From Streptomyces agglomeratus (GTDB lineage Bacteria > Actinomycetota > Actinomycetes > Streptomycetales > Streptomycetaceae), in NCBI RefSeq assembly GCF_001746415.1, contig NZ_MEHJ01000001.1:3307001-3371000 (forward strand): a DNA stretch of 64,000 nt, in the 5' to 3' direction. The position numbers and the translations under genes were made by a program. The notes below the pieces were generated by a model. The model made no database searches and was not told the DNA's origin. It saw only the letters and a list, made by a program, of their open reading frames with translations. Positions 1 to 64,000 of this stretch are shown in pieces. Within the stretch, counting starts at the first letter, position 1; the number at the start of each line of letters is the position of its first letter.

Positions 1-3000
1 GAAGCCGCCATCGACCCGGACTGGTCGATGCACAACACCACGTCCTTCTTCACGGACCGCGATGCCCGCCCGTGTCCGACAAGCCGTTCGGGCACGACCG
101 TTCCGTACTCGGGGAGGTAGTTCCTCAGATTGGCCCGGATGGTCCGGTTCCAGTCGATGTCCCGGTGGCGCGGGCGGTTGACGCGGGTGCCGCGGTCGAG
201 CGCGCCGGTGATCGTGGCCCTGGTGCGGGTGGCGAGGCGCTCCTCGAGGTTATGGACGACCTTGCGGACGACGGCGCGGGCCGTTTCCCGGGTCGTCTCG
301 GGCATCGCCTTGCTGAGGGAGAGCAGCGTCCCGACGAGGTGGACGTCCGCCTCGACGGCCTCCAGCATCTCGGGTTCCATGAGGAGCGCCGACAGTCCAA
401 GGCGCTCGATCGCGTCGCGCTGCATGACCTGCACGACCGAACCGGGGAAGTACGTACGGATGTCGCCGAGCCAGCGCGCGACGGACGGCGCGGAGGCTCC
501 CAGCCCGGCCGTACGGCCTGCCGCGCCCTGGGCGTCGCGCCCTCCGCCGTACAGTGCGCCCAGCGCCTGGTCCATGGCGGCGTCCCCGCCACCCAGGGCG
601 CACCCGGTCCCGTCGGCCGCCTCCCCGCCGAGCACGAGCCGCCACCGCCTGAGCCGCTCCTGTGCGGCACCACCGCCCACCGGGCGGCCCGACGGCTGCC
701 CCGACCCGTCGGGACGCCCTGCGGGCCTCGTGTCCCCGGCCACGGGCCGGGGAGGGACGACCGGCCCGACCGGCCCGACCGGCCCGAGCAGGAGCCGCAG
801 CACCGGCAGCACTCCGTCGGCCCGCTCCCGGTCGAGCCCTGGGCCGAAGCCGGCCGTGGACTCCGTCCCGGCGGCGTGCACGGCGGACGGGCCGCGCCGG
901 ATCAGCTCCCCCAGCGTGCGCCGCACTCCCGGCTCGTACGCCGAGAACGTGCGGCGAAGCAACGGCAGTACGCCGGTGAACGCGTCGGGGGACACGCCGG
1001 TCAGCCAGGTGTCGACCAGGCCGAGGAGCCGCTCGTCGTGCACGAGCAGCATCCCGCCGCCGGATGCTCCGCCGACGAAGCCCTCGATCCACGCCGCCGC
1101 GTCGGCCGGCGGCGTCGCGGACGACAGTGCGAGGGACATGAGCCGCGCCGCCTCGTCCTCCGCGAGCCGCCCGTCGTCCAGCAGCAGCCGCGCCGCCCGG
1201 CCGCGAATCACTCCGCCGACACTGTCCCGTCCCGCGAGCCGGCTCAGCACCGCCGCCCAGCGCCCGCGTACATCCCGGCGCTCGCCCGGCGCGGTCCCGG
1301 CCAGGAGGCCGATCGCCGCGTGGACGGCGTCGAGGTGGCGGCGCATGTCCGCCGCACCGTCCGCGTCGAGGCCCGTGCAGGCGGGCGGAAGGCCGACGCA
1401 GATCCGCTCCGCGAGACCTGCGGCGACCTCGCCCAGCGCCGCCGTGTCCGTGCCGCGCACATCGCCGTACCGCAGGGAACGGGCGAGCGCGGGAAGCGCC
1501 TGGGCGAGGTGCCCGACGTCCGCGTCGAGCGCCGCACGGTCGGCCAGGGCCCGCATGACCACCGGGAGTGCGTCGGGCAGACCGGCCAGCAGGCACTGCT
1601 CGGCGAGCGCGGTGACGTCGGCGAGCGCGGTGGCCGAGACGGCCCGCGTCTCGGCCACCGCGGTCGCGGCGGAGAGCACCGTGGTGCCCCACATTCCGGC
1701 CTCCGCGACGCGCACCGACAGCTCGGGCTCCCAGCGCAGCCGCCAGCTCTCCCGGAACGTGCCCGTGCTCCCCCGCGCCTCGGCCGGCTCGCCCCAGCCG
1801 ACGGACAGCAGCCGCAGCCGGTGCAGCAGCCGGCTGCGCGCGGCGTCGGTCTCCTTGCGGAGGTCGAGTTCCAGCTCCCGTTCCTGCGGTTCCGGCCTGA
1901 GCCGCAGCCCCCGCTGGGTGCGGGTCAGATCGCGTTGCAGCGGTACGACGGGCGCTGTGTCCGGGACCTCGCCGAGCACGTCCCCGACGACGAGCCGGTC
2001 GTGGACGAGCGCGAGCGGTACGTCGGACCCCTCGCACATCACGGCCCGCACCGCGTCGGTCGTCTCGGAGAGCCCCGCGAGCGGACGGCCGCGCATGACG
2101 GCGAGCGTCTCGGCGAGCCGGACGGCCTCGATGACGTGGGCCGAGGACACCGGCCGGTCCTCGGCGCGCAGCAGCCCCGCGACCTTGGTCATCCAGCGCT
2201 CGACGGGCCGGTCGGAGGCACCGAAGAGGTGCCCGTACCAGCCGGGCGAGTCGATTCCGGCGCCGTATCCGCTGCGGCGGGCCAGCCTCCGGTGGGTCCA
2301 GGGCACCCAGGTCATCTCGGCCCTGACCCTGGGCAGCCCCTTGAGCGCCGCGCGGTCGGCGGTGGCGGTGGCGACCTTCTCGCCGAGTGCGGGCAGGTGC
2401 CAGGCGCCGCAGACCACGGCGAAGTCGTCGCCGAACTCCTTGCGCGCGGCCCGCATCCGGAGCCTCATGTACGCCTCGCGCAACCGGTCGCGGGGGTGCC
2501 CCCCGTCTCCGTACGTCTCCCGCAGGGCGCCCATGGCCTCGGTGAGTGCCTCGAACGCTGCGAACGGATCGGCGGCCCCGCCCCCGCGGTGCTCGACCAC
2601 GTCCTCCCACCACCGCTCGGGATCGTCGTACCCGGCGGCCTCCGCGAGCACCCCCACCGGATCGACGGCCAGGCCGGCCTCCTCCGCGTCCCCCTCGCCC
2701 TCGCCCACCTCCTCCGTCAGCGCCAGCGAGTGCGCGGCCGGCAGGTCGATGAATCGGACCGGTACGCCGTGCGCCAGGGCCCAGCGGATCGCGACCCACT
2801 CCGGGGAGAACTCCGCCAGCGGCCAGAACGCGGCCCGGCGCGGGTCGTCGGTGACATGCGCCAGCAGGGCCACGGGCGGGCGCATCGCCTCGTCGGCCGC
2901 GAGCGGCAGCAGCGCGTCGGCCTCGGGCGGCCCCTCGACCAGTACGGCGCGGGGCCGCGCGGCGTCGAGCGCGCCGCGCACCGCTCGCGCCGAGCCCGGC

Positions 3001-3041
3001 CCGTGGTGGCGCACGCCCAGCAGCAGGGGGCCCGGTGTCAT
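1..3041 (-). CDS. DUF5682 protein continuous with a von Willebrand A domain (3' end outside window)
   Basis: One open frame runs from ATG 3041 to the window edge with no stop (about 1013 codons visible). Residues 1-~745 read as a DUF5682 protein (N-terminus MTPGPLLLGVRHHGPGSARA, then LVEGPPEADALLPL). A Pro/Gly-rich linker follows at about 748-793. From about residue 794 (QERLRRWRLVLGG) it reads as the start of a CoxE-like VWA protein, with the metal-site motif DQSGSMA just before the window edge. In related Streptomyces I recall these as two genes, so the continuous frame is either a real fusion or a lost stop. The start overlaps the MoxR stop by 4 nt (ATGA), implying translational coupling. 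MoxR plus VWA pairs are usually chaperone-like modules that remodel protein complexes; the DUF5682 function is unknown. Confidence 0.8.
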   Translation of the reverse strand, partial: MTPGPLLLGVRHHGPGSARAVRGALDAARPRAVLVEGPPEADALLPLAADEAMRPPVALLAHVTDDPRRAAFWPLAEFSPEWVAIRWALAHGVPVRFIDLPAAHSLALTEEVGEGEGDAEEAGLAVDPVGVLAEAAGYDDPERWWEDVVEHRGGGAADPFAAFEALTEAMGALRETYGDGGHPRDRLREAYMRLRMRAARKEFGDDFAVVCGAWHLPALGEKVATATADRAALKGLPRVRAEMTWVPWTHRRLARRSGYGAGIDSPGWYGHLFGASDRPVERWMTKVAGLLRAEDRPVSSAHVIEAVRLAETLAVMRGRPLAGLSETTDAVRAVMCEGSDVPLALVHDRLVVGDVLGEVPDTAPVVPLQRDLTRTQRGLRLRPEPQERELELDLRKETDAARSRLLHRLRLLSVGWGEPAEARGSTGTFRESWRLRWEPELSVRVAEAGMWGTTVLSAATAVAETRAVSATALADVTALAEQCLLAGLPDALPVVMRALADRAALDADVGHLAQALPALARSLRYGDVRGTDTAALGEVAAGLAERICVGLPPACTGLDADGAADMRRHLDAVHAAIGLLAGTAPGERRDVRGRWAAVLSRLAGRDSVGGVIRGRAARLLLDDGRLAEDEAARLMSLALSSATPPADAAAWIEGFVGGASGGGMLLVHDERLLGLVDTWLTGVSPDAFTGVLPLLRRTFSAYEPGVRRTLGELIRRGPSAVHAAGTESTAGFGPGLDRERADGVLPVLRLLLGPVGPVGPVVPPRPVAGDTRPAGRPDGSGQPSGRPVGGGAAQERLRRWRLVLGGEAADGTGCALGGGDAAMDQALGALYGGGRDAQGAAGRTAGLGASAPSVARWLGDIRTYFPGSVVQVMQRDAIERLGLSALLMEPEMLEAVEADVHLVGTLLSLSKAMPETTRETARAVVRKVVHNLEERLATRTRATITGALDRGTRVNRPRHRDIDWNRTIRANLRNYLPEYGTVVPERLVGHGRASRSVKKDVVLCIDQSGSMAA

Positions 3042-4159
3042 CCCGAGACCTCCCGGCAGGCGCGGTAGAAGTCCTTCCAGCCGTCCCGCTCGCGGACGAC
3101 CGTTTCCAGGTACTCCTGCCAGACGACGCGGTCCGCCGCCGGATCGCGCACGACCGCCCCGAGGATGCCGGCCGCCACGTCCCCGGATCGCAGCACGCCG
3201 TCCCCGAAGTGCGCGGCGAGGGCCAGTCCGCCCGTGACGACGGAGATCGCCTCGGCCGTGGACAGCGTCCCCGAGGGCGACTTGACCTTCGTACGCCCGT
3301 CGGCCGTGACGCCGTCGCGCAGCTCACGGAAGACGGTGACGACGCGCCGGATCTCGTCGAACCCGTCGGGCGCGGCCGGCAGGTCGAGCGAGCGTCCCAT
3401 CTGGTCGACCCGCCGCACCACGATGTCGACCTCGGCCTCCGCCGTCGCGGGCAGCGGCAGCACGACGGTGTTGAACCGGCGGCGCAGCGCGCTGGAGAGG
3501 TCGTTGACGCCCCGGTCGCGGTCGTTGGCGGTGGCGATGAGGTTGAAGCCGCGAACGGCCTGCTGCTCCTGCCCCAGCTCCGGGATGGGCAGCGTCTTTT
3601 CCGACAGGATCGTGATCAGGGTGTCCTGAACGTCCGCCGGGATGCGGGTGAGTTCCTCGACCCGTGCGGTCATGCCGTCGGCCATGGCCCGCATGACGGG
3701 ACTGGGCACGAGCGCGTCGCGGCTGGGCCCGTGCGCGAGGAGCCGGGCGTAGTTCCATCCGTAGCGGATGGCTTCCTCGGGCGTCCCCGCCGTGCCCTGC
3801 ACGAGCAGGGTGGAGTCACCGCTGACAGCCGCCGCGAGGTGCTCGGACACCCAGGTCTTGGCGGTGCCCGGCACACCGAGCAGCAGCAGTGCCCGGTCGG
3901 TGGCGAGCGTGGTGACGGCGACTTCGACGATCCGGCGCGGGCCCACGTACTTGGGTGTGATCACCGTGCCGTCGGGCAGCGTCCCGCCGAGCAGGTACGT
4001 CGCCACGGCCCACGGCGAGAGGAGCCACCTGGCGGGCCGCGGCCGGTCGTCGGCCGCGGCCAGTGCCTTGAGCTCGTCGGCGAATGCGTCCTCGGCGTGC
4101 GGCCGCAGGGCCCGGCCGTGGTCCGCACGCGCGCCGGCCTTGGTTTCGGGCACGGTCAT
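3038..4159 (-). CDS. MoxR-family AAA+ ATPase
   Basis: 373-residue cytoplasmic AAA+ protein. Walker A is GVPGTAKT at residues 95-102, followed by a helix typical of MoxR ATPases; Walker B/sensor-1 segments follow (LIATANDRDRGVNDL, with the MoxR-like RRRF). The start is ATG 4159 because a strong GGAGGGG ribosome site lies directly upstream; a longer GTG start at 4216 has none. It is the first gene of a leftward operon with the DUF5682-VWA gene (4-nt overlap). MoxR ATPases act with VWA partners in metal insertion or complex maturation. The divergent SWIM and DUF5691 genes belong to the same conserved neighbourhood. The molecular target is unknown. Confidence 0.93.
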   Translation of the reverse strand: MTVPETKAGARADHGRALRPHAEDAFADELKALAAADDRPRPARWLLSPWAVATYLLGGTLPDGTVITPKYVGPRRIVEVAVTTLATDRALLLLGVPGTAKTWVSEHLAAAVSGDSTLLVQGTAGTPEEAIRYGWNYARLLAHGPSRDALVPSPVMRAMADGMTARVEELTRIPADVQDTLITILSEKTLPIPELGQEQQAVRGFNLIATANDRDRGVNDLSSALRRRFNTVVLPLPATAEAEVDIVVRRVDQMGRSLDLPAAPDGFDEIRRVVTVFRELRDGVTADGRTKVKSPSGTLSTAEAISVVTGGLALAAHFGDGVLRSGDVAAGILGAVVRDPAADRVVWQEYLETVVRERDGWKDFYRACREVSG

Positions 4160-4261
4160 GGATCCCCCTCCAGATTTCCCGGATGTGGGATCCACCGTGC
4201 ACCACGCCACTGACAATCGACCGTCGCCGCAGGTCAGGGCCCAAATGCCTGGCTGCGGAAG

Positions 4262-4687
4262 CTACTTCACGATCGGCGAGACCGCGATGCAGCCGAGCAG
4301 GGCCTTCTCGCCGGTCGCTTCCTTGATCGTCTCGCCCTTGTAGACGACCTTGCAGGTCAGGTCGGCCGTGTCCGTCAGGCTGATCGGGGAGACAGCGGGC
4401 GGCATGATGCCGCGCAGCGTGACCGTCTTCTTCCACGGCAGCGTGGGCTTCTTGACCGTCTCCATCTTCGGGTCCATGGCCGTGCCCTTGCCGCCCGAGA
4501 ACTCGATGGACTCGACGCCCTTGCCCGTGACCTCGTACGTCACCTCGTACTTCTCGTCCATGGACTTGTCGACCTGCTCGGCGGCCTCGTCCTTCACGGC
4601 CTCGGTCGCCTCGGAACAGGCCCCAAGGCCGAAGGCGAGACCGGTGACCGCGGCAGCGCAGACGGCGGTACGGATGAAGCGGTTCAT
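4262..4687 (-). CDS. MmpS-like lipoprotein
   Basis: 141-residue secreted lipoprotein. The signal peptide ends in a lipobox GLGAC with Cys24, after MNRFIRTAVCAAAVTGLAFG. The mature part has the pattern of MmpS/transport-accessory proteins: YEVTG repeats, LPWKK, then LTCKVVYKG...LLGC with two conserved Cys. MmpS proteins in mycobacteria accompany MmpL exporters; no MmpL gene is nearby. The ATG at 4687 is preceded by a G-rich ribosome site. It is transcribed in the same direction as MoxR with a 102-nt gap, so it probably has its own promoter or forms a loose operon with it. The family call rests on motif pattern only. Confidence 0.78.
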   Translation of the reverse strand: MNRFIRTAVCAAAVTGLAFGLGACSEATEAVKDEAAEQVDKSMDEKYEVTYEVTGKGVESIEFSGGKGTAMDPKMETVKKPTLPWKKTVTLRGIMPPAVSPISLTDTADLTCKVVYKGETIKEATGEKALLGCIAVSPIVK

Positions 4688-4812
4688 GTGGGATCCCCCC
4701 GGATCTGGAACGCATGTCAGGAGATCGCACCCAATCGCAAAGACCAAGTCGAGTCAAGCCGCGAGTGATCCGCCAAAACCGCAGGTGGAGGCCGATTGTC
4801 AGTGGCGGCCCG

Positions 4813-4818
4813 TAGCGT
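4813..4818 (+). promoter_or_regulatory. -10 box of a leaderless promoter for the SWIM gene
   Basis: TAGCGT ends 7 nt before the ATG at 4826 and there is no ribosome-binding site between, the spacing expected for a leaderless transcript starting at the A of ATG. The same TANCGT box recurs at the same distance before the MOSC and SDR genes. No convincing -35 box was seen. Confidence 0.45.
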
Positions 4819-4825
4819 CCTTCCC

Positions 4826-6183
4826 ATGAATCAGCAGGGGGTGCGCTGGACCGCGCAACAGGTGCTTGCCCTGGCTCCTGACGATGCGTCACGCAGGGCC
4901 GGGCTCACGCTTGGCGCGTCCGCGCGGTGGTCGGAGGCGGGAAGCAGCGCTTCTGGGGCGGTATGGGGGCTGTGCCAAGGCAGTGGCGGCTCCCCCTACC
5001 GGACGGTGGTCGACACGACGGGCACCCGCCCTGCCTGCAAGTGCAGTTGCCCGAGCCGCAAGTCCCCTGCAAGCACGCGCTGGGACTGCTGCTCCTCCGG
5101 GCAGCCGACGAACCAGCCGTGCGGGTAGCCCAAGTGCCCAAGTGGGCCTCCGAGTGGCTGGAGGCACGCGGCACCGGGCAGGGCGGACAGGAGATCCGCG
5201 ACCCGGCGGGCCCGCCCGCGAAGACGGCGAACCCCGAAGCGGCGAGGCGCAGGGCCGAGCAGCGGGCCGAGCGCATCACCCTGGGCGCTTCGGAGCTGGA
5301 GCAGCGCCTCGCCGACCTGCTGCGGGGCGGTCTGGCCGCCGCCGAGCAGTCCGGCTACGGGCTGTGGGAGGAGACGGCCCGCCGCATGGTCGACGCCCAG
5401 GCACCGGGGCTGGCAGCGCGGGTAAGGGAGTTGGGCGCCGTACCGGCGTCGGGGGCGGGCTGGCCGGCGCGGCTGCTGGAGGAATGCGCGCTGCTGCATC
5501 TGCTGGACGCGGCGTGGCTGGCGCGTGACCGGCTGCCGGAGCCGCTGGCGGCGACCGTACGGAGCCGCGTCGGCCTCACCGCCGCCGCCGACGGCCCTCC
5601 GGTCGCCGACCGCTGGCTGGTGCTGGCCCAGTACGACACCTCGGACGCCAGGCTCGTCACACGCCGCACATGGCTGTACGGACGGGAGTCGGGGCGTACG
5701 GCGCTGGTGCTGTCCTTCGGGGCGGCGGGCCGGGCGCCCGAAGTGGCGCTGCCCGCCGGCCTGATGCTTGACGCGGAGCTCACGTTCTACCCGGGCGCGG
5801 GGCAACTCAGGGCCGACGTGGGCGCGTCCCCGGTCCCCCCGGTCCCGCTCGACGCCCCGCCGCCCGGCGTGGGGGCCGCGGAAGCGGTCCGCGCCTACGG
5901 GACGGCCCTGCGCGACGACCCATGGCTCGACTCCTGGCCGGTGACGCTGAGCCGGGTCATACCGATCCCGTCGAGCGAAGGCTGGCAACTGGCCGACGCG
6001 GAGGGCGACCTCGCCCTGCCCGTAGACCCCGGGGCGCTGTCCCGCCCCGGCCTGTGGAAGCTGGCCGCCCTGTCGGGCGGAGCCCCCGTCACGGTCTTCG
6101 GGGAGTGCGGCCACCGAGGCTTCACACCGCTGACGGCCTGGCCCGAAGGCTCGGCGGAAACCGTCCCGCTGACCGAACCCTGA
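4826..6183 (+). pseudogene. SWIM zinc-finger protein, disrupted by a 1-nt frameshift in the zinc motif
   Basis: The gene opens at ATG 4826 (MNQQGVRWTAQQVLALAPD) and reads in one frame through the first zinc ligands (ACKCSCPSRK, about 5036-5062). It then continues in another frame with PCKHALGLLLLRAADE to a stop at 6183. The SWIM signature CxCx(n)CxH is therefore split: AAG TCC CCT GC at 5060-5070 appears to lack one T or C compared with the expected K-F-P-C-K-H. Frame 1 alone stops at 5128. The rest looks intact (about 450 residues in all), so this is a very recent mutation or a base-calling error. SWIM domains bind DNA or protein. The DUF5691 gene follows by 16 nt in the same operon. Confidence 0.85.
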
Positions 6184-6199
6184 CCACACGGAGGGCGAG

Positions 6200-8236
6200 A
6201 TGACCAGCGCCACCCCCGCACCACACCCCACGCGGCCGGAAGGCCCCACACCGGCCACCACCACAGCACCTCACCGCACGCTACCGGGAGGGCGCACGGG
6301 CGGCACCACCACACCCGCACCGCACTCCATGCCGCCGGAAGGGCGCACGGGCACCACCAGCCCCACACCGCACCCCCTGCTGCCGGGAGAGGGCACAGGC
6401 GGCACCACATCCGCACCGCACCCCACGGTGCCGAGAGAGGGCGCGGCCGGCACCACCCCCGCATCGCCCTCCACTGTGCCGGGAGGGGACGTGCCGGGGC
6501 GCTCCCCGCAGGGCGTTGAACGCAACCAGCCCTCAGGCAACGCAGCGGTGGCCGCACGTTCGACGCCCGAGGAGACGCCGCGGCGCGGCACCGACCCCCA
6601 CGCCGCTGCATCCACCCCCACCCCCGAGTGGCAAGACCTGGTCACCACCGCCCTGCTCGGCACCGACCGCCGTACGCCACGTACGCCACCCCCCGGCACC
6701 CCCACCGCCCCGGGCAAGGACACCCCGGCAGCGCTGCTCGACGCCGCCGCGCAGCAGACCGTACGCCGCAGGGCGGGCCTCCTCCCCGCCCGCGCAGCCG
6801 CCCGTCCCGCCCCGCCCCGCACGACCCCGCCCCCCACTGCCCCCGGCCGCCCACCGCCGACTGGCGCAGTTGCTGGCCGGCCGCTCCTCGTCCCCACCTC
6901 CGCCGGGGGAAGGCGCGGCACCGCCCCCGACCTCACCGAGCTGCTCCCCCAGTGGCTCGCCGCCGCGAACCGGCGCCGCTTCCAGGCCCCGCCGGCGCTG
7001 CTCCCGACGCTTCTGGACGCCGCCCGCGCCCGCACCGACCTGCGGCCACAAGCCCTCGCCCTGGCCGGGCCGCGCGGACTGTGGCTGGCGCGGCTCAATC
7101 CGGACTGGAGGTTCGCCCTGCGCGGCGCGCCCCACGGCGGCGGCACGATGCCCGACCCCCAGGACACGGCGGCCGTCTGCCGCCTGTGGGAGGAGGGCCT
7201 GTTCGCAGAGCGGGTCGGCGTCCTCGGCGCCGTCCGCGCCCACGCCCCGGCGGCCGCACTCGCCCTGCTGTCCGGCACCTGGGCCACCGAGCGCGCCGAG
7301 GACCGCCTGATGTTCCTGGACTCCCTGCGCTCCGGGTTGTCCGACGCCGACGAGCCCTTCCTCGAGCAGGCGCTCTCCGACCGCAGCCGCAATGTACGGG
7401 CCACCGCCGCCGAGTTGCTCTCCGCGCTGCCAGGGTCCGCGCTGGCCGCCCGGATGGCGGCACGGGCCACCACCTGCGTCAGCCTGGACCGTTCCGGCCG
7501 CACGACCGGGGGCGAGCGCATCGCCGTGGAGGCCCCGCACGAATGCGACGCGGACATGCAGCGCGACGGCGTGTCCCCCAAGCCCCCGGCGGGGCGGGGC
7601 GAACGGTCCTGGTGGCTGGGCCAGCTGGTCGAGTCGGCCCCGTTGGGCACCTGGTCGCAGAGACTCGGCGGCCGTGCACCGCAGGAGATCGTCGCCCTGC
7701 CGGTGGCCGACGGCTGGAAGGAGGAACTGCACGCCGCCTGGTGCCGCGCGGCAGTGCGCCAGAGGGACCCCGCCTGGTCGCGCGCGCTGCTCGGCGCGCC
7801 GTCCACACCGCCGGCCACCGGCCCCGGCACGTCGTCGCTGGCCGAGCGGGCGCAGCTGCTGGCGACCCTGCCGGAGGACGAACGGGCGGAGTGGGTGGCC
7901 GCGTTCGTCGCGGCGCACGGCCTCTCGGAGGCGTTTCAGCTGCTCGGGGTGTGCACGGTGCCCTGGGCGGAGCCACTCGGCCGCGCGGTGGTCGACGCGC
8001 TGGACATCGCGCGGGACGCGGGGAGCTACCCCTGGAGCTTCAGCGGGGTCATGGGACTGGCGGAGCGCTGCCTCGACCCGGGCGAGGCGGGCCGCCTGGA
8101 GATACTCACGACAACGCCGGACGAGCAGGAGGACGCGTCGCCCGGCGCTGCCGGGTACTGGTCCGAGGCATTCCAGCGCCTGGTGGGCACCCTCCGCCTC
8201 AGAGCGGCGATGCTGTCGGAGCTGTCGGAGGGCTAG
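6200..8236 (+). CDS. DUF5691 family protein with repetitive N-terminal extension
   Basis: 678 codons after a GAGGGCGAG ribosome site, second gene of the SWIM operon. The recognisable family part starts near residue 143 (WQDLVTTALLGTDRR) and continues with ELLPQWLAAANRRRF and HEAT-like helical segments (SDRSRNVRATAAELLSALPG). Residues ~7-88 are five degenerate 16-17-residue repeats (pattern APHxxxPxxGxxxxTT), which I do not expect in the family. Between about 6800 and 6905 the family sequence (AAHRRLAQLLAGRSSS) is found one frame over, then returns. This implies a compensating +1/-1 pair that leaves the ORF open with about 30 altered residues. Function is unknown; it is linked by neighbourhood to the MoxR/VWA/SWIM genes. 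Confidence 0.78.
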   Translation: MTSATPAPHPTRPEGPTPATTTAPHRTLPGGRTGGTTTPAPHSMPPEGRTGTTSPTPHPLLPGEGTGGTTSAPHPTVPREGAAGTTPASPSTVPGGDVPGRSPQGVERNQPSGNAAVAARSTPEETPRRGTDPHAAASTPTPEWQDLVTTALLGTDRRTPRTPPPGTPTAPGKDTPAALLDAAAQQTVRRRAGLLPARAAARPAPPRTTPPPTAPGRPPPTGAVAGRPLLVPTSAGGRRGTAPDLTELLPQWLAAANRRRFQAPPALLPTLLDAARARTDLRPQALALAGPRGLWLARLNPDWRFALRGAPHGGGTMPDPQDTAAVCRLWEEGLFAERVGVLGAVRAHAPAAALALLSGTWATERAEDRLMFLDSLRSGLSDADEPFLEQALSDRSRNVRATAAELLSALPGSALAARMAARATTCVSLDRSGRTTGGERIAVEAPHECDADMQRDGVSPKPPAGRGERSWWLGQLVESAPLGTWSQRLGGRAPQEIVALPVADGWKEELHAAWCRAAVRQRDPAWSRALLGAPSTPPATGPGTSSLAERAQLLATLPEDERAEWVAAFVAAHGLSEAFQLLGVCTVPWAEPLGRAVVDALDIARDAGSYPWSFSGVMGLAERCLDPGEAGRLEILTTTPDEQEDASPGAAGYWSEAFQRLVGTLRLRAAMLSELSEG

Positions 8237-8488
8237 ACCGCCAGGCGGGGCAGGCGGGGACGCCGCTCAGGACCCGAGCGGCCGAACCCGGACCGGACGC
8301 CAGCCGACCCCAGCCCCAAGACAGGGCCGACCCACGACCTAGCCGACCTCAGGGCCCGGTCCAGGGAGGGCCAAACCCGGGCCCCGGCCGGCCCAGGGCC
8401 GATGGCCAAGCGAGGCAAGGCAAAGCGAGGCCAGGGCCGAAGGCCGGGGCCAGGCCATGACCAGACCCAGCCCCCGAAGCCACCCCGC

Positions 8489-8902
8489 CTAAGCCTGCGC
8501 GCCCTGACGGACGTGGCCGTTGACCCACTCCACGATCGACTGAGTGGTCGCACCCGGCGTGAAGATCTCCGCGACGCCCTTCTCCTTCAGCGGCGCGATG
8601 TCCGCCTCCGGGATGATGCCGCCGCCGAAGACCTTGATGTCCTCCGCATCGCGCTGCTTGAGCAGCTCGATGACCTTCACGAAGAGCGTGTTGTGCGCGC
8701 CCGAGAGGATGGACAGCCCGATCGCGTCGGCGTCCTCCTGAATGGCGGTGTCCACGATCTGCTCGGGCGTCTGGTGAAGCCCGGTGTAGATGACCTCCAT
8801 ACCGGCGTCGCGCAGAGCCCGCGCGATGACCTTCGCACCGCGATCGTGTCCGTCGAGTCCCGGCTTGGCGACCACCACGCGGATCGGCCCGGTCACACCC
8901 AT
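8489..8902 (-). CDS. icmB: Small (cobalamin-binding) subunit of isobutyryl-CoA mutase
   Basis: 137-residue B12-binding protein. It carries the coenzyme-B12 motif DGHDRG (in [13 protein letters not shown]) plus SILSGAHNT and GGGIIPEAD, the classic base-off/His-on Rossmann fold. With the large subunit IcmA (not in this window) it interconverts isobutyryl-CoA and n-butyryl-CoA, feeding polyketide and fatty-acid precursors. The start is placed at ATG 8902 because GGAGG lies 5 nt upstream; an in-frame ATG at 8914 would bury that ribosome site. Convergent with DUF5691. The 250 bp between the two stops is GGCC-rich with no gene. A stand-alone methylmalonyl-CoA mutase-like small subunit is the alternative name. 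Confidence 0.88.
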
Positions 8903-9146
8903 CACTGCCTCCATGTACCGACTGCGCCGTCATTGGCACGCGCCCCGCACCAATGCGGACGGGGAAGTGAACGAACGTTATCGACAGCATCCCGCAACCA
9001 CCCGTTTCACGGTGGACAGGGAGGGGGAAATCACACATGGGACATGTTCGCTATGCGTCGTTCCTGCCACATCAGGCGCTACGGCGGCACAAGCCGCAGC
9101 ACCCGGGACGACCGCAGGGGAGCCACGACGAGGTCGAGGCGTGTCG

Positions 9147-9187
9147 CCGGTCCACCGTGCCGTCAGCCGCACGGCACGGTGGACCGG
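9147..9187. repeat. Perfect 17-bp inverted repeat between divergent icmB and lipase genes
   Basis: Arms 9147-9163 and 9171-9187 are exactly complementary (CCGGTCCACCGTGCCGT and its complement) around a 7-nt loop. The repeat lies 103 bp upstream of the lipase start in the 388-bp region 8903-9290, which otherwise holds no gene. There is no T-tract, so it is not an ordinary terminator. It could be an operator, a 5'-UTR structure or an end point of icmB antisense transcription. Confidence 0.7.
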
Positions 9188-9290
9188 ACCCGCCGAGCTC
9201 CGCCGCTGTGTACGGCACGTACGTACGGCACCCCATGAGGGCACACGGGGGACGGAGCCGCGCCCCGGCGTGCCGATCGGGAGGTCGGCC

Positions 9291-10178
9291 ATGAGGGTCC
9301 TGCCCTTCTTCTTCCTGCCACGTCTGGGACGTCTGCCGGGTTTGCCGGGTCTGCCAGATCTGCCGGAGCTGCGCCTGTCGGCCGCGCTTCTGCGGGCCAC
9401 CGCCCTGGAGCTCGCGATCCTCGCCGGCCACCTCGTTCTCTACCCGGCGGGCATCGCCCAGGAACGCCGGGAGACGGCGCGCCGGCCCTCCGACCCGATG
9501 ATCGTGCCGCCCGAGACCTCCCAGCTGCCCGCCACCGGCCAGGAACACCTCCCCGTCGTCCTGCTCCACGGGTTCGTCGACAACCGCTCGGTCTTCGTCG
9601 TTCTGCGCCGCTCCCTGGCCAGGCACGGCTGGCGCCACCTGGAATCACTCAACTACTCGCCGCTCACGTGCGACATCCGCACGGCGGCCGAGCTGCTGGG
9701 GCGCCACATCGAGGAGATCTGCGACCGTACGGGCCGGTCTCGGGTGGACATCGTCGGCCACAGTCTCGGCGGCCTGATCGCCCGGTATTACGTACAACGT
9801 CTCGGCGGCGACGTGCGCGTACGCACGCTCGTCACGCTCGGCACCCCGCACTCGGGCACCAGCGTCGCGCCGCCGATGAGCGCCCACCCCCTCGTGCGGC
9901 AGATGCGGCCCGGCTCCGACGTGATCGAGGAGCTGAGCAGGCCCGCGCCGTCCTGCCGCACCCGGTTCGTGAGCTTCTGGAGCGAGCTCGACCAGTTGAT
10001 GCAGCCGGTCGAAACAGCGTGCGTCACCCACCCGGATCTCGTCGCCCAGAACGTACGGGTGACAGGAATCGGCCACCTTGCCCTTCCGGTCCATCCGGCG
10101 GTCGCCGCGGGCATCCGGCAGGCCCTCGAGGAGCAGGACACGGCAGCAGGCGCCTCGGGCACGGTCTCCGTCGCCTGA
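9291..10178 (+). CDS. Alpha/beta-hydrolase, lipase class-2-like
   Basis: 295 residues. The N-terminus has a proline-punctuated hydrophobic stretch followed by a likely membrane helix (AALLRATALELAILAGHLVLY, about residues 31-51). The hydrolase fold shows the oxyanion motif LLHGF (91-95), the nucleophile elbow GHSLG (Ser158) with GLIARYYVQ, TLGTPHSGT, and a C-terminal GIGHLALPVHP that supplies the catalytic His. The start is ATG 9291, with GGAGG 7 nt upstream. This is typical of Streptomyces membrane-tethered or exported triacylglycerol lipases/esterases acting on lipids or esters; the substrate is not predictable. Confidence 0.88.
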   Translation: MRVLPFFFLPRLGRLPGLPGLPDLPELRLSAALLRATALELAILAGHLVLYPAGIAQERRETARRPSDPMIVPPETSQLPATGQEHLPVVLLHGFVDNRSVFVVLRRSLARHGWRHLESLNYSPLTCDIRTAAELLGRHIEEICDRTGRSRVDIVGHSLGGLIARYYVQRLGGDVRVRTLVTLGTPHSGTSVAPPMSAHPLVRQMRPGSDVIEELSRPAPSCRTRFVSFWSELDQLMQPVETACVTHPDLVAQNVRVTGIGHLALPVHPAVAAGIRQALEEQDTAAGASGTVSVA

Positions 10179-10338
10179 ACGCACCCAACTCCGGTCGAAC
10201 AACGGTCGAACGCAGCACCAAGGCTGTGCCCGCCGTCCACCAAAAGGCGGCCGAATGCCCGTTTCCGGAACGCGGAAAATCTGGCGAAGATTGTCGCCGT
10301 CCCTTACCGCCGGGTACAGTCGCGCCACTGCTTTGCCT

Positions 10339-10362
10339 CTGGGGTCCCCTCCCGGACCCCAG
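10339..10362. repeat. 9-bp stem-loop upstream of the M23 peptidase gene
   Basis: CTGGGGTCC (10339-10347) and GGACCCCAG (10354-10362) form a perfect stem with a 6-nt loop, 40 nt before the GTG start. It lies in the 224-bp gap after the lipase gene and may serve as lipase terminator or as a 5'-UTR structure. No c-di-AMP riboswitch motif was found here. Confidence 0.5.
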
Positions 10363-10402
10363 CCCCCACAGGTCCTGCATTGCCGAGGCGAGAGAGAAGT
10401 TG

Positions 10403-12037
10403 GTGGACGACCAGCACGCCCACGCCGGGTACGACGGCTACTCCACCGGCAGCTTTCAGACAGATCCCCTCTTCGGAGCGCTCCCTTCCCAGGGGACCCA
10501 CTACGAAGCGGGCCACAGCGGCCAGTACGACACCGCCCACTGGGACACCACAGGTACCCAGCAGCCGGCCGGTTACGCCTACGGCACGCATCAGCACCCA
10601 CAGCAGCAGCACGACACCACCGGGGCATGGCCCGCCCCCGCGCATCAGACAGCGGCCGACATTCCGGCCCAGTCCACCGGCCAGTGGGACTCCAACACCT
10701 GGAACCAGACAGGCCAGTTCGGGACGGGACAGCTGGAGACCGGGCAATTCGAGACCGGGCAATTCGAGACCGGGCAGTTCGGGACAGGCCAGTTCAACAC
10801 CAGCCACTTCCCCACCGGCCCGTACGAGACGGGCCAGTACGACTCGGCCCAGTTCACCCAGGCCGCCGACGCCACCGGCCAGTGGAGCACGACGCCGGGG
10901 TACGACACCGGCGCGTACGACGCCACCGCCTGGAACTCCGGCCACACGGACGGCCACACCGGCGTGTACGAGACCGCCACGGCGCAGCAAGTCTTCTACG
11001 AAACAGCCGAGTTCCCCCAGGCCGATCTCCTCGAGAACCCTGCGGCGTACGAACCGGACGCATCCCAAGAAGCGCCGCACGAAGCGCAGGACCGGCACGA
11101 CGAGCCCGCCAACACGCCCGAGGCGGAACACGAATACGCCTCGGAGTACGCGCCCGAACACGAGCCTGAACACGAGCCGGAAAACGACCCGGACCTCGAA
11201 CACGCGCCGGCCGCGGAACCGGCCGTCACCCGCGCCGCCGCCCCCGGCTCCCGCTCGGCCCGCCGCAGCGCCGGCAACTCCGGCCGCGGCCGCCGCCGTA
11301 CACCCGCCAAACGCTCCGCACTCCTCACCGTCGCCGTCCCCTCCGCCTGCGTGATGGGTGTGGCAGGCATCGCCGCCGCCTCGGTCGGCAGCGTCGGCGG
11401 CGGCGCCCCCGCCGAGGAGAAGAAGGACACCACCACGACCGCGTCGGCGGCCGACCCCGGTTCGGTGAAGCCGGTGGCGGTCAACAACAAGCTCGACACG
11501 CAGCTGGCCAACCTCAGCACGGACGCCGAGGACTTCGCCGACCGCGCCAGCCGGACGCAGGAACGTATCGACCTCCAGGCCCGCCAGGCCGCCGAGAAGA
11601 AGCGCAGGGCCGAGGAGGCCGCCCGCAAGGAGGCCGCCCGCCCGAAGTTCGCGCTCCCGGTCGAGCAGCACGGCCTCAGCGCGTACTACGGCCAGGCCGG
11701 TGTCAACTGGATGTCCGTGCACTCCGGCATCGACTTCCCGGTCGGGTACGGCACACCGGTGATGGCCGCGACGGACGGCACGGTCCGCACGCAGTTCAAC
11801 ACCGCTTACGGCAACATGGCGATAGTGACCGCCGCCGACGGCACGGAGACCTGGTACTGCCACCTCAGCAGCACCAAGATCCGCTCCGGCTCCGTCCAGG
11901 CCGGCGATGTCATCGCGTACGCCGGCGATTCGGGCAACTCCACCGGCCCGCACCTCCACTTCGAGGTGCGCCCCGGCGGCGGGTCGGCGATCGACCCTCT
12001 GCCGTGGTTCCGCGGCCACGGCCTCAGCCCGACGTAG
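10403..12037 (+). CDS. Membrane-anchored M23 (LytM) peptidoglycan endopeptidase
   Basis: 544 residues from GTG 10403 (AGAGAGAAG upstream; TTG 10400 is an alternative). Residues 1-300 are an acidic, Gln/Thr/Gly-rich, probably disordered cytoplasmic region with tandem TGQF(E/G) pentapeptides. A basic stretch (SRSARRSAGNSGRGRRRTPAKR) and one membrane helix (about 305-330) follow. A short coiled coil (RQAAEKKRRAEEAARKEAAR) then leads to a C-terminal LytM domain with the zinc motifs HSGID (His440, Asp444) and HLH (517-519), so it should be active. It cleaves peptide cross-bridges outside the membrane. The long repetitive intracellular tail is unusual for an M23 protein. Confidence 0.9.
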   Translation: MDDQHAHAGYDGYSTGSFQTDPLFGALPSQGTHYEAGHSGQYDTAHWDTTGTQQPAGYAYGTHQHPQQQHDTTGAWPAPAHQTAADIPAQSTGQWDSNTWNQTGQFGTGQLETGQFETGQFETGQFGTGQFNTSHFPTGPYETGQYDSAQFTQAADATGQWSTTPGYDTGAYDATAWNSGHTDGHTGVYETATAQQVFYETAEFPQADLLENPAAYEPDASQEAPHEAQDRHDEPANTPEAEHEYASEYAPEHEPEHEPENDPDLEHAPAAEPAVTRAAAPGSRSARRSAGNSGRGRRRTPAKRSALLTVAVPSACVMGVAGIAAASVGSVGGGAPAEEKKDTTTTASAADPGSVKPVAVNNKLDTQLANLSTDAEDFADRASRTQERIDLQARQAAEKKRRAEEAARKEAARPKFALPVEQHGLSAYYGQAGVNWMSVHSGIDFPVGYGTPVMAATDGTVRTQFNTAYGNMAIVTAADGTETWYCHLSSTKIRSGSVQAGDVIAYAGDSGNSTGPHLHFEVRPGGGSAIDPLPWFRGHGLSPT

Positions 12038-12210
12038 ACGGCGCGCGCCACCTGCTCAGCGGCCTCGGACCACAGGGACACACCGGGCCGGACCCCCACG
12101 CCCCGGCGTCCCGGAGCCCGGGCAGTCGGCACCCAGCCCAGGCGCGCCACGCGGCGCCCTCGGCCAGCGATTCGGCGCGCGCCCACGCGCGCGCGCCCCC
12201 GATGCCCGTT

Positions 12211-12274
12211 CCGCGCCGTACCGCGCCGTACCGCGCCCGTCGGAAACCCATCGGAAACCGTCGGAGACCATCGG
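12211..12274. repeat. Short tandem repeats between the M23 and pcrA genes
   Basis: Two copies of the 10-mer CCGCGCCGTA plus a partial copy (12211-12237) are followed by three copies of TCGGAAACC/TCGGAGACC at 10-11-bp spacing (12240-12269). They lie in the 254-bp convergent gap just beyond the pcrA stop. No gene is present; simple replication-slippage repeats are likely. Confidence 0.6.
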
Positions 12275-12291
12275 CGCCCGCGCGCCGCGCC

Positions 12292-14751
12292 CTACAGCTT
12301 CTCGACGGGCGCGTACCTCAGCAGCAGCTTCTTCGGCCGCTCGTCGCCGAAGTCGATCGTCGCCTGCGCGTCCGACCCCGTCCCCGTCACCGTCATCACC
12401 GTGCCGAGCCCGAACTGGTCGTGCGTGACCCGGTCTCCGACCGACAGCGCGACCACCGGCTTGTCCGACGTCCGCCGCGTGGCGAAGCCGGAAGCGCCGC
12501 CGCCTCCGCCCCGCGACCGCGAGGCCAGCGAGGACGACAGCGCCGAGGCGACGCCCGAAACCGGACCTGCCGGTACCTGCGCGCCCTTGCGCTTCCACGT
12601 CAGGTAGGTGTCCGGGATCTCCTCCAGGAACCGCGACGGCGGGTTGTACGAAGGCTGCCCCCACGCACTGCGCATGGAAGCGCGCGTCAGATAGAGCCGC
12701 TCGCGGGCGCGCGTGATGCCGACGTACGCGAGCCGCCGCTCCTCCTCCAGCTCCTTCGTCTGGCCGAGCGCACGCATGTGCGGGAAGACGCCGTCTTCCA
12801 TGCCCGTCAGGAAGACCACGGGGAACTCCAGCCCCTTCGCGGTGTGCAGGGTCATCAGCGTGATGACGCCCGACCCTTCCTCGTCCTCGTCGGGGATCTG
12901 GTCGGAGTCCGCGACGAGCGCGACCTTCTCCAGGAACTCGGCCAGCGTGCCGGGCTCGTCGCTCTCGCGCTCCTGCTCGAACTCCAACGCCACGGCGGCG
13001 AGCTCCTGGAGGTTCTCGATGCGCGTCTCGTCCTGCGGGTCGGTCGACGCCTGCAACTCGGCGAGGTAACCGGTCCGTTCGAAGACGGCTTCGAGGACCG
13101 TGGCGGGCCCGGCGCCGGACTCGACGATCGTACGGAGCTCCTCCATCAGCGTGTTGAAGCGCTTCACGGCGTTCGCCGAGCGGGCCGCCATGCCGTACGC
13201 CTCGTCCACGCGCCGCAGCGCCTGCGGGAAGCTGATCTTCTCGCGCAGCGACAGCGCGTCGATCATCGCCTCGGCCCGGTCGCCGATGCCCCGCTTCGGT
13301 ACGTTCAGGATGCGGCGCAGCGGAACGGTGTCCTCGGGGTTGGCCAGGACGCGCAGGTAGGCGAGGACGTCCCGGACCTCCTTGCGCTCGTAGAACCGGA
13401 CGCCGCCGACGACCTTGTAGGGCAGCCCGACGCGGATGAAGATCTCTTCGAAGACACGGGACTGGGCGTTCGTACGGTAGAAGACGGCGACGTCGCCGGC
13501 CTTCGCGTCGCCCGCGTCGGTCAGCCGGTCGATCTCCTCGGCGACGAACTGCGCCTCGTCGTGCTCGGTGTCCGCGACGTACCCGGTGATCAGGGAGCCG
13601 GCGCCGGCCTCGGTCCACAGGTTCTTCGGGCGGCGGTTCTCGTTGCGCTCGATGACGGCGTTGGCGGCGGTGAGGATGGTCTGCGTGGAGCGGTAGTTCT
13701 GCTCCAGCAGGATCGTCTTCGCGTCCGGGTAGTCCTCCTCGAACTGGAGGATGTTGCGGATCGTCGCGCCGCGGAAGGCGTAGATCGACTGGTCGGCGTC
13801 GCCCACCACGCACAGCTCGCCGGGCGACCGGCCCTCGCCCGAGGGGCCCACCAGTTCGCGTACGAGCGTGTACTGAGCGTGGTTGGTGTCCTGGTACTCG
13901 TCGACCATGACGTGCCGGAAGCGCATCCGGTAGTGCTCGGCGACGTCCGGGAACGCCTGGAGCAGGTGCACCGTGGTCATGATGATGTCGTCGAAGTCCA
14001 GGGCGTTGGCCTCACGCAGCCGTGCCTGGTACATCGCGTACGCCTGCGCCAGCGTCTTCTCGAAGCCGTCGGCGGCCTGACCCGCGAAGGTCTCCTCGTC
14101 TATCAGCTCGTTCTTCAGGTTCGAGACCTTGGCGCTGAACGCCTTCGGCGGGAAGCGCTTCGGGTCGAGGTCCAGATCGCGGCAGACGAGTGCCATCAGG
14201 CGCTTCGAGTCGGCGGCGTCGTAGATCGAGAACGAGGACGTGAAGCCGAGCTTCTTCGACTCCCGGCGCAGGATGCGCACGCAGGCGCTGTGGAAGGTGG
14301 AGACCCACATGTGGCCCGCGCGCGGGCCGACGAGCTGCTCCACGCGCTCCTTCATCTCGCCGGCGGCCTTGTTGGTGAAGGTGATCGCGAGGATCTGGCC
14401 GGGGTGCACACCCCGCTTGGCCAGCAGGTACGCGATCCGGTGGGTCAGGACGCGGGTCTTGCCGGAGCCGGCGCCGGCCACGATGAGCAGCGGCGATCCG
14501 GCGTGCACGACGGCGGCGCGCTGCTCTTCGTTCAGCCCGTCGAGCAGCGCGGCGGCGTCCACGACGGGGCGCGGCGCGCCGTCCCTGTAGTGCGCGTCCC
14601 TGGGCGCCGGGGGCGCGTCGAAGGCACCCCCGAAGAGGTCGTGCGGGACCTCCTCCGGGGCGTGCTCCTCGGGGGGCGGCGGGGCTGTGTCCTTTGCGTA
14701 CTCCGTGTGCTGGAGATCGGCCAGGAAGCTGTCGTCAAAGAGGCTGCTCAT
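12292..14751 (-). CDS. pcrA: ATP-dependent DNA helicase PcrA/UvrD (UvrD-helicase superfamily 1)
   Basis: 819 residues, normal family length. Helicase motifs in order: Q-motif LNEEQRAAVVHAGSPLLIVAG, Walker A GAGSGKT, TFTNKAAGEMKERV, motif II DEYQDTN, QSIYAFRGA, QNYRST, TLHTAKGLEFPVVFL and VGITRARERLYLTRA. The C-terminal domain (VGDRVTHDQFGLGTVMTVTG) is the Tudor-like module that binds RNA polymerase. It unwinds 3'-5' during nucleotide-excision repair, replication-fork rescue and transcription-repair coupling. The N-terminal 75 residues are acidic and Pro-rich, typical of actinobacteria. ATG 14751 is the start. Confidence 0.97.
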   Translation of the reverse strand: MSSLFDDSFLADLQHTEYAKDTAPPPPEEHAPEEVPHDLFGGAFDAPPAPRDAHYRDGAPRPVVDAAALLDGLNEEQRAAVVHAGSPLLIVAGAGSGKTRVLTHRIAYLLAKRGVHPGQILAITFTNKAAGEMKERVEQLVGPRAGHMWVSTFHSACVRILRRESKKLGFTSSFSIYDAADSKRLMALVCRDLDLDPKRFPPKAFSAKVSNLKNELIDEETFAGQAADGFEKTLAQAYAMYQARLREANALDFDDIIMTTVHLLQAFPDVAEHYRMRFRHVMVDEYQDTNHAQYTLVRELVGPSGEGRSPGELCVVGDADQSIYAFRGATIRNILQFEEDYPDAKTILLEQNYRSTQTILTAANAVIERNENRRPKNLWTEAGAGSLITGYVADTEHDEAQFVAEEIDRLTDAGDAKAGDVAVFYRTNAQSRVFEEIFIRVGLPYKVVGGVRFYERKEVRDVLAYLRVLANPEDTVPLRRILNVPKRGIGDRAEAMIDALSLREKISFPQALRRVDEAYGMAARSANAVKRFNTLMEELRTIVESGAGPATVLEAVFERTGYLAELQASTDPQDETRIENLQELAAVALEFEQERESDEPGTLAEFLEKVALVADSDQIPDEDEEGSGVITLMTLHTAKGLEFPVVFLTGMEDGVFPHMRALGQTKELEEERRLAYVGITRARERLYLTRASMRSAWGQPSYNPPSRFLEEIPDTYLTWKRKGAQVPAGPVSGVASALSSSLASRSRGGGGGASGFATRRTSDKPVVALSVGDRVTHDQFGLGTVMTVTGTGSDAQATIDFGDERPKKLLLRYAPVEKL

Positions 14752-15015
14752 CGTCTACCAAGCTTAGGCGGGACCACCGACAGCCCGCCCCGGATTCCCA
14801 CCAGCGGCAGCCCGCGACCGGGGGCCGGACCGGAGGAAGCCCGGCGCCGCCACGCCCGTTCGCCCGCGGCCGCCGGGTGTGACCTTGCGCACGCGCCCCC
14901 GGCGGTCGTCACTGGGTGGCGCGCACGGAGCACGCAACGGGACCAACTCGGCCATGTAACGGAAATGTATCGGGCATATCGAACATCGGGCTTCCCAGCA
15001 GTCATAAACCTTGGC

Positions 15016-15021
15016 TAGCGT
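15016..15021 (+). promoter_or_regulatory. -10 box for the riboswitch transcript
   Basis: TAGCGT in the AT-richer patch ATAAACCTTGGCTAGCGT. A start about 7 nt downstream (near 15028) would place the whole c-di-AMP aptamer in the 5' leader of the NlpC/P60 gene. The rest of 14752-15010 (upstream of pcrA and of this promoter) shows no gene. Confidence 0.45.
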
Positions 15022-15034
15022 GCCGGATCGGACA

Positions 15035-15215
15035 GCTCGTACCCCCACCGGCGAACAGCGCCGGAGCGTGCCGTCCACGCCTAATCCGGCCTGCCCAGAG
15101 GCAGTTCGGAGCCGGGGACCCACGCGCACGACCTGGGGTGAATCAGTCCGCAGTCCCGCGGACCGTAGGGCACCTTCCGTTCCGCCCGAACCCGACAGCT
15201 AACCCGGTAGGCGGT
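15035..15215 (+). promoter_or_regulatory. c-di-AMP riboswitch (ydaO-yuaA class)
   Basis: Conserved blocks of the ydaO class appear in order: GCCGGGGACCCA (15111-15122), CTGGGGTGAATC (15133-15144), TAGGG...ACCTTCCG (15166-15179) and GAACCCGACAGCTAACCCGG with TAGGCGG (to 15213). The ribosome site GAAGGAG (15221-15227) of the downstream cell-wall hydrolase follows at once. In Streptomyces this class controls resuscitation and wall-lytic enzymes, with ligand binding normally turning expression off. The 5' boundary is approximate. Confidence 0.9.
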
Positions 15216-15236
15216 CCACGGAAGGAGATGCCGGCC

Positions 15237-16481
15237 TTGGCGTCGCATCGCAAGCCGCGTACCCGGGTGACCCGAGTACGCACGACCGCACCCGCACTGG
15301 GTATCACCACGGCCGCAATCGCCTCGGTCGGTCTGCTCGCCCAGTCAGCGGGGGCGGCACCCGCCGCGCCGACGGCTCCCCAGCCGACCGTCGAAGAGGT
15401 GCAGAAGAAGGTCGACGCCCTCTACCGGCAGGCCGGCACGGCCACACAGCAGTACAACCTGGCCAAAGAGGCCACGGACCAGCAGCGCAAATCCGTCGAC
15501 GGCCTGCTCGACGCCGTGGCCGATCGCACCGGGAAGCTGAACGAGGCGCGGCGCAAGCTCGGCAACTACGCGGCGGCGCAGTACCGCTCGGGGGCGGTCA
15601 CCCCGACCGCCGCGCTGCTCCTCGCGGACAGCCCGCAGGCGTACTTCGACCAGAACCGGCTGATGGACCGGATGACGGAACGCCAGCGGATGGACGTCAC
15701 CGACTTCGAGAAGCAGCAGACGGAGGCGGCGAAGAAGCGCGCCGAGGCGACGCGGAGCCTGGAGAGCCTCACGGAGTCGCAGGCCACGCTCAAGTCCTCG
15801 AAGCAGGACGTGCAGCGCAAGCTCGCGGAGGCCCGCGATCTGCTGTCGCGGCTGAGCGCGCGAGAGAAGGCGCGGCTCGCGGAGCTGGAGAAGAAGCGCG
15901 AGGCGGAGGCGCGGCGCAAGGCCGAGGCGAAGGCGAAGGCGGAAGCCGAGGCCGAGGCCAGGGCGGAGGCGGAGGCGGAGCGCCGGCGGGAGCAGGCACA
16001 GGCGGACGAGAGCGGAACGGAGGCGGGTACGGGTACGGGCAGCGGCGCGGACACCGGCACGACTCCCGGAACCGGCACGGGCACGGGCACCGGAACTGGC
16101 ACCGGCACCGGAACGGGCACCGATGCCTACGCCGCCAAGGCCGAGAAGGTCCTCGCCTTCGCCCGCGCCCAGATCGGCAAGCCGTACGTCTGGGGCGCGG
16201 CGGGCCCCAGCTCGTTCGACTGCTCCGGGCTGACCCAGGGCGCCTGGAAGGCGGCCGGTGTCGATCTTCCGCGTACCACCTGGGACCAGGTGAACGTCGG
16301 CACCCGCGTCGCGACCGACAACCTCAAGCCGGGTGACCTCGTCTTCTTCTACGACGACATCAGCCACGTCGGCATCTACATCGGCGGCGGCAAGATGATT
16401 CACGCTCCGAAGCCCGGCGCGTACGTCCGCGAGGAGTCGATCTACTACATGCCGATCTACGGCAGCGTCCGCCCCGCGTAG
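15237..16481 (+). CDS. Secreted NlpC/P60 peptidoglycan hydrolase under c-di-AMP riboswitch control
   Basis: 414 residues if started at TTG 15237, which sits 9 nt after GAAGGAG; the ATG at 15228 abuts that site and is less likely. A twin-basic N-terminus (SHRKPRTRVTRVR) and signal peptide end near AQSAGAA. A long coiled coil follows (about residues 45-270, rich in Glu/Lys/Ala), then a Gly-Thr dipeptide linker encoded by ACCGGC-type hexamers (16030-16125), then the NlpC/P60 domain: FDCSGL (Cys329), SHVGIYIG (His377), IHAPKP (His389). It cleaves D-Glu/meso-A2pm-type stem peptide bonds in the wall and is the RipA/IseA-like partner of growth and sporulation. Confidence 0.92.
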   Translation: MASHRKPRTRVTRVRTTAPALGITTAAIASVGLLAQSAGAAPAAPTAPQPTVEEVQKKVDALYRQAGTATQQYNLAKEATDQQRKSVDGLLDAVADRTGKLNEARRKLGNYAAAQYRSGAVTPTAALLLADSPQAYFDQNRLMDRMTERQRMDVTDFEKQQTEAAKKRAEATRSLESLTESQATLKSSKQDVQRKLAEARDLLSRLSAREKARLAELEKKREAEARRKAEAKAKAEAEAEARAEAEAERRREQAQADESGTEAGTGTGSGADTGTTPGTGTGTGTGTGTGTGTGTDAYAAKAEKVLAFARAQIGKPYVWGAAGPSSFDCSGLTQGAWKAAGVDLPRTTWDQVNVGTRVATDNLKPGDLVFFYDDISHVGIYIGGGKMIHAPKPGAYVREESIYYMPIYGSVRPA

Positions 16482-16501
16482 GGAATCCGGGGAAGCACCG
16501 G

Positions 16502-16549
16502 CACCGGTCGCGGCGTGATCCGAACACCGGAATCACGCCGCGACCGGTG
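16502..16549. terminator. Bidirectional terminator between the convergent NlpC/P60 and membrane-protein genes
   Basis: Perfect 18-bp arms 16502-16519 and 16532-16549 (CACCGGTCGCGGCGTGAT and complement), with a further 3-bp pairing inside the 12-nt loop. It is centred in the 89-bp gap between the two stop codons. No T-run, as is usual for Streptomyces terminators. Confidence 0.85.
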
Positions 16550-16570
16550 GTACGCGGCGGTGCGCAGCCC

Positions 16571-16924
16571 TCAGGTCCAGAGAACCGCGATGAAGATGTT
16601 GGCGACGGTCAGTCCCCCGACCGCCCCGAAGACCGCCTTCTCGACCTTCTCGTCGTCGCGCTTGACGTACACCAGCCCGAGGATCACGAGCAGGACGGCG
16701 AGCTTGATGCCGATCTTGAGGTTGTTCACCGCCTGGTCGTCGGCCTGATTGAGTCCCACCAGCACCACGCCCGTGACGAGCATGGTCAGCGCGCCGTGCA
16801 GCATCGCCGGGACGAAGCGGGCGGTGCCGGAGCCCATCGCCTTCATCTGCGTCAGGAAGCCGCCGAGCAGCGAGGCGATGCCGATGATGTGCAGGCCGAC
16901 GAAGACATTGATGAGTACGTCCAT
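16571..16924 (-). CDS. Small four-helix integral membrane protein of unknown function
   Basis: 117 residues from ATG 16924. Four hydrophobic helices are visible: INVFVGLHIIGIASLLGGFL, MLHGALTMLVTGVVLVGLN, IGIKLAVLLVILGLVYV and AVFGAVGGLTVANIFIAVLW. There is no catalytic motif. It reads like a conserved Streptomyces membrane protein. An in-frame ATG at 16948 would add eight residues; neither start has a strong ribosome site. It stands alone, divergent from the second NlpC/P60 gene. Confidence 0.8.
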   Translation of the reverse strand: MDVLINVFVGLHIIGIASLLGGFLTQMKAMGSGTARFVPAMLHGALTMLVTGVVLVGLNQADDQAVNNLKIGIKLAVLLVILGLVYVKRDDEKVEKAVFGAVGGLTVANIFIAVLWT

Positions 16925-17277
16925 GAACCGGAGCCTAGCTCTGGCCATAGCAGGCCCCGACGCCAGGTTCGGGTGGCATCGCAGTTTTGGTCACGGCAGA
17001 GCGGAATGCTTGCTTCCGGCGCGATTCCGCTTTTCAACCACGCTCATACGCAGGCCGATTTCGAGCACTGTCGGTCAACCCTCCGCTCCCCCGTGACCCC
17101 CAGGTTTAGCGTCCTTCCCCAGGTGACCGACTCCCCACCGCCGTTCCTCCCCGGAGCGGCAGTCGGCCACCACCGCCGAGAATCCGGCGGCGGTCCCGCT
17201 CCCCTGTGCGGGCCGCCGTCGGGTGCGAGCGGCTCGACGTACAGCGACGTACAGGACGGAAGGACGTGGACGCCCTC
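16925..17277. other. 353-bp divergent intergenic region with a likely promoter for the second hydrolase
   Basis: It contains TTTAGCGT with -10 box TAGCGT at 17107-17112, giving a leader of about 160 nt, and a GC-rich potential hairpin near 17170-17190. The ydaO aptamer blocks seen before the first hydrolase are absent, so the two paralogues are controlled differently. No ORF in it looks coding. Confidence 0.5.
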
Positions 17278-18387
17278 GTGGCCACGCACCGAAAGCCCAA
17301 GCAGCGCACGCTCACCGGCAGCACCGCACGCACCGCCCTCACGTTCGCGCTGGCCGGGGCGGCGAGCACCACGGCGTTCGACGGCGTCGGGCACGCGGAA
17401 CCCGCCCTCACCCCCGCTCAGGTGAAGGCGAAGGTCGATCAGCTCTACCACGACGCCGAGGTCGCCACCGAGAAGTACAACGGTGTGAAGGAGAAGGCGG
17501 ACAGGTCCGGCGAAGCACTGGACGAGCTGCGCGACGAGGCCGCCCGCAGGACCGAGCGCCTCAACACCACGCGCGACGCGCTCGGTTCCCTCGCCACCGC
17601 GCAGTACCGCACCGGCGCCGTCGACCCGGCCGTGCAGCTCGCGCTGACGTCCGACCCGGACGAGTACCTGGAACGTGCGGCGATCGCCGACCGTGCGGGC
17701 GACCGGCAGGCCGCGGCCGTCACCGGGGTCCGGCAGCAGCTGGGCGAGATCGCACAGCTGAAGGCGGAGGCGGACGACCGGCTGGCCGAACTCACCGCGC
17801 AGCAGAAGGACTTACGGAGACACAGATCGAAGATCCAGGACAAGATCGGCGCCGCCGAGAACCTGCTGTCCCGGCTCACGGCCGAGCAGCGGGCGCAGTA
17901 CGCACGGCAGGACGGCCACGGCGCATCGCCCGCCGCCGCTTCCCGTGCCGACCGGACCGACCGTACCGACCGGACCGACGGAATCTCCGGGAGCGACCGG
18001 ACTGGCGGACGCACCGGTCCGGCGCAGACGGCGCCCAACTCGCGCGCCGGGCAGGCGGTCTCCTTCGCGTACGGAGCGATCGGCAAACCGTACGTCTGGG
18101 GCGCCACGGGGCCGTCCGCCTTCGACTGCTCGGGCCTGACGCAGGCGGCCTGGAGGGCGGCGGGCGTCTCGCTGCCCCGTACGACGTACACGCAGATCAA
18201 CGCCGGCCGGCGCGTCTCACGCTCGGAGCTGGCCCCCGGAGACCTGGTCTTCTTCTACTCCGGCATCAGCCACGTGGGCCTCTACATCGGCGACGGCCGG
18301 ATGATCCACGCGCCGCGTCCCGGCGCCCCGGTCCGTGTGGCGCCGATCGACGAGATGCCGTTCACGGGAGCGACGAGGCCGGCCTAG
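17278..18387 (+). CDS. Secreted NlpC/P60 peptidoglycan hydrolase with a TTA codon
   Basis: 369 residues from GTG 17278 (ATHRKPKQRT, matching the paralogue's ASHRKP start); GTG 17266, one nt after GGAAGGA, is the alternative. A signal peptide and a coiled coil of about 200 residues are followed by a short Arg/Asp/Thr linker with a repeated RTDRTDRTD motif. The NlpC/P60 domain has FDCSGL (Cys284), SHVGLYIG (His332) and IHAPRP (His344). Codon 179 is leucine TTA (17812-17814), and nearby AGA codons are also rare. Translation should therefore depend on the bldA tRNA and be confined to later growth or development. Confidence 0.9.
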   Translation: MATHRKPKQRTLTGSTARTALTFALAGAASTTAFDGVGHAEPALTPAQVKAKVDQLYHDAEVATEKYNGVKEKADRSGEALDELRDEAARRTERLNTTRDALGSLATAQYRTGAVDPAVQLALTSDPDEYLERAAIADRAGDRQAAAVTGVRQQLGEIAQLKAEADDRLAELTAQQKDLRRHRSKIQDKIGAAENLLSRLTAEQRAQYARQDGHGASPAAASRADRTDRTDRTDGISGSDRTGGRTGPAQTAPNSRAGQAVSFAYGAIGKPYVWGATGPSAFDCSGLTQAAWRAAGVSLPRTTYTQINAGRRVSRSELAPGDLVFFYSGISHVGLYIGDGRMIHAPRPGAPVRVAPIDEMPFTGATRPA

Positions 18388-18550
18388 GGCTCCGCCGGTG
18401 GCCGTGCGTCCGGATGCGGGTGCGGCATGGAGGTCTCGGACCCTGGAGACGGGGTAGGCGACGTATGCAGAGCACGCGGGTGAGCACGCGCGTCATGTCA
18501 CGTCGTGCCGCATGCGCGCCACACGCCACAACCGTGAACGGAGGGCCACC

Positions 18551-18700
18551 ATGCCGGGCATCATCAACCGGATCAAGCAGTACGCGAGCAGCCCCCAGGG
18601 GCGCCGGACGATCGCACAGGCACGCCGGGCGGCGTCCGACCCCCGCAAGCGCAGCCAGGCCAAGCAGCTGCTGGGGCGGCTGCGGGGCCGGCGGCACTGA
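18551..18700 (+). CDS. Small basic protein of unknown function
   Basis: 49 residues (MPGIINRIKQYASSPQGRR...), about one third Arg/Lys, preceded by a good GGAGGG ribosome site 5 nt from ATG 18551. The sequence is amphipathic and ends in LLGRLRGRRH. Small cationic proteins of this type are common and conserved in Streptomyces but uncharacterised; nucleic-acid or membrane binding is conceivable. An in-frame ATG at 18512 has no ribosome site. The 163 bp before it holds no gene. Confidence 0.65.
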   Translation: MPGIINRIKQYASSPQGRRTIAQARRAASDPRKRSQAKQLLGRLRGRRH

Positions 18701-18724
18701 GCGCGGGCGGTGGGGCGAGTGCCG

Positions 18725-18860
18725 CCTCACCGCCCAGTCACCGATCCGCTCGGTGGCCCGGCCCACCGGGATGCCCGAGTAACTGTGCCCGACCAGCACC
18801 ACGTCGCGCAGATCCAGTCGTTCGGTCTCGCCGACGATGTCCTGGCCGCGTCCGAGATCA
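18725..18860 (-). pseudogene. Remnant of an alpha/beta-hydrolase gene
   Basis: The minus strand encodes RLDLRDVVLVGHSYSG (about 18775-18830), the strand-helix nucleophile elbow of an alpha/beta hydrolase. It is preceded by a helix-like segment and followed by ATERIGDWAV, but no start codon, N-terminal half or C-terminal catalytic residues surround it. Normal family members are about 230-300 residues. It sits between the small basic gene and the NADAR gene and is probably the residue of a deleted esterase gene. Confidence 0.5.
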
Positions 18861-18902
18861 ATTGCCTTGAGGCGGCCGACCCCGGTGTGGGACGGTGCGC
18901 CC

Positions 18903-19502
18903 ATGCCCAGCGATCGTCGTATCCCCCTCCCCAGGTCCGTCGGGGAGGCCATCACCGCGGAACAGACCGCCGGTGACCGGCACCGCCCGCGCTACCTCTA
19001 CTTCTGGGGCCACCGGCCCACCCGCGGCGCCGCCGCCGGGCCCGGCTGCCTCAGCCAGTGGTGGCCCGTGGAATTCACCGAGGACGGGCACACGTACCGC
19101 TCCGCCGAGCACTACATGATGGCCCACAAGGCATGGCTCTTCGACGACCCGAAGTCCGCCGCCGCGATCCTCCGTGCCGAACACCCCGCCGAGGCGAAGG
19201 CCCTCGGCCGCCGGATCTCCGACTTCGACGAGCGGACCTGGCGCGAGCACCGCTACGGCATCGTCGTACGCGCCGGCATCGCCAAGTTCGGTCAGCACGA
19301 GGCCCTTCTCCAGTACCTCCTCGCCACCCGGGACCGCGTCCTCGTCGAAGCCAGTCCACTCGACCGGATCTGGGGCATCGGTCTCGCGGCCGACGACGCG
19401 CGCGCCGCGTCCCCCACCACCTGGCGCGGCCTCAACCTGCTCGGCTTCGCCCTCATGGACGCCCGCGACGCGCTGACCGACGCGGGCGCGGGTACGTCGT
19501 GA
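18903..19502 (+). CDS. NADAR family protein (YbiA-like N-glycosidase)
   Basis: 199 residues. Family hallmarks: YLYFWGHRP near the N-terminus, LSQWWPVEFTEDGHTYRSAEHYMMAHKAWLF, KALGRRISDFDERTWREHR and the C-terminal DRIWGIGL...PTTWRGLNLLGFALM. NADAR enzymes cleave N-glycosidic bonds in riboflavin-pathway intermediates or remove ADP-ribose from guanine, and in some settings act with anti-phage or NAD-linked systems; here nothing around it suggests defence. ATG 18903 is chosen because the homologous region begins just after it; the ribosome site is weak. Confidence 0.86.
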   Translation: MPSDRRIPLPRSVGEAITAEQTAGDRHRPRYLYFWGHRPTRGAAAGPGCLSQWWPVEFTEDGHTYRSAEHYMMAHKAWLFDDPKSAAAILRAEHPAEAKALGRRISDFDERTWREHRYGIVVRAGIAKFGQHEALLQYLLATRDRVLVEASPLDRIWGIGLAADDARAASPTTWRGLNLLGFALMDARDALTDAGAGTS

Positions 19503-19578
19503 CCCGTCACGCGGCGGCGCTGTGACGCGGTGGCCCCGTAACGCGGCTACCGATGCGTGGGAAGCGGCCGCGTGACGG

Positions 19579-20274
19579 TCAGACCAGGCGGCGCGCCGTG
19601 GCCCATCGCGTCAGCTCGTGCCGGTTCGAGAGCTGGAGCTTGCGCAGTACGGCCGACACATGCGACTCGACCGTCTTCACCGAGATGAAGAGCTGCTTCG
19701 CGATCTCCTTGTACGCGTAACCCCGTGCGATCAGCCGCAGCACCTCGCGCTCCCGCTGCGTGAGCCGGTCCAGGTCCTCGTCCATCGGCGGAGCGTCCGT
19801 CGACGCGAACGCGTCCAGCACGAAGCCCGCGAGCCGGGGCGAGAAGACGGCGTCGCCGTCCTGCACGCGGAAGACGGAGTCGACCAGATCGGTGCCCGTG
19901 ATCGTCTTCGTCACGTACCCGCGCGCACCGCCCCGGATCACGCCGATCACGTCCTCCGCCGCGTCCGACACCGAGAGCGCCAGGAAACGCACCGGGTTCT
20001 CCACCGCCCCCATCAGCGGCGCGCACCGGCGCAGGACCTCCACGCCGCCCCCGCCGGGCAGGTGGACGTCGAGCAGGACGACCTCCGGGCGGGTCGCCGT
20101 GATGACCGTGACCGCCTGGTCGACGTCCGCGGCCTCGCCCACCACCTCGACGCCGGTCGTCGCGGTCTGCCCGATCTCCGCCTGCACTCCCGTACGGAAC
20201 ATGCGGTGGTCGTCCACCAGCACCACCCGCACGTGCCGGCCGGGCCTCTCCTGGGTTCCCTCGGTCTCGGTCAT
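19579..20274 (-). CDS. NarL/LuxR-family response regulator
   Basis: 231 residues: a receiver domain (VVLVDDHRMFRTGV; phospho-acceptor Asp69 in VLLDVHLPG; Lys in VTKTITG) and a C-terminal LuxR helix-turn-helix (LTQREREVLRLIARGYAYKEIAKQLFISVKTVESHVSAVLRKL is the recognition region). It overlaps the upstream kinase stop by 4 nt (ATGA at 20271-20274), so the two are translationally coupled. It presumably controls the divergent PspC gene and itself. Confidence 0.93.
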   Translation of the reverse strand: MTETEGTQERPGRHVRVVLVDDHRMFRTGVQAEIGQTATTGVEVVGEAADVDQAVTVITATRPEVVLLDVHLPGGGGVEVLRRCAPLMGAVENPVRFLALSVSDAAEDVIGVIRGGARGYVTKTITGTDLVDSVFRVQDGDAVFSPRLAGFVLDAFASTDAPPMDEDLDRLTQREREVLRLIARGYAYKEIAKQLFISVKTVESHVSAVLRKLQLSNRHELTRWATARRLV

Positions 20275-21599
20275 CCGTCCGCCGCCCTCTCCATCTCAAG
20301 CTCGACTTCCGTGCCCCCGTCGGGCGCGGAACGCAGCCTCGCCGTGCCGCCGTTGCGCTGCATACGGCCGATGATCGATTCTCGTACGCCCATACGGTCG
20401 CCCGGTACCGCGTCGAGATCGAACCCCGGCCCCCGGTCCCGTACGGACACGAAGACCGTCCGGCCCTCGACCTCCGCGTAGACCTGCACCGCCCCGCCCT
20501 CGCCACCGTACTTGGCGGCGTTCACCATCGCCTCGCGCGCTGCCTGCATCTGTGCGGCCAGTTTGTCGTCGAGCGGGCAGTCGCCGACGACCACGACCTC
20601 CAGCGGTACGCCGTGCTTGTCCTCGACCTCGGCCGCCGCCCGCTTGACCGCCTCGGCCAGGGTGTCGGGCTCCTCGGACTCGTCCTTGCCGGTGCCCTCC
20701 GGTTTGTAGAGCCAGTTGCGCAGTTCCCGCTCCTGCGCCCGCGCCAGGCGCCGCACCTCGCCCGGGTCCTCCGCGTTCCGCTGGATCAGCGTCAGGGTGT
20801 GCAGTACCGAGTCGTGCACATGCGCGGCGACCTCGGCGCGCTCCTGGGCCCGGATGCGCATCAGGCGCTCCTCCGACAGGTCCTGCGTCATACGGACCAG
20901 CCAGGGCCCGGCCAGCAGGGCTATGCCGGCCACGACCGCGAGCGCCGCCGTCAGTACGTTGCCGAGCTGTGCGGCGGACCCCCGTACCACCAGGAACGCG
21001 GTGAGCCCCATGCCGACCAGCGCCACGCCCGCCAGGCCGCGCGCGAGTTGCAGCATCCGGCGGCGGCGGGGGGTCTCCGTCCAGTGGGCGCGGCGCGCGT
21101 TGTCGGCCTGGCGCCATACGAGGACGACGCCGAGGCCGATCAGCAGGGCGGGCCAGACGTAGCGTCCGGCCTGACCGCCGACTTCGACATGGGTGACGAA
21201 GGTGACGGCGCCGACGAGCAGCGCGATGAGCGCGAAGACCTGGCCCTTGTCGGGCTTGCGCAGTTTGCGCCGTCCGTCGGGCGTGGTCTCGAACGCCGAG
21301 CGGGGCGCGTCCACACCGCCGACGCCGAGCGGCACCACGAACCAGAAGACGGCGTACAGCAGCGCGCCGAGCCCGTCCGAGAGGAAGAGCACGAAGAACA
21401 CGATCCGCACCCAGACGACGGGCAGTCCCAGGTGCCCCGCGAGCCCGCGCGCGACACCACCGAGCATGCGCCCTTCGGCGCTGCGGTAGAGCTTGCGCGG
21501 CTGCGTCTCCTCCGGTTCGGGTGCGCGGGAGCTCGCGGCTCGGCGGGGCGTGGCGACTGGCATGTCCCGATGGTCACACGTGCGTGTGGGGCGGGGCAT
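20271..21599 (-). CDS. PspC-domain sensor histidine kinase (HisKA_3)
   Basis: 442 residues. An N-terminal PspC domain (KLYRSAEGRMLGGVARGLAGHLGLPVVWVR, about 37-100) is followed by four to five membrane helices, then a NarL-type kinase: His262 in the H-box AHVHDSVLHTLTLIQ, N-box REAMVNAAKYGG and G-box DRGPGFDLD. PspC links it to membrane-integrity sensing. ATG 21599 has AGGGGGA 8 nt upstream; an in-frame ATG at 21563 is the shorter alternative. First gene of an operon with the response regulator, facing another PspC gene across 213 bp that holds their promoters. Confidence 0.92.
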   Translation of the reverse strand: MPRPTRTCDHRDMPVATPRRAASSRAPEPEETQPRKLYRSAEGRMLGGVARGLAGHLGLPVVWVRIVFFVLFLSDGLGALLYAVFWFVVPLGVGGVDAPRSAFETTPDGRRKLRKPDKGQVFALIALLVGAVTFVTHVEVGGQAGRYVWPALLIGLGVVLVWRQADNARRAHWTETPRRRRMLQLARGLAGVALVGMGLTAFLVVRGSAAQLGNVLTAALAVVAGIALLAGPWLVRMTQDLSEERLMRIRAQERAEVAAHVHDSVLHTLTLIQRNAEDPGEVRRLARAQERELRNWLYKPEGTGKDESEEPDTLAEAVKRAAAEVEDKHGVPLEVVVVGDCPLDDKLAAQMQAAREAMVNAAKYGGEGGAVQVYAEVEGRTVFVSVRDRGPGFDLDAVPGDRMGVRESIIGRMQRNGGTARLRSAPDGGTEVELEMERAADG

Positions 21600-21812
21600 C
21601 AGGGTCGTCCCCCTACGTGCCCCTGACCTCTGCCCGGTCGGCTCCGGAGGGGCTCACGCCGGTCGCGGTCCGAGCCCGTGCGCCGGGGTGTCGACGACGC
21701 GGGTCGCCAGCCGGTGAGGGGCGGGGCCCACGGCTCATCCGGGGGCGAAATCAGGGATTCACCAGGGTCGGGGCGGGTGCCGCCGCGCCGTACCGCCCCT
21801 CACCATGGACGT

Positions 21813-23300
21813 ATGACTCAGCCGTACGACGCCGCCGCTCCCCCGGCCGCCGAAGACCCGCAGCCACCGCTGCGCCGCAGCAGGCGGCAGAAGGTGGTGG
21901 GCGGCGTCTGCGGCGGGCTCGGCCGGCACTACGACCTCGACCCGGTGATCTTCCGGATCGGCCTCGGCGTACTGGCTGTCACCGGCGGTCTCGGCCTGAT
22001 CTTCTACGGCTTCGCCTGGCTGTTCATCCCCCTGGACGGCGAGGAGGAGAACGAGGCCCGCCGGCTGCTGACGGGGCGGGTCGACGGCGCCACCCTCATC
22101 GCCGTGCTTTTCGCCCTGGCCGGCTGCGGCCTCTTCCTCTCCATGCTGAACAACGGCACCGTGCTCGGCTTCGCCGTCCTGCTCTCGGTCGCCCTCACCG
22201 GCGCCACCTACTGGTCCCAGCGCCGCCGCCTGGTCGACCCCGAAACAGGTCCGGCCGACCCGGTGACCGCGCAGGTGGCCGCCGTCGCGCCGCCCGAGAC
22301 CCAGGCACCGCCCGGCCCCGGCGCGCCCTCCTGGTGGCGGGACCCGATCATCAAGGACGGTACGACGGGCCCGGTCGGCACGGGCTACCTGTGGGGCCCC
22401 GAGGACACGGTCGTGACCAAGGCCCCCGGCCGCACCACGGGCCCGGCGCCCGCCACCGGCCTTCCACCGCGGCAGCGGCCCGGCCAGGCGTCGCGCGGGC
22501 CGCGCGGCATCGGCGGACGGGTGTTCCTGCTGGCCGTACTCGCGGCCGGGCTCGGCACGGGCCTGACGTGGGACGCCCAGCCGCTCGGTACGAGCCTCCA
22601 GATCGGCCTGTCCTGTGCACTGGCCGTCTTCGGGCTCGGCATCGCCTTCAGCGCGTTCCTCGGGCGTACGGGCGTCGGCACGATCCTGCTCACCGTGGTC
22701 ACGGCGGTGATGCTGGCGGGCGCCTCCGCGCTGCCGAAGGAGATCTCCACGGACTGGATGCGTACGACCTGGAAGCCCGCCTCCGCCTCGGACGTGCGCC
22801 CCTCGTACGAACTCGGCTCGGGCGTGGGCACGCTGGACCTCAGCGGCGTACGCGTCCCGGCGGGCTCGTCGGTGGCCACCCGGGGCGAGGTGGGTGCGGG
22901 GCAGCTCAGGGTCGTCGTACCGAGGGACGCGACGGTGGAGGTCCACATCACGGTGGGTGTCGGTGACATCCAGCTGCCGGGGCAGAAGCGGCAGGACTTC
23001 GACGTCCGGACGGACCAGGACCGGAGTTACACGCTGAAGCCGGTGAACCCGCCGGCCTCACCGGCCCCGCCGGCCCCGTCGGCCCCACAAGCCCCAACAG
23101 CCCCGTCGGACAACGCAACAGACCAGCCGGACCAGCCGGCCCCGTCACAGCCGTCACCGCCGTCACAGCCGGCGCAGCCGACGGACCCGTCACAGTCGGC
23201 GGACGCCACGAAGCCGGCCGGCACCAAGCCCGCCGGGACCCTTCAGCTGCGTCTCGAAGTCGGCGTCGGACAAGTGGAGGTAACCCGTGCCGCGAAGTGA
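21813..23300 (+). CDS. PspC-domain membrane protein with LiaF-like C-terminal region
   Basis: 495 residues. A PspC domain (RQKVVGGVCGGLGRHYDLDPVIFRIG) lies at about 24-85. Several membrane helices follow, then a beta-rich segment (SYELGSGVGTLDLSGVRVPAG...TVEVHITVGVGDIQLPG) resembling LiaF/DUF2154 domains. A Pro/Ala/Gln-rich spacer and a final strand pair (LQLRLEVGVGQVEVTR) complete it. LiaF-like parts restrain envelope-stress kinases, so this is a plausible modulator of the divergent PspC kinase. The stop overlaps the next gene by 14 nt. Confidence 0.88.
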   Translation: MTQPYDAAAPPAAEDPQPPLRRSRRQKVVGGVCGGLGRHYDLDPVIFRIGLGVLAVTGGLGLIFYGFAWLFIPLDGEEENEARRLLTGRVDGATLIAVLFALAGCGLFLSMLNNGTVLGFAVLLSVALTGATYWSQRRRLVDPETGPADPVTAQVAAVAPPETQAPPGPGAPSWWRDPIIKDGTTGPVGTGYLWGPEDTVVTKAPGRTTGPAPATGLPPRQRPGQASRGPRGIGGRVFLLAVLAAGLGTGLTWDAQPLGTSLQIGLSCALAVFGLGIAFSAFLGRTGVGTILLTVVTAVMLAGASALPKEISTDWMRTTWKPASASDVRPSYELGSGVGTLDLSGVRVPAGSSVATRGEVGAGQLRVVVPRDATVEVHITVGVGDIQLPGQKRQDFDVRTDQDRSYTLKPVNPPASPAPPAPSAPQAPTAPSDNATDQPDQPAPSQPSPPSQPAQPTDPSQSADATKPAGTKPAGTLQLRLEVGVGQVEVTRAAK

Positions 23301-23604
23301 CTCCCGGGACGGTGAGCGTCGCACCGGCCGGCGCCCCCCGCGCTTCCGGCACGAGTTCAAGCCCGGCAAGCTGATCAGCGGCCTTGTGGTGCTGGGCACG
23401 GCCGCGGCGTACACCGGAGACGCCACGGGTGACTGGCAGATCCCCGCCCACCTGGGGCTCCCCGTCATCTTCCTCGGGCTGCTGCTCGCCGGCGCGGCGA
23501 GCTGGACGGCCTACAGCGTGCGCCGCCGGCGCGCCGCGAGGGCGGCGTCGACCGAGAAGTACGCGGCTCCGGCGAGCACCAGCGGCAGCCAGGCCATGAG
23601 GTAG
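23287..23604 (+). CDS. Small two-helix membrane protein
   Basis: 105 residues from GTG 23287, with an excellent GGAGG site 6 nt upstream inside the end of the PspC gene (14-nt overlap, coupled translation). Two helices (LISGLVVLGTAAAYTG and LGLPVIFLGLLLAGAASWTAY) are followed by a basic stop-transfer region and a Ser/Ala-rich tail (STEKYAAPASTSGSQAMR). Its last 94 nt overlap the 3' end of the convergent DoxX gene. Function unknown; presumably in the same envelope-stress operon as the PspC protein. Confidence 0.78.
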   Translation: MPRSDSRDGERRTGRRPPRFRHEFKPGKLISGLVVLGTAAAYTGDATGDWQIPAHLGLPVIFLGLLLAGAASWTAYSVRRRRAARAASTEKYAAPASTSGSQAMR

Positions 23605-24062
23605 ATCAGGTCGTTGCCGTAGTAGTACGGATCGGACGCCCAGCTCACGGTCAGCCACAGGCTCAGCGAGATCAGCGCCCCGCCGAGCGCGGCCAGGCGG
23701 GCCAGGACTCCGAGGAGCGTGCCGATGCCGACGGCGAGTTCGCCGATCCCGATGGCGTATCCGAAGCCCACCGGGTTCTTGAGCGCGAGATCGACGAGGG
23801 CGGGGATCGCCGACGTGTCGCGCACGCCGCGCATCATCTCGCCGATCGAACCGGTGCCGCTCGCCGACATGAACTGACTGTCCGTGAGCTTGTCGAGGCC
23901 GGCGTAGATGAAGGTGACGCCCAGGAAGATCCGCAGGGGCAGCAGCGCGTAACGGCGCGCCGTGGCCCGCACACCGCGCCCGTACGGATCGTCACCCATG
24001 CCCGCGCCCCTGCCGGTGCCCGTCATGCTGCCGTTGCCGCCGGCCCGATACCCGTGAGTCAT
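23511..24062 (-). CDS. DoxX family membrane protein
   Basis: 183 residues. After a Gly-rich, basic N-terminus come four membrane helices, with the DoxX signature LRIFLGVTFIYAGLDKLTD at the first and IGIGELAVGIGTLLGVLARLAALGGALISL in the middle; WASDPYYYGNDLIYLMAWLP near the end is typical. DoxX proteins are linked to membrane redox or oxidative-stress complexes. ATG 24062 gives the full length; ATG 24026 is possible. It converges on the small two-helix membrane protein gene with a 94-nt antisense overlap. Confidence 0.88.
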   Translation of the reverse strand: MTHGYRAGGNGSMTGTGRGAGMGDDPYGRGVRATARRYALLPLRIFLGVTFIYAGLDKLTDSQFMSASGTGSIGEMMRGVRDTSAIPALVDLALKNPVGFGYAIGIGELAVGIGTLLGVLARLAALGGALISLSLWLTVSWASDPYYYGNDLIYLMAWLPLVLAGAAYFSVDAALAARRRRTL

Positions 24063-24190
24063 GGTCTGGTCCCGCCTCTCCGAAGCGTCAGCGCCGCCCG
24101 TGCGGCGCGGGCACGATTGTGCCCGCGCCTCTCGAAGAGGGATACGTACGCAGCGGTGATCCGGCTCAAACGGCAGGTCACGGGTGTTGC

Positions 24191-25456
24191 TCAGTCGGTG
24201 ACGTCGATCGTCACCCGGTCGGTCTCCGCACCCGCCGCCGTGACGACCTGCACATCGACGCGGCCCGGCTCGACCTCCACCGGCACCGGCACGGTCAGCA
24301 CCGTGTCCGTCGGGTTGGCGAAACCGCCGGGCACCGGGATGAGCGGCACGTGGACGTGCACCGTCCCGATCCGTACGACCATCCGGGCCAGCCGGTCGGG
24401 GGTCGCGGCACCGGGCGGTACGAAGCCCGCACCACGGATCTCGATGTCGTCGCCGGTGCGGATGGGCGCGTCGAGGTCGCCCGCCTCCCTGGCCCGTACG
24501 ACCGACAGCACCACCGGCCGACCGCCCTCCGCGAACTTCCCCGCGAAGTACGTCGCCGCCGACACCACGACCAGCAGGGCCAGGCCCCACGGCAGGTCGG
24601 GCAGCTGCTCGGGCCGCCGGGCGAGACGTACCGCCGCGAAGACCACCGCGACCGCGTTCACCAGGACGTACTGCACATCGGCGAAGTTGCCCCGGCCCGC
24701 GTCGTCGGTGAGGAGGTCGGCGGCCCGGGGGCGGTCGGCCCGTACCTTCTGGAGCAGGCGGGAGAGGACGCGGACGGTCACCACATGGCGTACGACGACG
24801 GCGATGGCGCAGGTCAGCGCGAGCACGGTCAGCATGCCGAGGCCACGGGCGAGTTCGAGACCGGCGATGAGCGCGTCGCGGTCGGCGTGCTCGGAGGCGC
24901 CGGCGAGCTGGATCGCGATCACCAGCACCGCGAAGACGACGAGCAGCACCCAGCTCCCGGCGACGGCGCGCGAGGTCGACAGCCGGTTGTCCTCCCCGAT
25001 GAGGGGCGCCAGGAGGCCACCGCGCGCCCGGTGGGTGCGCGCGGCGGCGGTCAGCAGGGCGGCGGTGACGAGCGCGGCGACGAGGCCCGCCGTGCGGGCC
25101 GTGGTCCAGCCGCTCCCGATGGCGGTGAACGCCTCGGCGAGCGTCAGCACGATCACGCCGCCCCACACCACGAACAGCGTGGAGCGCCACACCATGGCCA
25201 GCCACGCCTCGCCCGCCTCGCGGCTGCGTTCGGCGACCGCGCGGGCCGACTGGGTCAGTTCGTCCGACACCCACTGGCGCGAGGCGCCGGCGGAGTGGGC
25301 GACGGCGGCGGGCAGGCCCTCGCCCGCGGCCAGGCCGTCGCGCTTGGCGAGGAAGGCGGCCACCGCGCGGTGGTGTCCCTCGCGGGCGCCGTGCGGGCAG
25401 TCACCGCACGTGCAACCGCCACTGTGCGTGCTCTGTCGTGCCTCTTGCACAGCCAC
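24191..25456 (-). CDS. Polytopic membrane protein with C-terminal IPT/TIG-like domain
   Basis: 421 residues from GTG 25456. The N-terminus has a Cys-rich patch (GGCTCGDCPHG) that could bind metal. About six membrane helices lie between residues 95 and 305. The C-terminal ~110 residues (IRTGDDIEIRGAGFVPPG...DRVTIDVTD) form a beta-sandwich pattern like IPT/TIG domains. No enzymatic motif. Conserved hypothetical in character; the Cys patch plus extracytoplasmic sandwich suggests an envelope role. The ribosome site is weak, so the start is uncertain. Confidence 0.75.
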   Translation of the reverse strand: MAVQEARQSTHSGGCTCGDCPHGAREGHHRAVAAFLAKRDGLAAGEGLPAAVAHSAGASRQWVSDELTQSARAVAERSREAGEAWLAMVWRSTLFVVWGGVIVLTLAEAFTAIGSGWTTARTAGLVAALVTAALLTAAARTHRARGGLLAPLIGEDNRLSTSRAVAGSWVLLVVFAVLVIAIQLAGASEHADRDALIAGLELARGLGMLTVLALTCAIAVVVRHVVTVRVLSRLLQKVRADRPRAADLLTDDAGRGNFADVQYVLVNAVAVVFAAVRLARRPEQLPDLPWGLALLVVVSAATYFAGKFAEGGRPVVLSVVRAREAGDLDAPIRTGDDIEIRGAGFVPPGAATPDRLARMVVRIGTVHVHVPLIPVPGGFANPTDTVLTVPVPVEVEPGRVDVQVVTAAGAETDRVTIDVTD

Positions 25457-25554
25457 GGAAGTTGCCGCCCTCTCGAACCCGCCGAAGGGAACCTCCCTCC
25501 GGCGTAGGGGAATTCTGCCGTACGGAGGGGGGTCTCCGCTTCACCCGTAGGGGG

Positions 25555-26358
25555 CTACGCGAACAGCTCCGGTTCCGCCCTGCTGATGCGGCGCCACAGC
25601 GGCTGGTGGTTGATCCACGCGACGAGGTCGCCGCCCAGCTGGTCCCGGGTGGCGACGGCGTCCTTGTGGTCGATCGGCACGGGCCGGCCGGCCGCCTTCG
25701 CGGCGAGCTGGACCTGGCAGCAGCGTTCCATCGCGATGAACCACCAGGCCGCCGCGTCCACCGAGTCCCCGACGGTCAGCAGCCCGTGATTGCGCAGGAT
25801 GACGGCCTTGTGCGGTCCGAGCGCGCCGGCGATCCACCGTCCTTCCTCCTCGTCGACACTGACGCCGGTGTACGCGTCGTACAGGGCGTGGTCCTCGTAA
25901 AAGGCGCACGCCTCCTGGGTGATCGGATCGAGCAGCTCGCCCAGCGCGGACAGCGCGCGGCCGTGGACGGAGTGCGTGTGGGCGACGGCCACGACGTCCG
26001 GCCTGGCCCGGTGCACCTGCGCGTGGACGAGAAACGCCGCCTGGTTGACGTGGCTTCGGCCCTCGACGACCTGGCCCTCGCCGTTGACGAGGATCAGATC
26101 GCTCACGGTCATGTCGGCGAAGGACAGTCCGAAGGGGTTCACCCAGAAGCAGTCGGCGTACTGCGGGTCGCGTGCCGTGATGTGCCCCGAGACGCCTTCC
26201 TCGTACCCGTACTGCCCGAACAGCCTGAGGGCGGCGGCCAGCCGTTCCTTCCGGTACTGGCGCTCTTCGGCGGCGGTCGCGTGGGTGGGCGGCATCGCGA
26301 AGTGCAGCTGCTCGACGGGTACGGGCGCCGGGACGGGCGCGGGTGTCTCGGACGTCAT
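25555..26358 (-). CDS. Class II aldolase/adducin family protein
   Basis: 267 residues. Motifs: GHITARDP, NPFGLSFADMTVSDLILVN, the zinc-binding HTHS (in VAVAHTHSVHGRALS), acid residues in FYEDHALYD, and ILRNHGLLTVG with the third His. These enzymes cleave or epimerise sugar phosphates such as fuculose-1-P, or decarboxylate related hydroxy acids, using Zn2+. The substrate cannot be assigned from context. N-terminus is Pro/Val-rich. ATG 26358 is the only sensible start. Confidence 0.9.
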   Translation of the reverse strand: MTSETPAPVPAPVPVEQLHFAMPPTHATAAEERQYRKERLAAALRLFGQYGYEEGVSGHITARDPQYADCFWVNPFGLSFADMTVSDLILVNGEGQVVEGRSHVNQAAFLVHAQVHRARPDVVAVAHTHSVHGRALSALGELLDPITQEACAFYEDHALYDAYTGVSVDEEEGRWIAGALGPHKAVILRNHGLLTVGDSVDAAAWWFIAMERCCQVQLAAKAAGRPVPIDHKDAVATRDQLGGDLVAWINHQPLWRRISRAEPELFA

Positions 26359-26423
26359 GGAGCGGAAGCTACCGCGCGGTACGGCAGGTGAACAGGGGTC
26401 TGCGGCTTGTCGCGCGCGGGCGG

Positions 26424-27014
26424 CTACAGCTCGTCGATCGCGGACAGGTCGATGTCCACGGAGAAGGGAACCGACAGCTTGAGCCGGTCGTGGTGGATGC
26501 CGACAAGGCCGTACGCCTTGGTGGCGGGGTCGAGTTCGTAGACGTACACGACCGGACGGCCGTCGTCGCCGCGTTCCACTCGCCAGAAGTGGGCGATGCC
26601 TCCCTGGGCGTAGATCTGCGGCTTACGCTCACGGTCCCGCTTCTCCGAGTCGGGTGAGACCACCTCCACCGCGAGGAGCACGTCCTCGGCCCGGTAGTGC
26701 GTCTCCTGCGAGTCGGTCACCGCTGCGGCGCGGATCACCGACACATCCGGCTCGGGGCCCTGCCTCTTGTCGACGACGACGGTCATCTCCCGCCGCACCC
26801 GAAGATCCCTGGGCACTGTCGTGCGCAGGCCTGGGACCAACAGGTCCATCGCCAGAGAGTGGAAACTCCTCTGCGGGCTCACGAAAACCAGGCTCCCGTC
26901 GATCAGCTCGGTGTGCGGCGGGAGGTCGGGCAGCGTCAACAGGTCGTCCACGGTGTAGCCGTCCTGCGGCGGCACCGGCCACGAGATCTCGGTGGGCAGC
27001 GGCTCAGCGGTCAT
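26424..27014 (-). CDS. Uma2 family PD-(D/E)XK nuclease-like protein
   Basis: 196 residues from ATG 27014 with GGGAGGAACC directly upstream. Uma2 pattern: YTVDDLLTLPDLPPHTELIDGSLVFVSPQ, then the active-site Asp in GPEPDVSVI and Glu in LLAVEVVSPDSEKRDRERK, and YAQGGIAHFWRVE. These proteins are numerous and poorly understood in Streptomyces; the fold is restriction-endonuclease-like. All catalytic residues appear intact. Confidence 0.9.
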   Translation of the reverse strand: MTAEPLPTEISWPVPPQDGYTVDDLLTLPDLPPHTELIDGSLVFVSPQRSFHSLAMDLLVPGLRTTVPRDLRVRREMTVVVDKRQGPEPDVSVIRAAAVTDSQETHYRAEDVLLAVEVVSPDSEKRDRERKPQIYAQGGIAHFWRVERGDDGRPVVYVYELDPATKAYGLVGIHHDRLKLSVPFSVDIDLSAIDEL

Positions 27015-27071
27015 GGTTCCTCCCATGGACGGGATTCTCGGGCCTGAGGCCAGCGTACCGAGCGGGTACGA

Positions 27072-27139
27072 CGATGCCGCCGCCCAGACGGATGAGCGAC
27101 GGCATCGGCGTTGACCCCGCACCTACTGAGCGGGGGTCA
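27072..27139 (-). terminator. Stem-loops downstream of guaA
   Basis: CGATGCCG (27072-27079) pairs with CGGCATCG (27100-27107). A second, bulged stem TGACCCCGC/GCGGGGGTCA (27112-27139) overlaps the guaA stop codon. Together they probably end the guaA transcript before the Uma2 gene. Confidence 0.5.
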
Positions 27140-28759
27140 CTCCCACTCGATCGTGCCCGGCGGCTTGCTCGTCACGTCGAGCACCACGCGGTTCACGTCC
27201 GCCACCTCGTTGGTGATGCGGGTGGAGATCTTCGCCAGTACGTCGTACGGCATCCGCGTCCAGTCCGCCGTCATCGCGTCCTCGGACGAGACGGGGCGCA
27301 GGACGATCGGGTGACCGTACGTCCGGCCGTCACCCTGGACGCCCACGGACCGTACGTCCGCCAGCAGCACGACGGGACACTGCCAGATGTCGCGGTCGAG
27401 ACCGGCCGCCGTCAGCTCCTCGCGGGCGATCGCGTCGGCGTCGCGCAGCAGGTCGAGGCGCTCCTTGGTGACCTCGCCGACGATGCGGATACCGAGGCCG
27501 GGGCCGGGGAACGGCTGGCGCTGGACGATCTCCTCGGGGAGGCCGAGCTCCTGGCCGACCATCCGGACCTCGTCCTTGAACAGCTGGCGCAGCGGCTCGA
27601 CGAGCTCGAACTCGATGTCGTCGGGCAGGCCGCCCACGTTGTGGTGGGACTTGATGTTGGCGGTGCCGGTGCCGCCGCCGGACTCGACCACGTCCGGGTA
27701 GAGCGTGCCCTGCACGAGGAACGCGACGTCCTCGCCCTCGGCGCCGGCCTCGGCGACGATCTCCGCCTGGGCCTGCTCGAAGACGCGGATGAACTCGCGG
27801 CCGATGATCTTCCGCTTCTCCTCGGGGTCGGAGACCCCGGCGAGCGCGTTCAGGAAGCGCTCCTGCGCGTCGACGACCTTCAGCTGGACGCCGGTGGCCG
27901 CGACGAAGTCCTTCTCGACCTGCTCGGTCTCGCCCTTGCGCATCAGACCGTGGTCGACGTACACGCAGGTCAGCTGGTCGCCGATGGCCTTCTGCACGAG
28001 CGCGGCGGCGACGGCGGAGTCCACGCCGCCGGACAGGCCGCAGATGGCGCGCTTGGTGCCGACCTGCGCCTGGATGGAGGCGATCTGCTCCTCGACGACG
28101 TTGTGCGTGGTCCAGTCGGGCTCGATGCCCGCGCCCCGGTAGAGGAAGTGCTCCAGGACCTGCTGGCCGTGCGTGGAGTGCATCACCTCGGGGTGGTACT
28201 GCACGCCGTACAGCTTCTTCTCGTCGTTCTCGAAGGCGGCGACCGGCACGACGTCCGTGGACGCGGTGACGGTGAAGCCCTCGGGCGCGGCGGAACAGGC
28301 GTCGCCGTGCGACATCCAGACCGACTGCTCGGTGGGGGTGCCCTCGAAGAGCGTGGAGCCGGCCTTGGAGACGGAGAGCGGAGTACGTCCGTACTCGCGC
28401 GCGCCGTTGTCGTCGACGGCGCCGCCGAGCGTCGTGGCCATCAGCTGGAAGCCGTAGCACATGCCGAAGACCGGAACTCCGGCCTCGAAGATCTCGCGGT
28501 CGAGCGTCGGGGCGCCCTCGGCGTACACGGAGGACGGGCCGCCGGAGAGGATGATCGCCTTCGGGTTCTTGGCCAGCATCTCCGCCACCGGCATGGTGCT
28601 GGGGACGATCTCGCTGTAGACGCGGGCCTCACGGACACGGCGGGCGATGAGCTGGGCGTACTGCGCGCCGAAGTCGACAACGAGGACGGCGTCGGGGGCG
28701 GCGGGGGCACTGCTGGCACGGGGCGGCCTTCCGGCGGTGAAGGGTGTCGGGACTGTCAA
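27137..28759 (-). CDS. guaA: GMP synthase (glutamine-hydrolysing)
   Basis: 540 residues, converting XMP, glutamine and ATP to GMP. Class I amidotransferase domain: [10 protein letters not shown] with nucleophile Cys101, and YHPEV. ATP-pyrophosphatase domain: P-loop [11 protein letters not shown] and [14 protein letters not shown]-synthase dimerisation domain: [17 protein letters not shown] to the C-terminal PPGTIEWE. No ATG or GTG precedes the conserved [10 protein letters not shown] region in frame, so TTG 28759 is the likely start, unusual for a housekeeping gene. Divergent from the chorismate mutase attenuator. Confidence 0.97.
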
Positions 28760-28831
28760 TTCTAACGGGGGCCCGGCGTTCGCTTCGTCTCACCATACGA
28801 ACCCCGGCGGCGACCGCAGGACGGCTGCGGG

Positions 28832-28837
28832 CATACT
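28832..28837 (+). promoter_or_regulatory. Candidate -10 box of the chorismate mutase leader transcript
   Basis: CATACT ends 6 nt before the leader ATG at 28844 with no ribosome-binding site between, so the transcript would start at or next to the ATG. The match to TANNNT-type boxes is moderate (4 of 6 to TATAAT). Confidence 0.4.
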
Positions 28838-28843
28838 GGCCCC

Positions 28844-28915
28844 ATGCACGAGCAGCTGAGCTTCCTCTTTACCTATGGCACCCGGTCCGACCGGTGCCAT
28901 GGTCGAGCTGCTTGA
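28844..28915 (+). CDS. Candidate leader peptide with Phe/Tyr codons (attenuator of chorismate mutase)
   Basis: A 23-codon ORF, MHEQLSFLFTYGTRSDRCHGR plus two Ala, stop TGA at 28913. Codons 7-11 are Phe-Leu-Phe-Thr-Tyr written TTC CTC TTT ACC TAT; TTT and TAT are rare in this genome, as suits ribosome stalling when charged tRNA-Phe or tRNA-Tyr is scarce. It appears leaderless. It lies 114 nt before the chorismate mutase start and immediately before the stem-loop and terminator described separately. It could instead be a chance ORF, but position, composition and RNA structures agree. Confidence 0.6.
   Translation: MHEQLSFLFTYGTRSDRCHGRAA
28873..28902 (+). promoter_or_regulatory. Attenuator stem-loop 1 overlapping the leader Tyr codon
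   Basis: ATGGCACC and GGT (28875-28886, one bulged C) pair with ACC and GGTGCCAT (28890-28900) around a CCG triloop, extended by a wobble and one more pair. The 3' arm GGTGCC (28893-28898) can alternatively pair with GGCGCC (28938-28943) at the foot of the terminator, giving a candidate antiterminator. Confidence 0.6.
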
Positions 28916-28939
28916 GCTACTGACAAGCGACTTCACAGG

Positions 28940-28977
28940 CGCCCCGGGCCGACAAGGCCCGGGGCGTTCTGTCGTTT
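28940..28977 (+). terminator. Attenuator terminator upstream of chorismate mutase
   Basis: CGCCCCGGGCC (28940-28950), loop GACAA, GGCCCGGGGCG (28956-28966): a perfect 11-bp GC stem followed by the T-rich TTCTGTCGTTT. It lies between the leader stop (28915) and the chorismate mutase start (29030), where an ordinary end-of-gene terminator is not expected because the neighbouring guaA is divergent. Confidence 0.75.
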
Positions 28978-29029
28978 CCGGGCCCGATCGCCCCGGGGGC
29001 CGTACCCTCACCCACCAGGAGTTACGGAC

Positions 29030-29359
29030 ATGAGCACCCCCACCGCCACCGCCACCGCCACCGCCACGGCTGCGAAGACGAGCGCGACCGAGAAGACCGG
29101 TGCCCGCACCGACCAGGCCGCGGACCTGATCGGCAATGCCCGGGAGCGCATCGACTCGCTCGACGACAGGATCATCGGCCTGATCCAGGAACGCATGGCC
29201 GTCTCGGCCGTCATCCAGGAGGCCCGCATGACCTCGGGCGGGCGCCGCGTGAACCTGTCGCGCGAGATGGAGATCCTGGGCCACTACAGGGACGCCCTCG
29301 GAAAGCCCGGCACGGCGCTCGCGATGACGATGCTGGAGCTGTGCCGGGGCCGCATCTGA
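29030..29359 (+). CDS. Monofunctional chorismate mutase (AroQ class)
   Basis: 109 residues; converts chorismate to prephenate, the branch to Phe and Tyr. The helical AroQ core reads ERIDSLDDRIIGLIQERMAV (first active-site Arg/Lys helix), VIQEARMTSGGRRVNLSREMEIL and ALAMTMLELCRGRI. The first ~28 residues are a low-complexity Thr-Ala repeat (ACCGCC hexamers at about 29040-29070) likely disordered. ATG 29030 follows CCAGGAG by 8 nt. It seems to be controlled by the upstream Phe/Tyr leader and terminator, consistent with its position at the aromatic branch point. Confidence 0.93.
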   Translation: MSTPTATATATATAAKTSATEKTGARTDQAADLIGNARERIDSLDDRIIGLIQERMAVSAVIQEARMTSGGRRVNLSREMEILGHYRDALGKPGTALAMTMLELCRGRI

Positions 29360-29589
29360 AACCGCGTCCGGGACGGACCTGAGTTCGGGCGCATCCTCAC
29401 CCGTACGGCGCGTGACCGGGCCCGGCGGAGGTTCGTTGGTTCCGGTGTCCGCACCAGCCAGGGGCGGCGCGAAGGTAGAGAACCACGCGTGGCTCCGCCG
29501 GGGCGTGCGGCGTACTGCACGTACGTCGTGGGACCTCGCCCCGGCGCGTGTGACCGGTCGGCAGGGGACAGCAGCCCGGTCACCCGAGG

Positions 29590-29621
29590 CGGCCGGTTCC
29601 GGGGACGCCCGGAACCGGCCG
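29590..29621. repeat. Perfect 14-bp hairpin
   Basis: GGCCGGTTCCGGG (29591-29603) and its complement (29608-29620), plus one flanking pair, enclose a 4-nt loop. Situated about 230 bp beyond the chorismate mutase stop; could be that gene's distal terminator. Confidence 0.65.
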
Positions 29622-29634
29622 GCCGTGTCCCACG

Positions 29635-29670
29635 GTCCGGCCCGTCCGGCCCGTCCGGCCCGTCCGGCCC
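29635..29670. repeat. Four tandem copies of GTCCGGCCC
   Basis: Exact 9-bp direct repeats at 29635, 29644, 29653 and 29662. Read on the minus strand they give a Gly-Pro-Asp tripeptide repeat within the open frame. Simple slippage repeat or the linker of a decayed gene. Confidence 0.7.
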
Positions 29671-29689
29671 GCCAAGGGTCCAATCCCGT

Positions 29690-29860
29690 CCCGTCATGTC
29701 CCGGATGTCGTCGAAACTGTTGCGCGGCGCGTGGCCCGGCAGCACGATGCGAGGGCAGCCCGCGTACGCCGGGCGGTCGCTGCCCCTGATCGGCACCACC
29801 CCGAGCGCCCTTCGTGCGCCGGGCAGGCCACCGGCGCTCGAAACCAGCGGCGCACCCCCC
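29690..29860 (-). pseudogene. Possible DUF397-like gene remnant
   Basis: The minus strand reads APLVSSAGG...GVVPIRGSDRP...PRIVLPGHAPRNSFDDIRD with codon third positions mostly G/C, unlike the surrounding noise. The VPxRxS and hydrophobic-x-x-x-P/W-x-x-F spacing resembles DUF397 proteins of the helix-turn-helix/DUF397 regulator pairs. No start codon lies close upstream, no HTH partner is present, and the frame runs into the GPD repeat. Weak evidence. Confidence 0.27.
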
Positions 29861-30154
29861 GGCGCCGCCCCCGCGGCACCGGCGCTGCCCTGACGCCGGT
29901 GCTGACGGCCCGGGGCCCCGTGGATCTCCCCCGTCCGCGGGGCCCTTCGCCGCGGCCCGAAGCGGTGCGGCGGGCGAGGTCGACGAAGCGCATGTGACGG
30001 ACGCCACATAAGAAACGCGTGAGGTTCCGGGCAACCCTTTACGCCGGTCACAGGTCATCCATGCGAACCAACGGCCACCCGTGCACCCCCACTCACGGCG
30101 GCCCTCACATCTCGTATCGCCGTCCCGCGGTACGCCAGACTTTCTGAGGTCTAC

Positions 30155-31384
30155 ATGAAGCTTCGCCGCGCCATGGCCCTTGCGGCCGCGACGGCCGTCA
30201 TAGCTCCTGCCGCTTTCCTGGCTGCGCCGGCCGCGTACGCAGAGGGTGACCCCGCTTCCACCACGCAGACGGAGACGACCGACCCGGGCCAGACGGACCC
30301 CGCGGCCGAGACCGACCCGGTCACCGACCCCGACGCCGAGACCGACCCGGCGACGGACCCCGAGACCGACCCCGAGACGGACCCGGCCACGGACCCGGAG
30401 ACCGACCCGGCCACCGACCCCGAGACCGACCCGGCCACTGACCCGGCCACGGACCCGGAGACCGACCCGGTCACGGACCCGGAGACGGACCCCGTCACGG
30501 ACCCGGCCACGGACCCGGAGACCGACCCGGCCACCGACCCGGAGACGGACCCCGTCACGGACCCGGAGACCGACCCGGTCACGGACCCGGAGACGGACCC
30601 GGCCACCGACCCGGAGACCGACCCGGGCGAGGAGGACCCCTCCACCGACCCCGGTGAGGAGGACCCCTCCCTCGACCCCGAGGAGGGCGAGGAGCCGATC
30701 TGCGAAGAGGCCTCCATCCAGGTCACCCTCGGCGGCTTCCCGAACAAGATCGTCGCGGGCAGCGGCTGGAAGAACTTCACGTTCAACGTGGAGAACACCG
30801 GTGAGAACGACATCGACAGCCTGGGCGTCTACACCGTCGCCACGTACCTCGACTCGGCGGGCGACGAGGACAAGCTCGTCGACAAGTACGCCCACTTCGA
30901 GTACAAGGACCCCGAGTCCGGCCAGTGGGTCAACGACCTGGACGGAACCGGGTTCAACAACGGCTTCTTCTTCGGCGAGTTCGCGCTCGACGCCGGCCAG
31001 AAGGTCAGCATCGATCTCCGCGTGATGATCGACAGCGGCGCGCCCGCGGGTGACGGCCTGGCGATCGCCGCCGGTGGTTACGACAACGGCGCCGAGGACG
31101 AGACGTACAAGTGCTTCGAGAACGGGAACGTCTACCCGTTCGCCGTCGTCAAGGCCGGTACCAAGCCGGGCCCCGTCGAGGACTCGAAGCCCAGTGGCCA
31201 GAAGCCCCCGGCCGACATCAAGCCGCAGGGTGACGTCCGGGCGATCCCGGTCACCGGCAACCTCGCCGAGACGGGTTCCTCCTCGGTCCTGCCGACCATC
31301 GGCATCGTCGGTGGCATCGCCATCGTCGCCGGCGCGGGTGTCGTCTTCGCGATGAAGCGCCGCAAGGACGACGCGATCGCGTAA
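30155..31384 (+). CDS. Sortase-anchored surface protein with long Asp-Pro-Thr repeat (LAETG)
   Basis: 409 residues. A signal peptide (cleavage after AAPAAYA, about residue 28) is followed by about 130 residues built from TDPET/TDPAT/TDPVT units, highly acidic and extended. A beta-rich folded domain follows at about 185-335 (ICEEASIQVTLGGFPNKIV...ETYKCFENG, two Cys that may form a disulphide). The sorting signal is LAETG at 370-374, then a membrane helix and RRKDDAIA. LAETG is the class E sortase motif used in Streptomyces aerial growth. Ribosome site GAGG 5 nt before ATG 30155. No sortase gene is in the window. Confidence 0.92.
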   Translation: MKLRRAMALAAATAVIAPAAFLAAPAAYAEGDPASTTQTETTDPGQTDPAAETDPVTDPDAETDPATDPETDPETDPATDPETDPATDPETDPATDPATDPETDPVTDPETDPVTDPATDPETDPATDPETDPVTDPETDPVTDPETDPATDPETDPGEEDPSTDPGEEDPSLDPEEGEEPICEEASIQVTLGGFPNKIVAGSGWKNFTFNVENTGENDIDSLGVYTVATYLDSAGDEDKLVDKYAHFEYKDPESGQWVNDLDGTGFNNGFFFGEFALDAGQKVSIDLRVMIDSGAPAGDGLAIAAGGYDNGAEDETYKCFENGNVYPFAVVKAGTKPGPVEDSKPSGQKPPADIKPQGDVRAIPVTGNLAETGSSSVLPTIGIVGGIAIVAGAGVVFAMKRRKDDAIA

Positions 31385-31404
31385 CAACGCACCGCGCGCA
31401 AAGC

Positions 31405-31446
31405 GGAGAAGGCGCTGCACTCGGAGGGGGGTGCAGCGCCTTTTCC
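31405..31446. terminator. Strong bidirectional intrinsic terminator
   Basis: GGCGCTGCAC (31411-31420) and GTGCAGCGCC (31431-31440) with loop TCGGAGGGGG, extended outward by GGAGAA/TTTTCC. T-tract on the plus strand (31441-31444) and matching A-rich side serve both the surface-protein gene and the convergent GMC oxidoreductase. Confidence 0.92.
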
Positions 31447-31457
31447 GTGCTCGGGCG

Positions 31458-33287
31458 CTACTTCTTCGGCGGAATCGCCGGCATGCCGAGGAACGGCAGC
31501 CGCAGCGCGCCGAAAGCCTCCTGCGGCACCGCCGGTGCCTTCGGCTCGATCGCCGCCAGGCGCTCGTAGGCCGCGCCCTGCGCCGGGCGGACGTCCGGCT
31601 CGCCCTTGTTGGGCCAGTACGACATGGCCCGCTCCGCCTGCGCGGTGATCGTCAGTGACGGGTTGACGCCCAGGTTCGCCGAGACCGCCGAGCCGTCGAC
31701 GACCGAGATGCCCGGGTGCCCGTACAGCCGGTGGTACGGGTCGATGACGCCCTGCTCCGCCGAGGCGCCGATCGCGCAGCCGCCGAGGAAGTGCGCGGTC
31801 AGCGGTGTGCCCATGAGCTCGCCTATGTTGCTGCCCGCGAAGCCGTTGATCTCTTCGGCGAGGATCGTCGCGGCGCGCGCCGCCTCGGGGATCTGCTTCG
31901 GGTTCGGGGCGCCGTGTCCCGGGCGGGCGGTGAGCAGGCCCTTCCCGATGCCGCCCGGCTTGCGGTGCGTCGTCAGGGAGTTGTCCAGCGACTGCATGAC
32001 GAGGCCGATGATCGTCTTCTCCGACCAGCGGTAGTTGGAGAGCGACCGCAAGGTCAGCACGGGGTGTCGCGCGACGTTGCCGAGCCATCCCAGGGCGCGC
32101 GGGAACTTCTCGGCGTACGGGACCTGGAGGATGGACATCGCGCCCATCGCGTTGGAGCCCCTGCCGTAGCGGACCGGCTCGATGTGGGTGTTGGCGTCGG
32201 GGTGGATCGAGGACGTGATGGCGACGCCCCGGGTGAAGTCGGCCTTCGGCGCGCCGTGCTTCTTGCGGTAGCGGCGGTTCGTGGTCTGCGAGCCGACGAG
32301 GGCCTCGGAGTTGGTACGGGTCAGTTCGCCGAGCTTCGCGGAGACGCGCGGCAGGTCGCCCCGGTCCTTCATGGTGTGCAGGAGCGTCTGCGTGCCGTAC
32401 GTACCGGCGGCCACGACGACCTGGCGGGCGCGCAGGACGCGCGGGGCGGTCTTGCGGCGGGCGTCGGTGGGAACGGTGGCGACGCGGTAGCCGCCGTCCG
32501 GGTGCTCGGCGAGGCCGACGACGGACGTCATGGGGTGGATCACGGCGCCGGCCTTCTCGGCCAGGTAGAGGTAGTTCTCGTTCAGGGTGTTCTTCGCACC
32601 GTGCCGGCAGCCGGTCATGCACTCGCCGCATTCGGTGCAGGCTCTGCGGGACGGGCCCGCACCCCCGAAGTACGGGTCGGGAACCTCCGCGCCGGGCCGG
32701 GCCGTTGTCTCACCGTCGGCGTCCTTGCCGTCGCCGTAGAAGACACCGACCGGCGCCATGTGGAACGTGTCGCCCACCCCCATGGCCTCGGCGGTCGCCT
32801 TCAGGTGGACGTCGGACGGCGTCATGGTCGGGTTCAGGCGCACCCCGAGCATGCGCCTGGCCTGGTCGTAGTACGGGGCGAGTTCGTCCTGCCAGTCGGT
32901 GATGTCGGCCCACTGCCGGTCCTGGAAGAAGGGAGCGGGGGGTACGTAGAGCGTGTTGGCGTAGTTGAGGGAGCCGCCTCCCACCCCCGCGCCCGCCAGG
33001 ACCATGACGTTCCCGAGCAGGTGCACGCGCTGGATGCCGAACAGGCCGAGCGCGGGTGCCCACAGGTAGTTCTTGATGTCCCAGGAAGTCTTGGGCAGGG
33101 TCTCGCGGGTGAAGCGGCGGCCCGCTTCGAGGACGCCGACGCGGTAGCCCTTCTCCGTCAGGCGCAGCGCGGAGACGGACCCGCCGAAGCCGGACCCGAC
33201 CACGATGACGTCGTAGTCGTACCCGGCGTCGTCGTGCGCGGAATCACCCGCAGCCTCCTGGCTGCGGACAGAGCTCTCCTGTGACAT
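31458..33287 (-). CDS. GMC-type oxidoreductase (cholesterol-oxidase-like) with Cys cluster
   Basis: 609 residues. The FAD-binding motif VIVVGSGFGGSVSALRLTEKGYRVGVLEAG lies at the N-terminus, with VLAGAGVGGGSLNYANTLY next. The cluster CTECGECMTGC (spacing C-x2-C-x2-C-x3-C) suggests an iron-sulfur-like site. The C-terminal substrate domain has HFLGGCAIG and HPGISVVDGSAVSANLGVNPSLTI. Relatives oxidise sterols or other alcohols with FAD. It starts 28 nt after the succinate-semialdehyde dehydrogenase stop with GAGGAG upstream, so the two are one operon. True substrate unknown. Confidence 0.92.
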   Translation of the reverse strand: MSQESSVRSQEAAGDSAHDDAGYDYDVIVVGSGFGGSVSALRLTEKGYRVGVLEAGRRFTRETLPKTSWDIKNYLWAPALGLFGIQRVHLLGNVMVLAGAGVGGGSLNYANTLYVPPAPFFQDRQWADITDWQDELAPYYDQARRMLGVRLNPTMTPSDVHLKATAEAMGVGDTFHMAPVGVFYGDGKDADGETTARPGAEVPDPYFGGAGPSRRACTECGECMTGCRHGAKNTLNENYLYLAEKAGAVIHPMTSVVGLAEHPDGGYRVATVPTDARRKTAPRVLRARQVVVAAGTYGTQTLLHTMKDRGDLPRVSAKLGELTRTNSEALVGSQTTNRRYRKKHGAPKADFTRGVAITSSIHPDANTHIEPVRYGRGSNAMGAMSILQVPYAEKFPRALGWLGNVARHPVLTLRSLSNYRWSEKTIIGLVMQSLDNSLTTHRKPGGIGKGLLTARPGHGAPNPKQIPEAARAATILAEEINGFAGSNIGELMGTPLTAHFLGGCAIGASAEQGVIDPYHRLYGHPGISVVDGSAVSANLGVNPSLTITAQAERAMSYWPNKGEPDVRPAQGAAYERLAAIEPKAPAVPQEAFGALRLPFLGMPAIPPKK

Positions 33288-33315
33288 GGGCGCTCCTCGT
33301 CGAAAAGGGCTGGGA

Positions 33316-34932
33316 TCAGCGGAAACGCAGGACCTTGAGCGCCTTCAGGCTGGTGCTCATGAACGCCGCGTACTTCTCGTCGTCCATGCCGAAGGACGGG
33401 GCCATCGGGATCAGCCGCTGGTGGGCGACGGTCTGGGCCTCGGTGTACTTGAGGATGCCCTCGGAGCCGTGCCGGCGGCCGAGGCCGGATTCCTTCATAC
33501 CGCCCATCGGCGCCTGGACGCTGCCGTAGGCCGGGGCGTACCCCTCGTTGATGTTGACCGTGCCGGTCCGCAGGCGGGCGGCGACGGCGTGGCCGCGCTT
33601 GCCGTTCTTCGTCCAGACGCTCGAATTGAGGCCGTACGGAGTGGCGTTGGCCTGCTCGACGACCTCGTCCTCGTCGGTGAACCGGTAGATGGAGACGACG
33701 GGGCCGAAGGTCTCCTCGGCGCACACCGCCATCGGCGCCTCGACGTCGTCCAGGATGGTCGGCTCGAAGAACAGCGGGCCGATGTCGGGACGGGCGACGC
33801 CGCCCGCGACGAGGGTGGCGCCCTTGGCGACGGCCTCCTCGACGTGGCGCCTGACGTTCTCCAATTGGCGCTCGCCGGCCAGCGAGCCCATGTCGGCGCC
33901 GTACGCGAGGGACGTGCCGAGGCGCATCGCCTTCGTACGGGCGGCGAACCGGGCGACGAAGTCGTCGGCGATCGACGCGTGGACGTACAGCCGCTCGATG
34001 GAGATGCACAGCTGTCCGGCGGAGGAGAAGCAGGCACGGACGGCGCCCGCTGCGGCCTTCTCGACGTCGGCGTCCTCCAGGACCAGCATGGCGTTCTTGC
34101 CGCCGAGTTCGAGGGACACGCCGATGAGGCGGGCGGCGGCGCCCTGGGCGACCTCGCGGCCGGTGCGGGTGGAGCCGGTGAAGGAGACGTAGTCGGCGTG
34201 CTTGACGATCTCGGGGCCGACGACCGGGCCGTCGCCGAGGACGACCTGGAAGACCTCGGCGGGCAGTCCGGCCTCGACGAGGAGGTCGCGGGCCCACAGG
34301 GCGGTCAGCGCGGTCTCCGTGTCGGGCTTCATCACGACGGCGTTGCCCGAGACGAAGGCGGGCAGCGCGTCTCCGATCGACAGCTCGAGGGGGTAGTTCC
34401 AGGGTGCGATCTGGCCGACGACACCGCGCGGCTGGCGCAGCTCGGTGACCTTCGTCAGGGTCGGGATCGCGCCGGTGCGCCGCTTGGGCCTGAGGTACGA
34501 GGCGGCCTTGCGGCCGTAGTGGCGGGCGGCTATGGCGACGGCCTGGACCTCCTCGTGCGCGTGGAGGCGGGCCTTGCCGGTCTCCAGCTGTATGAGGTCG
34601 AGCACCTCGGCCTGGCGCTCCAGCACCAGGTCGTGGAAGCGGAGCAGGATCGCGGCGCGCTGCCGTACGGGTACGGCGGCCCAGACGGGCTGGGCGGCGC
34701 GAGCCCGCGCGAAGGCGGTGGCGACGTCCTCGGGGGTGGACTCGGGCAGGTCGGCCAGCTTCTCGCCGGTGAAGGGCGTGTGGTTCGCGGTGCGGCCGGA
34801 GCCCACCACGTCGCGCGTGAGCTGGGCGACCACCTCGGGGGTGACCACGTCGGCCGCGGTGCGCGCACCTGCGGGAGCTGCGGCGATGGGGTTCGTACCG
34901 AGGGCGGCGGCGGGGGCCTGCGAGTCCGTCAT
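33316..34932 (-). CDS. gabD2: Succinate-semialdehyde dehydrogenase (NADP+), GabD2 type
   Basis: 538 residues, aldehyde dehydrogenase superfamily. Motifs: GVVGQIAPWNYPLELSIGDALPA, FTGSTRTGREVAQ, catalytic Glu in VSLELGGKNAML, nucleophile Cys309 in SSAGQLCISIERLY, EETFGPVVSIYRF and GGMKESGLGRRHG. It oxidises succinate semialdehyde (or a similar semialdehyde) to the acid. ATG 34932 begins MTDSQAPA; the ribosome site is poor. Operon leader for the GMC oxidoreductase; an 18-bp palindrome lies 74 bp upstream and may be its operator. Confidence 0.94.
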   Translation of the reverse strand: MTDSQAPAAALGTNPIAAAPAGARTAADVVTPEVVAQLTRDVVGSGRTANHTPFTGEKLADLPESTPEDVATAFARARAAQPVWAAVPVRQRAAILLRFHDLVLERQAEVLDLIQLETGKARLHAHEEVQAVAIAARHYGRKAASYLRPKRRTGAIPTLTKVTELRQPRGVVGQIAPWNYPLELSIGDALPAFVSGNAVVMKPDTETALTALWARDLLVEAGLPAEVFQVVLGDGPVVGPEIVKHADYVSFTGSTRTGREVAQGAAARLIGVSLELGGKNAMLVLEDADVEKAAAGAVRACFSSAGQLCISIERLYVHASIADDFVARFAARTKAMRLGTSLAYGADMGSLAGERQLENVRRHVEEAVAKGATLVAGGVARPDIGPLFFEPTILDDVEAPMAVCAEETFGPVVSIYRFTDEDEVVEQANATPYGLNSSVWTKNGKRGHAVAARLRTGTVNINEGYAPAYGSVQAPMGGMKESGLGRRHGSEGILKYTEAQTVAHQRLIPMAPSFGMDDEKYAAFMSTSLKALKVLRFR

Positions 34933-35005
34933 GAAGGGGAGAGTAAGCCTCCCGCGAGCCTTTTGGTACCCGTCGGTAACGCTTTTCACCGGCCCCACAC
35001 GACCA

Positions 35006-35023
35006 TGCCAGTGTTCACTGGCA
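35006..35023. promoter_or_regulatory. Perfect 18-bp palindrome upstream of gabD2
   Basis: TGCCAGTG-TT-CACTGGCA, 74 bp before the gabD2 start and beside an AT-richer patch, in the position of a TetR/GntR-type operator. The rest of 34933-35210 is GC-rich with repeated GACCGGCTGCC/GGACCG words and no gene. Confidence 0.55.
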
Positions 35024-35210
35024 AATAAGCCCTGATCAGGGGCTTGTGCCCGGCCCCGGGCCCGGTTCGCGTTCTGTCCGCGGACTGGCCCGTGGGGCCG
35101 GCCCGCGGGCTGGTCCGTGCACCGGCCCGTGGACCGGCTGCCCCGGGACCGGCTGCCGGTGGACCGCGGGCGAACTGGCGGCGGACTGCCGGCGCACTGT
35201 CGCCGCCGGA

Positions 35211-36818
35211 CTATCCGCGCGTGAACGAGTCCAGAGCGGTGTCGAAGTGCCGCTTGCCGTCGTCCTGCCGGCCGACCGGCGCCGAGACCCACACGTCGTA
35301 CATCAGCCCGCCCTCCTCCCAGCACAGGTCGTACGTGTGCCGGTCCTCGTCGCCCGGTTCGAAGCCGTCCCGGACGAACTCCCACAGCGCGGCGGCCAGC
35401 CCGTTGTGCGTGGTCCGGGTGACCTTGCCGGCGCGGTACCCGGGGTGGTTGGCCGGCCCCTCGGCGTGCGCCCGTCGCATCTCGCCGAGGGGGCCGCCCG
35501 CCACCGGGCTCTGCTGGCGTACGCCGATCCTTATGCTCTTGTCCGGCGACATGTAGGAGACCTGGCTGTCGTCGGCGGAGCGTTCGTACCCCTCGGGGAC
35601 GGCGAGCGTGAAGCCCGCCGGGTCGGTCACCCTGCGATAGCCGGCCGGGGGCGTACGGCCGGCGTCGGCCGTACCGGTCGGGGCGGGGTCCCCGTCGCCG
35701 GGTCGCGTCGACACGGTCGAGGTGACCGTGCGGGTGGGCGCGTCGCCCGTACGGCCGCCGCCCCGCCCTTCGCCGTCACCGTCGCTGTCGCGCAGGAACA
35801 GCGTCGCCGTCGCCGCGCCGGCCCCCGCCATCACGGCGACGAGAACGCTCGCGACGAGCGCGCCCCGGACACCGCCGGCCCTGGACCGCTTGGGGGCGAG
35901 AGGGACGTGCGCCTGCGTCGGGGTGAAACGCGGCGCGGCCTCGGGCGCGATCCCCGTCGCGAGGAACGCGAACAGCAGCCGCTCCGCCTCGGCCGCGCCG
36001 AGCCGGCGCTCCGGATCGCGCTCCAGGAGGCGTCGTACGACGGAAAGCAGCGGTCCGGCGGCGGCGGGCGGCACGATCGGGTCATGCATCACGGCGCACA
36101 GGACACCGCCGAGTGAGTCCCGGTGGAAAGGGGATTCGCCGCTCACCGCCGTACACAGCAGCACTCCGAGCGACCACAGGTCGGAGGCCGGGCCCGCCGG
36201 GCCGCCCTCCATCCGCTCGGGCGCGGTGTACTCGGGAGAACCGACGAAGGCCCCGGCGTCGGTGATCGTGGTGCCGCCGTCCAGCTGCGCGATCCCGAAG
36301 TCGGTGAGGACGACGCGGCCGGTCCCCGATTCCAGCAGCACGTTGTCGGGCTTGAGGTCACGGTGCAGCACACCGCGCTCATGGGCCATACGCAGCGCAC
36401 CGACCAGCGCGAGGCCGATCCGCGCGGCCTCCCGGACGCCGACCGGGCCCTCGGCGGTGATCCGGTCCGCGAGCGAATCACCGTCGATCCGCTCCATGAT
36501 GATGTAGGAGAGCCCGGTGCCGGGGTCCTCCACGATGTCGTGGACGACGATCACATGCGGGTGGACGAGCTGCGCCACGGTCCTGGCCTCGCGGAGGGAG
36601 CGCTCCCGCCGCAGTTGCACGTCGGCAGTGGGCACGCCCGGTTCGTCGCCGCCGAAATGGAGCTCCTTGACGGCGACCTGCCGGCCGAGCAGCTCGTCGG
36701 TGGCCTGCCAGACGGTCCCCATGCCGCCGCGCCCGAGCCGGTCGCCGAGACGGTAACGCCCGGCGATCAGACGGCCGCCGCCTCCGGTCCCCCCGGTCAT
36801 CGCGTGTGAGTGGTCCAC
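35211..36818 (-). CDS. Membrane Ser/Thr protein kinase (Hanks type)
   Basis: 535 residues. Gly-loop GRGGMGTVW (29-37), Lys51 in VAVKEL, HRDLKPDN (152-159), DFG (173-175), SPEYTAPERM and DLWSLGVLL: all catalytic residues are present. One membrane helix lies near 330-352 (ALVASVLVAVMAGAGAATATLFL). The extracytoplasmic part begins GYRRVTDPAGFTLAVPEGYERS, a short beta-rich sensor module also found in the two upstream kinases. GTG 36818 with AGGAG. S. coelicolor has a comparable kinase cluster reported to act with the spore-wall synthesising complex; one-to-one orthology is not claimed. Confidence 0.93.
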   Translation of the reverse strand: MDHSHAMTGGTGGGGRLIAGRYRLGDRLGRGGMGTVWQATDELLGRQVAVKELHFGGDEPGVPTADVQLRRERSLREARTVAQLVHPHVIVVHDIVEDPGTGLSYIIMERIDGDSLADRITAEGPVGVREAARIGLALVGALRMAHERGVLHRDLKPDNVLLESGTGRVVLTDFGIAQLDGGTTITDAGAFVGSPEYTAPERMEGGPAGPASDLWSLGVLLCTAVSGESPFHRDSLGGVLCAVMHDPIVPPAAAGPLLSVVRRLLERDPERRLGAAEAERLLFAFLATGIAPEAAPRFTPTQAHVPLAPKRSRAGGVRGALVASVLVAVMAGAGAATATLFLRDSDGDGEGRGGGRTGDAPTRTVTSTVSTRPGDGDPAPTGTADAGRTPPAGYRRVTDPAGFTLAVPEGYERSADDSQVSYMSPDKSIRIGVRQQSPVAGGPLGEMRRAHAEGPANHPGYRAGKVTRTTHNGLAAALWEFVRDGFEPGDEDRHTYDLCWEEGGLMYDVWVSAPVGRQDDGKRHFDTALDSFTRG

Positions 36819-36860
36819 GTCTCCTGTCCTGCCCCGCGTCTAGGAGTCCCAAGGGCCTGG

Positions 36861-39527
36861 TCAGCCGCCTGTCACCCGGTAGGCCGCCGTGGCCTGTTCG
36901 TAGATCTCGGTGATCTCGTCCCGCTGGGCCTCGGGGCCGATGACCTGGACGACGTGGTACCGGCCTCCGACGATCATCGCGAGGTTACGGACGTACACAT
37001 CGCGCCCACTGCTGTCCTGCCAGGTGAACTGGCCTTCCGCCATGGCCTGCCGGCCGACGTCGATGCGCCGCAGGCCGTTCTGGGTGGACCAGGAGGAGTC
37101 CCTGACGGGCTGGAGTTCACGCTCCTTCTTGAGCTGGTAGTCCATCGGGTCGCTGCCGTGCTCCTCGACCGTGTCGCGACCGGGCACGATCACCAGCTCG
37201 AAGCCGCCGCCCCGGTAGCGGACCTGGCCGGCGTCGTTGACCGGCCGCCGTTCCCAGTCCTTGTCGACGGCGATCTGGAAGCCCTCCGGGTCCTTGCGGA
37301 GCGCGTACCCCTCGGCGACGTCGCCGGCCGGGACGGAGGTCTGCGGCTGCTGGGAGCCGGGCGTCCGCTGCGCGGGCGGCGGCTTGCTCGCCGTCCCGGC
37401 GGAGGGCCCCGGCGTGGTGGGCGCGCCGGTGCTCCGGCTGTCGCCCGCGTTCTCGGGAGCGCCCGTGCTCGCGCCCCGGCTGCCGTCCTGGCTTCCGCCG
37501 TCCTCACCGGCCTTCGGCATGAAGACCATCGCGTAGACGAGGGCGGCGGTCAGGCCGAGGAGGATCAGGAGCAGGAGCGTGCGCCCCAGCGAACGCGGGC
37601 CGCCGCGCTGCTTCGACTGGATCCGCGGCTCCTTGATGCGCGGCTCGCGGGGAGGCCGTGGCCCGGCGGGCTCGGCCCTGGCTCTGGTCTTCTTGTGCCG
37701 GTGGCGGCCGTGCACGTCGGACGACCCGGCGCGGCGCCTGCGTCGTACGAGCTCGCCCCGGCGGCGCACGATGGGCAGACGCGCGGCGTCCACGGCCGGC
37801 AGCGGCACGATGTCCGCACCGGCCTCCGGCTCGGGCGCGGACCGTACGAGCGAGCGGAGCCAGCCGCGCAGCTCCTCGAAGTCGGGCCGCTCCGTCGGGT
37901 CCTGACGCAGCAGCGACTCGACCACGGGACGCAGCGGGCCGCACTCCTCGGCGAAGGCGGGGGGCTCGGCGCAGACCAGCTGCACCAGCTCTATGGCGCT
38001 CTCCTCCGGGTACGGGGCATGGCCCTGCACGGTACGGAAGAGGAGGGCGCCCAGGGCCCAGAGGTCGGTCGAGGGGCCGATGGGCGGGGCGAGCTGCCAG
38101 TTCCCGTGGACGGAGCCGGCCTGCTCGGGCGCCCAGCGCTCGGTGACCGCGCCGACAACGGCGATCCGCGCCTGGCGGGCCCGCTCGGCGGCGAGCGGAG
38201 TGGCGGGTCCCCGGTGGGCGGGCACCTGCCCGTCCTGGCCGCCGGCCACCACCTCGTCCCACTTGCGGGCCTGTCCCCGCGCGGGACCACTGGGCGTCTC
38301 GGCGCCGGCGGAGTCCTGCCCCCGGCGCAGGCCGTCTGCCCGCATGCCGTCGCCCGCGGGTGAGCGGGGGACCGCGCCGTGCCAGGAGTCGTCGTAGGCG
38401 CCGGACGTGGACGGGCGGCTGCTGCCGGCCCGGGCTCCGGGGGCTTCGGGGGCTGGGTTCGCCGCACCGCCGGAGCCGGAGTGCCAGCCGCTCACGGTGC
38501 CGGGCCCGGCCGGGCGGGCGCCGTCCTGCCGGGCGCCGTTCGGTTCGGGACGCCGGGCGAGCTCGGTGGAAGCGCCTTCGGGCGCGGTGTCCACGTACGG
38601 GCTGATCGCACGCGGGCCCCCGACGGCCGGACGCTGCGCAGGCAACACGCCTTCGCCGCCCGGGCGCTGCTCCTCCGCCACCCGCGCCGCCGCACGCGCG
38701 CCCGCGCGGTACGCCGCGATGGCCCCGGCGCGCGCGGCGCGGACCTCGGCGCCGGGGTTTCCGCCGCCCGCGGGCAGCGCCGTGCGCACACCGGCGCCGG
38801 GGGTGCCGGCGCCGTACGCGCCCGGCTCGGGCCCGGACAGCTCGGGCCCGGCCGGCTCAGGCAGGGGAGCCGCACCTGCGGCGTCGCCCCAACTGCCGCC
38901 GTCGTCCTCCGTGTCCGCCGCGGAATCCGCCGGCACCGGCACGGGGGCGTATCCGCAGAGCGCCTCCTCCGCCGCGCCGGCCGCGAGGCCGGTCAGGACG
39001 ATGCGGCCGTCGTCGCAGACGAGCACCGTACGGACGGTGATGTTCCGGTGGGTCCAGCCGTGCGCGTGCAGCACCCGCAGGGCGGTCAGCACGTCGGCGG
39101 CGATCTCCGCGGCCCGGTAGGGATTGAGCGGCTTCTCGGCCAGCAGCGCCGCCAGCGGGCGCGCCGCCACCAGTTCACTCACTATCCACAGCGAGCCGCC
39201 CTCGGCGAAGACGTCGAAGACCTGGTCGAGCCGCGGGTGGTCGGGAATCTGCGCCGCGGCCTGCGCCGCCTCGATGGCCCGCCGCACGGCGGGATCGGCC
39301 GGCCGCCGCGTCGTACGCCCGGCAGCACGCCGCTGCGCCGCCGCCCCGCCGCCCTCGCCGTCCAGGAACTCGGCGTCCACGACCTCGGGTAACGGCACCT
39401 GGCGGACCAGGACTTCCTGGCCGCTGTACGTGTCGAATGCCCTGGTCTCGACCAGTTCGTACGCGTCAGAAGGCGGCAACGGAAGGCGGTAGCGGTCGGC
39501 AAGTACCCGTCCCGCGTAGTCGTCCAC
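36861..39527 (-). CDS. Membrane pseudokinase with long disordered insertion and a TTA codon
   Basis: 888 residues from GTG 39527 (GGGGAGG upstream). The fold is kinase-like but the catalytic residues are lost: the VAVK lysine is Arg42, HRD is HRN (160-162, followed by ITVRTVL), DFG is GLA (180-182), and no Gly-loop is visible. About 280 residues of Gly/Ala/Pro/Ser-rich disorder separate this from the C-lobe (WAPEQ...DLWALGALLFRTVQG). A membrane helix (TLLLLILLGLTAALVYAMVF) precedes an extracellular domain starting GYALRKDPEGFQIAV, as in the flanking kinases. Codon 46 is leucine TTA (39390-39392), predicting bldA dependence. Probably a scaffold or allosteric partner of the adjacent active kinases. 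Confidence 0.87.
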   Translation of the reverse strand: MDDYAGRVLADRYRLPLPPSDAYELVETRAFDTYSGQEVLVRQVPLPEVVDAEFLDGEGGGAAAQRRAAGRTTRRPADPAVRRAIEAAQAAAQIPDHPRLDQVFDVFAEGGSLWIVSELVAARPLAALLAEKPLNPYRAAEIAADVLTALRVLHAHGWTHRNITVRTVLVCDDGRIVLTGLAAGAAEEALCGYAPVPVPADSAADTEDDGGSWGDAAGAAPLPEPAGPELSGPEPGAYGAGTPGAGVRTALPAGGGNPGAEVRAARAGAIAAYRAGARAAARVAEEQRPGGEGVLPAQRPAVGGPRAISPYVDTAPEGASTELARRPEPNGARQDGARPAGPGTVSGWHSGSGGAANPAPEAPGARAGSSRPSTSGAYDDSWHGAVPRSPAGDGMRADGLRRGQDSAGAETPSGPARGQARKWDEVVAGGQDGQVPAHRGPATPLAAERARQARIAVVGAVTERWAPEQAGSVHGNWQLAPPIGPSTDLWALGALLFRTVQGHAPYPEESAIELVQLVCAEPPAFAEECGPLRPVVESLLRQDPTERPDFEELRGWLRSLVRSAPEPEAGADIVPLPAVDAARLPIVRRRGELVRRRRRAGSSDVHGRHRHKKTRARAEPAGPRPPREPRIKEPRIQSKQRGGPRSLGRTLLLLILLGLTAALVYAMVFMPKAGEDGGSQDGSRGASTGAPENAGDSRSTGAPTTPGPSAGTASKPPPAQRTPGSQQPQTSVPAGDVAEGYALRKDPEGFQIAVDKDWERRPVNDAGQVRYRGGGFELVIVPGRDTVEEHGSDPMDYQLKKERELQPVRDSSWSTQNGLRRIDVGRQAMAEGQFTWQDSSGRDVYVRNLAMIVGGRYHVVQVIGPEAQRDEITEIYEQATAAYRVTGG

Positions 39528-39557
39528 GACGCCTCCCCAGAGCGCGCTGTTCTCCGA

Positions 39558-39592
39558 ACCAAGTGACCGACACCAAGTGACCGACACCAAGT
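39558..39592. repeat. 14-bp direct repeats upstream of the pseudokinase gene
   Basis: ACCAAGTGACCGAC at 39558-39571 and 39572-39585 exactly, then ACCAAGT (39586-39592). They lie 31-65 bp before the start in the 164-bp gap, so they overlap the likely promoter; iteron-like regulator sites are possible. Confidence 0.65.
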
Positions 39593-39691
39593 CGTCAATT
39601 ACGGTCGCGTACGGTCAGTCCACGAGCTCTCACGATACGTGGCCGGACCGGACCGCGCCGCCGGGTCTCGCCAACCCGGCGGTAATGTGTG

Positions 39692-41614
39692 TCAGTCCTT
39701 CGGCTTGAACGTGTCGAACGCGGTCTCGCGCAGCGTCCGGCACTCCTTGCCGTTCCACTCACTGGCCTTACAGGTCACCATGATGGAGTAACCCCGCCTG
39801 GCGTCCACCTTGAAGCCCCGGTTGAGCACGTGCGTGCGCATCCCGTTGCTGTCGCGCTCGAACTCCCAGTCGGCGGTGGTGGGGTAGCCGTTGTAGTCGA
39901 CGGGCCGTATTCCGAGGTGCTTGTAGTTGTTGCTGGTCGCGGCCACTCCGAGCCGGGCAGCGGCCCAGGCCGCCTCCGCGTCGTCCTTGGGACTGGCGTT
40001 GAAGTCGACCTGAACGCGCGGGTAACCGCCGTTCCTGTTGTAGATGCCGCCGGAGCTCACGCCCGCCACGTCGTTCATCCTGAACCCCTTGGGCATGGCC
40101 ATCGTGAAGTGGAAGCGGTCGTCACTGACCTTCACGTAGCCCTCGGGCAGCGCGCCGTCCTTCGGCGGGTCCTCCGTCTTGGAATCGTCGTTGCCGTCGT
40201 CGTTGCCGTCGTCCTTGCCCTGACCGGAATCCTGGGTCTGGCCGTTGCCCTGACCCTGCCCCGTGCCCGGAGTCGCGTCCTTGCCGGCGTCGGCTTCCTT
40301 GCCCTTGTCCGTGCCGCCCTTGGCATCGCCACCGGCGGTGGCGCCGCTCGAAGAGGACGTCTCGTCCTTGGACTTGCCCTGCGGCTTGTCGTCCGGACCG
40401 TTCAGCGCGACAGCGAGCACCGTGCCGAGCACCGCGAGCGCCGCGACCACCGCCACTATCACCAGCGTGCGACGCGGCACGACATCGGTGAGCGAGGCCC
40501 GCGCCGGCGGCCTGGGACCCGCCGGGGACTGCGACTGCGACTGGGTACGCGCCTGCGCACCCTGCTTCTGCCTGGCGGCCTGGGCCGCCGCCGCGTTGCG
40601 TACGGACTTCAGGGCACCGCGCACCCGATCGCTCGCGGCCGGGCCTTCGTCCGCCGCCGCGGTGCTCTTGGCCGGACGCACCGCGCCGAGCACGTCGTCG
40701 GGGACGGGCGGCAGCGCCACCACCCGTGTCGCCTCCGGCGACGGTTCGGGCTCGGCGGGCTTGTCGGGCAGGTTGATCACATCGTTGAGGAGCGCGCGCG
40801 CACCCGCGTCGTCGAGCCGCTGCTGGGGGTCCTTGGCCAGCAGACCGTAGATGACCTCTTCCAGAGGGCCCGCGTTCTTCGGCGGGTCGAGCGGTTCGGT
40901 CATCACGGCCGTGAGGGTCGCGATCGCGGACCCCTTGTCGTACGGCGGGGTGCCCTCCACCGACGCGTACAGCAGACCGCCGAGCGACCACAGGTCGGCC
41001 GCCGGGCCCGGCTTGTGCCCACGGGCCCGCTCCGGCGAGATGTAGGACGGCGCGCCCACCAGCATGCCGGTCGACGTGATCGACGGATCGCCCTCGACCT
41101 GCGCGATGCCGAAGTCGGTCAGGACGACCCGGCCGTCCTCGGAGATCAGGACGTTGGAGGGCTTCACGTCGCGGTGCAGGATGCCCTGGCGGTGTGCGGC
41201 GCGCAGCACGTCGAGGATCGCGAGGCCGACTTCGGCGGCCCGACGCGGAGTCAGCAGCCCGTCCTGGCGCACGACGTCGGCCAGCGACTTGCCCTCGATC
41301 AGCTCCATGACGATCCACGGCCGGTCGTCCTCGTCGACGACGTCGTAGACGGTCACGGCGCCGTTGTTGCGGATGCGGGCGATCGCCTTCGCCTCACGAA
41401 GGGTGCGCGTGATGAGCCGGCGCTTCTCCTCGTCGTCGATGCTCGTGGGGAAGCGCAGTTCCTTCACCGCGACCGTGCGGCTCAGCGTCTCGTCGACGGC
41501 GCGCCAGACCGTACCCATGCCGCCCCGGCCGAGCACCTCTCCGAGCCGGTACCGCCCAGCGAGAAGACGCCCCTTGGGCTCCTTGGGCTCCTTGGACTGC
41601 TCCGCCTCCGACAT
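39692..41614 (-). CDS. Membrane Ser/Thr protein kinase (Hanks type)
   Basis: 640 residues from ATG 41614 (AGAGGGGA upstream). Gly-loop GRGGMGTVW (29-37), Lys51, HRDVKPSN (147-154), DFG (167-169), APSYISPERARG and DLWSLGGLLY: an active kinase. A Gln/Ser-rich juxtamembrane region, membrane helix (TLVIVAVVAALAVLGTVLAVAL) and a low-complexity Gly/Asp/Lys/Gln linker lead to an extracellular domain (GYVKVSDDRFHFTMAMPKGFRM...ETAFDTFKP) shared in pattern with the next two genes. Top gene of the kinase cluster. Confidence 0.95.
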   Translation of the reverse strand: MSEAEQSKEPKEPKGRLLAGRYRLGEVLGRGGMGTVWRAVDETLSRTVAVKELRFPTSIDDEEKRRLITRTLREAKAIARIRNNGAVTVYDVVDEDDRPWIVMELIEGKSLADVVRQDGLLTPRRAAEVGLAILDVLRAAHRQGILHRDVKPSNVLISEDGRVVLTDFGIAQVEGDPSITSTGMLVGAPSYISPERARGHKPGPAADLWSLGGLLYASVEGTPPYDKGSAIATLTAVMTEPLDPPKNAGPLEEVIYGLLAKDPQQRLDDAGARALLNDVINLPDKPAEPEPSPEATRVVALPPVPDDVLGAVRPAKSTAAADEGPAASDRVRGALKSVRNAAAAQAARQKQGAQARTQSQSQSPAGPRPPARASLTDVVPRRTLVIVAVVAALAVLGTVLAVALNGPDDKPQGKSKDETSSSSGATAGGDAKGGTDKGKEADAGKDATPGTGQGQGNGQTQDSGQGKDDGNDDGNDDSKTEDPPKDGALPEGYVKVSDDRFHFTMAMPKGFRMNDVAGVSSGGIYNRNGGYPRVQVDFNASPKDDAEAAWAAARLGVAATSNNYKHLGIRPVDYNGYPTTADWEFERDSNGMRTHVLNRGFKVDARRGYSIMVTCKASEWNGKECRTLRETAFDTFKPKD

Positions 41615-41720
41615 GCGTCCCCTCTGCGATCCCTGATTTTCGCCCGCGATGGCTGCGTTCCAGGGTGATGCAGTAACACGCCCTGGCAGAGCCTTCATTG
41701 TCCCTCACCGCGCGACCGAT

Positions 41721-41772
41721 CGTGGTCCCGGGTCGGCGGGGCCTTTCGGCCGGCCGAACAAAAGGGACCACG
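41721..41772 (-). terminator. Stem-loop downstream of glpD
   Basis: CGTGGTCCC (41721-41729) pairs with GGGACCACG (41764-41772); the 34-nt loop contains its own palindrome TTCGGCCGGCCGAA. Lies 77 bp after the glpD stop, in the 234-bp gap before the kinase promoter. Confidence 0.6.
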
Positions 41773-41848
41773 CGCAGGTCACAGCGGTGTCAGAGCCGTC
41801 GCGCCGAACCTCCCCGCCCCCTTGCCGAGTTCGCCGCATTACGGGCAG

Positions 41849-43558
41849 TCACTGGACCGGGGCGATGTCCGGGGCCCCCAGCCGCGCCGCGTCGGCCGTC
41901 AGGTCGTCGGGCTGGAGCTGCGACTCCCGCTCCGCCTCCACCCGCTTCTCGTAGTGTTCGACCTCCTTCGCGATCTGTTCCTTGTCCCATCCGAGCACCG
42001 GCGCCATCAACTCGGCGCACTCCCTCGCACTGCGTGTACCCCGGTCGAACGTTTCGATGGAGATGCGCGTGCGCCGGGTCAGTACGTCGTCCAGGTGCCG
42101 CGCCCCCTCGTGCGAGGCGGCGTACACGATCTCCGCCCGGAGGTAGTCGTCCGCCGCGCTCAGGGGATCACCGAGTCCCGGGTCGCGGGCGATCAGCTCC
42201 AGCAGCTCCTCGGTCAGCGAGCCGTACCGGTTCAACAGGTGCTCCACGCGTGCCACATGAAGTCCCGTCCGCGCCGCGATCCTCGCCCGCGCGTTCCACA
42301 GCGCCCGGTACCCCTCGGCGCCGGCGAGCGGCACGTCCTCCGTCACGCAGTCGGCGACCCGCTGGTCGAGGGCGTGCACCGCCTCGTCCACGGCGTCCTT
42401 GGCCATCACGCGGTACGTCGTGTACTTGCCGCCCGCGACCACGACGAGCCCGGGCAGCGGATGCGCCACCGTGTGCTCGCGCGAGAGCTTGCTCGTGGCG
42501 TCGGACTCCCCGGCCAGCAGGGGCCGCAGGCCGGCGTACACGCCCTGCACGTCGTCACGAGTCAGCGGCACGGCCAACACCGAGTTCACGTGCTCCAGCA
42601 GGTAGTCGATGTCCGCGCTGGACGCCGCCGGGTGCGCCTTGTCGAGGTCCCAGTCGGTGTCGGTGGTGCCCACGATCCAGTGGCGCCCCCAGGGAATGAC
42701 GAACAGCACCGACTTCTCGGTCCGCAGGATCAGTCCGGTCGACGAGTGGATGCGGTCCTTCGGCACGACCAGATGGATGCCCTTGGACGCCCGCACGTGG
42801 AACTGCCCGCGCTCGCCGATCAGCGCCTGGGTGTCGTCCGTCCACACGCCGGTCGCGTTGACGACCTGTTTGGCCCTGACCTCGTACTCACCACCGCCCT
42901 CCAGGTCCCGCACCCGCGCCCCGACGACCCGCTCCCCCTCCCGCAGGAAGCCGGTCACACGTGCCCGGTTGGCGACCTGCGCGCCGTACTGCGAGGCCGT
43001 GCGCACCAGCGTCGTCACATAGCGGGCGTCGTCCATCTGGGCGTCGTAGTACTGGAGGGCGCCGACCAGGGCGTCCTTCTTCAGCGCTGGCGCGACCCGC
43101 AGGGCGCGCTTGCGCGAGAGGTGACGGTGCATCGGCAGTCCGCGTCCGTGCCCGGACGACACCGACATCGCGTCGTACAGCGCCACACCGGACCCGGCGT
43201 ACCACCGCTCCCACCCCTTGTGCTGGAGCGGGTAGAGGAACGGCACGGGCTTCACCAGGTGCGGCGCGAGCCGTTCCAGCAGAAGGCCGCGTTCCTTCAG
43301 GGCTTCCCGTACGAGCGCGAAGTCGAGCATCTCCAGATAGCGCAGCCCGCCGTGGATGAGCTTGCTCGACCGGCTCGACGTGCCCGACGCCCAGTCGCGC
43401 GCCTCGACCAGACCGGTCGACAGCCCGCGCGTGACGGCGTCGAGAGCCGTCCCCGCACCAACCACCCCCGCGCCCACGACGAGCACGTCCAGTTCACGCT
43501 CGGCCATCGCCGCGAGCGCCTCGGCGCGCTCGGCGGGTCCCAGTGTCGCTGTCCTCAC
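41849..43558 (-). CDS. glpD: Glycerol-3-phosphate dehydrogenase (FAD, aerobic)
   Basis: 569 residues; oxidises sn-glycerol-3-phosphate to dihydroxyacetone phosphate at the membrane. FAD motif DVLVVGAGVVGAGTALDAVTRG, GTSSRSSKLIHGGLRYLE (substrate-binding signature), SKGIHLVVP, WGRHWIVGTTDTDW and GGKYTTYRVMA; the C-terminal DAO_C domain spans about 400-545. GTG 43558 with GGGAGG 5 nt upstream. No glpF/glpK is adjacent. Confidence 0.96.
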   Translation of the reverse strand: MRTATLGPAERAEALAAMAERELDVLVVGAGVVGAGTALDAVTRGLSTGLVEARDWASGTSSRSSKLIHGGLRYLEMLDFALVREALKERGLLLERLAPHLVKPVPFLYPLQHKGWERWYAGSGVALYDAMSVSSGHGRGLPMHRHLSRKRALRVAPALKKDALVGALQYYDAQMDDARYVTTLVRTASQYGAQVANRARVTGFLREGERVVGARVRDLEGGGEYEVRAKQVVNATGVWTDDTQALIGERGQFHVRASKGIHLVVPKDRIHSSTGLILRTEKSVLFVIPWGRHWIVGTTDTDWDLDKAHPAASSADIDYLLEHVNSVLAVPLTRDDVQGVYAGLRPLLAGESDATSKLSREHTVAHPLPGLVVVAGGKYTTYRVMAKDAVDEAVHALDQRVADCVTEDVPLAGAEGYRALWNARARIAARTGLHVARVEHLLNRYGSLTEELLELIARDPGLGDPLSAADDYLRAEIVYAASHEGARHLDDVLTRRTRISIETFDRGTRSARECAELMAPVLGWDKEQIAKEVEHYEKRVEAERESQLQPDDLTADAARLGAPDIAPVQ

Positions 43559-43644
43559 TGCTGCCTCCCGTAGTGGTCGGGGTGGCCGGGATCACATCCC
43601 CGCCTCCTCGATTCTGTCTGTGCCGCCCGTCTTCAGCCACCGCC

Positions 43645-43739
43645 TGTGGACAACACTCCCGCACTCCGGCTTCGCACAATGCCGCATAACGGTCATATTT
43701 ACGCTTAGTCTGACATTGCGCTCGCTCGAACTGTCCACA
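43645..43739. promoter_or_regulatory. Two DnaA-box-like 9-mers in the divergent glpD/sugar-dehydrogenase promoter region
   Basis: TTGTCCACA on the minus strand (43645-43653) is a perfect Streptomyces DnaA-box sequence; CTGTCCACA (43731-43739) differs at one base. Between them lies an AT-rich patch (CATATTTACGCTTAGTCTGAC) that probably holds the promoter. Two boxes are too few for an origin; DnaA-linked regulation or chance are possible. Confidence 0.35.
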
Positions 43740-43790
43740 GGGCTTGCGCGTTGCCTCCCCTCCGGCTATTGGGAAGGACGGCCCACCGCC

Positions 43791-45053
43791 ATGCCCGCAG
43801 ATCTCGCCGTCATCGGACTCGGCCATCTCGGCCTGCCCCTCGCCCAGGCCGCGGCCGCCTCCGGCATCGACACCATCGGCTACGACACCGACCCACGCCG
43901 TCTCGCGGACCTCGCCGCCGGGCGCGCGCCGGGCGACGGCTCCCTCACCGCCGCCGACCTGCGCCGGATGCTCGCCGGCGGCTTCCGTACTGTCAGAGCC
44001 CCGGCCGAACTGGGGCGGGTCCGTACCGCCGTCATCTGTGCCCCCACCCCGCTCGGCGCCGACCGTACGCTCGACCTGAGCCACGTCGGCGACGCCGCCA
44101 GGACCCTGGCGGCGCACCTGCGGCCGCACACCACCGTGCTGCTCGAATCCGCCGCGTACCCCGGCACCACGGAAGAATTCCTGCGCCCCCTCCTCGAAGA
44201 GGGCTCGGGGCTGCGAGCCGGCCGCGACTTCCATCTCGCCTACTCCCCCAGTCGGGTGGATCCGGGCAGCCGGCTGCACAGTTACGCCAGTACCCCCCAG
44301 GTCATCGGCGGCCTCACCCCCGCCTGCACCGAATCGGCCGCCGCCTTCTACGGGCGCCTCACCGACAAGGTGGTCCGCGCGCGGGGACCGCGCGAGGCCG
44401 AGACCGTCGGCGTACTCGAAACGAACTACCGGCACGTGAACATCGCCCTGGTCAACGAGATGGCCGTGCTCTGCCACGACCTCGGCGTCGACCTCTGGGA
44501 CGTCATCCGCTGCGCCGAGACCAAGCCCTTCGGCTTCCAGGCGTTCCGCCCGGGACCCGGCGTCGGCGGCCACGGCGTACCCGTCGACCCCAACTACATC
44601 CCGCACGGCAACCGCACCCCCGGCCATCCCCTGCGCATGGTCGGGCTCGCGCAGGAGATCAACGGCCGCATGCCGCAGTACGTCATCCAGCGCTGCGCCA
44701 CGCTCCTGAACGAGCACGGCAAGTCGGCCCGCGGCGCGCGCGTCCTGCTGCTCGGCATCACGTACAAGCCCGACCTCGCCGACCAGCAGGGCTCGCCCGC
44801 ACAGGAGATCGCGACCCGCCTGATGGACCTCGGCGCCCAGGTCGGCTACCACGACCCGCACGTCCCCGACTGGCGCGTACGCGACGTTCCGGTGCCCCGC
44901 GCCGACTCCCTCTACGAGGCGGCCGCCAACGCCGACCTGACGGTGCTGCTGCAAAACCACCGTACGTACGACCTCCAGGCCCTCGCGGTGAAGGCCCAGT
45001 TGCTCCTCGACACGCGCGGGGCGTCCCCGACGGGGGCGACCCACCGGCTCTGA
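43791..45053 (+). CDS. Nucleotide-sugar dehydrogenase (UDP-glucose/ManNAc type) lacking the catalytic Cys
   Basis: 420 residues. NAD site VIGLGHLGLPLA; CAPTPLGADRTLDLSHV; YSPSRVDPG; KVVRARGPREAETVGVLETNYRHVNIALVNEMA; ETKPFGFQAFRPGPGVGGHG; and the C-terminal ITYKPDLADQQGSPAQEIATRL. The family carries out two-step oxidation of a UDP-hexose to uronic acid through a Cys in the motif GGHC(I/V)PVDP. Here the codon is GGC (Gly262, 44574-44576), so the second oxidation should fail unless another residue substitutes. ATG 43791; GGAAGGA is 13 nt upstream. Divergent from glpD. Confidence 0.88.
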   Translation: MPADLAVIGLGHLGLPLAQAAAASGIDTIGYDTDPRRLADLAAGRAPGDGSLTAADLRRMLAGGFRTVRAPAELGRVRTAVICAPTPLGADRTLDLSHVGDAARTLAAHLRPHTTVLLESAAYPGTTEEFLRPLLEEGSGLRAGRDFHLAYSPSRVDPGSRLHSYASTPQVIGGLTPACTESAAAFYGRLTDKVVRARGPREAETVGVLETNYRHVNIALVNEMAVLCHDLGVDLWDVIRCAETKPFGFQAFRPGPGVGGHGVPVDPNYIPHGNRTPGHPLRMVGLAQEINGRMPQYVIQRCATLLNEHGKSARGARVLLLGITYKPDLADQQGSPAQEIATRLMDLGAQVGYHDPHVPDWRVRDVPVPRADSLYEAAANADLTVLLQNHRTYDLQALAVKAQLLLDTRGASPTGATHRL

Positions 45054-45173
45054 GCACGGGGAGCGCGGAACGCGGGGGTGCTCTGTCGTACGGCACTGCT
45101 AGCGTTCGGCGTCACTCGTCGCACGTCCGTGCGCATCCACGGTGCACCACATCCCTTGGGGGGGATCCTCACC

Positions 45174-45662
45174 ATGAGCCAGTCCGTACCGCCGCCGCCA
45201 CCGTCCGGCAACCCGTTCGCCGACAACGCCTACCCGCAGGCACCGGCACCGGCCCCGGCGCGCGACAACGTCGGTCTCGGTGTCGTGGCCGCCTTCGCCG
45301 CCGCGCTCGTCGCAAGCGGGATCTACGGCGCGATCTACGGCGCCACCGAGTACCAGATCGGCATCGCGGCGATCGCCGTCGGCTACCTCACCGGCCTGGC
45401 TGCCGGGAAGGCCGGCGGCGGCAACCCCGCGCTCCCGGTGGTGAGCGCGATCCTCACGCTGGGCGCGGTGTACCTCGGCCAGCTGCTCGGTTTCGCGATC
45501 CTCCTCGCCGACGTACTCCACCTCGGCGTGGCGGAGGTCTTCTTCCAGAACTTCCAGGAGCTGACCTCCATCTGGAAGGAGGAAGCGGGCCCCATGACCT
45601 TCCTCTTCCTCGCCATAGGCGCCTACGCCGCCTTCTCGGCCGCGAAGAAGTCGGCCTCCTGA
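45174..45662 (+). CDS. Small four-helix membrane protein of unknown function
   Basis: 162 residues from ATG 45174, preceded by a G-run ribosome site. N-terminus is Pro/Ala/Asn-rich (SVPPPPPSGNPFADNAYPQ), followed by helices GLGVVAAFAAALVASGIYGAIYG, IGIAAIAVGYLTGLAAGKAGG, VVSAILTLGAVYLGQLLGFAILLADVL and FLFLAIGAYAAFSAAK. No known motif. An upstream GCTAGCGT (near 45100) could be its -10 box. Confidence 0.77.
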   Translation: MSQSVPPPPPSGNPFADNAYPQAPAPAPARDNVGLGVVAAFAAALVASGIYGAIYGATEYQIGIAAIAVGYLTGLAAGKAGGGNPALPVVSAILTLGAVYLGQLLGFAILLADVLHLGVAEVFFQNFQELTSIWKEEAGPMTFLFLAIGAYAAFSAAKKSAS

Positions 45663-45673
45663 GCGCACGCGAA

Positions 45674-45704
45674 GAGGCCCGGACCACCGCGTGGGCCGGG
45701 CCTC
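45674..45704. terminator. Bidirectional terminator between convergent genes
   Basis: GAGGCCCGG (45674-45682) pairs with CCGGGCCTC (45696-45704), with inner CCAC/GTGG pairing. It lies in the 58-bp gap between the membrane-protein and guaB3 stops. Confidence 0.82.
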
Positions 45705-45720
45705 CCGCGTACCGCTCGGG

Positions 45721-46845
45721 TCAGCGCTTGTGCTCGGCCGGGGAGACCGTCACCTCGACGCGCTGGAACTCCTTGAGCTCGCTGTAACCGGTCGTCGCCA
45801 TCGAGCGGCGCAGCGCGCCGAAGAGGTTCATCGAGCCGTCCGGGGTGTGCGACGGGCCGAGGAGGATCTCCTCGGTCGTGCCGACCGCGCCCAGGTCCAT
45901 GCGCTTTCCGCGCGGCACGTCCTCGTGGACGGCCTCCATGCCCCAGTGGTGGCCGCGACCGGGCGCGTCCGTCGCGCGGGCCAGCGGGGAGCCCATCATC
46001 ACGGCGTCCGCGCCGCAGGCGATGGCCTTCGGCAGGTCGCCGGACCAGCCCACGCCGCCGTCGGCGATGACGTGCACGTACCGGCCGCCGGACTCGTCCA
46101 TGTAGTCGCGGCGGGCCGCGGCCACGTCGGCGACGGCGGTCGCCATCGGGACCTGGATGCCCAGCACGTTGCGCGTGGTGTGCGCCGCGCCGCCGCCGAA
46201 GCCGACGAGGACACCGGCCGCGCCGGTCCGCATCAGGTGCAGCGCGGCGGTGTACGTCGCGCAGCCGCCCACGATGACCGGGACGTCGAGCTCGTAGATG
46301 AACTGCTTGAGGTTCAGCGGCTCGGCGGCGCCCGACACGTGCTCGGCGGAGACCGTGGTCCCGCGGATCACGAAGATGTCGACACCGGCGTCCACGACGG
46401 CCTTGGAGAACTCGGCCGTACGCTGCGGCGACAGGGCCGCGGCGGTGACGACACCCGAGTCGCGCACCTCCTTGATGCGCTGCCCGATCAGGTCCGCCTG
46501 GATGGGAGCGGCGTAGATCTCCTGGAGGCGGCGGGTCGCGGTCTCGTCGTCGAGCTCCGCGATCTCCTGGAGCAGCGGCTCCGGGTCCTCGTACCGCGTC
46601 CACAGACCTTCGAGGTTCAGTACGCCCAGACCGCCCAGCTCACCGATGCGGATGGCGGTCTGCGGCGAGACGACGGAGTCCATCGGAGCGGCCAGGAACG
46701 GCAGCTCGAAACGATAGGCGTCGATCTGCCAGGCGATCGAGACCTCCTTCGGGTCCCGGGTGCGCCGGCTCGGCACGATGGCGATGTCGTCGAACGCGTA
46801 CGCCCTGCGGCCGCGCTTGCCGCGCCCGATCTCGATCTCAGTCAC
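45721..46845 (-). CDS. guaB3: GuaB3 family IMP dehydrogenase-related protein
   Basis: 374 residues starting at GTG 46845 (TEIEIGRGKRGRRAYAFDDIAIVPSRRTRDP). It has the IMPDH/GMP-reductase barrel without a CBS pair: PFLAAPMDSVVS, GGCATYTAALHLMRTGAAGVLVGFGGG where guaB has the catalytic Cys loop, ADGGVGWSGDLPKAIACGADAVMMGSPLA. GuaB3 proteins are conserved beside guaB in actinobacteria; their exact reaction is poorly defined. AAGG is 8 nt before the GTG; the longer GTG at 46896 lacks a site. Separated from guaB by a strong terminator. Confidence 0.94.
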   Translation of the reverse strand: MTEIEIGRGKRGRRAYAFDDIAIVPSRRTRDPKEVSIAWQIDAYRFELPFLAAPMDSVVSPQTAIRIGELGGLGVLNLEGLWTRYEDPEPLLQEIAELDDETATRRLQEIYAAPIQADLIGQRIKEVRDSGVVTAAALSPQRTAEFSKAVVDAGVDIFVIRGTTVSAEHVSGAAEPLNLKQFIYELDVPVIVGGCATYTAALHLMRTGAAGVLVGFGGGAAHTTRNVLGIQVPMATAVADVAAARRDYMDESGGRYVHVIADGGVGWSGDLPKAIACGADAVMMGSPLARATDAPGRGHHWGMEAVHEDVPRGKRMDLGAVGTTEEILLGPSHTPDGSMNLFGALRRSMATTGYSELKEFQRVEVTVSPAEHKR

Positions 46846-46898
46846 GTGTGTGGCCTTTCCCTCTTGGTATGCCGTTCCAGTATCCCCGACACACACAC

Positions 46899-46934
46899 GA
46901 GGGGCGGCCCCGGGAATCTCCGGGGCCGCCCCTC
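46899..46934 (-). terminator. Intrinsic terminator after guaB
   Basis: Perfect 15-bp arms GAGGGGCGGCCCCGG (46899-46913) and complement (46920-46934), loop GAATCT. Located 18 bp past the guaB stop and 54 bp before the guaB3 start. Confidence 0.88.
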
Positions 46935-46951
46935 AGCGTGTACGTGCGAGA

Positions 46952-48537
<1,586 letters not shown>

Positions 48538-48592
48538 TCACCTGCATTTTTCGTACGTTCACACGGGAGGACGTGGCGTCCGTACGGCGCGG

Positions 48593-49258
48593 CTACTGCC
48601 CGGCGAGCGCGCGCAGGCGGCTGAGCGCACGGTGCTGCGCGACCCGCACGGCACCGGGGGACATGCCGAGCATCTGCCCGGTCTCCTCAGCGGTCAGTCC
48701 GACCGCGACCCGCAGCACGAGCAGCTCGCGCTGCGCCTGGGGAAGATTGGCCAGAAGCTTCTTGGCCCACTCGGCGTCGCTGCTCAGCAGCGCCCGCTCC
48801 TCGGGGCCGAGCGAGTCGTCGGGCCGCTCCGGCATCTCGTCGGAGGGCACGGCGGTCGAGCCGGGGTGGCGCATGGCGGCCCGCTGGAGGTCGGCGACCT
48901 TGTGGGCGGCGATGGCGAACACGAACGCCTCGAAGGGGCGGCCGGTGTCCTTGTAGCGCGGCAGCGCCATCAGCACCGCGACGCAGACCTCCTGCGCCAG
49001 GTCCTCGACGAAGTGGCGGGCGTCACCGGGCAGCCGGCTCAGCCGGGTGCGGCAGTACCGCAGCGCCAGCGGGTGGACGCGGGCCAGCAGGTCGTGCGTC
49101 GCCTGCTCGTCGCCCTCGACCGCACGTCGGACGAGTGCACCGATCACCGTCGTCTCGTCGTCGCGCATCGGTCCATGGTGCCTTGGTGCCGAGCCATCCG
49201 CGGCACCACGTCCGTAGTTGTGCACCGAAGCGTTATGAGCAGGTACGCCGGAACTCAT
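48593..49258 (-). CDS. shbA: ECF sigma factor, ShbA-like
   Basis: 221 residues from ATG 49258 (GGGAGGGG/AGGG upstream). Region 2 ([20 protein letters not shown]...[41 protein letters not shown]) and region 4 ([50 protein letters not shown]) are complete. Its place between guaB and bldM matches ShbA, the ECF factor that drives transcription of the principal sigma gene hrdB; the symbol rests on that synteny and should be confirmed. A shorter start (MRDDETT) near 49168 lacks a ribosome site. Confidence 0.85.
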
Positions 49259-49420
49259 CTTCTGAGCCCTCCCCTCCCGCTCGACCGAATCGTCCCCGAG
49301 GAACTCCACCCCTCAAGGATGCGGCATCGGCGCCGGAACGGGGCACGGGCGTCCGTCACCCCGCCCGCCAGGTGGCGGACGGGGATCGTGATACCCGCGC
49401 GGCGGCGCACCGGCCCGGTC

Positions 49421-50032
49421 CTATCGGACCAGGCCCCAGCGGAAGCCGAGCGCGACCGCGTGCGCCCGGTCCGAGGCGCCGAGTTTCTTGAAGAGCCGGC
49501 GGGCGTGGGTCTTGACCGTGTCCTCCGAGAGGAAGAGCTCACGGCCGATCTCCGCGTTGGAGCGTCCGTGGCTCATGCCTTCGAGCACCTGGATCTCACG
49601 CGCCGTGAGCGTCGGGGCCGCACCCATCTCGGCGGACCGGAGCCGGCGCGGGGCGAGCCGCCAGGTCGGGTCGGCGAGCGCCTGGGTGACGGTCGCCCGC
49701 AGTTCGGCGCGCGAGGCGTCCTTGTGCAGGTAGCCGCGGGCGCCGGCGGCGACCGCGAGCGCGACACCGTCCAGGTCCTCGGCGACCGTGAGCATGATGA
49801 TCCGGGCGCCCGGGTCCGCTGAGAGCAGCCGTCGCACGGTCTCGACGCCGCCCAGACCGGGCATGCGTACGTCCATCAGAATCAGGTCCGAGCGGTCGGC
49901 GCCCCAGCGGCGGAGAACCTCTTCACCGTTGGCCGCTGTCGTCACGCGCTCGACACCGGGCACGGTCGCGACCGCGCGGCGGAGCGCCTCTCGGGCAAGC
50001 GGGGAGTCGTCGCAGACGAGGACGGATGTCAT
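49421..50032 (-). CDS. bldM: BldM, atypical NarL-family response regulator of development
   Basis: 203 residues. Receiver domain with VCDDSPLAREAL (Asp8, Asp9), Asp54 in LILMDVRMPGLGG and YLHKD; C-terminal LuxR helix-turn-helix LTAREIQVLEGMSHGRSNAEIGRELFLSEDTVKTHARRLFKKLG. BldM is an orphan regulator that works without phosphorylation, as homodimer early and as BldM-WhiI heterodimer late in sporulation, and is transcribed by sigma-BldN. GGAGG precedes ATG 50032. Divergent from whiD, with shbA downstream, the canonical arrangement. Confidence 0.95.
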   Translation of the reverse strand: MTSVLVCDDSPLAREALRRAVATVPGVERVTTAANGEEVLRRWGADRSDLILMDVRMPGLGGVETVRRLLSADPGARIIMLTVAEDLDGVALAVAAGARGYLHKDASRAELRATVTQALADPTWRLAPRRLRSAEMGAAPTLTAREIQVLEGMSHGRSNAEIGRELFLSEDTVKTHARRLFKKLGASDRAHAVALGFRWGLVR

Positions 50033-50422
50033 GACTGTCCTCCGCGGCTCTCACAGCAGCTGCGCGTCACCTTGAGCCTCCAGGCTGGTACATATTTCGT
50101 CACCTGTGCGATTGACGCTCTCGGACACTTGCCCGATCGCTTGTTCCTTCAACCGCCTCGCACTCTCAACGACGGTCACTCGAAAGAGTTACGGGTCGGG
50201 CGGGCGCCATCAACACTCTACGTGAGGGCTCGGTTGCACAGAAGCGCATCGGGGGTCGCCATGCCCCCTAAGTAAAGCTATGCCCCATTTAGCGGCTTTT
50301 CTTCCGTTTTGCTGGTGTCTGTGGCTAGATTCGCAATGAGTCATATTTACATCTACTTGCACAAGTGGATGCCGCCTCACGGTCCAGACGCACTTCGATG
50401 CATCGATGCAAGGGGACAAGCA
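50033..50422. promoter_or_regulatory. 390-bp bldM-whiD divergent regulatory region with a 12-bp palindrome
   Basis: Unusually AT-rich for the window, with stretches such as AGTAAAGCTATGCCCCATTTAGC and GAGTCATATTTACATC on the whiD side and GGTACATATTTCGTC on the bldM side. The perfect palindrome TGCATCGATGCA (50399-50410) ends 12 nt before the whiD ATG, next to the ribosome site AGGGGA. Both genes are developmentally controlled; no gene lies inside. Confidence 0.6.
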
Positions 50423-50749
50423 ATGGCAGATTTCTCCCGCCTTCCCGGACCCAACGCCGATCTGTGGGACTGGCAGCTGCTCGCAGCGTGCCGCGGGGTG
50501 GACAGCTCGCTCTTCTTCCACCCGGAGGGAGAGCGGGGCGCGGCGCGGAGTGCGCGTGAGAACTCGGCTAAGGAGGTCTGCATGAGGTGCCCGGTACGCG
50601 CGGAATGTGCGGCGCACGCCCTCGCGGTGCGTGAGCCCTACGGCGTGTGGGGCGGGCTGACCGAGGACGAGCGCGAAGAGCTGATGGGGCGCGCGCGCAA
50701 CCGTCTCATCACGGCGTCAACCGGGCCGTCGAGCCCGCCGACTTCCTGA
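50423..50749 (+). CDS. whiD: WhiD, WhiB-like [4Fe-4S] sporulation regulator
   Basis: 108 residues. Four cluster cysteines: Cys23 (LLAACRGVD), Cys53 and Cys56 (VCMRCPVRAEC), Cys62. The beta-turn GVWGGLTEDER and a basic C-terminus (RARNRL) complete the Wbl pattern. WhiD binds the principal sigma factor and is needed for normal spore septation and wall maturation. ATG 50423 has AGGGGA upstream. Its neighbourhood with bldM confirms the identity among Wbl paralogues. Confidence 0.96.
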   Translation: MADFSRLPGPNADLWDWQLLAACRGVDSSLFFHPEGERGAARSARENSAKEVCMRCPVRAECAAHALAVREPYGVWGGLTEDEREELMGRARNRLITASTGPSSPPTS

Positions 50750-50938
50750 AGGAACGTTTCTTCACGCGTCCGGCCGGGCCGGCGACCGCGGCCCGCACGA
50801 TCGACTGCCTGACGCCGAGTGCCCAACGCCGACTGCCGGCCACCGACTGCCACCGACTGCCGACGCCGGCCGCCGACGACCCGCAGCCACGACCCGCCGA
50901 CCACCGCCGTCGGCCCACCCACCGGCCCCGCGCGGCAG

Positions 50939-51835
50939 TCAGCGAGCCGCGGCCAGCGCCAGCTGGTCGAGCGTGGCCGCCACCGCGGGCACCTGAGCCA
51001 GGTCCGGAAGCGTGAGCGCCACGATCTCGCGCCGCACAGCGGGCTCCAGCGCCACGGTGCGCGCGCCCTTCGGACGTACCGACTCCATGGCCAGCTCGGG
51101 CAGGACCGCGACTCCCAGGCCGGCGCCGACCAGGCCGATCACGGCCGGGTAGTCGTCGGTGGCGAAGTCGATCCGGGGCGCGAAGCCCGCGCTCTCGCAC
51201 ACCTCGACCAGTTGCCTGCGGCAGCGCGGACAGCCCGCGATCCACGGCTCGTCGGCCAGCTCGCCGATGCCGACCCGGTCCGCCTCCGCGAGCCGGTGCC
51301 CCTCGGGAACCAGGCCGACGAGCCGGTCGGTGAGCAGCGGTCGTACGACCAGGTCTTCCCAGTCCTCGGTGGCGCCGCCGGGCCCGTACCGGAACGCCAG
51401 CGCCACGTCGCAGTCCCCCTCGCGCAGCATCTCGACCGAGCGCGGGGGCTCCGCGTCGACCAGTGACACGCGCGTGCCGGGGTGGGCCGCGCGCAGGGCC
51501 GCCAGCGCGGTGGGGACGAGGGTGGAGCTGCCGCTGGGGAACGACACCAGGCGTACGCGTCCGGCGCGCAGCCCCGCGATGGCGGCGACTTCCTCCTCGG
51601 CGGCGGTGAGCCCGGCGAGGATGCCGGCGGCGTGCCGGACGAGGGCTTCGCCCGCCTGGGTGAGGCGCATCTCGCGGCCCGTACGGATGAGGAGGGTGGT
51701 GCCCGCGGAGAGTTCGAGGGCCTTCATCTGCTGGCTCACGGCGGGCTGCGTGCAGCCCAGTTCGCGCGCGGCGGCGGAGAAGGACCCGGTGGCGGCCACG
51801 GCGCGCAGAATGCGGAGATGACGGGCTTCGATCAC
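50939..51835 (-). CDS. LysR-family transcriptional regulator
   Basis: 298 residues from GTG 51835. N-terminal winged HTH (LRILRAVAATGSFSAAARELGCTQPAVSQQMKALE), then the two-lobed effector domain (RVRLVSFPSGSSTLVPTALAALRAAHPG...AGLGVAVLPELAM). A CPRC pair (AGCPRCRRQL) sits in the effector domain. Usually controls the divergent gene, here the MOSC protein 80 bp away. The start codon directly abuts GAAGG, so a leaderless start is possible. The 189 bp beyond its stop, toward whiD, holds only short CACCGACTGC repeats. Confidence 0.92.
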   Translation of the reverse strand: MIEARHLRILRAVAATGSFSAAARELGCTQPAVSQQMKALELSAGTTLLIRTGREMRLTQAGEALVRHAAGILAGLTAAEEEVAAIAGLRAGRVRLVSFPSGSSTLVPTALAALRAAHPGTRVSLVDAEPPRSVEMLREGDCDVALAFRYGPGGATEDWEDLVVRPLLTDRLVGLVPEGHRLAEADRVGIGELADEPWIAGCPRCRRQLVEVCESAGFAPRIDFATDDYPAVIGLVGAGLGVAVLPELAMESVRPKGARTVALEPAVRREIVALTLPDLAQVPAVAATLDQLALAAAR

Positions 51836-51903
51836 CCTTCAAGCATAAGCGCCCCTTGGGCTTGCGGCGGAATAATCGCGAGCGACTTTGAGTCACGGCC
51901 GGA

Positions 51904-51909
51904 TAGCGT
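51904..51909 (+). promoter_or_regulatory. -10 box of a leaderless promoter for the MOSC gene
   Basis: TAGCGT ends 6 nt before ATG 51916, with no ribosome site between. Within the 80-bp LysR/MOSC divergent region where LysR sites are expected. Confidence 0.5.
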
Positions 51910-51915
51910 TCGGCT

Positions 51916-52608
51916 ATGAAGCTGCTGACCGTGAACACCGGCCGTGCCGAGGCCGTCGACTACACCGATTCCCCGAGCGGCACGACCGGCATCCACAAGC
52001 TGCCCGCCGACGGGCCCGTGCGGGTGGCGGCGCCCGGCCCCAAGGGGACCGGGGCGAGCGGGCTGGCCGGCGACGCGGTGTGCGACACGCGCCACCACGG
52101 CGGGAACGACCAGGCGGTGTACGCCTTCGCCCGCGAGGATCTCGACTCGTGGGAGCGCGAGCTCGGACGCACGCTGGTGAACGGCGCGTTCGGCGAGAAC
52201 CTCACCACGCTCGGGCTCGACGTGAACGGCGCGCTCATCGGCGAGCGCTGGCGTGTCGGCGCCGACTTGGTGCTCGAAGTGACCAGCAGCCGCATTCCGT
52301 GCCGTACGTTCGCGGACGCCCTCGGCGAGAAGGGCTGGGTCAGGCGCTTCACGCGGAGGGCCGCGCCGGGGGCGTACCTGCGGGTGATCGAGCCGGGTGA
52401 GATACGGGCGGGGGACACGATCGAGATCGTGCACCGCCCGGCCCACGACGTCACGGTCAGCGTGGAGTTCAGGGCGTCCACGACCGAACGCGACCTGCTG
52501 CCGCGCACGCTGGCGGCCGGTGAGGCGCTGCACCCGGAGGTCCTGGAGGCCGCGCGCAAGTACGTCTTCGTACAGTCATCGGCCGGAAAGCCTGGCGGGC
52601 GGGCGTGA
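51916..52608 (+). CDS. MOSC domain protein (YiiM-like)
   Basis: 230 residues. MOSC core: GLAGDAVCDTRHHGGNDQAVYAFAREDLDSW, GAFGENLTTLGLDVNGALIGERWRVG, the conserved Cys in SSRIPCRTFADAL, and GAYLRVIEPGEIRAGDTIEIV. MOSC proteins handle molybdenum cofactor or sulfur transfer; YiiM relatives reduce N-hydroxylated compounds. The C-terminal helical segment (TTERDLLPRTLAAGEALHPEV) matches YiiM-type extensions. Likely leaderless and controlled by the divergent LysR protein. Confidence 0.9.
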   Translation: MKLLTVNTGRAEAVDYTDSPSGTTGIHKLPADGPVRVAAPGPKGTGASGLAGDAVCDTRHHGGNDQAVYAFAREDLDSWERELGRTLVNGAFGENLTTLGLDVNGALIGERWRVGADLVLEVTSSRIPCRTFADALGEKGWVRRFTRRAAPGAYLRVIEPGEIRAGDTIEIVHRPAHDVTVSVEFRASTTERDLLPRTLAAGEALHPEVLEAARKYVFVQSSAGKPGGRA

Positions 52609-52620
52609 CACGTGGGGCAC

Positions 52621-52626
52621 TAACGT
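52621..52626 (+). promoter_or_regulatory. -10 box of a leaderless promoter for the SDR gene
   Basis: TAACGT ends 7 nt before ATG 52634; there is no ribosome site and only 25 bp from the MOSC stop. Third example of the TANCGT-ATG spacing in the window. Confidence 0.45.
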
Positions 52627-52633
52627 GCCCCGC

Positions 52634-53407
52634 ATGACGACTGCACTCATTACCGGAGCGACCGCGGGCATCGGCGCCGCCTTCGCGCGACGCCTCGCCA
52701 CGGACGGGCACAACCTGGTCCTGGTGGCCCGCGACACGGAGCGGCTCCAGGAGCAGGCGACAGAACTCCACGACCTGCACGGCATCGAGGCCGAGGTGCT
52801 GACCGCCGACCTGTCGACCGAGGACGGGATCGCGTCGGTCGAGGCACGGCTGTCGGACCGCAGAAAGCCGGTGGACCTTCTCGTCAACAACGCCGGCTTC
52901 GGCAACAAGGGGCGCTTCCTCGAAGTCTCCATGGCCGATGAGCTGACGATGCTGAAGGTGCACTGCGAGGCGGTACTGCGGCTGACGGCCGCGGCCACGG
53001 CGGGGATGAAGGACCGGGGGCGCGGCGGCGTCGTCAACGTCGCGTCGGTCGCGGCCTTCGTGCCGCGCGGGACGTACGGCGCGTCGAAGGCGTGGGTCGT
53101 GCAGTTCACCCAGGGCGCGGCGCGGGATCTGGCGGGGAGCGGGGTGCGGCTGATGGCGCTGTGCCCCGGTTTCGTACGTACGGAATTCCATGAGCGGGCC
53201 GGGATGGGGACGGACAACATCCCCGGGTGGATGTGGCTCGACGCGGACAAGCTGGTGGCGGCGGCGATGGGCGATCTGGCGCGGGGGAAGACCGTGTCGG
53301 TGCCGGACCCGCGGTACAAGGCGCTGATGGGCGCGGTGAAGCTGGCGCCGCGCGGTCTGCTGGGCGGGCTCACCTCGAAGACCGGCCGGAAGTACGGGCC
53401 TCAGTAG
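52634..53407 (+). CDS. Short-chain dehydrogenase/reductase
   Basis: 257 residues. NAD(P) motif TALITGATAGIGAAFARRLA with Asp/Arg selector VARDTERL; NNAG in LLVNNAGFGNKG; catalytic Ser in VNVASVAAFVP; YxxxK in YGASKAW; PGFVRTEF. Classical SDR of the YqjQ/DltE-like group with unknown substrate. Its last 7 nt overlap the end of the convergent DUF2264 gene. Confidence 0.93.
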   Translation: MTTALITGATAGIGAAFARRLATDGHNLVLVARDTERLQEQATELHDLHGIEAEVLTADLSTEDGIASVEARLSDRRKPVDLLVNNAGFGNKGRFLEVSMADELTMLKVHCEAVLRLTAAATAGMKDRGRGGVVNVASVAAFVPRGTYGASKAWVVQFTQGAARDLAGSGVRLMALCPGFVRTEFHERAGMGTDNIPGWMWLDADKLVAAAMGDLARGKTVSVPDPRYKALMGAVKLAPRGLLGGLTSKTGRKYGPQ

Positions 53408-55278
53408 TCCGGGCTCAGGCAGGTGGTCGATCCGTCCGTCCACGTCACCCGGACCGTGCGGCCGGTGACGCGTACGTCGGCGAGCGTGCTGACGGGCGCG
53501 GGCTCCGGCTCGGCGGTCAGGGAGGCGAGGGCGACGAAGAGCGTGCCGCCCGCCGTGGTGCGGCCGTCGAGGGCGGCGGTACGGGTCCGGGCGGCGAGCG
53601 AGGTCGATCCGGTGCGCAATTCGGTTGTGGTGGTGTAGCCGTGGACCGGATGGAGTTGCGCGGTCACCCGGTCGCCGGCCGGTTCGAGCGGGCCGGCCGC
53701 CCGGTCGTCGGTGGCCCAGCCGGTCTGGCGTACGGGGGTTCCCTCGGGGGCGCCGGTGACGAGATGGACGCGGAGTTCGGCGCGGCCGTGGGCCGCGGTG
53801 GCGGACACTACGCGGATGCCGGGGGCGGGGGTGTGCGCCGAGGCCACCCAGCCGGGGCCGCCGGAGAGTGGGATGGCGGGGCCGCGCCTGGTCCAGACGC
53901 CGTCTACGAGCAGGGCGAAGTGGTTGTCGGCGGTGTGGTGGTGGTCCGCGGCGCCGGCGCTTTCGTCCGGGGCGGCGCCCTCGTGCGCGTCGTCGGCGCC
54001 GTCGTGCGCGTCGTCGGCGCCTTCGTGGGTCGGGCCCGTGCGGGTGGAGTAGGCGAAGCGGGCGTATCCGGGGTCCTCGCCGGGGCCGGCGTGGTTGCTG
54101 CCGTGGTTGTGGAGGCGTACGAGACCGTCGGCCGCCGTGGACTGGATCAGCATGTTCGGCGGGCCGAGGGTGGTGACGGCGTCCCGGATCTCGGCGGGCA
54201 GCGGCTCTTCGGGGTCGGTCCAGGCCGGGTGGTCCGGCGGCAGAAGAAGGCCGAGGAAGCCCTTGGCCGCCCAGTAGGGAGAGGCCGGGCCGGAGTAGCT
54301 CTGGACGACCGGGGCGTACGGGCCGTGCCAGCCGAGGGTCAGCAGCCCCCGGTCGTCGACCGCGCCCCGGTCGAGGAAGTACCGCAGGGTGCCTGAGGCG
54401 AGGCGGCGGGTGGCGCCGGGGGTGAGCGGGGTGTGGCCGGTGAGTGCGCCCAGCCAGGGGGCGGCCGCGGCGGCGAAGCGGTAGGTGAGGGAGCGGCCGT
54501 ACGGCATGGGGGCGCCGTTGGCGTCGAACATCCGGGTGGCGGCTTCGAGTTGGGCGCGCAGGCGGGGTCCGTAGCGGCCGAGGAGTTCCCGGTCACCGGC
54601 GAGGTGGGCGTGCAGGACGGGGTAGAAGTGCAGGGCCCACGCGTTGTAGTGGTCGAAGGCGCGGTTCGGGCCGTCGCTGTACCAGCCGTCGCCCAGGTGC
54701 CATTCCTCGACGCGGGCGAGGGAGCGGTCGACGGTGGCGCGGGCGCGGTCGGTCTCGATGCCGGCGTCCTGGAGGAATCCGGCGACGGTGAGGCCGAAGA
54801 GCCACCAGTTGTTGTCCACGGGGGACGGGCCGAGGGCGGGCCGCAGCCACTCGACGACGCGGTCGCGGGAGCGTTCGTCGAGGGTGTCCCAGAGCCAGGG
54901 CCGGGTGAGGCGCAGGGCGAGGGCGACGGAGGCGGCTTCGACGACGGCCTGGCGTACGTCGGCCATCAGCGGCCAGGAGTCCGGTGCGGTGGCCGACAAC
55001 CCGCTGTCGCGGACGGGCTTCTCGGTGCCGGCGGCGAGCCCTTCGGCGTAGTGGGCGAGGTGCCCGTGCGGGTCGTGGCCGGCCGCGCCCGCGACGCGGA
55101 AGGCGGCGAGCAGGAAAGTACGGGCGTAGCCTTCGAGGCCGTCGGAGCGCGGGCCGGACCGGCTGGGGCGGGAGCCGGGCAGGTCGATCAGGGCGCGGCG
55201 CGGGGAGGCGTAGGGGCGTACGGCGAGCAGGAGCCGGTCCGCCGTCGCTTCCCAGTCGTCGCGGTTCCCGAACGGCAT
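53401..55278 (-). CDS. DUF2264 protein, putative polysaccharide-degrading (alpha/alpha-toroid) enzyme
   Basis: 625 residues. DUF2264 pattern through the N-terminal 400 residues: RSDGLEGYARTFLLAAFRVAG, VDNNWWLFGLTVAGFL, DGWYSDGPNRAFDHYNAWALHFYPVL, MPYGRSLTYRFAAAAAPW, WAAKGFLGLLLPPDHPAW. The fold is related to alginate/heparin lyases and unsaturated glucuronyl hydrolases. The C-terminal beta part contains an inserted acidic His/Asp/Ala repeat (about residues 410-435, HEGADDAHDGADDA) absent from the expected core. No signal peptide, so it probably acts on imported oligosaccharides. Divergent from its likely regulator; part of the carbohydrate island. Confidence 0.88.
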   Translation of the reverse strand: MPFGNRDDWEATADRLLLAVRPYASPRRALIDLPGSRPSRSGPRSDGLEGYARTFLLAAFRVAGAAGHDPHGHLAHYAEGLAAGTEKPVRDSGLSATAPDSWPLMADVRQAVVEAASVALALRLTRPWLWDTLDERSRDRVVEWLRPALGPSPVDNNWWLFGLTVAGFLQDAGIETDRARATVDRSLARVEEWHLGDGWYSDGPNRAFDHYNAWALHFYPVLHAHLAGDRELLGRYGPRLRAQLEAATRMFDANGAPMPYGRSLTYRFAAAAAPWLGALTGHTPLTPGATRRLASGTLRYFLDRGAVDDRGLLTLGWHGPYAPVVQSYSGPASPYWAAKGFLGLLLPPDHPAWTDPEEPLPAEIRDAVTTLGPPNMLIQSTAADGLVRLHNHGSNHAGPGEDPGYARFAYSTRTGPTHEGADDAHDGADDAHEGAAPDESAGAADHHHTADNHFALLVDGVWTRRGPAIPLSGGPGWVASAHTPAPGIRVVSATAAHGRAELRVHLVTGAPEGTPVRQTGWATDDRAAGPLEPAGDRVTAQLHPVHGYTTTTELRTGSTSLAARTRTAALDGRTTAGGTLFVALASLTAEPEPAPVSTLADVRVTGRTVRVTWTDGSTTCLSPDY

Positions 55279-55400
55279 GATGCTCCCCTGGACTGCGGCC
55301 GGACCCGGTCCGGACTGCTGGGCGGGCGGACCGGACCGATGAGCGGGCGGCCCGGTCCGGGCGGCCGGACTGGCGCGTCGCCGGAATCTAGAGCCCGGGC

Positions 55401-55455
55401 GATCGAAACGTCAATGCATTGCGGTTGAATGATCGAAACTTCTATCGTTCGATCA
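55401..55455. promoter_or_regulatory. GATCGAAAC operator cluster of the DeoR/LacI hybrid regulator
   Basis: GATCGAAAC at 55401-55409 and 55431-55439 plus the inverted GTTCGATCA at 55447-55455; the last two form TGATCGAA-N10-TTCGATCA. They sit between the divergent DUF2264 gene and the regulator gene. A related TTTCGATCA site occurs before the transporter operon. Confidence 0.65.
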
Positions 55456-55496
55456 CGCTGGTTTCTGTGCCACACACTGCGAGGGGGACTGCCGCC

Positions 55497-56603
55497 GTGC
55501 GCGAGAGTGCTGCTGAACGTCACGACCGACTGCTGGGCCTGGTACGGGAACGGGGTTCGGCCCGCGTCTCGGATCTCGCCGGGCAACTGGGGGTGTCCCC
55601 CGTGACGGTGCGCCGGGACGTGGAGGAGCTGGCCGGGCGGGGGCTGCTCGACCGGGTGCACGGATCGGTGTCGTGGCCGCGGGGCCGGGGCGGTCCGGAC
55701 GGGGCCCCGGCGGGTGCGGGCCGGGGCGCCGGCCTGGTGCTCGGCATGCTGGCCCCCTCGGCGACGTACTACTTCCCCGAGGTGATCCGGGGTGCGCACG
55801 AGGCGGCGGCGCGGGCCGGGGCCCGGCTGATCCTGCGGATCTCGGACTACCGGCCGGAGGAGGACCACGCGCGCACCGAGGGGCTGCTGGCGGCGGGCGC
55901 CGAGGGGCTGCTGGTGGCGCCGGGCTGGCGTCGGCCGGACGACCCGTCCGCGTACGGGGACTGGATCACCTCGCTGCCCGTGCCCACCGTCCTGCTGGAG
56001 CGGCAGCCGGTGCCGGGCTCGCGGCTGGACGGGACCGACCGGGTCTGCTCGGACCACCGGCACGGGGTGCTGCTGGCCGTGCGGCACCTGATGGAACTGG
56101 GGCACGGGGCGCCGCTGCTGATGGCCCGCGACGACTCGCCGACGGCTCTCGCCGTGCGCGCCGGGTACGCGGACGCGCTGGGCGTGCTGGGCGTGCGCGC
56201 GCCGCGGGACGTGATCGGTTCCGTACCGGCCGAGACGCACCCGGACCGCTTCGAGGCGGCGGTGCAGGCCCTGCGGGAGGCGGTCGCGTCGGGGACGGCG
56301 ACGGCAGCGCTGATCCACAACGACGTGGACGCGATCCAGGTGGTGCAGCGGCTCGCGGAGCTGGGTGTGCGGGTGCCCCAGGACCTGGCGCTGATCGCGT
56401 ACGACGACGAGGTCGCGGCGCTCGCCGACACGCCGCTCACGGCGGTGGCGCCGCCGAAGCGCGAGGTGGGGCGGCAGGCCACCGGGCTGCTGATGGAGCG
56501 GCTCGGGCACGGGCGGGGCCAGGGTGAGGAGGAACCGCGGCGGCATCTGACGCTCCTTCCGCAACTGCGGGTGCGGGCTTCGTGCGGAGCCACACCTGTC
56601 TGA
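55497..56603 (+). CDS. Transcriptional regulator: DeoR-type HTH fused to a LacI-type sugar-binding domain
   Basis: 368 residues from GTG 55497 (GAGGGGGA 9 nt upstream). The N-terminal ~60 residues are a DeoR winged HTH (RHDRLLGLVRERGSARVSDLAGQLGVSPVTVRRDVEELAGRGLLDRVHG). The remainder is a periplasmic-binding-protein-like effector domain of the LacI/GalR kind (LVLGMLAPSATYYFPEVIRGAHEAAARAGARLIL, ALIHNDVDAIQVVQRLAELGVRVPQDLALIAYDDE). It should repress the island until a sugar ligand binds. The transporter operon follows 99 bp downstream. Confidence 0.9.
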   Translation: MRESAAERHDRLLGLVRERGSARVSDLAGQLGVSPVTVRRDVEELAGRGLLDRVHGSVSWPRGRGGPDGAPAGAGRGAGLVLGMLAPSATYYFPEVIRGAHEAAARAGARLILRISDYRPEEDHARTEGLLAAGAEGLLVAPGWRRPDDPSAYGDWITSLPVPTVLLERQPVPGSRLDGTDRVCSDHRHGVLLAVRHLMELGHGAPLLMARDDSPTALAVRAGYADALGVLGVRAPRDVIGSVPAETHPDRFEAAVQALREAVASGTATAALIHNDVDAIQVVQRLAELGVRVPQDLALIAYDDEVAALADTPLTAVAPPKREVGRQATGLLMERLGHGRGQGEEEPRRHLTLLPQLRVRASCGATPV

Positions 56604-56617
56604 TCTTTTTTCGATCA
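56601..56617. promoter_or_regulatory. Operator-like TGATC...TTTCGATCA site before the transporter operon
   Basis: TTTCGATCA (56609-56617) matches the sites beside the regulator gene. With TGATC at 56601-56605, overlapping the regulator stop codon, it makes an inverted repeat. AT-rich promoter sequence (ATCAATCTTTCGCTCTTGAC) follows. Confidence 0.55.
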
Positions 56618-56702
56618 ATCAATCTTTCGCTCTTGACTTCGCTCATCACTGGCTCAAGGATCACGGCCAACGCAATCCCGCCGCCTGTTCAGGAGCCGTG
56701 TC

Positions 56703-58034
56703 GTGAGCCCCAGTTGGAACAGAACGTCCCCCCTCATAGTCGGCGCCGCCACCGCCCTCGCCGTTCTCACGGCCTGCGGCGGCAGCGGCACGGCGGAGAA
56801 GAAGTCCGCTGCCCCGGGAAGTGACGGCAAGCCCGTCTCGATCACCTTCTGGGGGTGGACGAAGGGTTCGAAGGAGGTCGTCGACGCCTTCAACGCCTCG
56901 CACGAGGACATCCGGGTGACGTACGAGGAGATCCCCTCGGGCAACGCCGGCGGCTACGCCAAGATCTCCAACGCCGTGAAGGCGGGCAACGCCCCCGACC
57001 TGGTCTCCATCGAGTACCCGATGCTCCCCGAGTTCGTCAGCCAGGGCGCGGTCCAGGACATCAGCGGTCACCTCTCCGACGACGTGAAGAGGAAGTTCCT
57101 GCCGCAGGCGGTCGAGCTGACCACCCTCGGCGGCAAGAACTGGGCCGTCCCCTTCGACGCCTCGCCGCAGGCCCTCTACTACCGCAAAGACCTGTTCGAG
57201 AAGTACGGCGTCGAAGTCCCCAGGACGTGGGCCGAGTTCCGCGAGGCCGCCGGGAAGGTCAGGAAGGCCGACAAGAAGGCGCGCATCGGCACCTTCTTCC
57301 CCGACGACCCGACCACCTTCCAGGCGATGGCCTGGCAGGCCGGCGCCCAGTGGTTCAAGGCCGAGGGCGACACCTGGAAGGTCGACACGACCGACGCCGC
57401 GACCAAGAAGGTGTCGGCGTACTGGCAAGGGCTCCTCGACGACGACCTGATCCGCAACAACGCCTCCTTCAGCCCGGAGTGGACCAACTCCCTCAAGAGC
57501 GGAGGCACCATCGGCTACCTCGGCGCTTCGTGGGGTGCGGGCGTCCTGTCGGCCACCCTGCCCGAGCAGAGCGGCAAGTGGGCCGTCGCGCCGATGCCGT
57601 CGTGGGACGGCAAGCCCGCCAGCGGCATGCTCGGCGGCTCCACGTTCGCCGTGACCAAGGACAGCGAGAAGACCGGGGCGGCGGTCGAGTTCGCCCGGTG
57701 GATGACGACGACCGAGGCAGGCGTCAGGGCCAGGATCTCCTCCGGTACGTCGAGCGCCTTCCCGGCCGCGGCGGAACTGCGCCCGGCGGCCAGGGCGGCG
57801 TTCGACGCGAAGTTCTACGGCGGCCAGGACATCTACCGGGTCTTCGAGGACGCCGGGGCCTCCATCAGCCCGAACTGGGCGTGGGGCCCGAGCACCGGCA
57901 CCACCAACACCGTCATCAAGGACCAGTTCGGCAAGGTCACGAACGGCGGCGCGACGATCGCGGACGCGGTCGAGGCCGGGCACGAGGCGACCGTCTCCGA
58001 GCTGAGGAAGCGCGGCCTGAAGGTGGAGGGCTGA
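56703..58034 (+). CDS. Sugar ABC transporter substrate-binding lipoprotein
   Basis: 443 residues, family 1 extracellular solute-binding protein. The signal peptide ends in lipobox VLTAC (Cys25). Mature features: ITFWGWTKGSKEVVDAFNASHEDIRVTYEEIPSG, NAPDLVSIEYPMLPEFVSQG, WAVPFDASPQALYYRKDLFEKYGVEVPRTWAEF. GTG 56703 with AGGAG 8 nt upstream. Captures an oligosaccharide and delivers it to the two permeases encoded next. Confidence 0.96.
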   Translation: MSPSWNRTSPLIVGAATALAVLTACGGSGTAEKKSAAPGSDGKPVSITFWGWTKGSKEVVDAFNASHEDIRVTYEEIPSGNAGGYAKISNAVKAGNAPDLVSIEYPMLPEFVSQGAVQDISGHLSDDVKRKFLPQAVELTTLGGKNWAVPFDASPQALYYRKDLFEKYGVEVPRTWAEFREAAGKVRKADKKARIGTFFPDDPTTFQAMAWQAGAQWFKAEGDTWKVDTTDAATKKVSAYWQGLLDDDLIRNNASFSPEWTNSLKSGGTIGYLGASWGAGVLSATLPEQSGKWAVAPMPSWDGKPASGMLGGSTFAVTKDSEKTGAAVEFARWMTTTEAGVRARISSGTSSAFPAAAELRPAARAAFDAKFYGGQDIYRVFEDAGASISPNWAWGPSTGTTNTVIKDQFGKVTNGGATIADAVEAGHEATVSELRKRGLKVEG

Positions 58035-58041
58035 GAACCAC

Positions 58042-58938
58042 GTGAAGGCCCGCACCCGCACCCATGCCGCCGCCGGCGTCCTGCTGACCCCCTTCTTCGT
58101 CCTGTTCACCCTGGTGATGGTGGTGCCGATCGGGTACGCGGTCTGGCTGAGCCTGTTCACCGAGAAGCAGTCGGGACTGGGCTTCGGCGGAACGGAGACC
58201 GTCTTCAGCGGCCTCGACAACTACACGGCGGCGCTGGGTGACCCGGCCTTCCGTGAGGGCTTCGCCGTACTCCTCGGGTACTGCGTGTTCTACATCCCGC
58301 TGATGATCGGCGGAGCCCTCGCACTCGCCCTGCTGATCGACTCCACGCTCGCCCGCGCCCGCCGCTTCTTCCAGCTCGCGCTCTTCCTGCCGCACGCCGT
58401 CCCGGGCATCATCGCCGCGCTGATCTGGGTCTATCTCTATACGCCCCAGCTCAGCCCGGTCGTCGACGCCATGGAGGCCGGCGGTATCGGCTTCGACTTC
58501 TTCGCACCCGAAGGCGCCCTCCCTTCCGTCATCAACATCGCGCTGTGGGAATGGCTCGGCTACAACATGGTGATCTTCTACGCCGCTCTCCAGGCCGTCG
58601 ACCGCTCGGTCCTCGAAGCGGCCACGGTGGACGGGGCGGGCGCCTGGCGCACCGCGCTCAGCATCAAGGTCCCGCTGATCCGCGCCTCGGTCGTCATGGT
58701 CGCGCTGTTCACGGTCATCGGCTCGCTCCAGCTGTTCACCGAGCCGCTGATCATCAACAAGGGCACCGGATCATCCGTCACCTCCACCTGGACGCCGAAC
58801 ATGTACGCGTACACCGCGGCCTTCGACCGGAACGACTACGGGCTCGCGGCCGCCGCCTCCGTGCTGCTCGCGCTCACCGCCGCGCTGCTCTCCTTCGCGG
58901 TCACCCGCTTCACCGGCCGCAAGGGCAGGAAGGCATGA
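58042..58938 (+). CDS. Sugar ABC transporter permease (MalF type)
   Basis: 298 residues, six membrane helices, with the ATPase-docking EAA loop LEAATVDGAGAWRTALSIKVPLIRAS. GTG 58042, 7 nt after the binding-protein stop. No ATPase gene is in the operon; in Streptomyces such CUT1 importers commonly share the MsiK ATPase encoded elsewhere. Confidence 0.95.
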   Translation: MKARTRTHAAAGVLLTPFFVLFTLVMVVPIGYAVWLSLFTEKQSGLGFGGTETVFSGLDNYTAALGDPAFREGFAVLLGYCVFYIPLMIGGALALALLIDSTLARARRFFQLALFLPHAVPGIIAALIWVYLYTPQLSPVVDAMEAGGIGFDFFAPEGALPSVINIALWEWLGYNMVIFYAALQAVDRSVLEAATVDGAGAWRTALSIKVPLIRASVVMVALFTVIGSLQLFTEPLIINKGTGSSVTSTWTPNMYAYTAAFDRNDYGLAAAASVLLALTAALLSFAVTRFTGRKGRKA

Positions 58939-59798
58939 GTTCTCGCCGTACGAGCACCACCGCCGGCCGCTGGATGTCGAAGACCGCCGTCAACGGCGCG
59001 CTCGTCCTCGCCGTGCTCTACATGCTGCTCCCTCTCGTCTGGCTGGTCACGGCCGCCACCAAGGACACGGGCGGCCTGCTCGCCGGAAACGCCTTCTCCT
59101 TCGAGGACTTCAACCTCGGCGCGAACCTGTCCGCCCTGGCGACGTACAGCGACGGCGTCTACTTCCGCTGGTACCTCAACAGCCTGCTCTACGCGGGCGG
59201 CGGCGCCGTGGTCAGCTCGCTGATCAGCGTCGCCGCGGGCTACGCCTTCGACAAGTACCGCTTCAGGGGCAAGGAGAAGCTGTTCGGCGCCGTCCTGCTG
59301 GGCGTGCTGGTCCCGACCACCGCGCTGGCCCTGCCCATGTACCTGCTCGCCAGCGAAGTGGGCATCGTCAACACGTACTGGGCCGTCCTCGTCCCCGTGC
59401 TGGTCCACCCGTTCGGCGTCTACCTCGCCCGTGTCTTCAGCGCCGGCTACATCCCGGACGAGGCACTCGAAGCCGCCCGTATCGACGGGGCCGGCGAGCT
59501 GCGCGTCTTCTGGTCCATCGGTATGCGCATGATCATGCCGGGCTTCGTGACCGTCTTCCTCTTCCAGTTCACCGCCATCTGGAACAATTTCTTCCTCCCC
59601 CTGGTGATGCTTTCGGACCAGAAGCTCTTCCCACTGAGCCTCGGCCTGTACGCGTGGAACAGCAACGCCCACGGCGAGCCGGAGTTCTACCCCCTCGTCG
59701 TCACCGGCTCGCTCCTCGCCGTAGTCCCCCTGATCGTCGCCTTCGTCTCCCTCCAGCGGCACTGGAAGGCCGGGCTCACCGCCGGAAGCGTCAAGTGA
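58935..59798 (+). CDS. Sugar ABC transporter permease (MalG type)
   Basis: 287 residues, six helices, EAA loop DEALEAARIDGAGELRVFWSIGMRM. ATG 58935 overlaps the previous stop by 4 nt (ATGA), so the permeases are made in equal amounts. Forms the channel with the MalF-type partner. Confidence 0.96.
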   Translation: MSSRRTSTTAGRWMSKTAVNGALVLAVLYMLLPLVWLVTAATKDTGGLLAGNAFSFEDFNLGANLSALATYSDGVYFRWYLNSLLYAGGGAVVSSLISVAAGYAFDKYRFRGKEKLFGAVLLGVLVPTTALALPMYLLASEVGIVNTYWAVLVPVLVHPFGVYLARVFSAGYIPDEALEAARIDGAGELRVFWSIGMRMIMPGFVTVFLFQFTAIWNNFFLPLVMLSDQKLFPLSLGLYAWNSNAHGEPEFYPLVVTGSLLAVVPLIVAFVSLQRHWKAGLTAGSVK

Positions 59799-59909
59799 CG
59801 CGGGCAGGCGATGTCACGCGGCGCCGAGCGACGTCACCCGGCGTCGCGCCCACGACGCCACCCGGCGCCGGACGACGTCAAGCGACCGAAGAGGAGCCCG
59901 AGTTCCACC

Positions 59910-60938
59910 ATGCACCACGCCACTGACAACCAGCCGTCCCTGCTGCTCGCCATGGGTCCCGGCATCGCGGAGCGCCTCTTCACCGACCGGCACCGCGCCC
60001 GCCTGGCCGAACTCTCGCGCACCGACCCGCACCTGGTCGCGTACGACCTCGCCGCCCCCGCGCCGCCCGTCGCGGCGGCGCTCGCCGAGGCCGAGGTCCT
60101 GTTCACCTGCTGGGGCGCCACCCCGCTCACCGCCGAAGTGCTCGACGCCGCCCCGAAGCTGCGCGCCGTCATCCACGCGGCGGGCTCCGTCAAGCACCAC
60201 GTCACCCCGGCCTGCTGGGAGCGCGGCATCGCCGTGACCTCGGCCGCCGCGGCCAACGCCCTGCCCGTGGCGGAGTACACGCTCGCCGCGATCCTCTTCG
60301 CCGGCAAACGCGTCCTGTACGCCGCCGCCCGCTACCGCGCCCTGCGCGCCGGCCACGACTGGCGCGCGGAACTCGACGGCGCCGGGAACCACCGCCGCAC
60401 CGTGGGCATCGTCGGCGCCTCCCGCATCGGCCGCCGCGTCATCGAGCTGCTCCGCCCCTTCGACCTGGACGTCCTGCTGTACGACCCGTACGTCGCCCCG
60501 CGCGAAGCGGCAGCACTCGGCGTCGCGCTCGCGCCGCTCGACGACCTGTGCGCCCGCAGCTCCGTCGTCTCGGTCCACGCCCCGCAGCTCCCGGCCACCC
60601 ACCACATGATCGGCGCCCGCCAGCTGGCCGCGATGCCGGCCGGCGCGACGCTGATCAACACCGCCCGCGGCTCCCTCGTCGACGAGGCCGCGCTGCTCCC
60701 CGAGCTGGCCTCCGGCCGCCTGAACGCCGTACTCGACGTGACGGACCCGGAACTCCCGCCGCCGGACTCGCCGTTGTACGACCTCCCGAACGTGCTGCTG
60801 ACCCCGCACGTCGCGGGCTCGCTCGGCGACGAGCTGCACCGCATGGCCGACCAGTCCCTGGACGAGCTGGCGCGCTACGCGGCGGGTCACCCCTTCGCTG
60901 ATCCGGTCCATCCAACATCGCTGCACCACTCGGCCTGA
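59910..60938 (+). CDS. D-2-hydroxyacid dehydrogenase family protein
   Basis: 342 residues from ATG 59910. Rossmann motif TVGIVGASRIGRRVIELLRPFD; catalytic Arg in INTARGSLVDEAAL, acid in VLDVTDPELPP and His in LLTPHVAGS, all present. NAD-dependent reduction or oxidation of a 2-keto/2-hydroxy acid, perhaps a sugar-derived acid given the transporter operon 111 bp upstream. GAGGAG is about 14 nt from the ATG, rather distant. Last gene of the probable catabolic operon. Confidence 0.92.
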   Translation: MHHATDNQPSLLLAMGPGIAERLFTDRHRARLAELSRTDPHLVAYDLAAPAPPVAAALAEAEVLFTCWGATPLTAEVLDAAPKLRAVIHAAGSVKHHVTPACWERGIAVTSAAAANALPVAEYTLAAILFAGKRVLYAAARYRALRAGHDWRAELDGAGNHRRTVGIVGASRIGRRVIELLRPFDLDVLLYDPYVAPREAAALGVALAPLDDLCARSSVVSVHAPQLPATHHMIGARQLAAMPAGATLINTARGSLVDEAALLPELASGRLNAVLDVTDPELPPPDSPLYDLPNVLLTPHVAGSLGDELHRMADQSLDELARYAAGHPFADPVHPTSLHHSA

Positions 60939-60940
60939 AC

Positions 60941-60982
60941 CGTCAGAAACCAGTCATTTCACTAGACTGGACGTATCTGACG
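60941..60982. promoter_or_regulatory. Nested inverted repeats over the promoter of the SnoaL-like gene
   Basis: CGTCAGA (60941-60947) pairs with TCTGACG (60976-60982), and inside it CCAGTC (60950-60955) with GACTGG (60965-60970). A TAGACT -10 box (60963-60968) overlaps the inner arm, so a bound protein would block transcription. Confidence 0.55.
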
Positions 60983-60998
60983 AAGGTCGGGAGGCGCC

Positions 60999-61694
60999 AT
61001 GAAATTCGTACAGATAATCGACTACAAGACCGAGCGGTCCGACGACATGAACCAGCTCATGGACAAGTGGGTCGAGCAGACCAAGGGCAAGCGGACGGCC
61101 ACGCACAACATCATCGGCAAGGACCGGTCCCAGGCGAACCACTACGTCGAGATCGTCGAATTCCCGTCGCACGAGGAGGCGATGAAGAACTCCCACCTGC
61201 CGGAGACCGACCGGATCTTCCAGGAGATGGTGGCGCTCTGTGACGGTATGCCCTCGTTCACGGACCTCGACGTGGTCCGTGAGGAGCAGCTGAACGCGGC
61301 GACCGCCCGCCGCTTCTTCCACGAGGTCGCCGTCGGAGGGAATCTCGACACCGTCGACGAGCTGTTCGCGTCCGACTACCGGGACCACGACACCTTCAAG
61401 GAGGAGGAGAGCACCGTCGGTGCCGACGTCATCCGCAGCGACGTGACGAGCTGGCGCGACGCCTTCGACTTCCGCTTCGACCTCGACCGGCAGGTGTCCG
61501 AGGGCGACGACGTCGTGACGCTGTGGACGTGGACGGGTACCCACAAGGGTGAGTTCATGGGCATCGCGCCCACCGGGCAGCAGTGCACCATGACCGGTAC
61601 GACGATCTTCCGCTTCCAGGACGGGAAGATCCAGGAAGGCTGGTGGCACATGGACGCCATGGGCCTGATGCGGCAGCTCGGCGCGATCGGCTGA
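60999..61694 (+). CDS. Two-domain protein: antibiotic-monooxygenase-like N-half and SnoaL-like C-half
   Basis: 231 residues; GGGAGG precedes ATG 60999 by 5 nt. Residues 1-95 (MKFVQIIDYKTERSDDMNQL...HYVEIVEFPSHEEAMKNS) look like a dimeric alpha/beta barrel. Residues 100-231 (AATARRFFHEVAVGGNLDTVDELFASDYRDHD...FMGIAPTGQQCTMTGTTIFRFQDGKIQEGWWHMD) are a SnoaL-type polyketide-cyclase fold with the GIAPTG motif. Such proteins are often small-molecule isomerases or detoxifiers. Alone behind an operator-like promoter. Confidence 0.85.
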   Translation: MKFVQIIDYKTERSDDMNQLMDKWVEQTKGKRTATHNIIGKDRSQANHYVEIVEFPSHEEAMKNSHLPETDRIFQEMVALCDGMPSFTDLDVVREEQLNAATARRFFHEVAVGGNLDTVDELFASDYRDHDTFKEEESTVGADVIRSDVTSWRDAFDFRFDLDRQVSEGDDVVTLWTWTGTHKGEFMGIAPTGQQCTMTGTTIFRFQDGKIQEGWWHMDAMGLMRQLGAIG

Positions 61695-61737
61695 CCCGTC
61701 GGCCGCGGGGAACCGGCCCGTCCCCGTACGGGAAAGA

Positions 61738-61774
61738 CCCCCGCTCCCCCCGCTGGGCAGCGGGAGAACGGGGG
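61738..61774. terminator. Bidirectional terminator between the SnoaL-like gene and groEL1
   Basis: CCCCCG (61738-61743) pairs with CGGGGG (61769-61774) and inner CCCGCTG (61749-61755) with CAGCGGG (61758-61764). It lies in the 100-bp gap between two convergent stops. Confidence 0.82.
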
Positions 61775-61794
61775 CCTTCGCGTGACGCGGAACG

Positions 61795-63495
<1,701 letters not shown>

Positions 63496-63517
63496 TCAAA
63501 AGCAATCTTCGGGCGAA

Positions 63518-63826
63518 TTACTTCTCGATGATCGCGAGCACGTCGCGAGCCGAGAGGACGAGGTACTCCTCGCCGCTGTACTTCACCTCGGTGCCGCCGT
63601 ACTTGCTGTACAGCACGACATCGCCGACGGATACGTCGAGCGGCAGGCGCTCGCCGTTCTCGAAGCGGCCCGGGCCCACGGCCAGGACGACGCCCTCCTG
63701 GGGCTTCTCCTTGGCGGTGTCCGGAATGACCAGGCCAGAGGCCGTGGTCTGCTCGGCGTCGAGCGGCTGGACCACAATGCGGTCCTCGAGCGGCTTGATG
63801 GCAACCTTGGAGCTGGTGGTCGTCAC
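63518..63826 (-). CDS. groES: Co-chaperonin GroES
   Basis: 102 residues from GTG 63826 (GGGGGAGA 8 nt upstream). Family features: [38 protein letters not shown] with the mobile loop, and [25 protein letters not shown]. Caps GroEL1. Heat-regulated by HrcA through the two upstream CIRCE elements. Confidence 0.98.
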
Positions 63827-63927
63827 GGTCCGGTCTCCCCCTTCGGAGATCTCACGGGGTTAACTGATGTGGGGTGGCGACCAGGTGGATCCGTCGTCGC
63901 GGGTGCCGGACCTGCCCGTCGCTACTG

Positions 63928-63954
63928 TTGGCACTCCCCAGTGGAGAGTGCCAA
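63928..63954. promoter_or_regulatory. CIRCE operator 1 (HrcA site)
   Basis: TTGGCACTC-N9-GAGTGCCAA, perfect inverted repeat with the canonical 9-bp spacer, about 100 bp upstream of groES. Confidence 0.95.
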
Positions 63955-63973
63955 CGCCGAGACTATGACGCGG

Positions 63974-64000
63974 TTAGCACTCGGTCAAGCGGAGTGCCAA
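63974..64000. promoter_or_regulatory. CIRCE operator 2 (HrcA site)
   Basis: TTAGCACTC-N9-GAGTGCCAA, one mismatch between arms, ending at the last base of the window and 19 bp from the first copy. The promoter presumably overlaps these elements. Confidence 0.93.

Follow-up and report, generated by a model that had tools for sequence, protein, structure and literature searches.

A putative phenylalanine- and tyrosine-sensing transcription attenuator upstream of chorismate mutase in Streptomyces agglomeratus and related actinobacteria

The chorismate mutase gene of Streptomyces agglomeratus is preceded by a short open reading frame (ORF) and a GC-rich hairpin, which raises the question of whether these elements adjust the gene to the supply of phenylalanine and tyrosine. 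We addressed it in a window of 64,000 nucleotides (positions 3,307,001 to 3,371,000 of contig NZ_MEHJ01000001.1), the whole stretch of DNA that was analyzed, and in relatives up to the rank of class. The encoded enzyme scores 125.8 bits against NCBIfam NF005894 (cutoff, 73), is also above the cutoff of TIGR01808, and matches PDB 2qbv with an E value of 1.4e-12; by its similarity to Rv0948c, we take it to be an actinobacterial intracellular chorismate mutase, presumably of class AroQ-delta. An initial annotation had read the segment before the gene as a Phe/Tyr-responsive attenuator. The conserved leader, together with an antiterminator predicted for ribosomes stalled at about codons 7 to 13, supports that reading, and the segment very probably places chorismate mutase under ribosome-mediated transcription attenuation, with charged tRNA-Phe and tRNA-Tyr as the signals sensed (Table 1). 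Beyond that annotation lie an apical hairpin containing the stop codon, the spread of the element past the genus, a variant with Trp codons before DAHP synthase, and a stability gap favoring the terminator.

Table 1. Window coordinates of the leader features and the chorismate mutase gene
Feature	Positions	Strand	Basis
Conserved block GTCTCACCATACGAAC 5' of the promoter	28787-28802	+	Comparison of relatives
-10 box CATACT, 6 nt 5' of the leader ATG	28832-28837	+	Comparison of 109 relatives
Leader ORF, 23 codons, MHEQLSFLFTYGTRSDRCHGRAA	28844-28915	+	ORF listing and comparison of relatives
Sensor codons TTC CTC TTT ACC TAT (F L F T Y)	28862-28876	+	Conservation among 109 relatives
Stem 1 (segments 1:2), 28873-28886 with 28890-28902, one bulge, TAT codon included	28873-28902	+	Fold
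Predicted antiterminator, distal helix (segments 2:3), 28893-28898 and 28900-28901 with 28936-28943	28893-28943	+	Stalled fold, stall profile
Predicted antiterminator, apical hairpin, 28909-28914 with 28924-28929, stop TGA in 5' strand and loop	28909-28929	+	Partner test
Predicted intrinsic terminator, 28938-28950 with 28956-28968, T-rich tail to 28977	28938-28977	+	Sequence, fold, covariation
Chorismate mutase, 109 amino acids, like Rv0948c	29030-29359	+	NCBIfam NF005894, PDB 2qbv

The leader ORF at 28844 has the aromatic codons first ascribed to it, namely, F7 (TTC, 28862), F9 (TTT, 28868), and Y11 (TAT, 28874), and two of these are indeed rare. In a sample of 32 long window ORFs with high GC3, picked by length and composition rather than from annotated genes, TTT accounts for 5 of 344 Phe codons (1.5%) and TAT for 8 of 292 Tyr codons (2.7%). 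Conservation of the ORF and its aromatic codons, chosen beforehand as a check on the attenuator reading, came out in its favor: an in-frame leader lies upstream of chorismate mutase at 109 of 110 same-genus loci among the matches listed, in 98 distinct sequences. The one exception (L091) is a contig edge that begins 92 nt before the gene and was dropped before counting. The 110 loci comprise 30 kept from genomes of the genus and 80 named loci among the matches listed (77 of these 80 from Streptomyces), with at least eight contigs occurring twice. Within the 109 leaders, again among the matches listed, the first sensor codon is TTC in 103 and TAC in 6, any codon may follow it, the second aromatic codon is TTT in 108 and TTC in 1, the codon before Tyr is ACC in 108 and ATC in 1, and the Tyr codon is TAT throughout.

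The wider set of chorismate mutase leaders gave a similar picture, with TTT two codons 5' of Tyr in 174 of 180 parsed leaders and Tyr encoded by TAT in 174 of 180, the misparsed L148 being one exception in each count. Leaders L164, L184, L192, and L198 are without a Tyr codon. Both TTT and TAT are near-invariant against the GC-rich codon bias, and TTC and TAC are read by the same tRNAs as TTT and TAT. Four of 190 sequences could not be placed by the parser and were dropped (L137, L139, L140, and L143), while the misparsed L148 and L149 were kept as parsed among the 43 representatives and the 180 leaders and left out of the 41 diverse leaders used below.

The -10-like CATACT was found at its annotated distance from the ATG. 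Among the 109 relatives in the matches listed, the box reads CATACT in 108 and TATACT in 1, the gap to the start codon is 6 nt in 88 and 7 nt in 21, and all 109 have a start 6 to 7 nt past the box that shares the frame of the aromatic codons, a count for which our script sought in-frame starts only. This spacing points to a leaderless transcript that would begin at or beside the leader ATG. By eye, the -35 region of the window (28800 to 28831) is without the TTGG-type hexamer present 5' of CATACT in relatives such as L002. Further upstream, a block like GTCTCACCATACGAAC, with at most 4 substitutions in 16, occurs in 99 of the 109 relatives among the matches listed and lies 54 to 57 nt 5' of the leader start in 83 of those 99, and it is a possible operator for either the leader transcript or the divergent guaA. 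The GTCTCASSATNCGRRC-like block has one other exact copy in the genome, an intergenic one located about 0.3 kb 5' of what, judged by eye from sequence, is a citramalate-synthase-like gene (L256), and it may serve an amino-acid regulator as operator.

A scan for the whole arrangement, defined as a -10-like box, an ORF of 12 to 40 codons with at least three F or Y in five codons, and a GC hairpin, returned only one match in the window, the present leader. Over 931,044 strand-bases from named relatives (only loci of 6000 bases or more, which left out 6 of the 80), the same scan gave 74 matches, 73 of them with the hairpin and none other than the present leader.

The predicted folds contain the mutually exclusive 1:2, 2:3, and 3:4 structures of an attenuator. 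The 5' arm of stem 1 overlaps the TAT codon, in agreement with the initial annotation. That annotation had also foreseen an alternative pairing of GGTGCC (28893 to 28898) with GGCGCC (28938 to 28943); it appears in the stalled fold as the distal part of a longer antiterminator, in which 28900 to 28901 additionally pair with 28936 to 28937. The hairpin of the proposed terminator likewise holds, with a core of 11 perfect GC pairs (28940 to 28950 with 28956 to 28966) and the loop GACAA, although its tail, TTCTGTCGTTT at 28967 to 28977, is T-rich yet interrupted and has no clean U run. On the features that can be tested in the sequence, the U tract excepted, the segment can be counted among the attenuators. 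A second, weaker hairpin (28974 to 28982 with 28992 to 29000) overlaps the terminator tail; since 63 of 86 distinct relatives have a stem of at least 6 pairs at this place versus 45% of shuffles, its excess is a modest one.

Across the 41 diverse leaders, 91.2% of the cells of stem 1 and the terminator are paired, and two-sided changes were seen at 12 of 25 pairs (58 cells), which divide into 8 of 15 pairs in the terminator and 4 of 10 in stem 1. None of 500 shuffles equaled the observed covariation on any of five measures, under controls that leave the relatedness of the leaders in, and slid partners fell far lower. The genus-only alignment gave pair counts not above those of shuffles because its leaders are too similar, the signal appearing only with the diverse set. 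For the apical hairpin, 14 of the 41 diverse leaders have an exact 5-nt partner within the spacer of the same leader, compared with 9.5% for the spacers of other species, and 0 of 5000 permutations reached as high. Its strands pair as GCUUG/CAAGC, GUCUG/CAGAC, GCCUG/CAGGC, GCAUG/CAUGC, and GUGUG/CACAC, and the exact stop-anchored helix is absent from the other 27 of the 41. An earlier, looser version of this test with 6-nt strands found full pairing in 11 of 41 leaders (permutation, 0 of 2000). The distal antiterminator helix gave no coevolution in a swap test (406 of 5000).

To follow the switch in a model, we took each codon in turn as the A site of a virtual ribosome, folded the RNA that starts 12 nt past this codon and ends at the terminator loop, and took as score the sum of expected pairs that join the terminator 5' arm to leader RNA lying 5' of the stop codon. 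In the window, the score is about 1 to 2 at codons 1 to 6, 5.9 at F7, about 12 at L8 to T10, and 9.5 at Y11, falling to 7.8 at codon 12, 6.0 at codon 13, and at most 3.2 from codon 14, with 0.01 for ribosome-free RNA. An antiterminator is thus predicted for stalls at about codons 7 to 13 and no earlier. At the stop codon the value is 0 by construction because RNA behind the ribosome is left out; it expresses geometry and an assumed ribosome footprint and is no test of folding. Mean scores for the 41 diverse leaders are 6.8 at codon 4, 11.9 at the Phe two before Tyr, and 10.9 at Tyr, and with the 12-nt footprint none of the 41 falls below 6 pairs at either Phe or Tyr. When the footprint was varied from 9 to 15 nt, at least 6 pairs were retained at Phe in 33 to 41 and at Tyr in 38 to 41 of the 41 leaders. 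With these footprints, the position of the sensor codons in the model lets a ribosome stalled there hide segment 1, and one that has reached the stop codon hides segment 2.

The stall maximum falls within the five codons ending at Tyr in 39 of 43 representatives (of 186 parsed leaders), and two of the four off-maximum cases are the misparsed L148 and L149. Shuffling segment 2 and the spacer lowered the mean at Tyr from 10.4 to 4.9 in the 43 representatives. For the window, 3 of 60 such shuffles equaled the native value at Y11, and only 22 of the 43 representatives had three or fewer. A stall at codon 4 likewise gives at least 6 antiterminator pairs in 22 of 41 leaders, and in some species (L016, L144, L147, L155, and L207) ribosome-free RNA favors the antiterminator.

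With the ribosome at Phe and the 3' arm made, the terminator fold is favored over the antiterminator by 12.3 kcal/mol for the window and by a mean of 12.4 kcal/mol for the 41 leaders; the same gap in Escherichia coli is 0 to 8.1 kcal/mol for pheL and 3.5 to 3.9 kcal/mol at the Trp codons of trpL. A gap of about 12 kcal/mol in favor of the finished terminator leaves only a kinetic switch. The antiterminator would be trapped while RNA polymerase passes the tail, and a blocked terminator foot would suffice.

From the anatomy, conservation, and reading frame of this segment, the covariation of stem 1 and the terminator, and the predicted folds, we infer the transcript start, translation of the leader, termination, its kinetics, and a response to amino acids in the following way. 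Transcription would begin at or next to the leader ATG. When Phe- and Tyr-tRNA are plentiful, the ribosome would reach the stop codon and cover most of segment 2 (by the footprint that we assume, about 28890 to 28902), and the terminator would form. If either becomes scarce, the ribosome would halt at F7, F9, or Y11, covering segment 1 and freeing segment 2. The apical hairpin with the stop codon would then draw segment 3 near segment 2, which would pair with the nascent terminator foot, and RNA polymerase would read on into the chorismate mutase gene. With no ribosome, stem 1 would form, making termination the likely default in this genome.

It is conceivable that the same sensor controls translation or decay of the chorismate mutase message instead of termination. 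The broken U tract, a terminator far more stable than the antiterminator, and the second hairpin on the tail would all suit such control, but the AGGAG of the gene (29017 to 29021) lies about 50 nt past the hairpin, outside all described arms, and the GC hairpin is maintained by two-sided changes. We therefore regard this variant as improbable, if the least so of the alternatives. Slightly less probable again is a riboswitch or protein-bound RNA, in which a metabolite or regulator would bind the leader RNA itself and the ORF would have no role of its own. About 100 nt, spacer included, are nearly identical within the genus, which is beyond the need of a simple leader; nevertheless, the spacer is poorly conserved outside the genus, and Rfam gives no above-threshold match. 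Moreover, the start is in frame in every same-genus leader (in-frame starts being those sought), the stretch before the leader core varies in length by whole codons, and the leader codons change with the pathway gene.

The high conservation of the peptide within the genus, including its CHGRAA end, might also be taken to mean that the ORF encodes a small protein with a function of its own, the terminator merely ending its gene. In several species (L032, L080, L082, L085, and L108), however, the frame shifts after the Tyr codon to give a 26-residue ORF, so that the C-terminal half is in another frame while the RNA is largely kept; since the frame shifts in this way, the RNA, not the peptide, appears to be what is kept in these leaders. 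Outside the genus, mainly an F-x-Y-G core is left, and we consider such a protein very unlikely. Most remote of all is a gene remnant beside an ordinary terminator. FLFTYGT presumably resembles the start of a gamma-glutamylcyclotransferase-like gene in a superficial way, but no Pfam match was found up to an E value of 10, and the remnant is already contradicted by conservation, with the short ORF and stem kept in 109 loci and the rare codons kept as well.

How far does the proposed attenuator extend? A chorismate mutase homolog is present in 148 of 150 genomes of the genus. Covariance model R1, made from the 98 leaders without family f19, has one strong full-length match in the window's genome (E, 9e-39), shorter matches there being to the terminator part only; the next full-length match (G000:C1:7105203, L113; E, 0.001) was judged spurious. 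In the family, R1 matches 104 of 121 genomes at an E value of 0.01, although for genus g14 and for a few g7 genomes (such as G155 and G204) the matches listed are confined to the terminator part. Seventeen family genomes lack a match; among 14 of these searched with the window protein, 12 have no chorismate mutase homolog at an E value of 0.001 (10 of them from genus g14), G178 has the gene with a divergent leader, and G228 has a distant homolog (39% identical) and no leader by eye. In the order, R1 matches 133 of 147 genomes at 1e-6. Nine of the 14 genomes without a match were searched, and eight have chorismate mutase (G299 does not); seven of these eight loci have a leader by eye (L213 to L219), and one is at a contig edge. 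R1 had thus missed leaders visible by eye before the gene in L213 to L219, as it did in L184.

Model R2, made from 41 diverse leaders including 3 from family f19, has matches at 1e-7 in 80 of the 394 class genomes, spread over 23 of 137 genera. The 41 matched genomes outside the window's genus divide into 33 from f19, 2 each from f33, f39, and f28, and 1 each from f37 and f50, and 6 f19 genomes had been matched before by R1, in whose construction f19 had no part. Chorismate mutase lies downstream in all 6 loci of f33, f37, f39, and f50 (tblastn E, 7e-15 to 2e-28). Two f28 loci (L240 and L246), in which the hairpin is present and no leader is seen by eye, were judged spurious, as was the L205 match.

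Family f19 differs in its target. There the leader precedes DAHP synthase on the same strand at 32 of 32 loci (within L206 to L211 and L220 to L253), identified by its conserved peptide and, for one, by NCBIfam, in a sample of 32 of the 33 R2-matched genomes (G645 being the one left out). Trp codons occur in 31 of 32 of these leaders (FWFWYG, FWRFYG, and the like) versus 8 of 180 parsed chorismate mutase leaders, counted in a stretch of eight residues whose end is Tyr-Gly or its equivalent. Because the sequences are related by descent, this contrast is a correlation over few lineages and carries no P value. DAHP synthase feeds all three aromatic amino acids, and chorismate mutase only Phe and Tyr. 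There is an even chance, in our judgment, that one ancient actinobacterial aromatic attenuator is recognizable across several families, with target and codons changing together (Phe/Tyr before chorismate mutase, Phe/Trp/Tyr before DAHP synthase), and that the near-invariant TTT and TAT do not just reflect RNA pairing but belong to the sensor, tuned to be decoded slowly. A search with the window's chorismate mutase found no homolog in three f19 genomes (G389, G467, and G563). In some same-genus chorismate mutase leaders (L173, L176, L191, L192, and L195 to L198), a Trp codon stands beside a Phe codon (FWFTYG or WFSYG), although chorismate mutase does not lead to Trp.

Among known systems, the closest is the Corynebacterium glutamicum aroR-aroF attenuator, reportedly described by Neshat et al. 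in 2014, and E. coli pheL-pheA is also among the nearest cases. The two actinobacterial elements, compared here by description, are alike in placing an aromatic leader peptide before an aromatic pathway gene. In the excerpted accounts of aroR, a Phe-Tyr-Phe leader peptide precedes DAHP synthase and stalling occurs under Phe limitation (PMC11802643, PMC4046766); the gene is thus another one, and the response reported there is to the availability of Phe and not of Tyr. Excerpts of two further sources list Streptomyces attenuators at trpE, trpS, leuS, leuA, ilvB, and other genes (PMC8079986, PMC1262725), which, like the present leader, have leader peptides, several of them leaderless, and hairpins before amino-acid genes.

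The initial annotation knew of no attenuator described at chorismate mutase in Streptomyces, and we likewise found no report of a leader at this gene in the main texts of the open-licence literature, a listing in supplements being possible. Table 4 of a Streptomyces lividans study holds eight attenuators, none at chorismate mutase, and its main text is without the word "chorismate" (PMC8079986); the same word is absent from the main text of a Streptomyces griseus study with 79 premature transcription units (PMC8914203). Of eight upstream ORF candidates in another report, neither of the two described in its excerpted text is the present leader (PMC11109978). The proposed attenuator fills a printed gap, as, according to the excerpted text of a comparative study, conserved RNA structures had not been observed ahead of the Phe and Tyr operons of Actinobacteria (PMC1262725). 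Rfam gave no match up to an E value of 1 in 3001 bases around the leader, and the two matches that it gave in 7 relatives, both scoring well short of the gathering cutoffs, were snoZ194 (E, 0.53) at the L231 leader and one elsewhere.

The likeness to E. coli pheL-pheA lies in a Phe-rich leader before a gene with chorismate mutase activity. That mutase is annotated as fused with prephenate dehydratase, and sequence and enzyme form are unrelated to those in the window; pheL, moreover, has seven Phe codons and no Tyr, a clean U tract, and an antiterminator that competes better with the terminator than in the window. In the same kind of calculation, pheL and trpL have stall profiles of the same shape, high at the Phe and Trp codons, respectively.

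What is unusual about the present attenuator is its breadth, its change of target, and the invariance of its codons. Phe and Tyr are precursors of many Streptomyces natural products, and an element that precedes almost all of the chorismate mutase genes examined in the genus would be a control point at the branch to both. The leaders before chorismate mutase (Phe/Tyr) and DAHP synthase (Phe/Trp/Tyr) form a natural series for how leader codons follow the gene product, and because the rare codons hardly vary, the part that wobble decoding plays in attenuation can be tested directly.

Downstream of the chorismate mutase gene, a short tandem repeat of GTCCGGCCC units was seen by eye at 29634 to 29672. 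An ORF at 30155 to 31384 contains, also by eye, a long TDPETDPATDP-type repeat and, because a LAETG motif stands before its hydrophobic C-terminal end, perhaps encodes a sortase-anchored wall protein.
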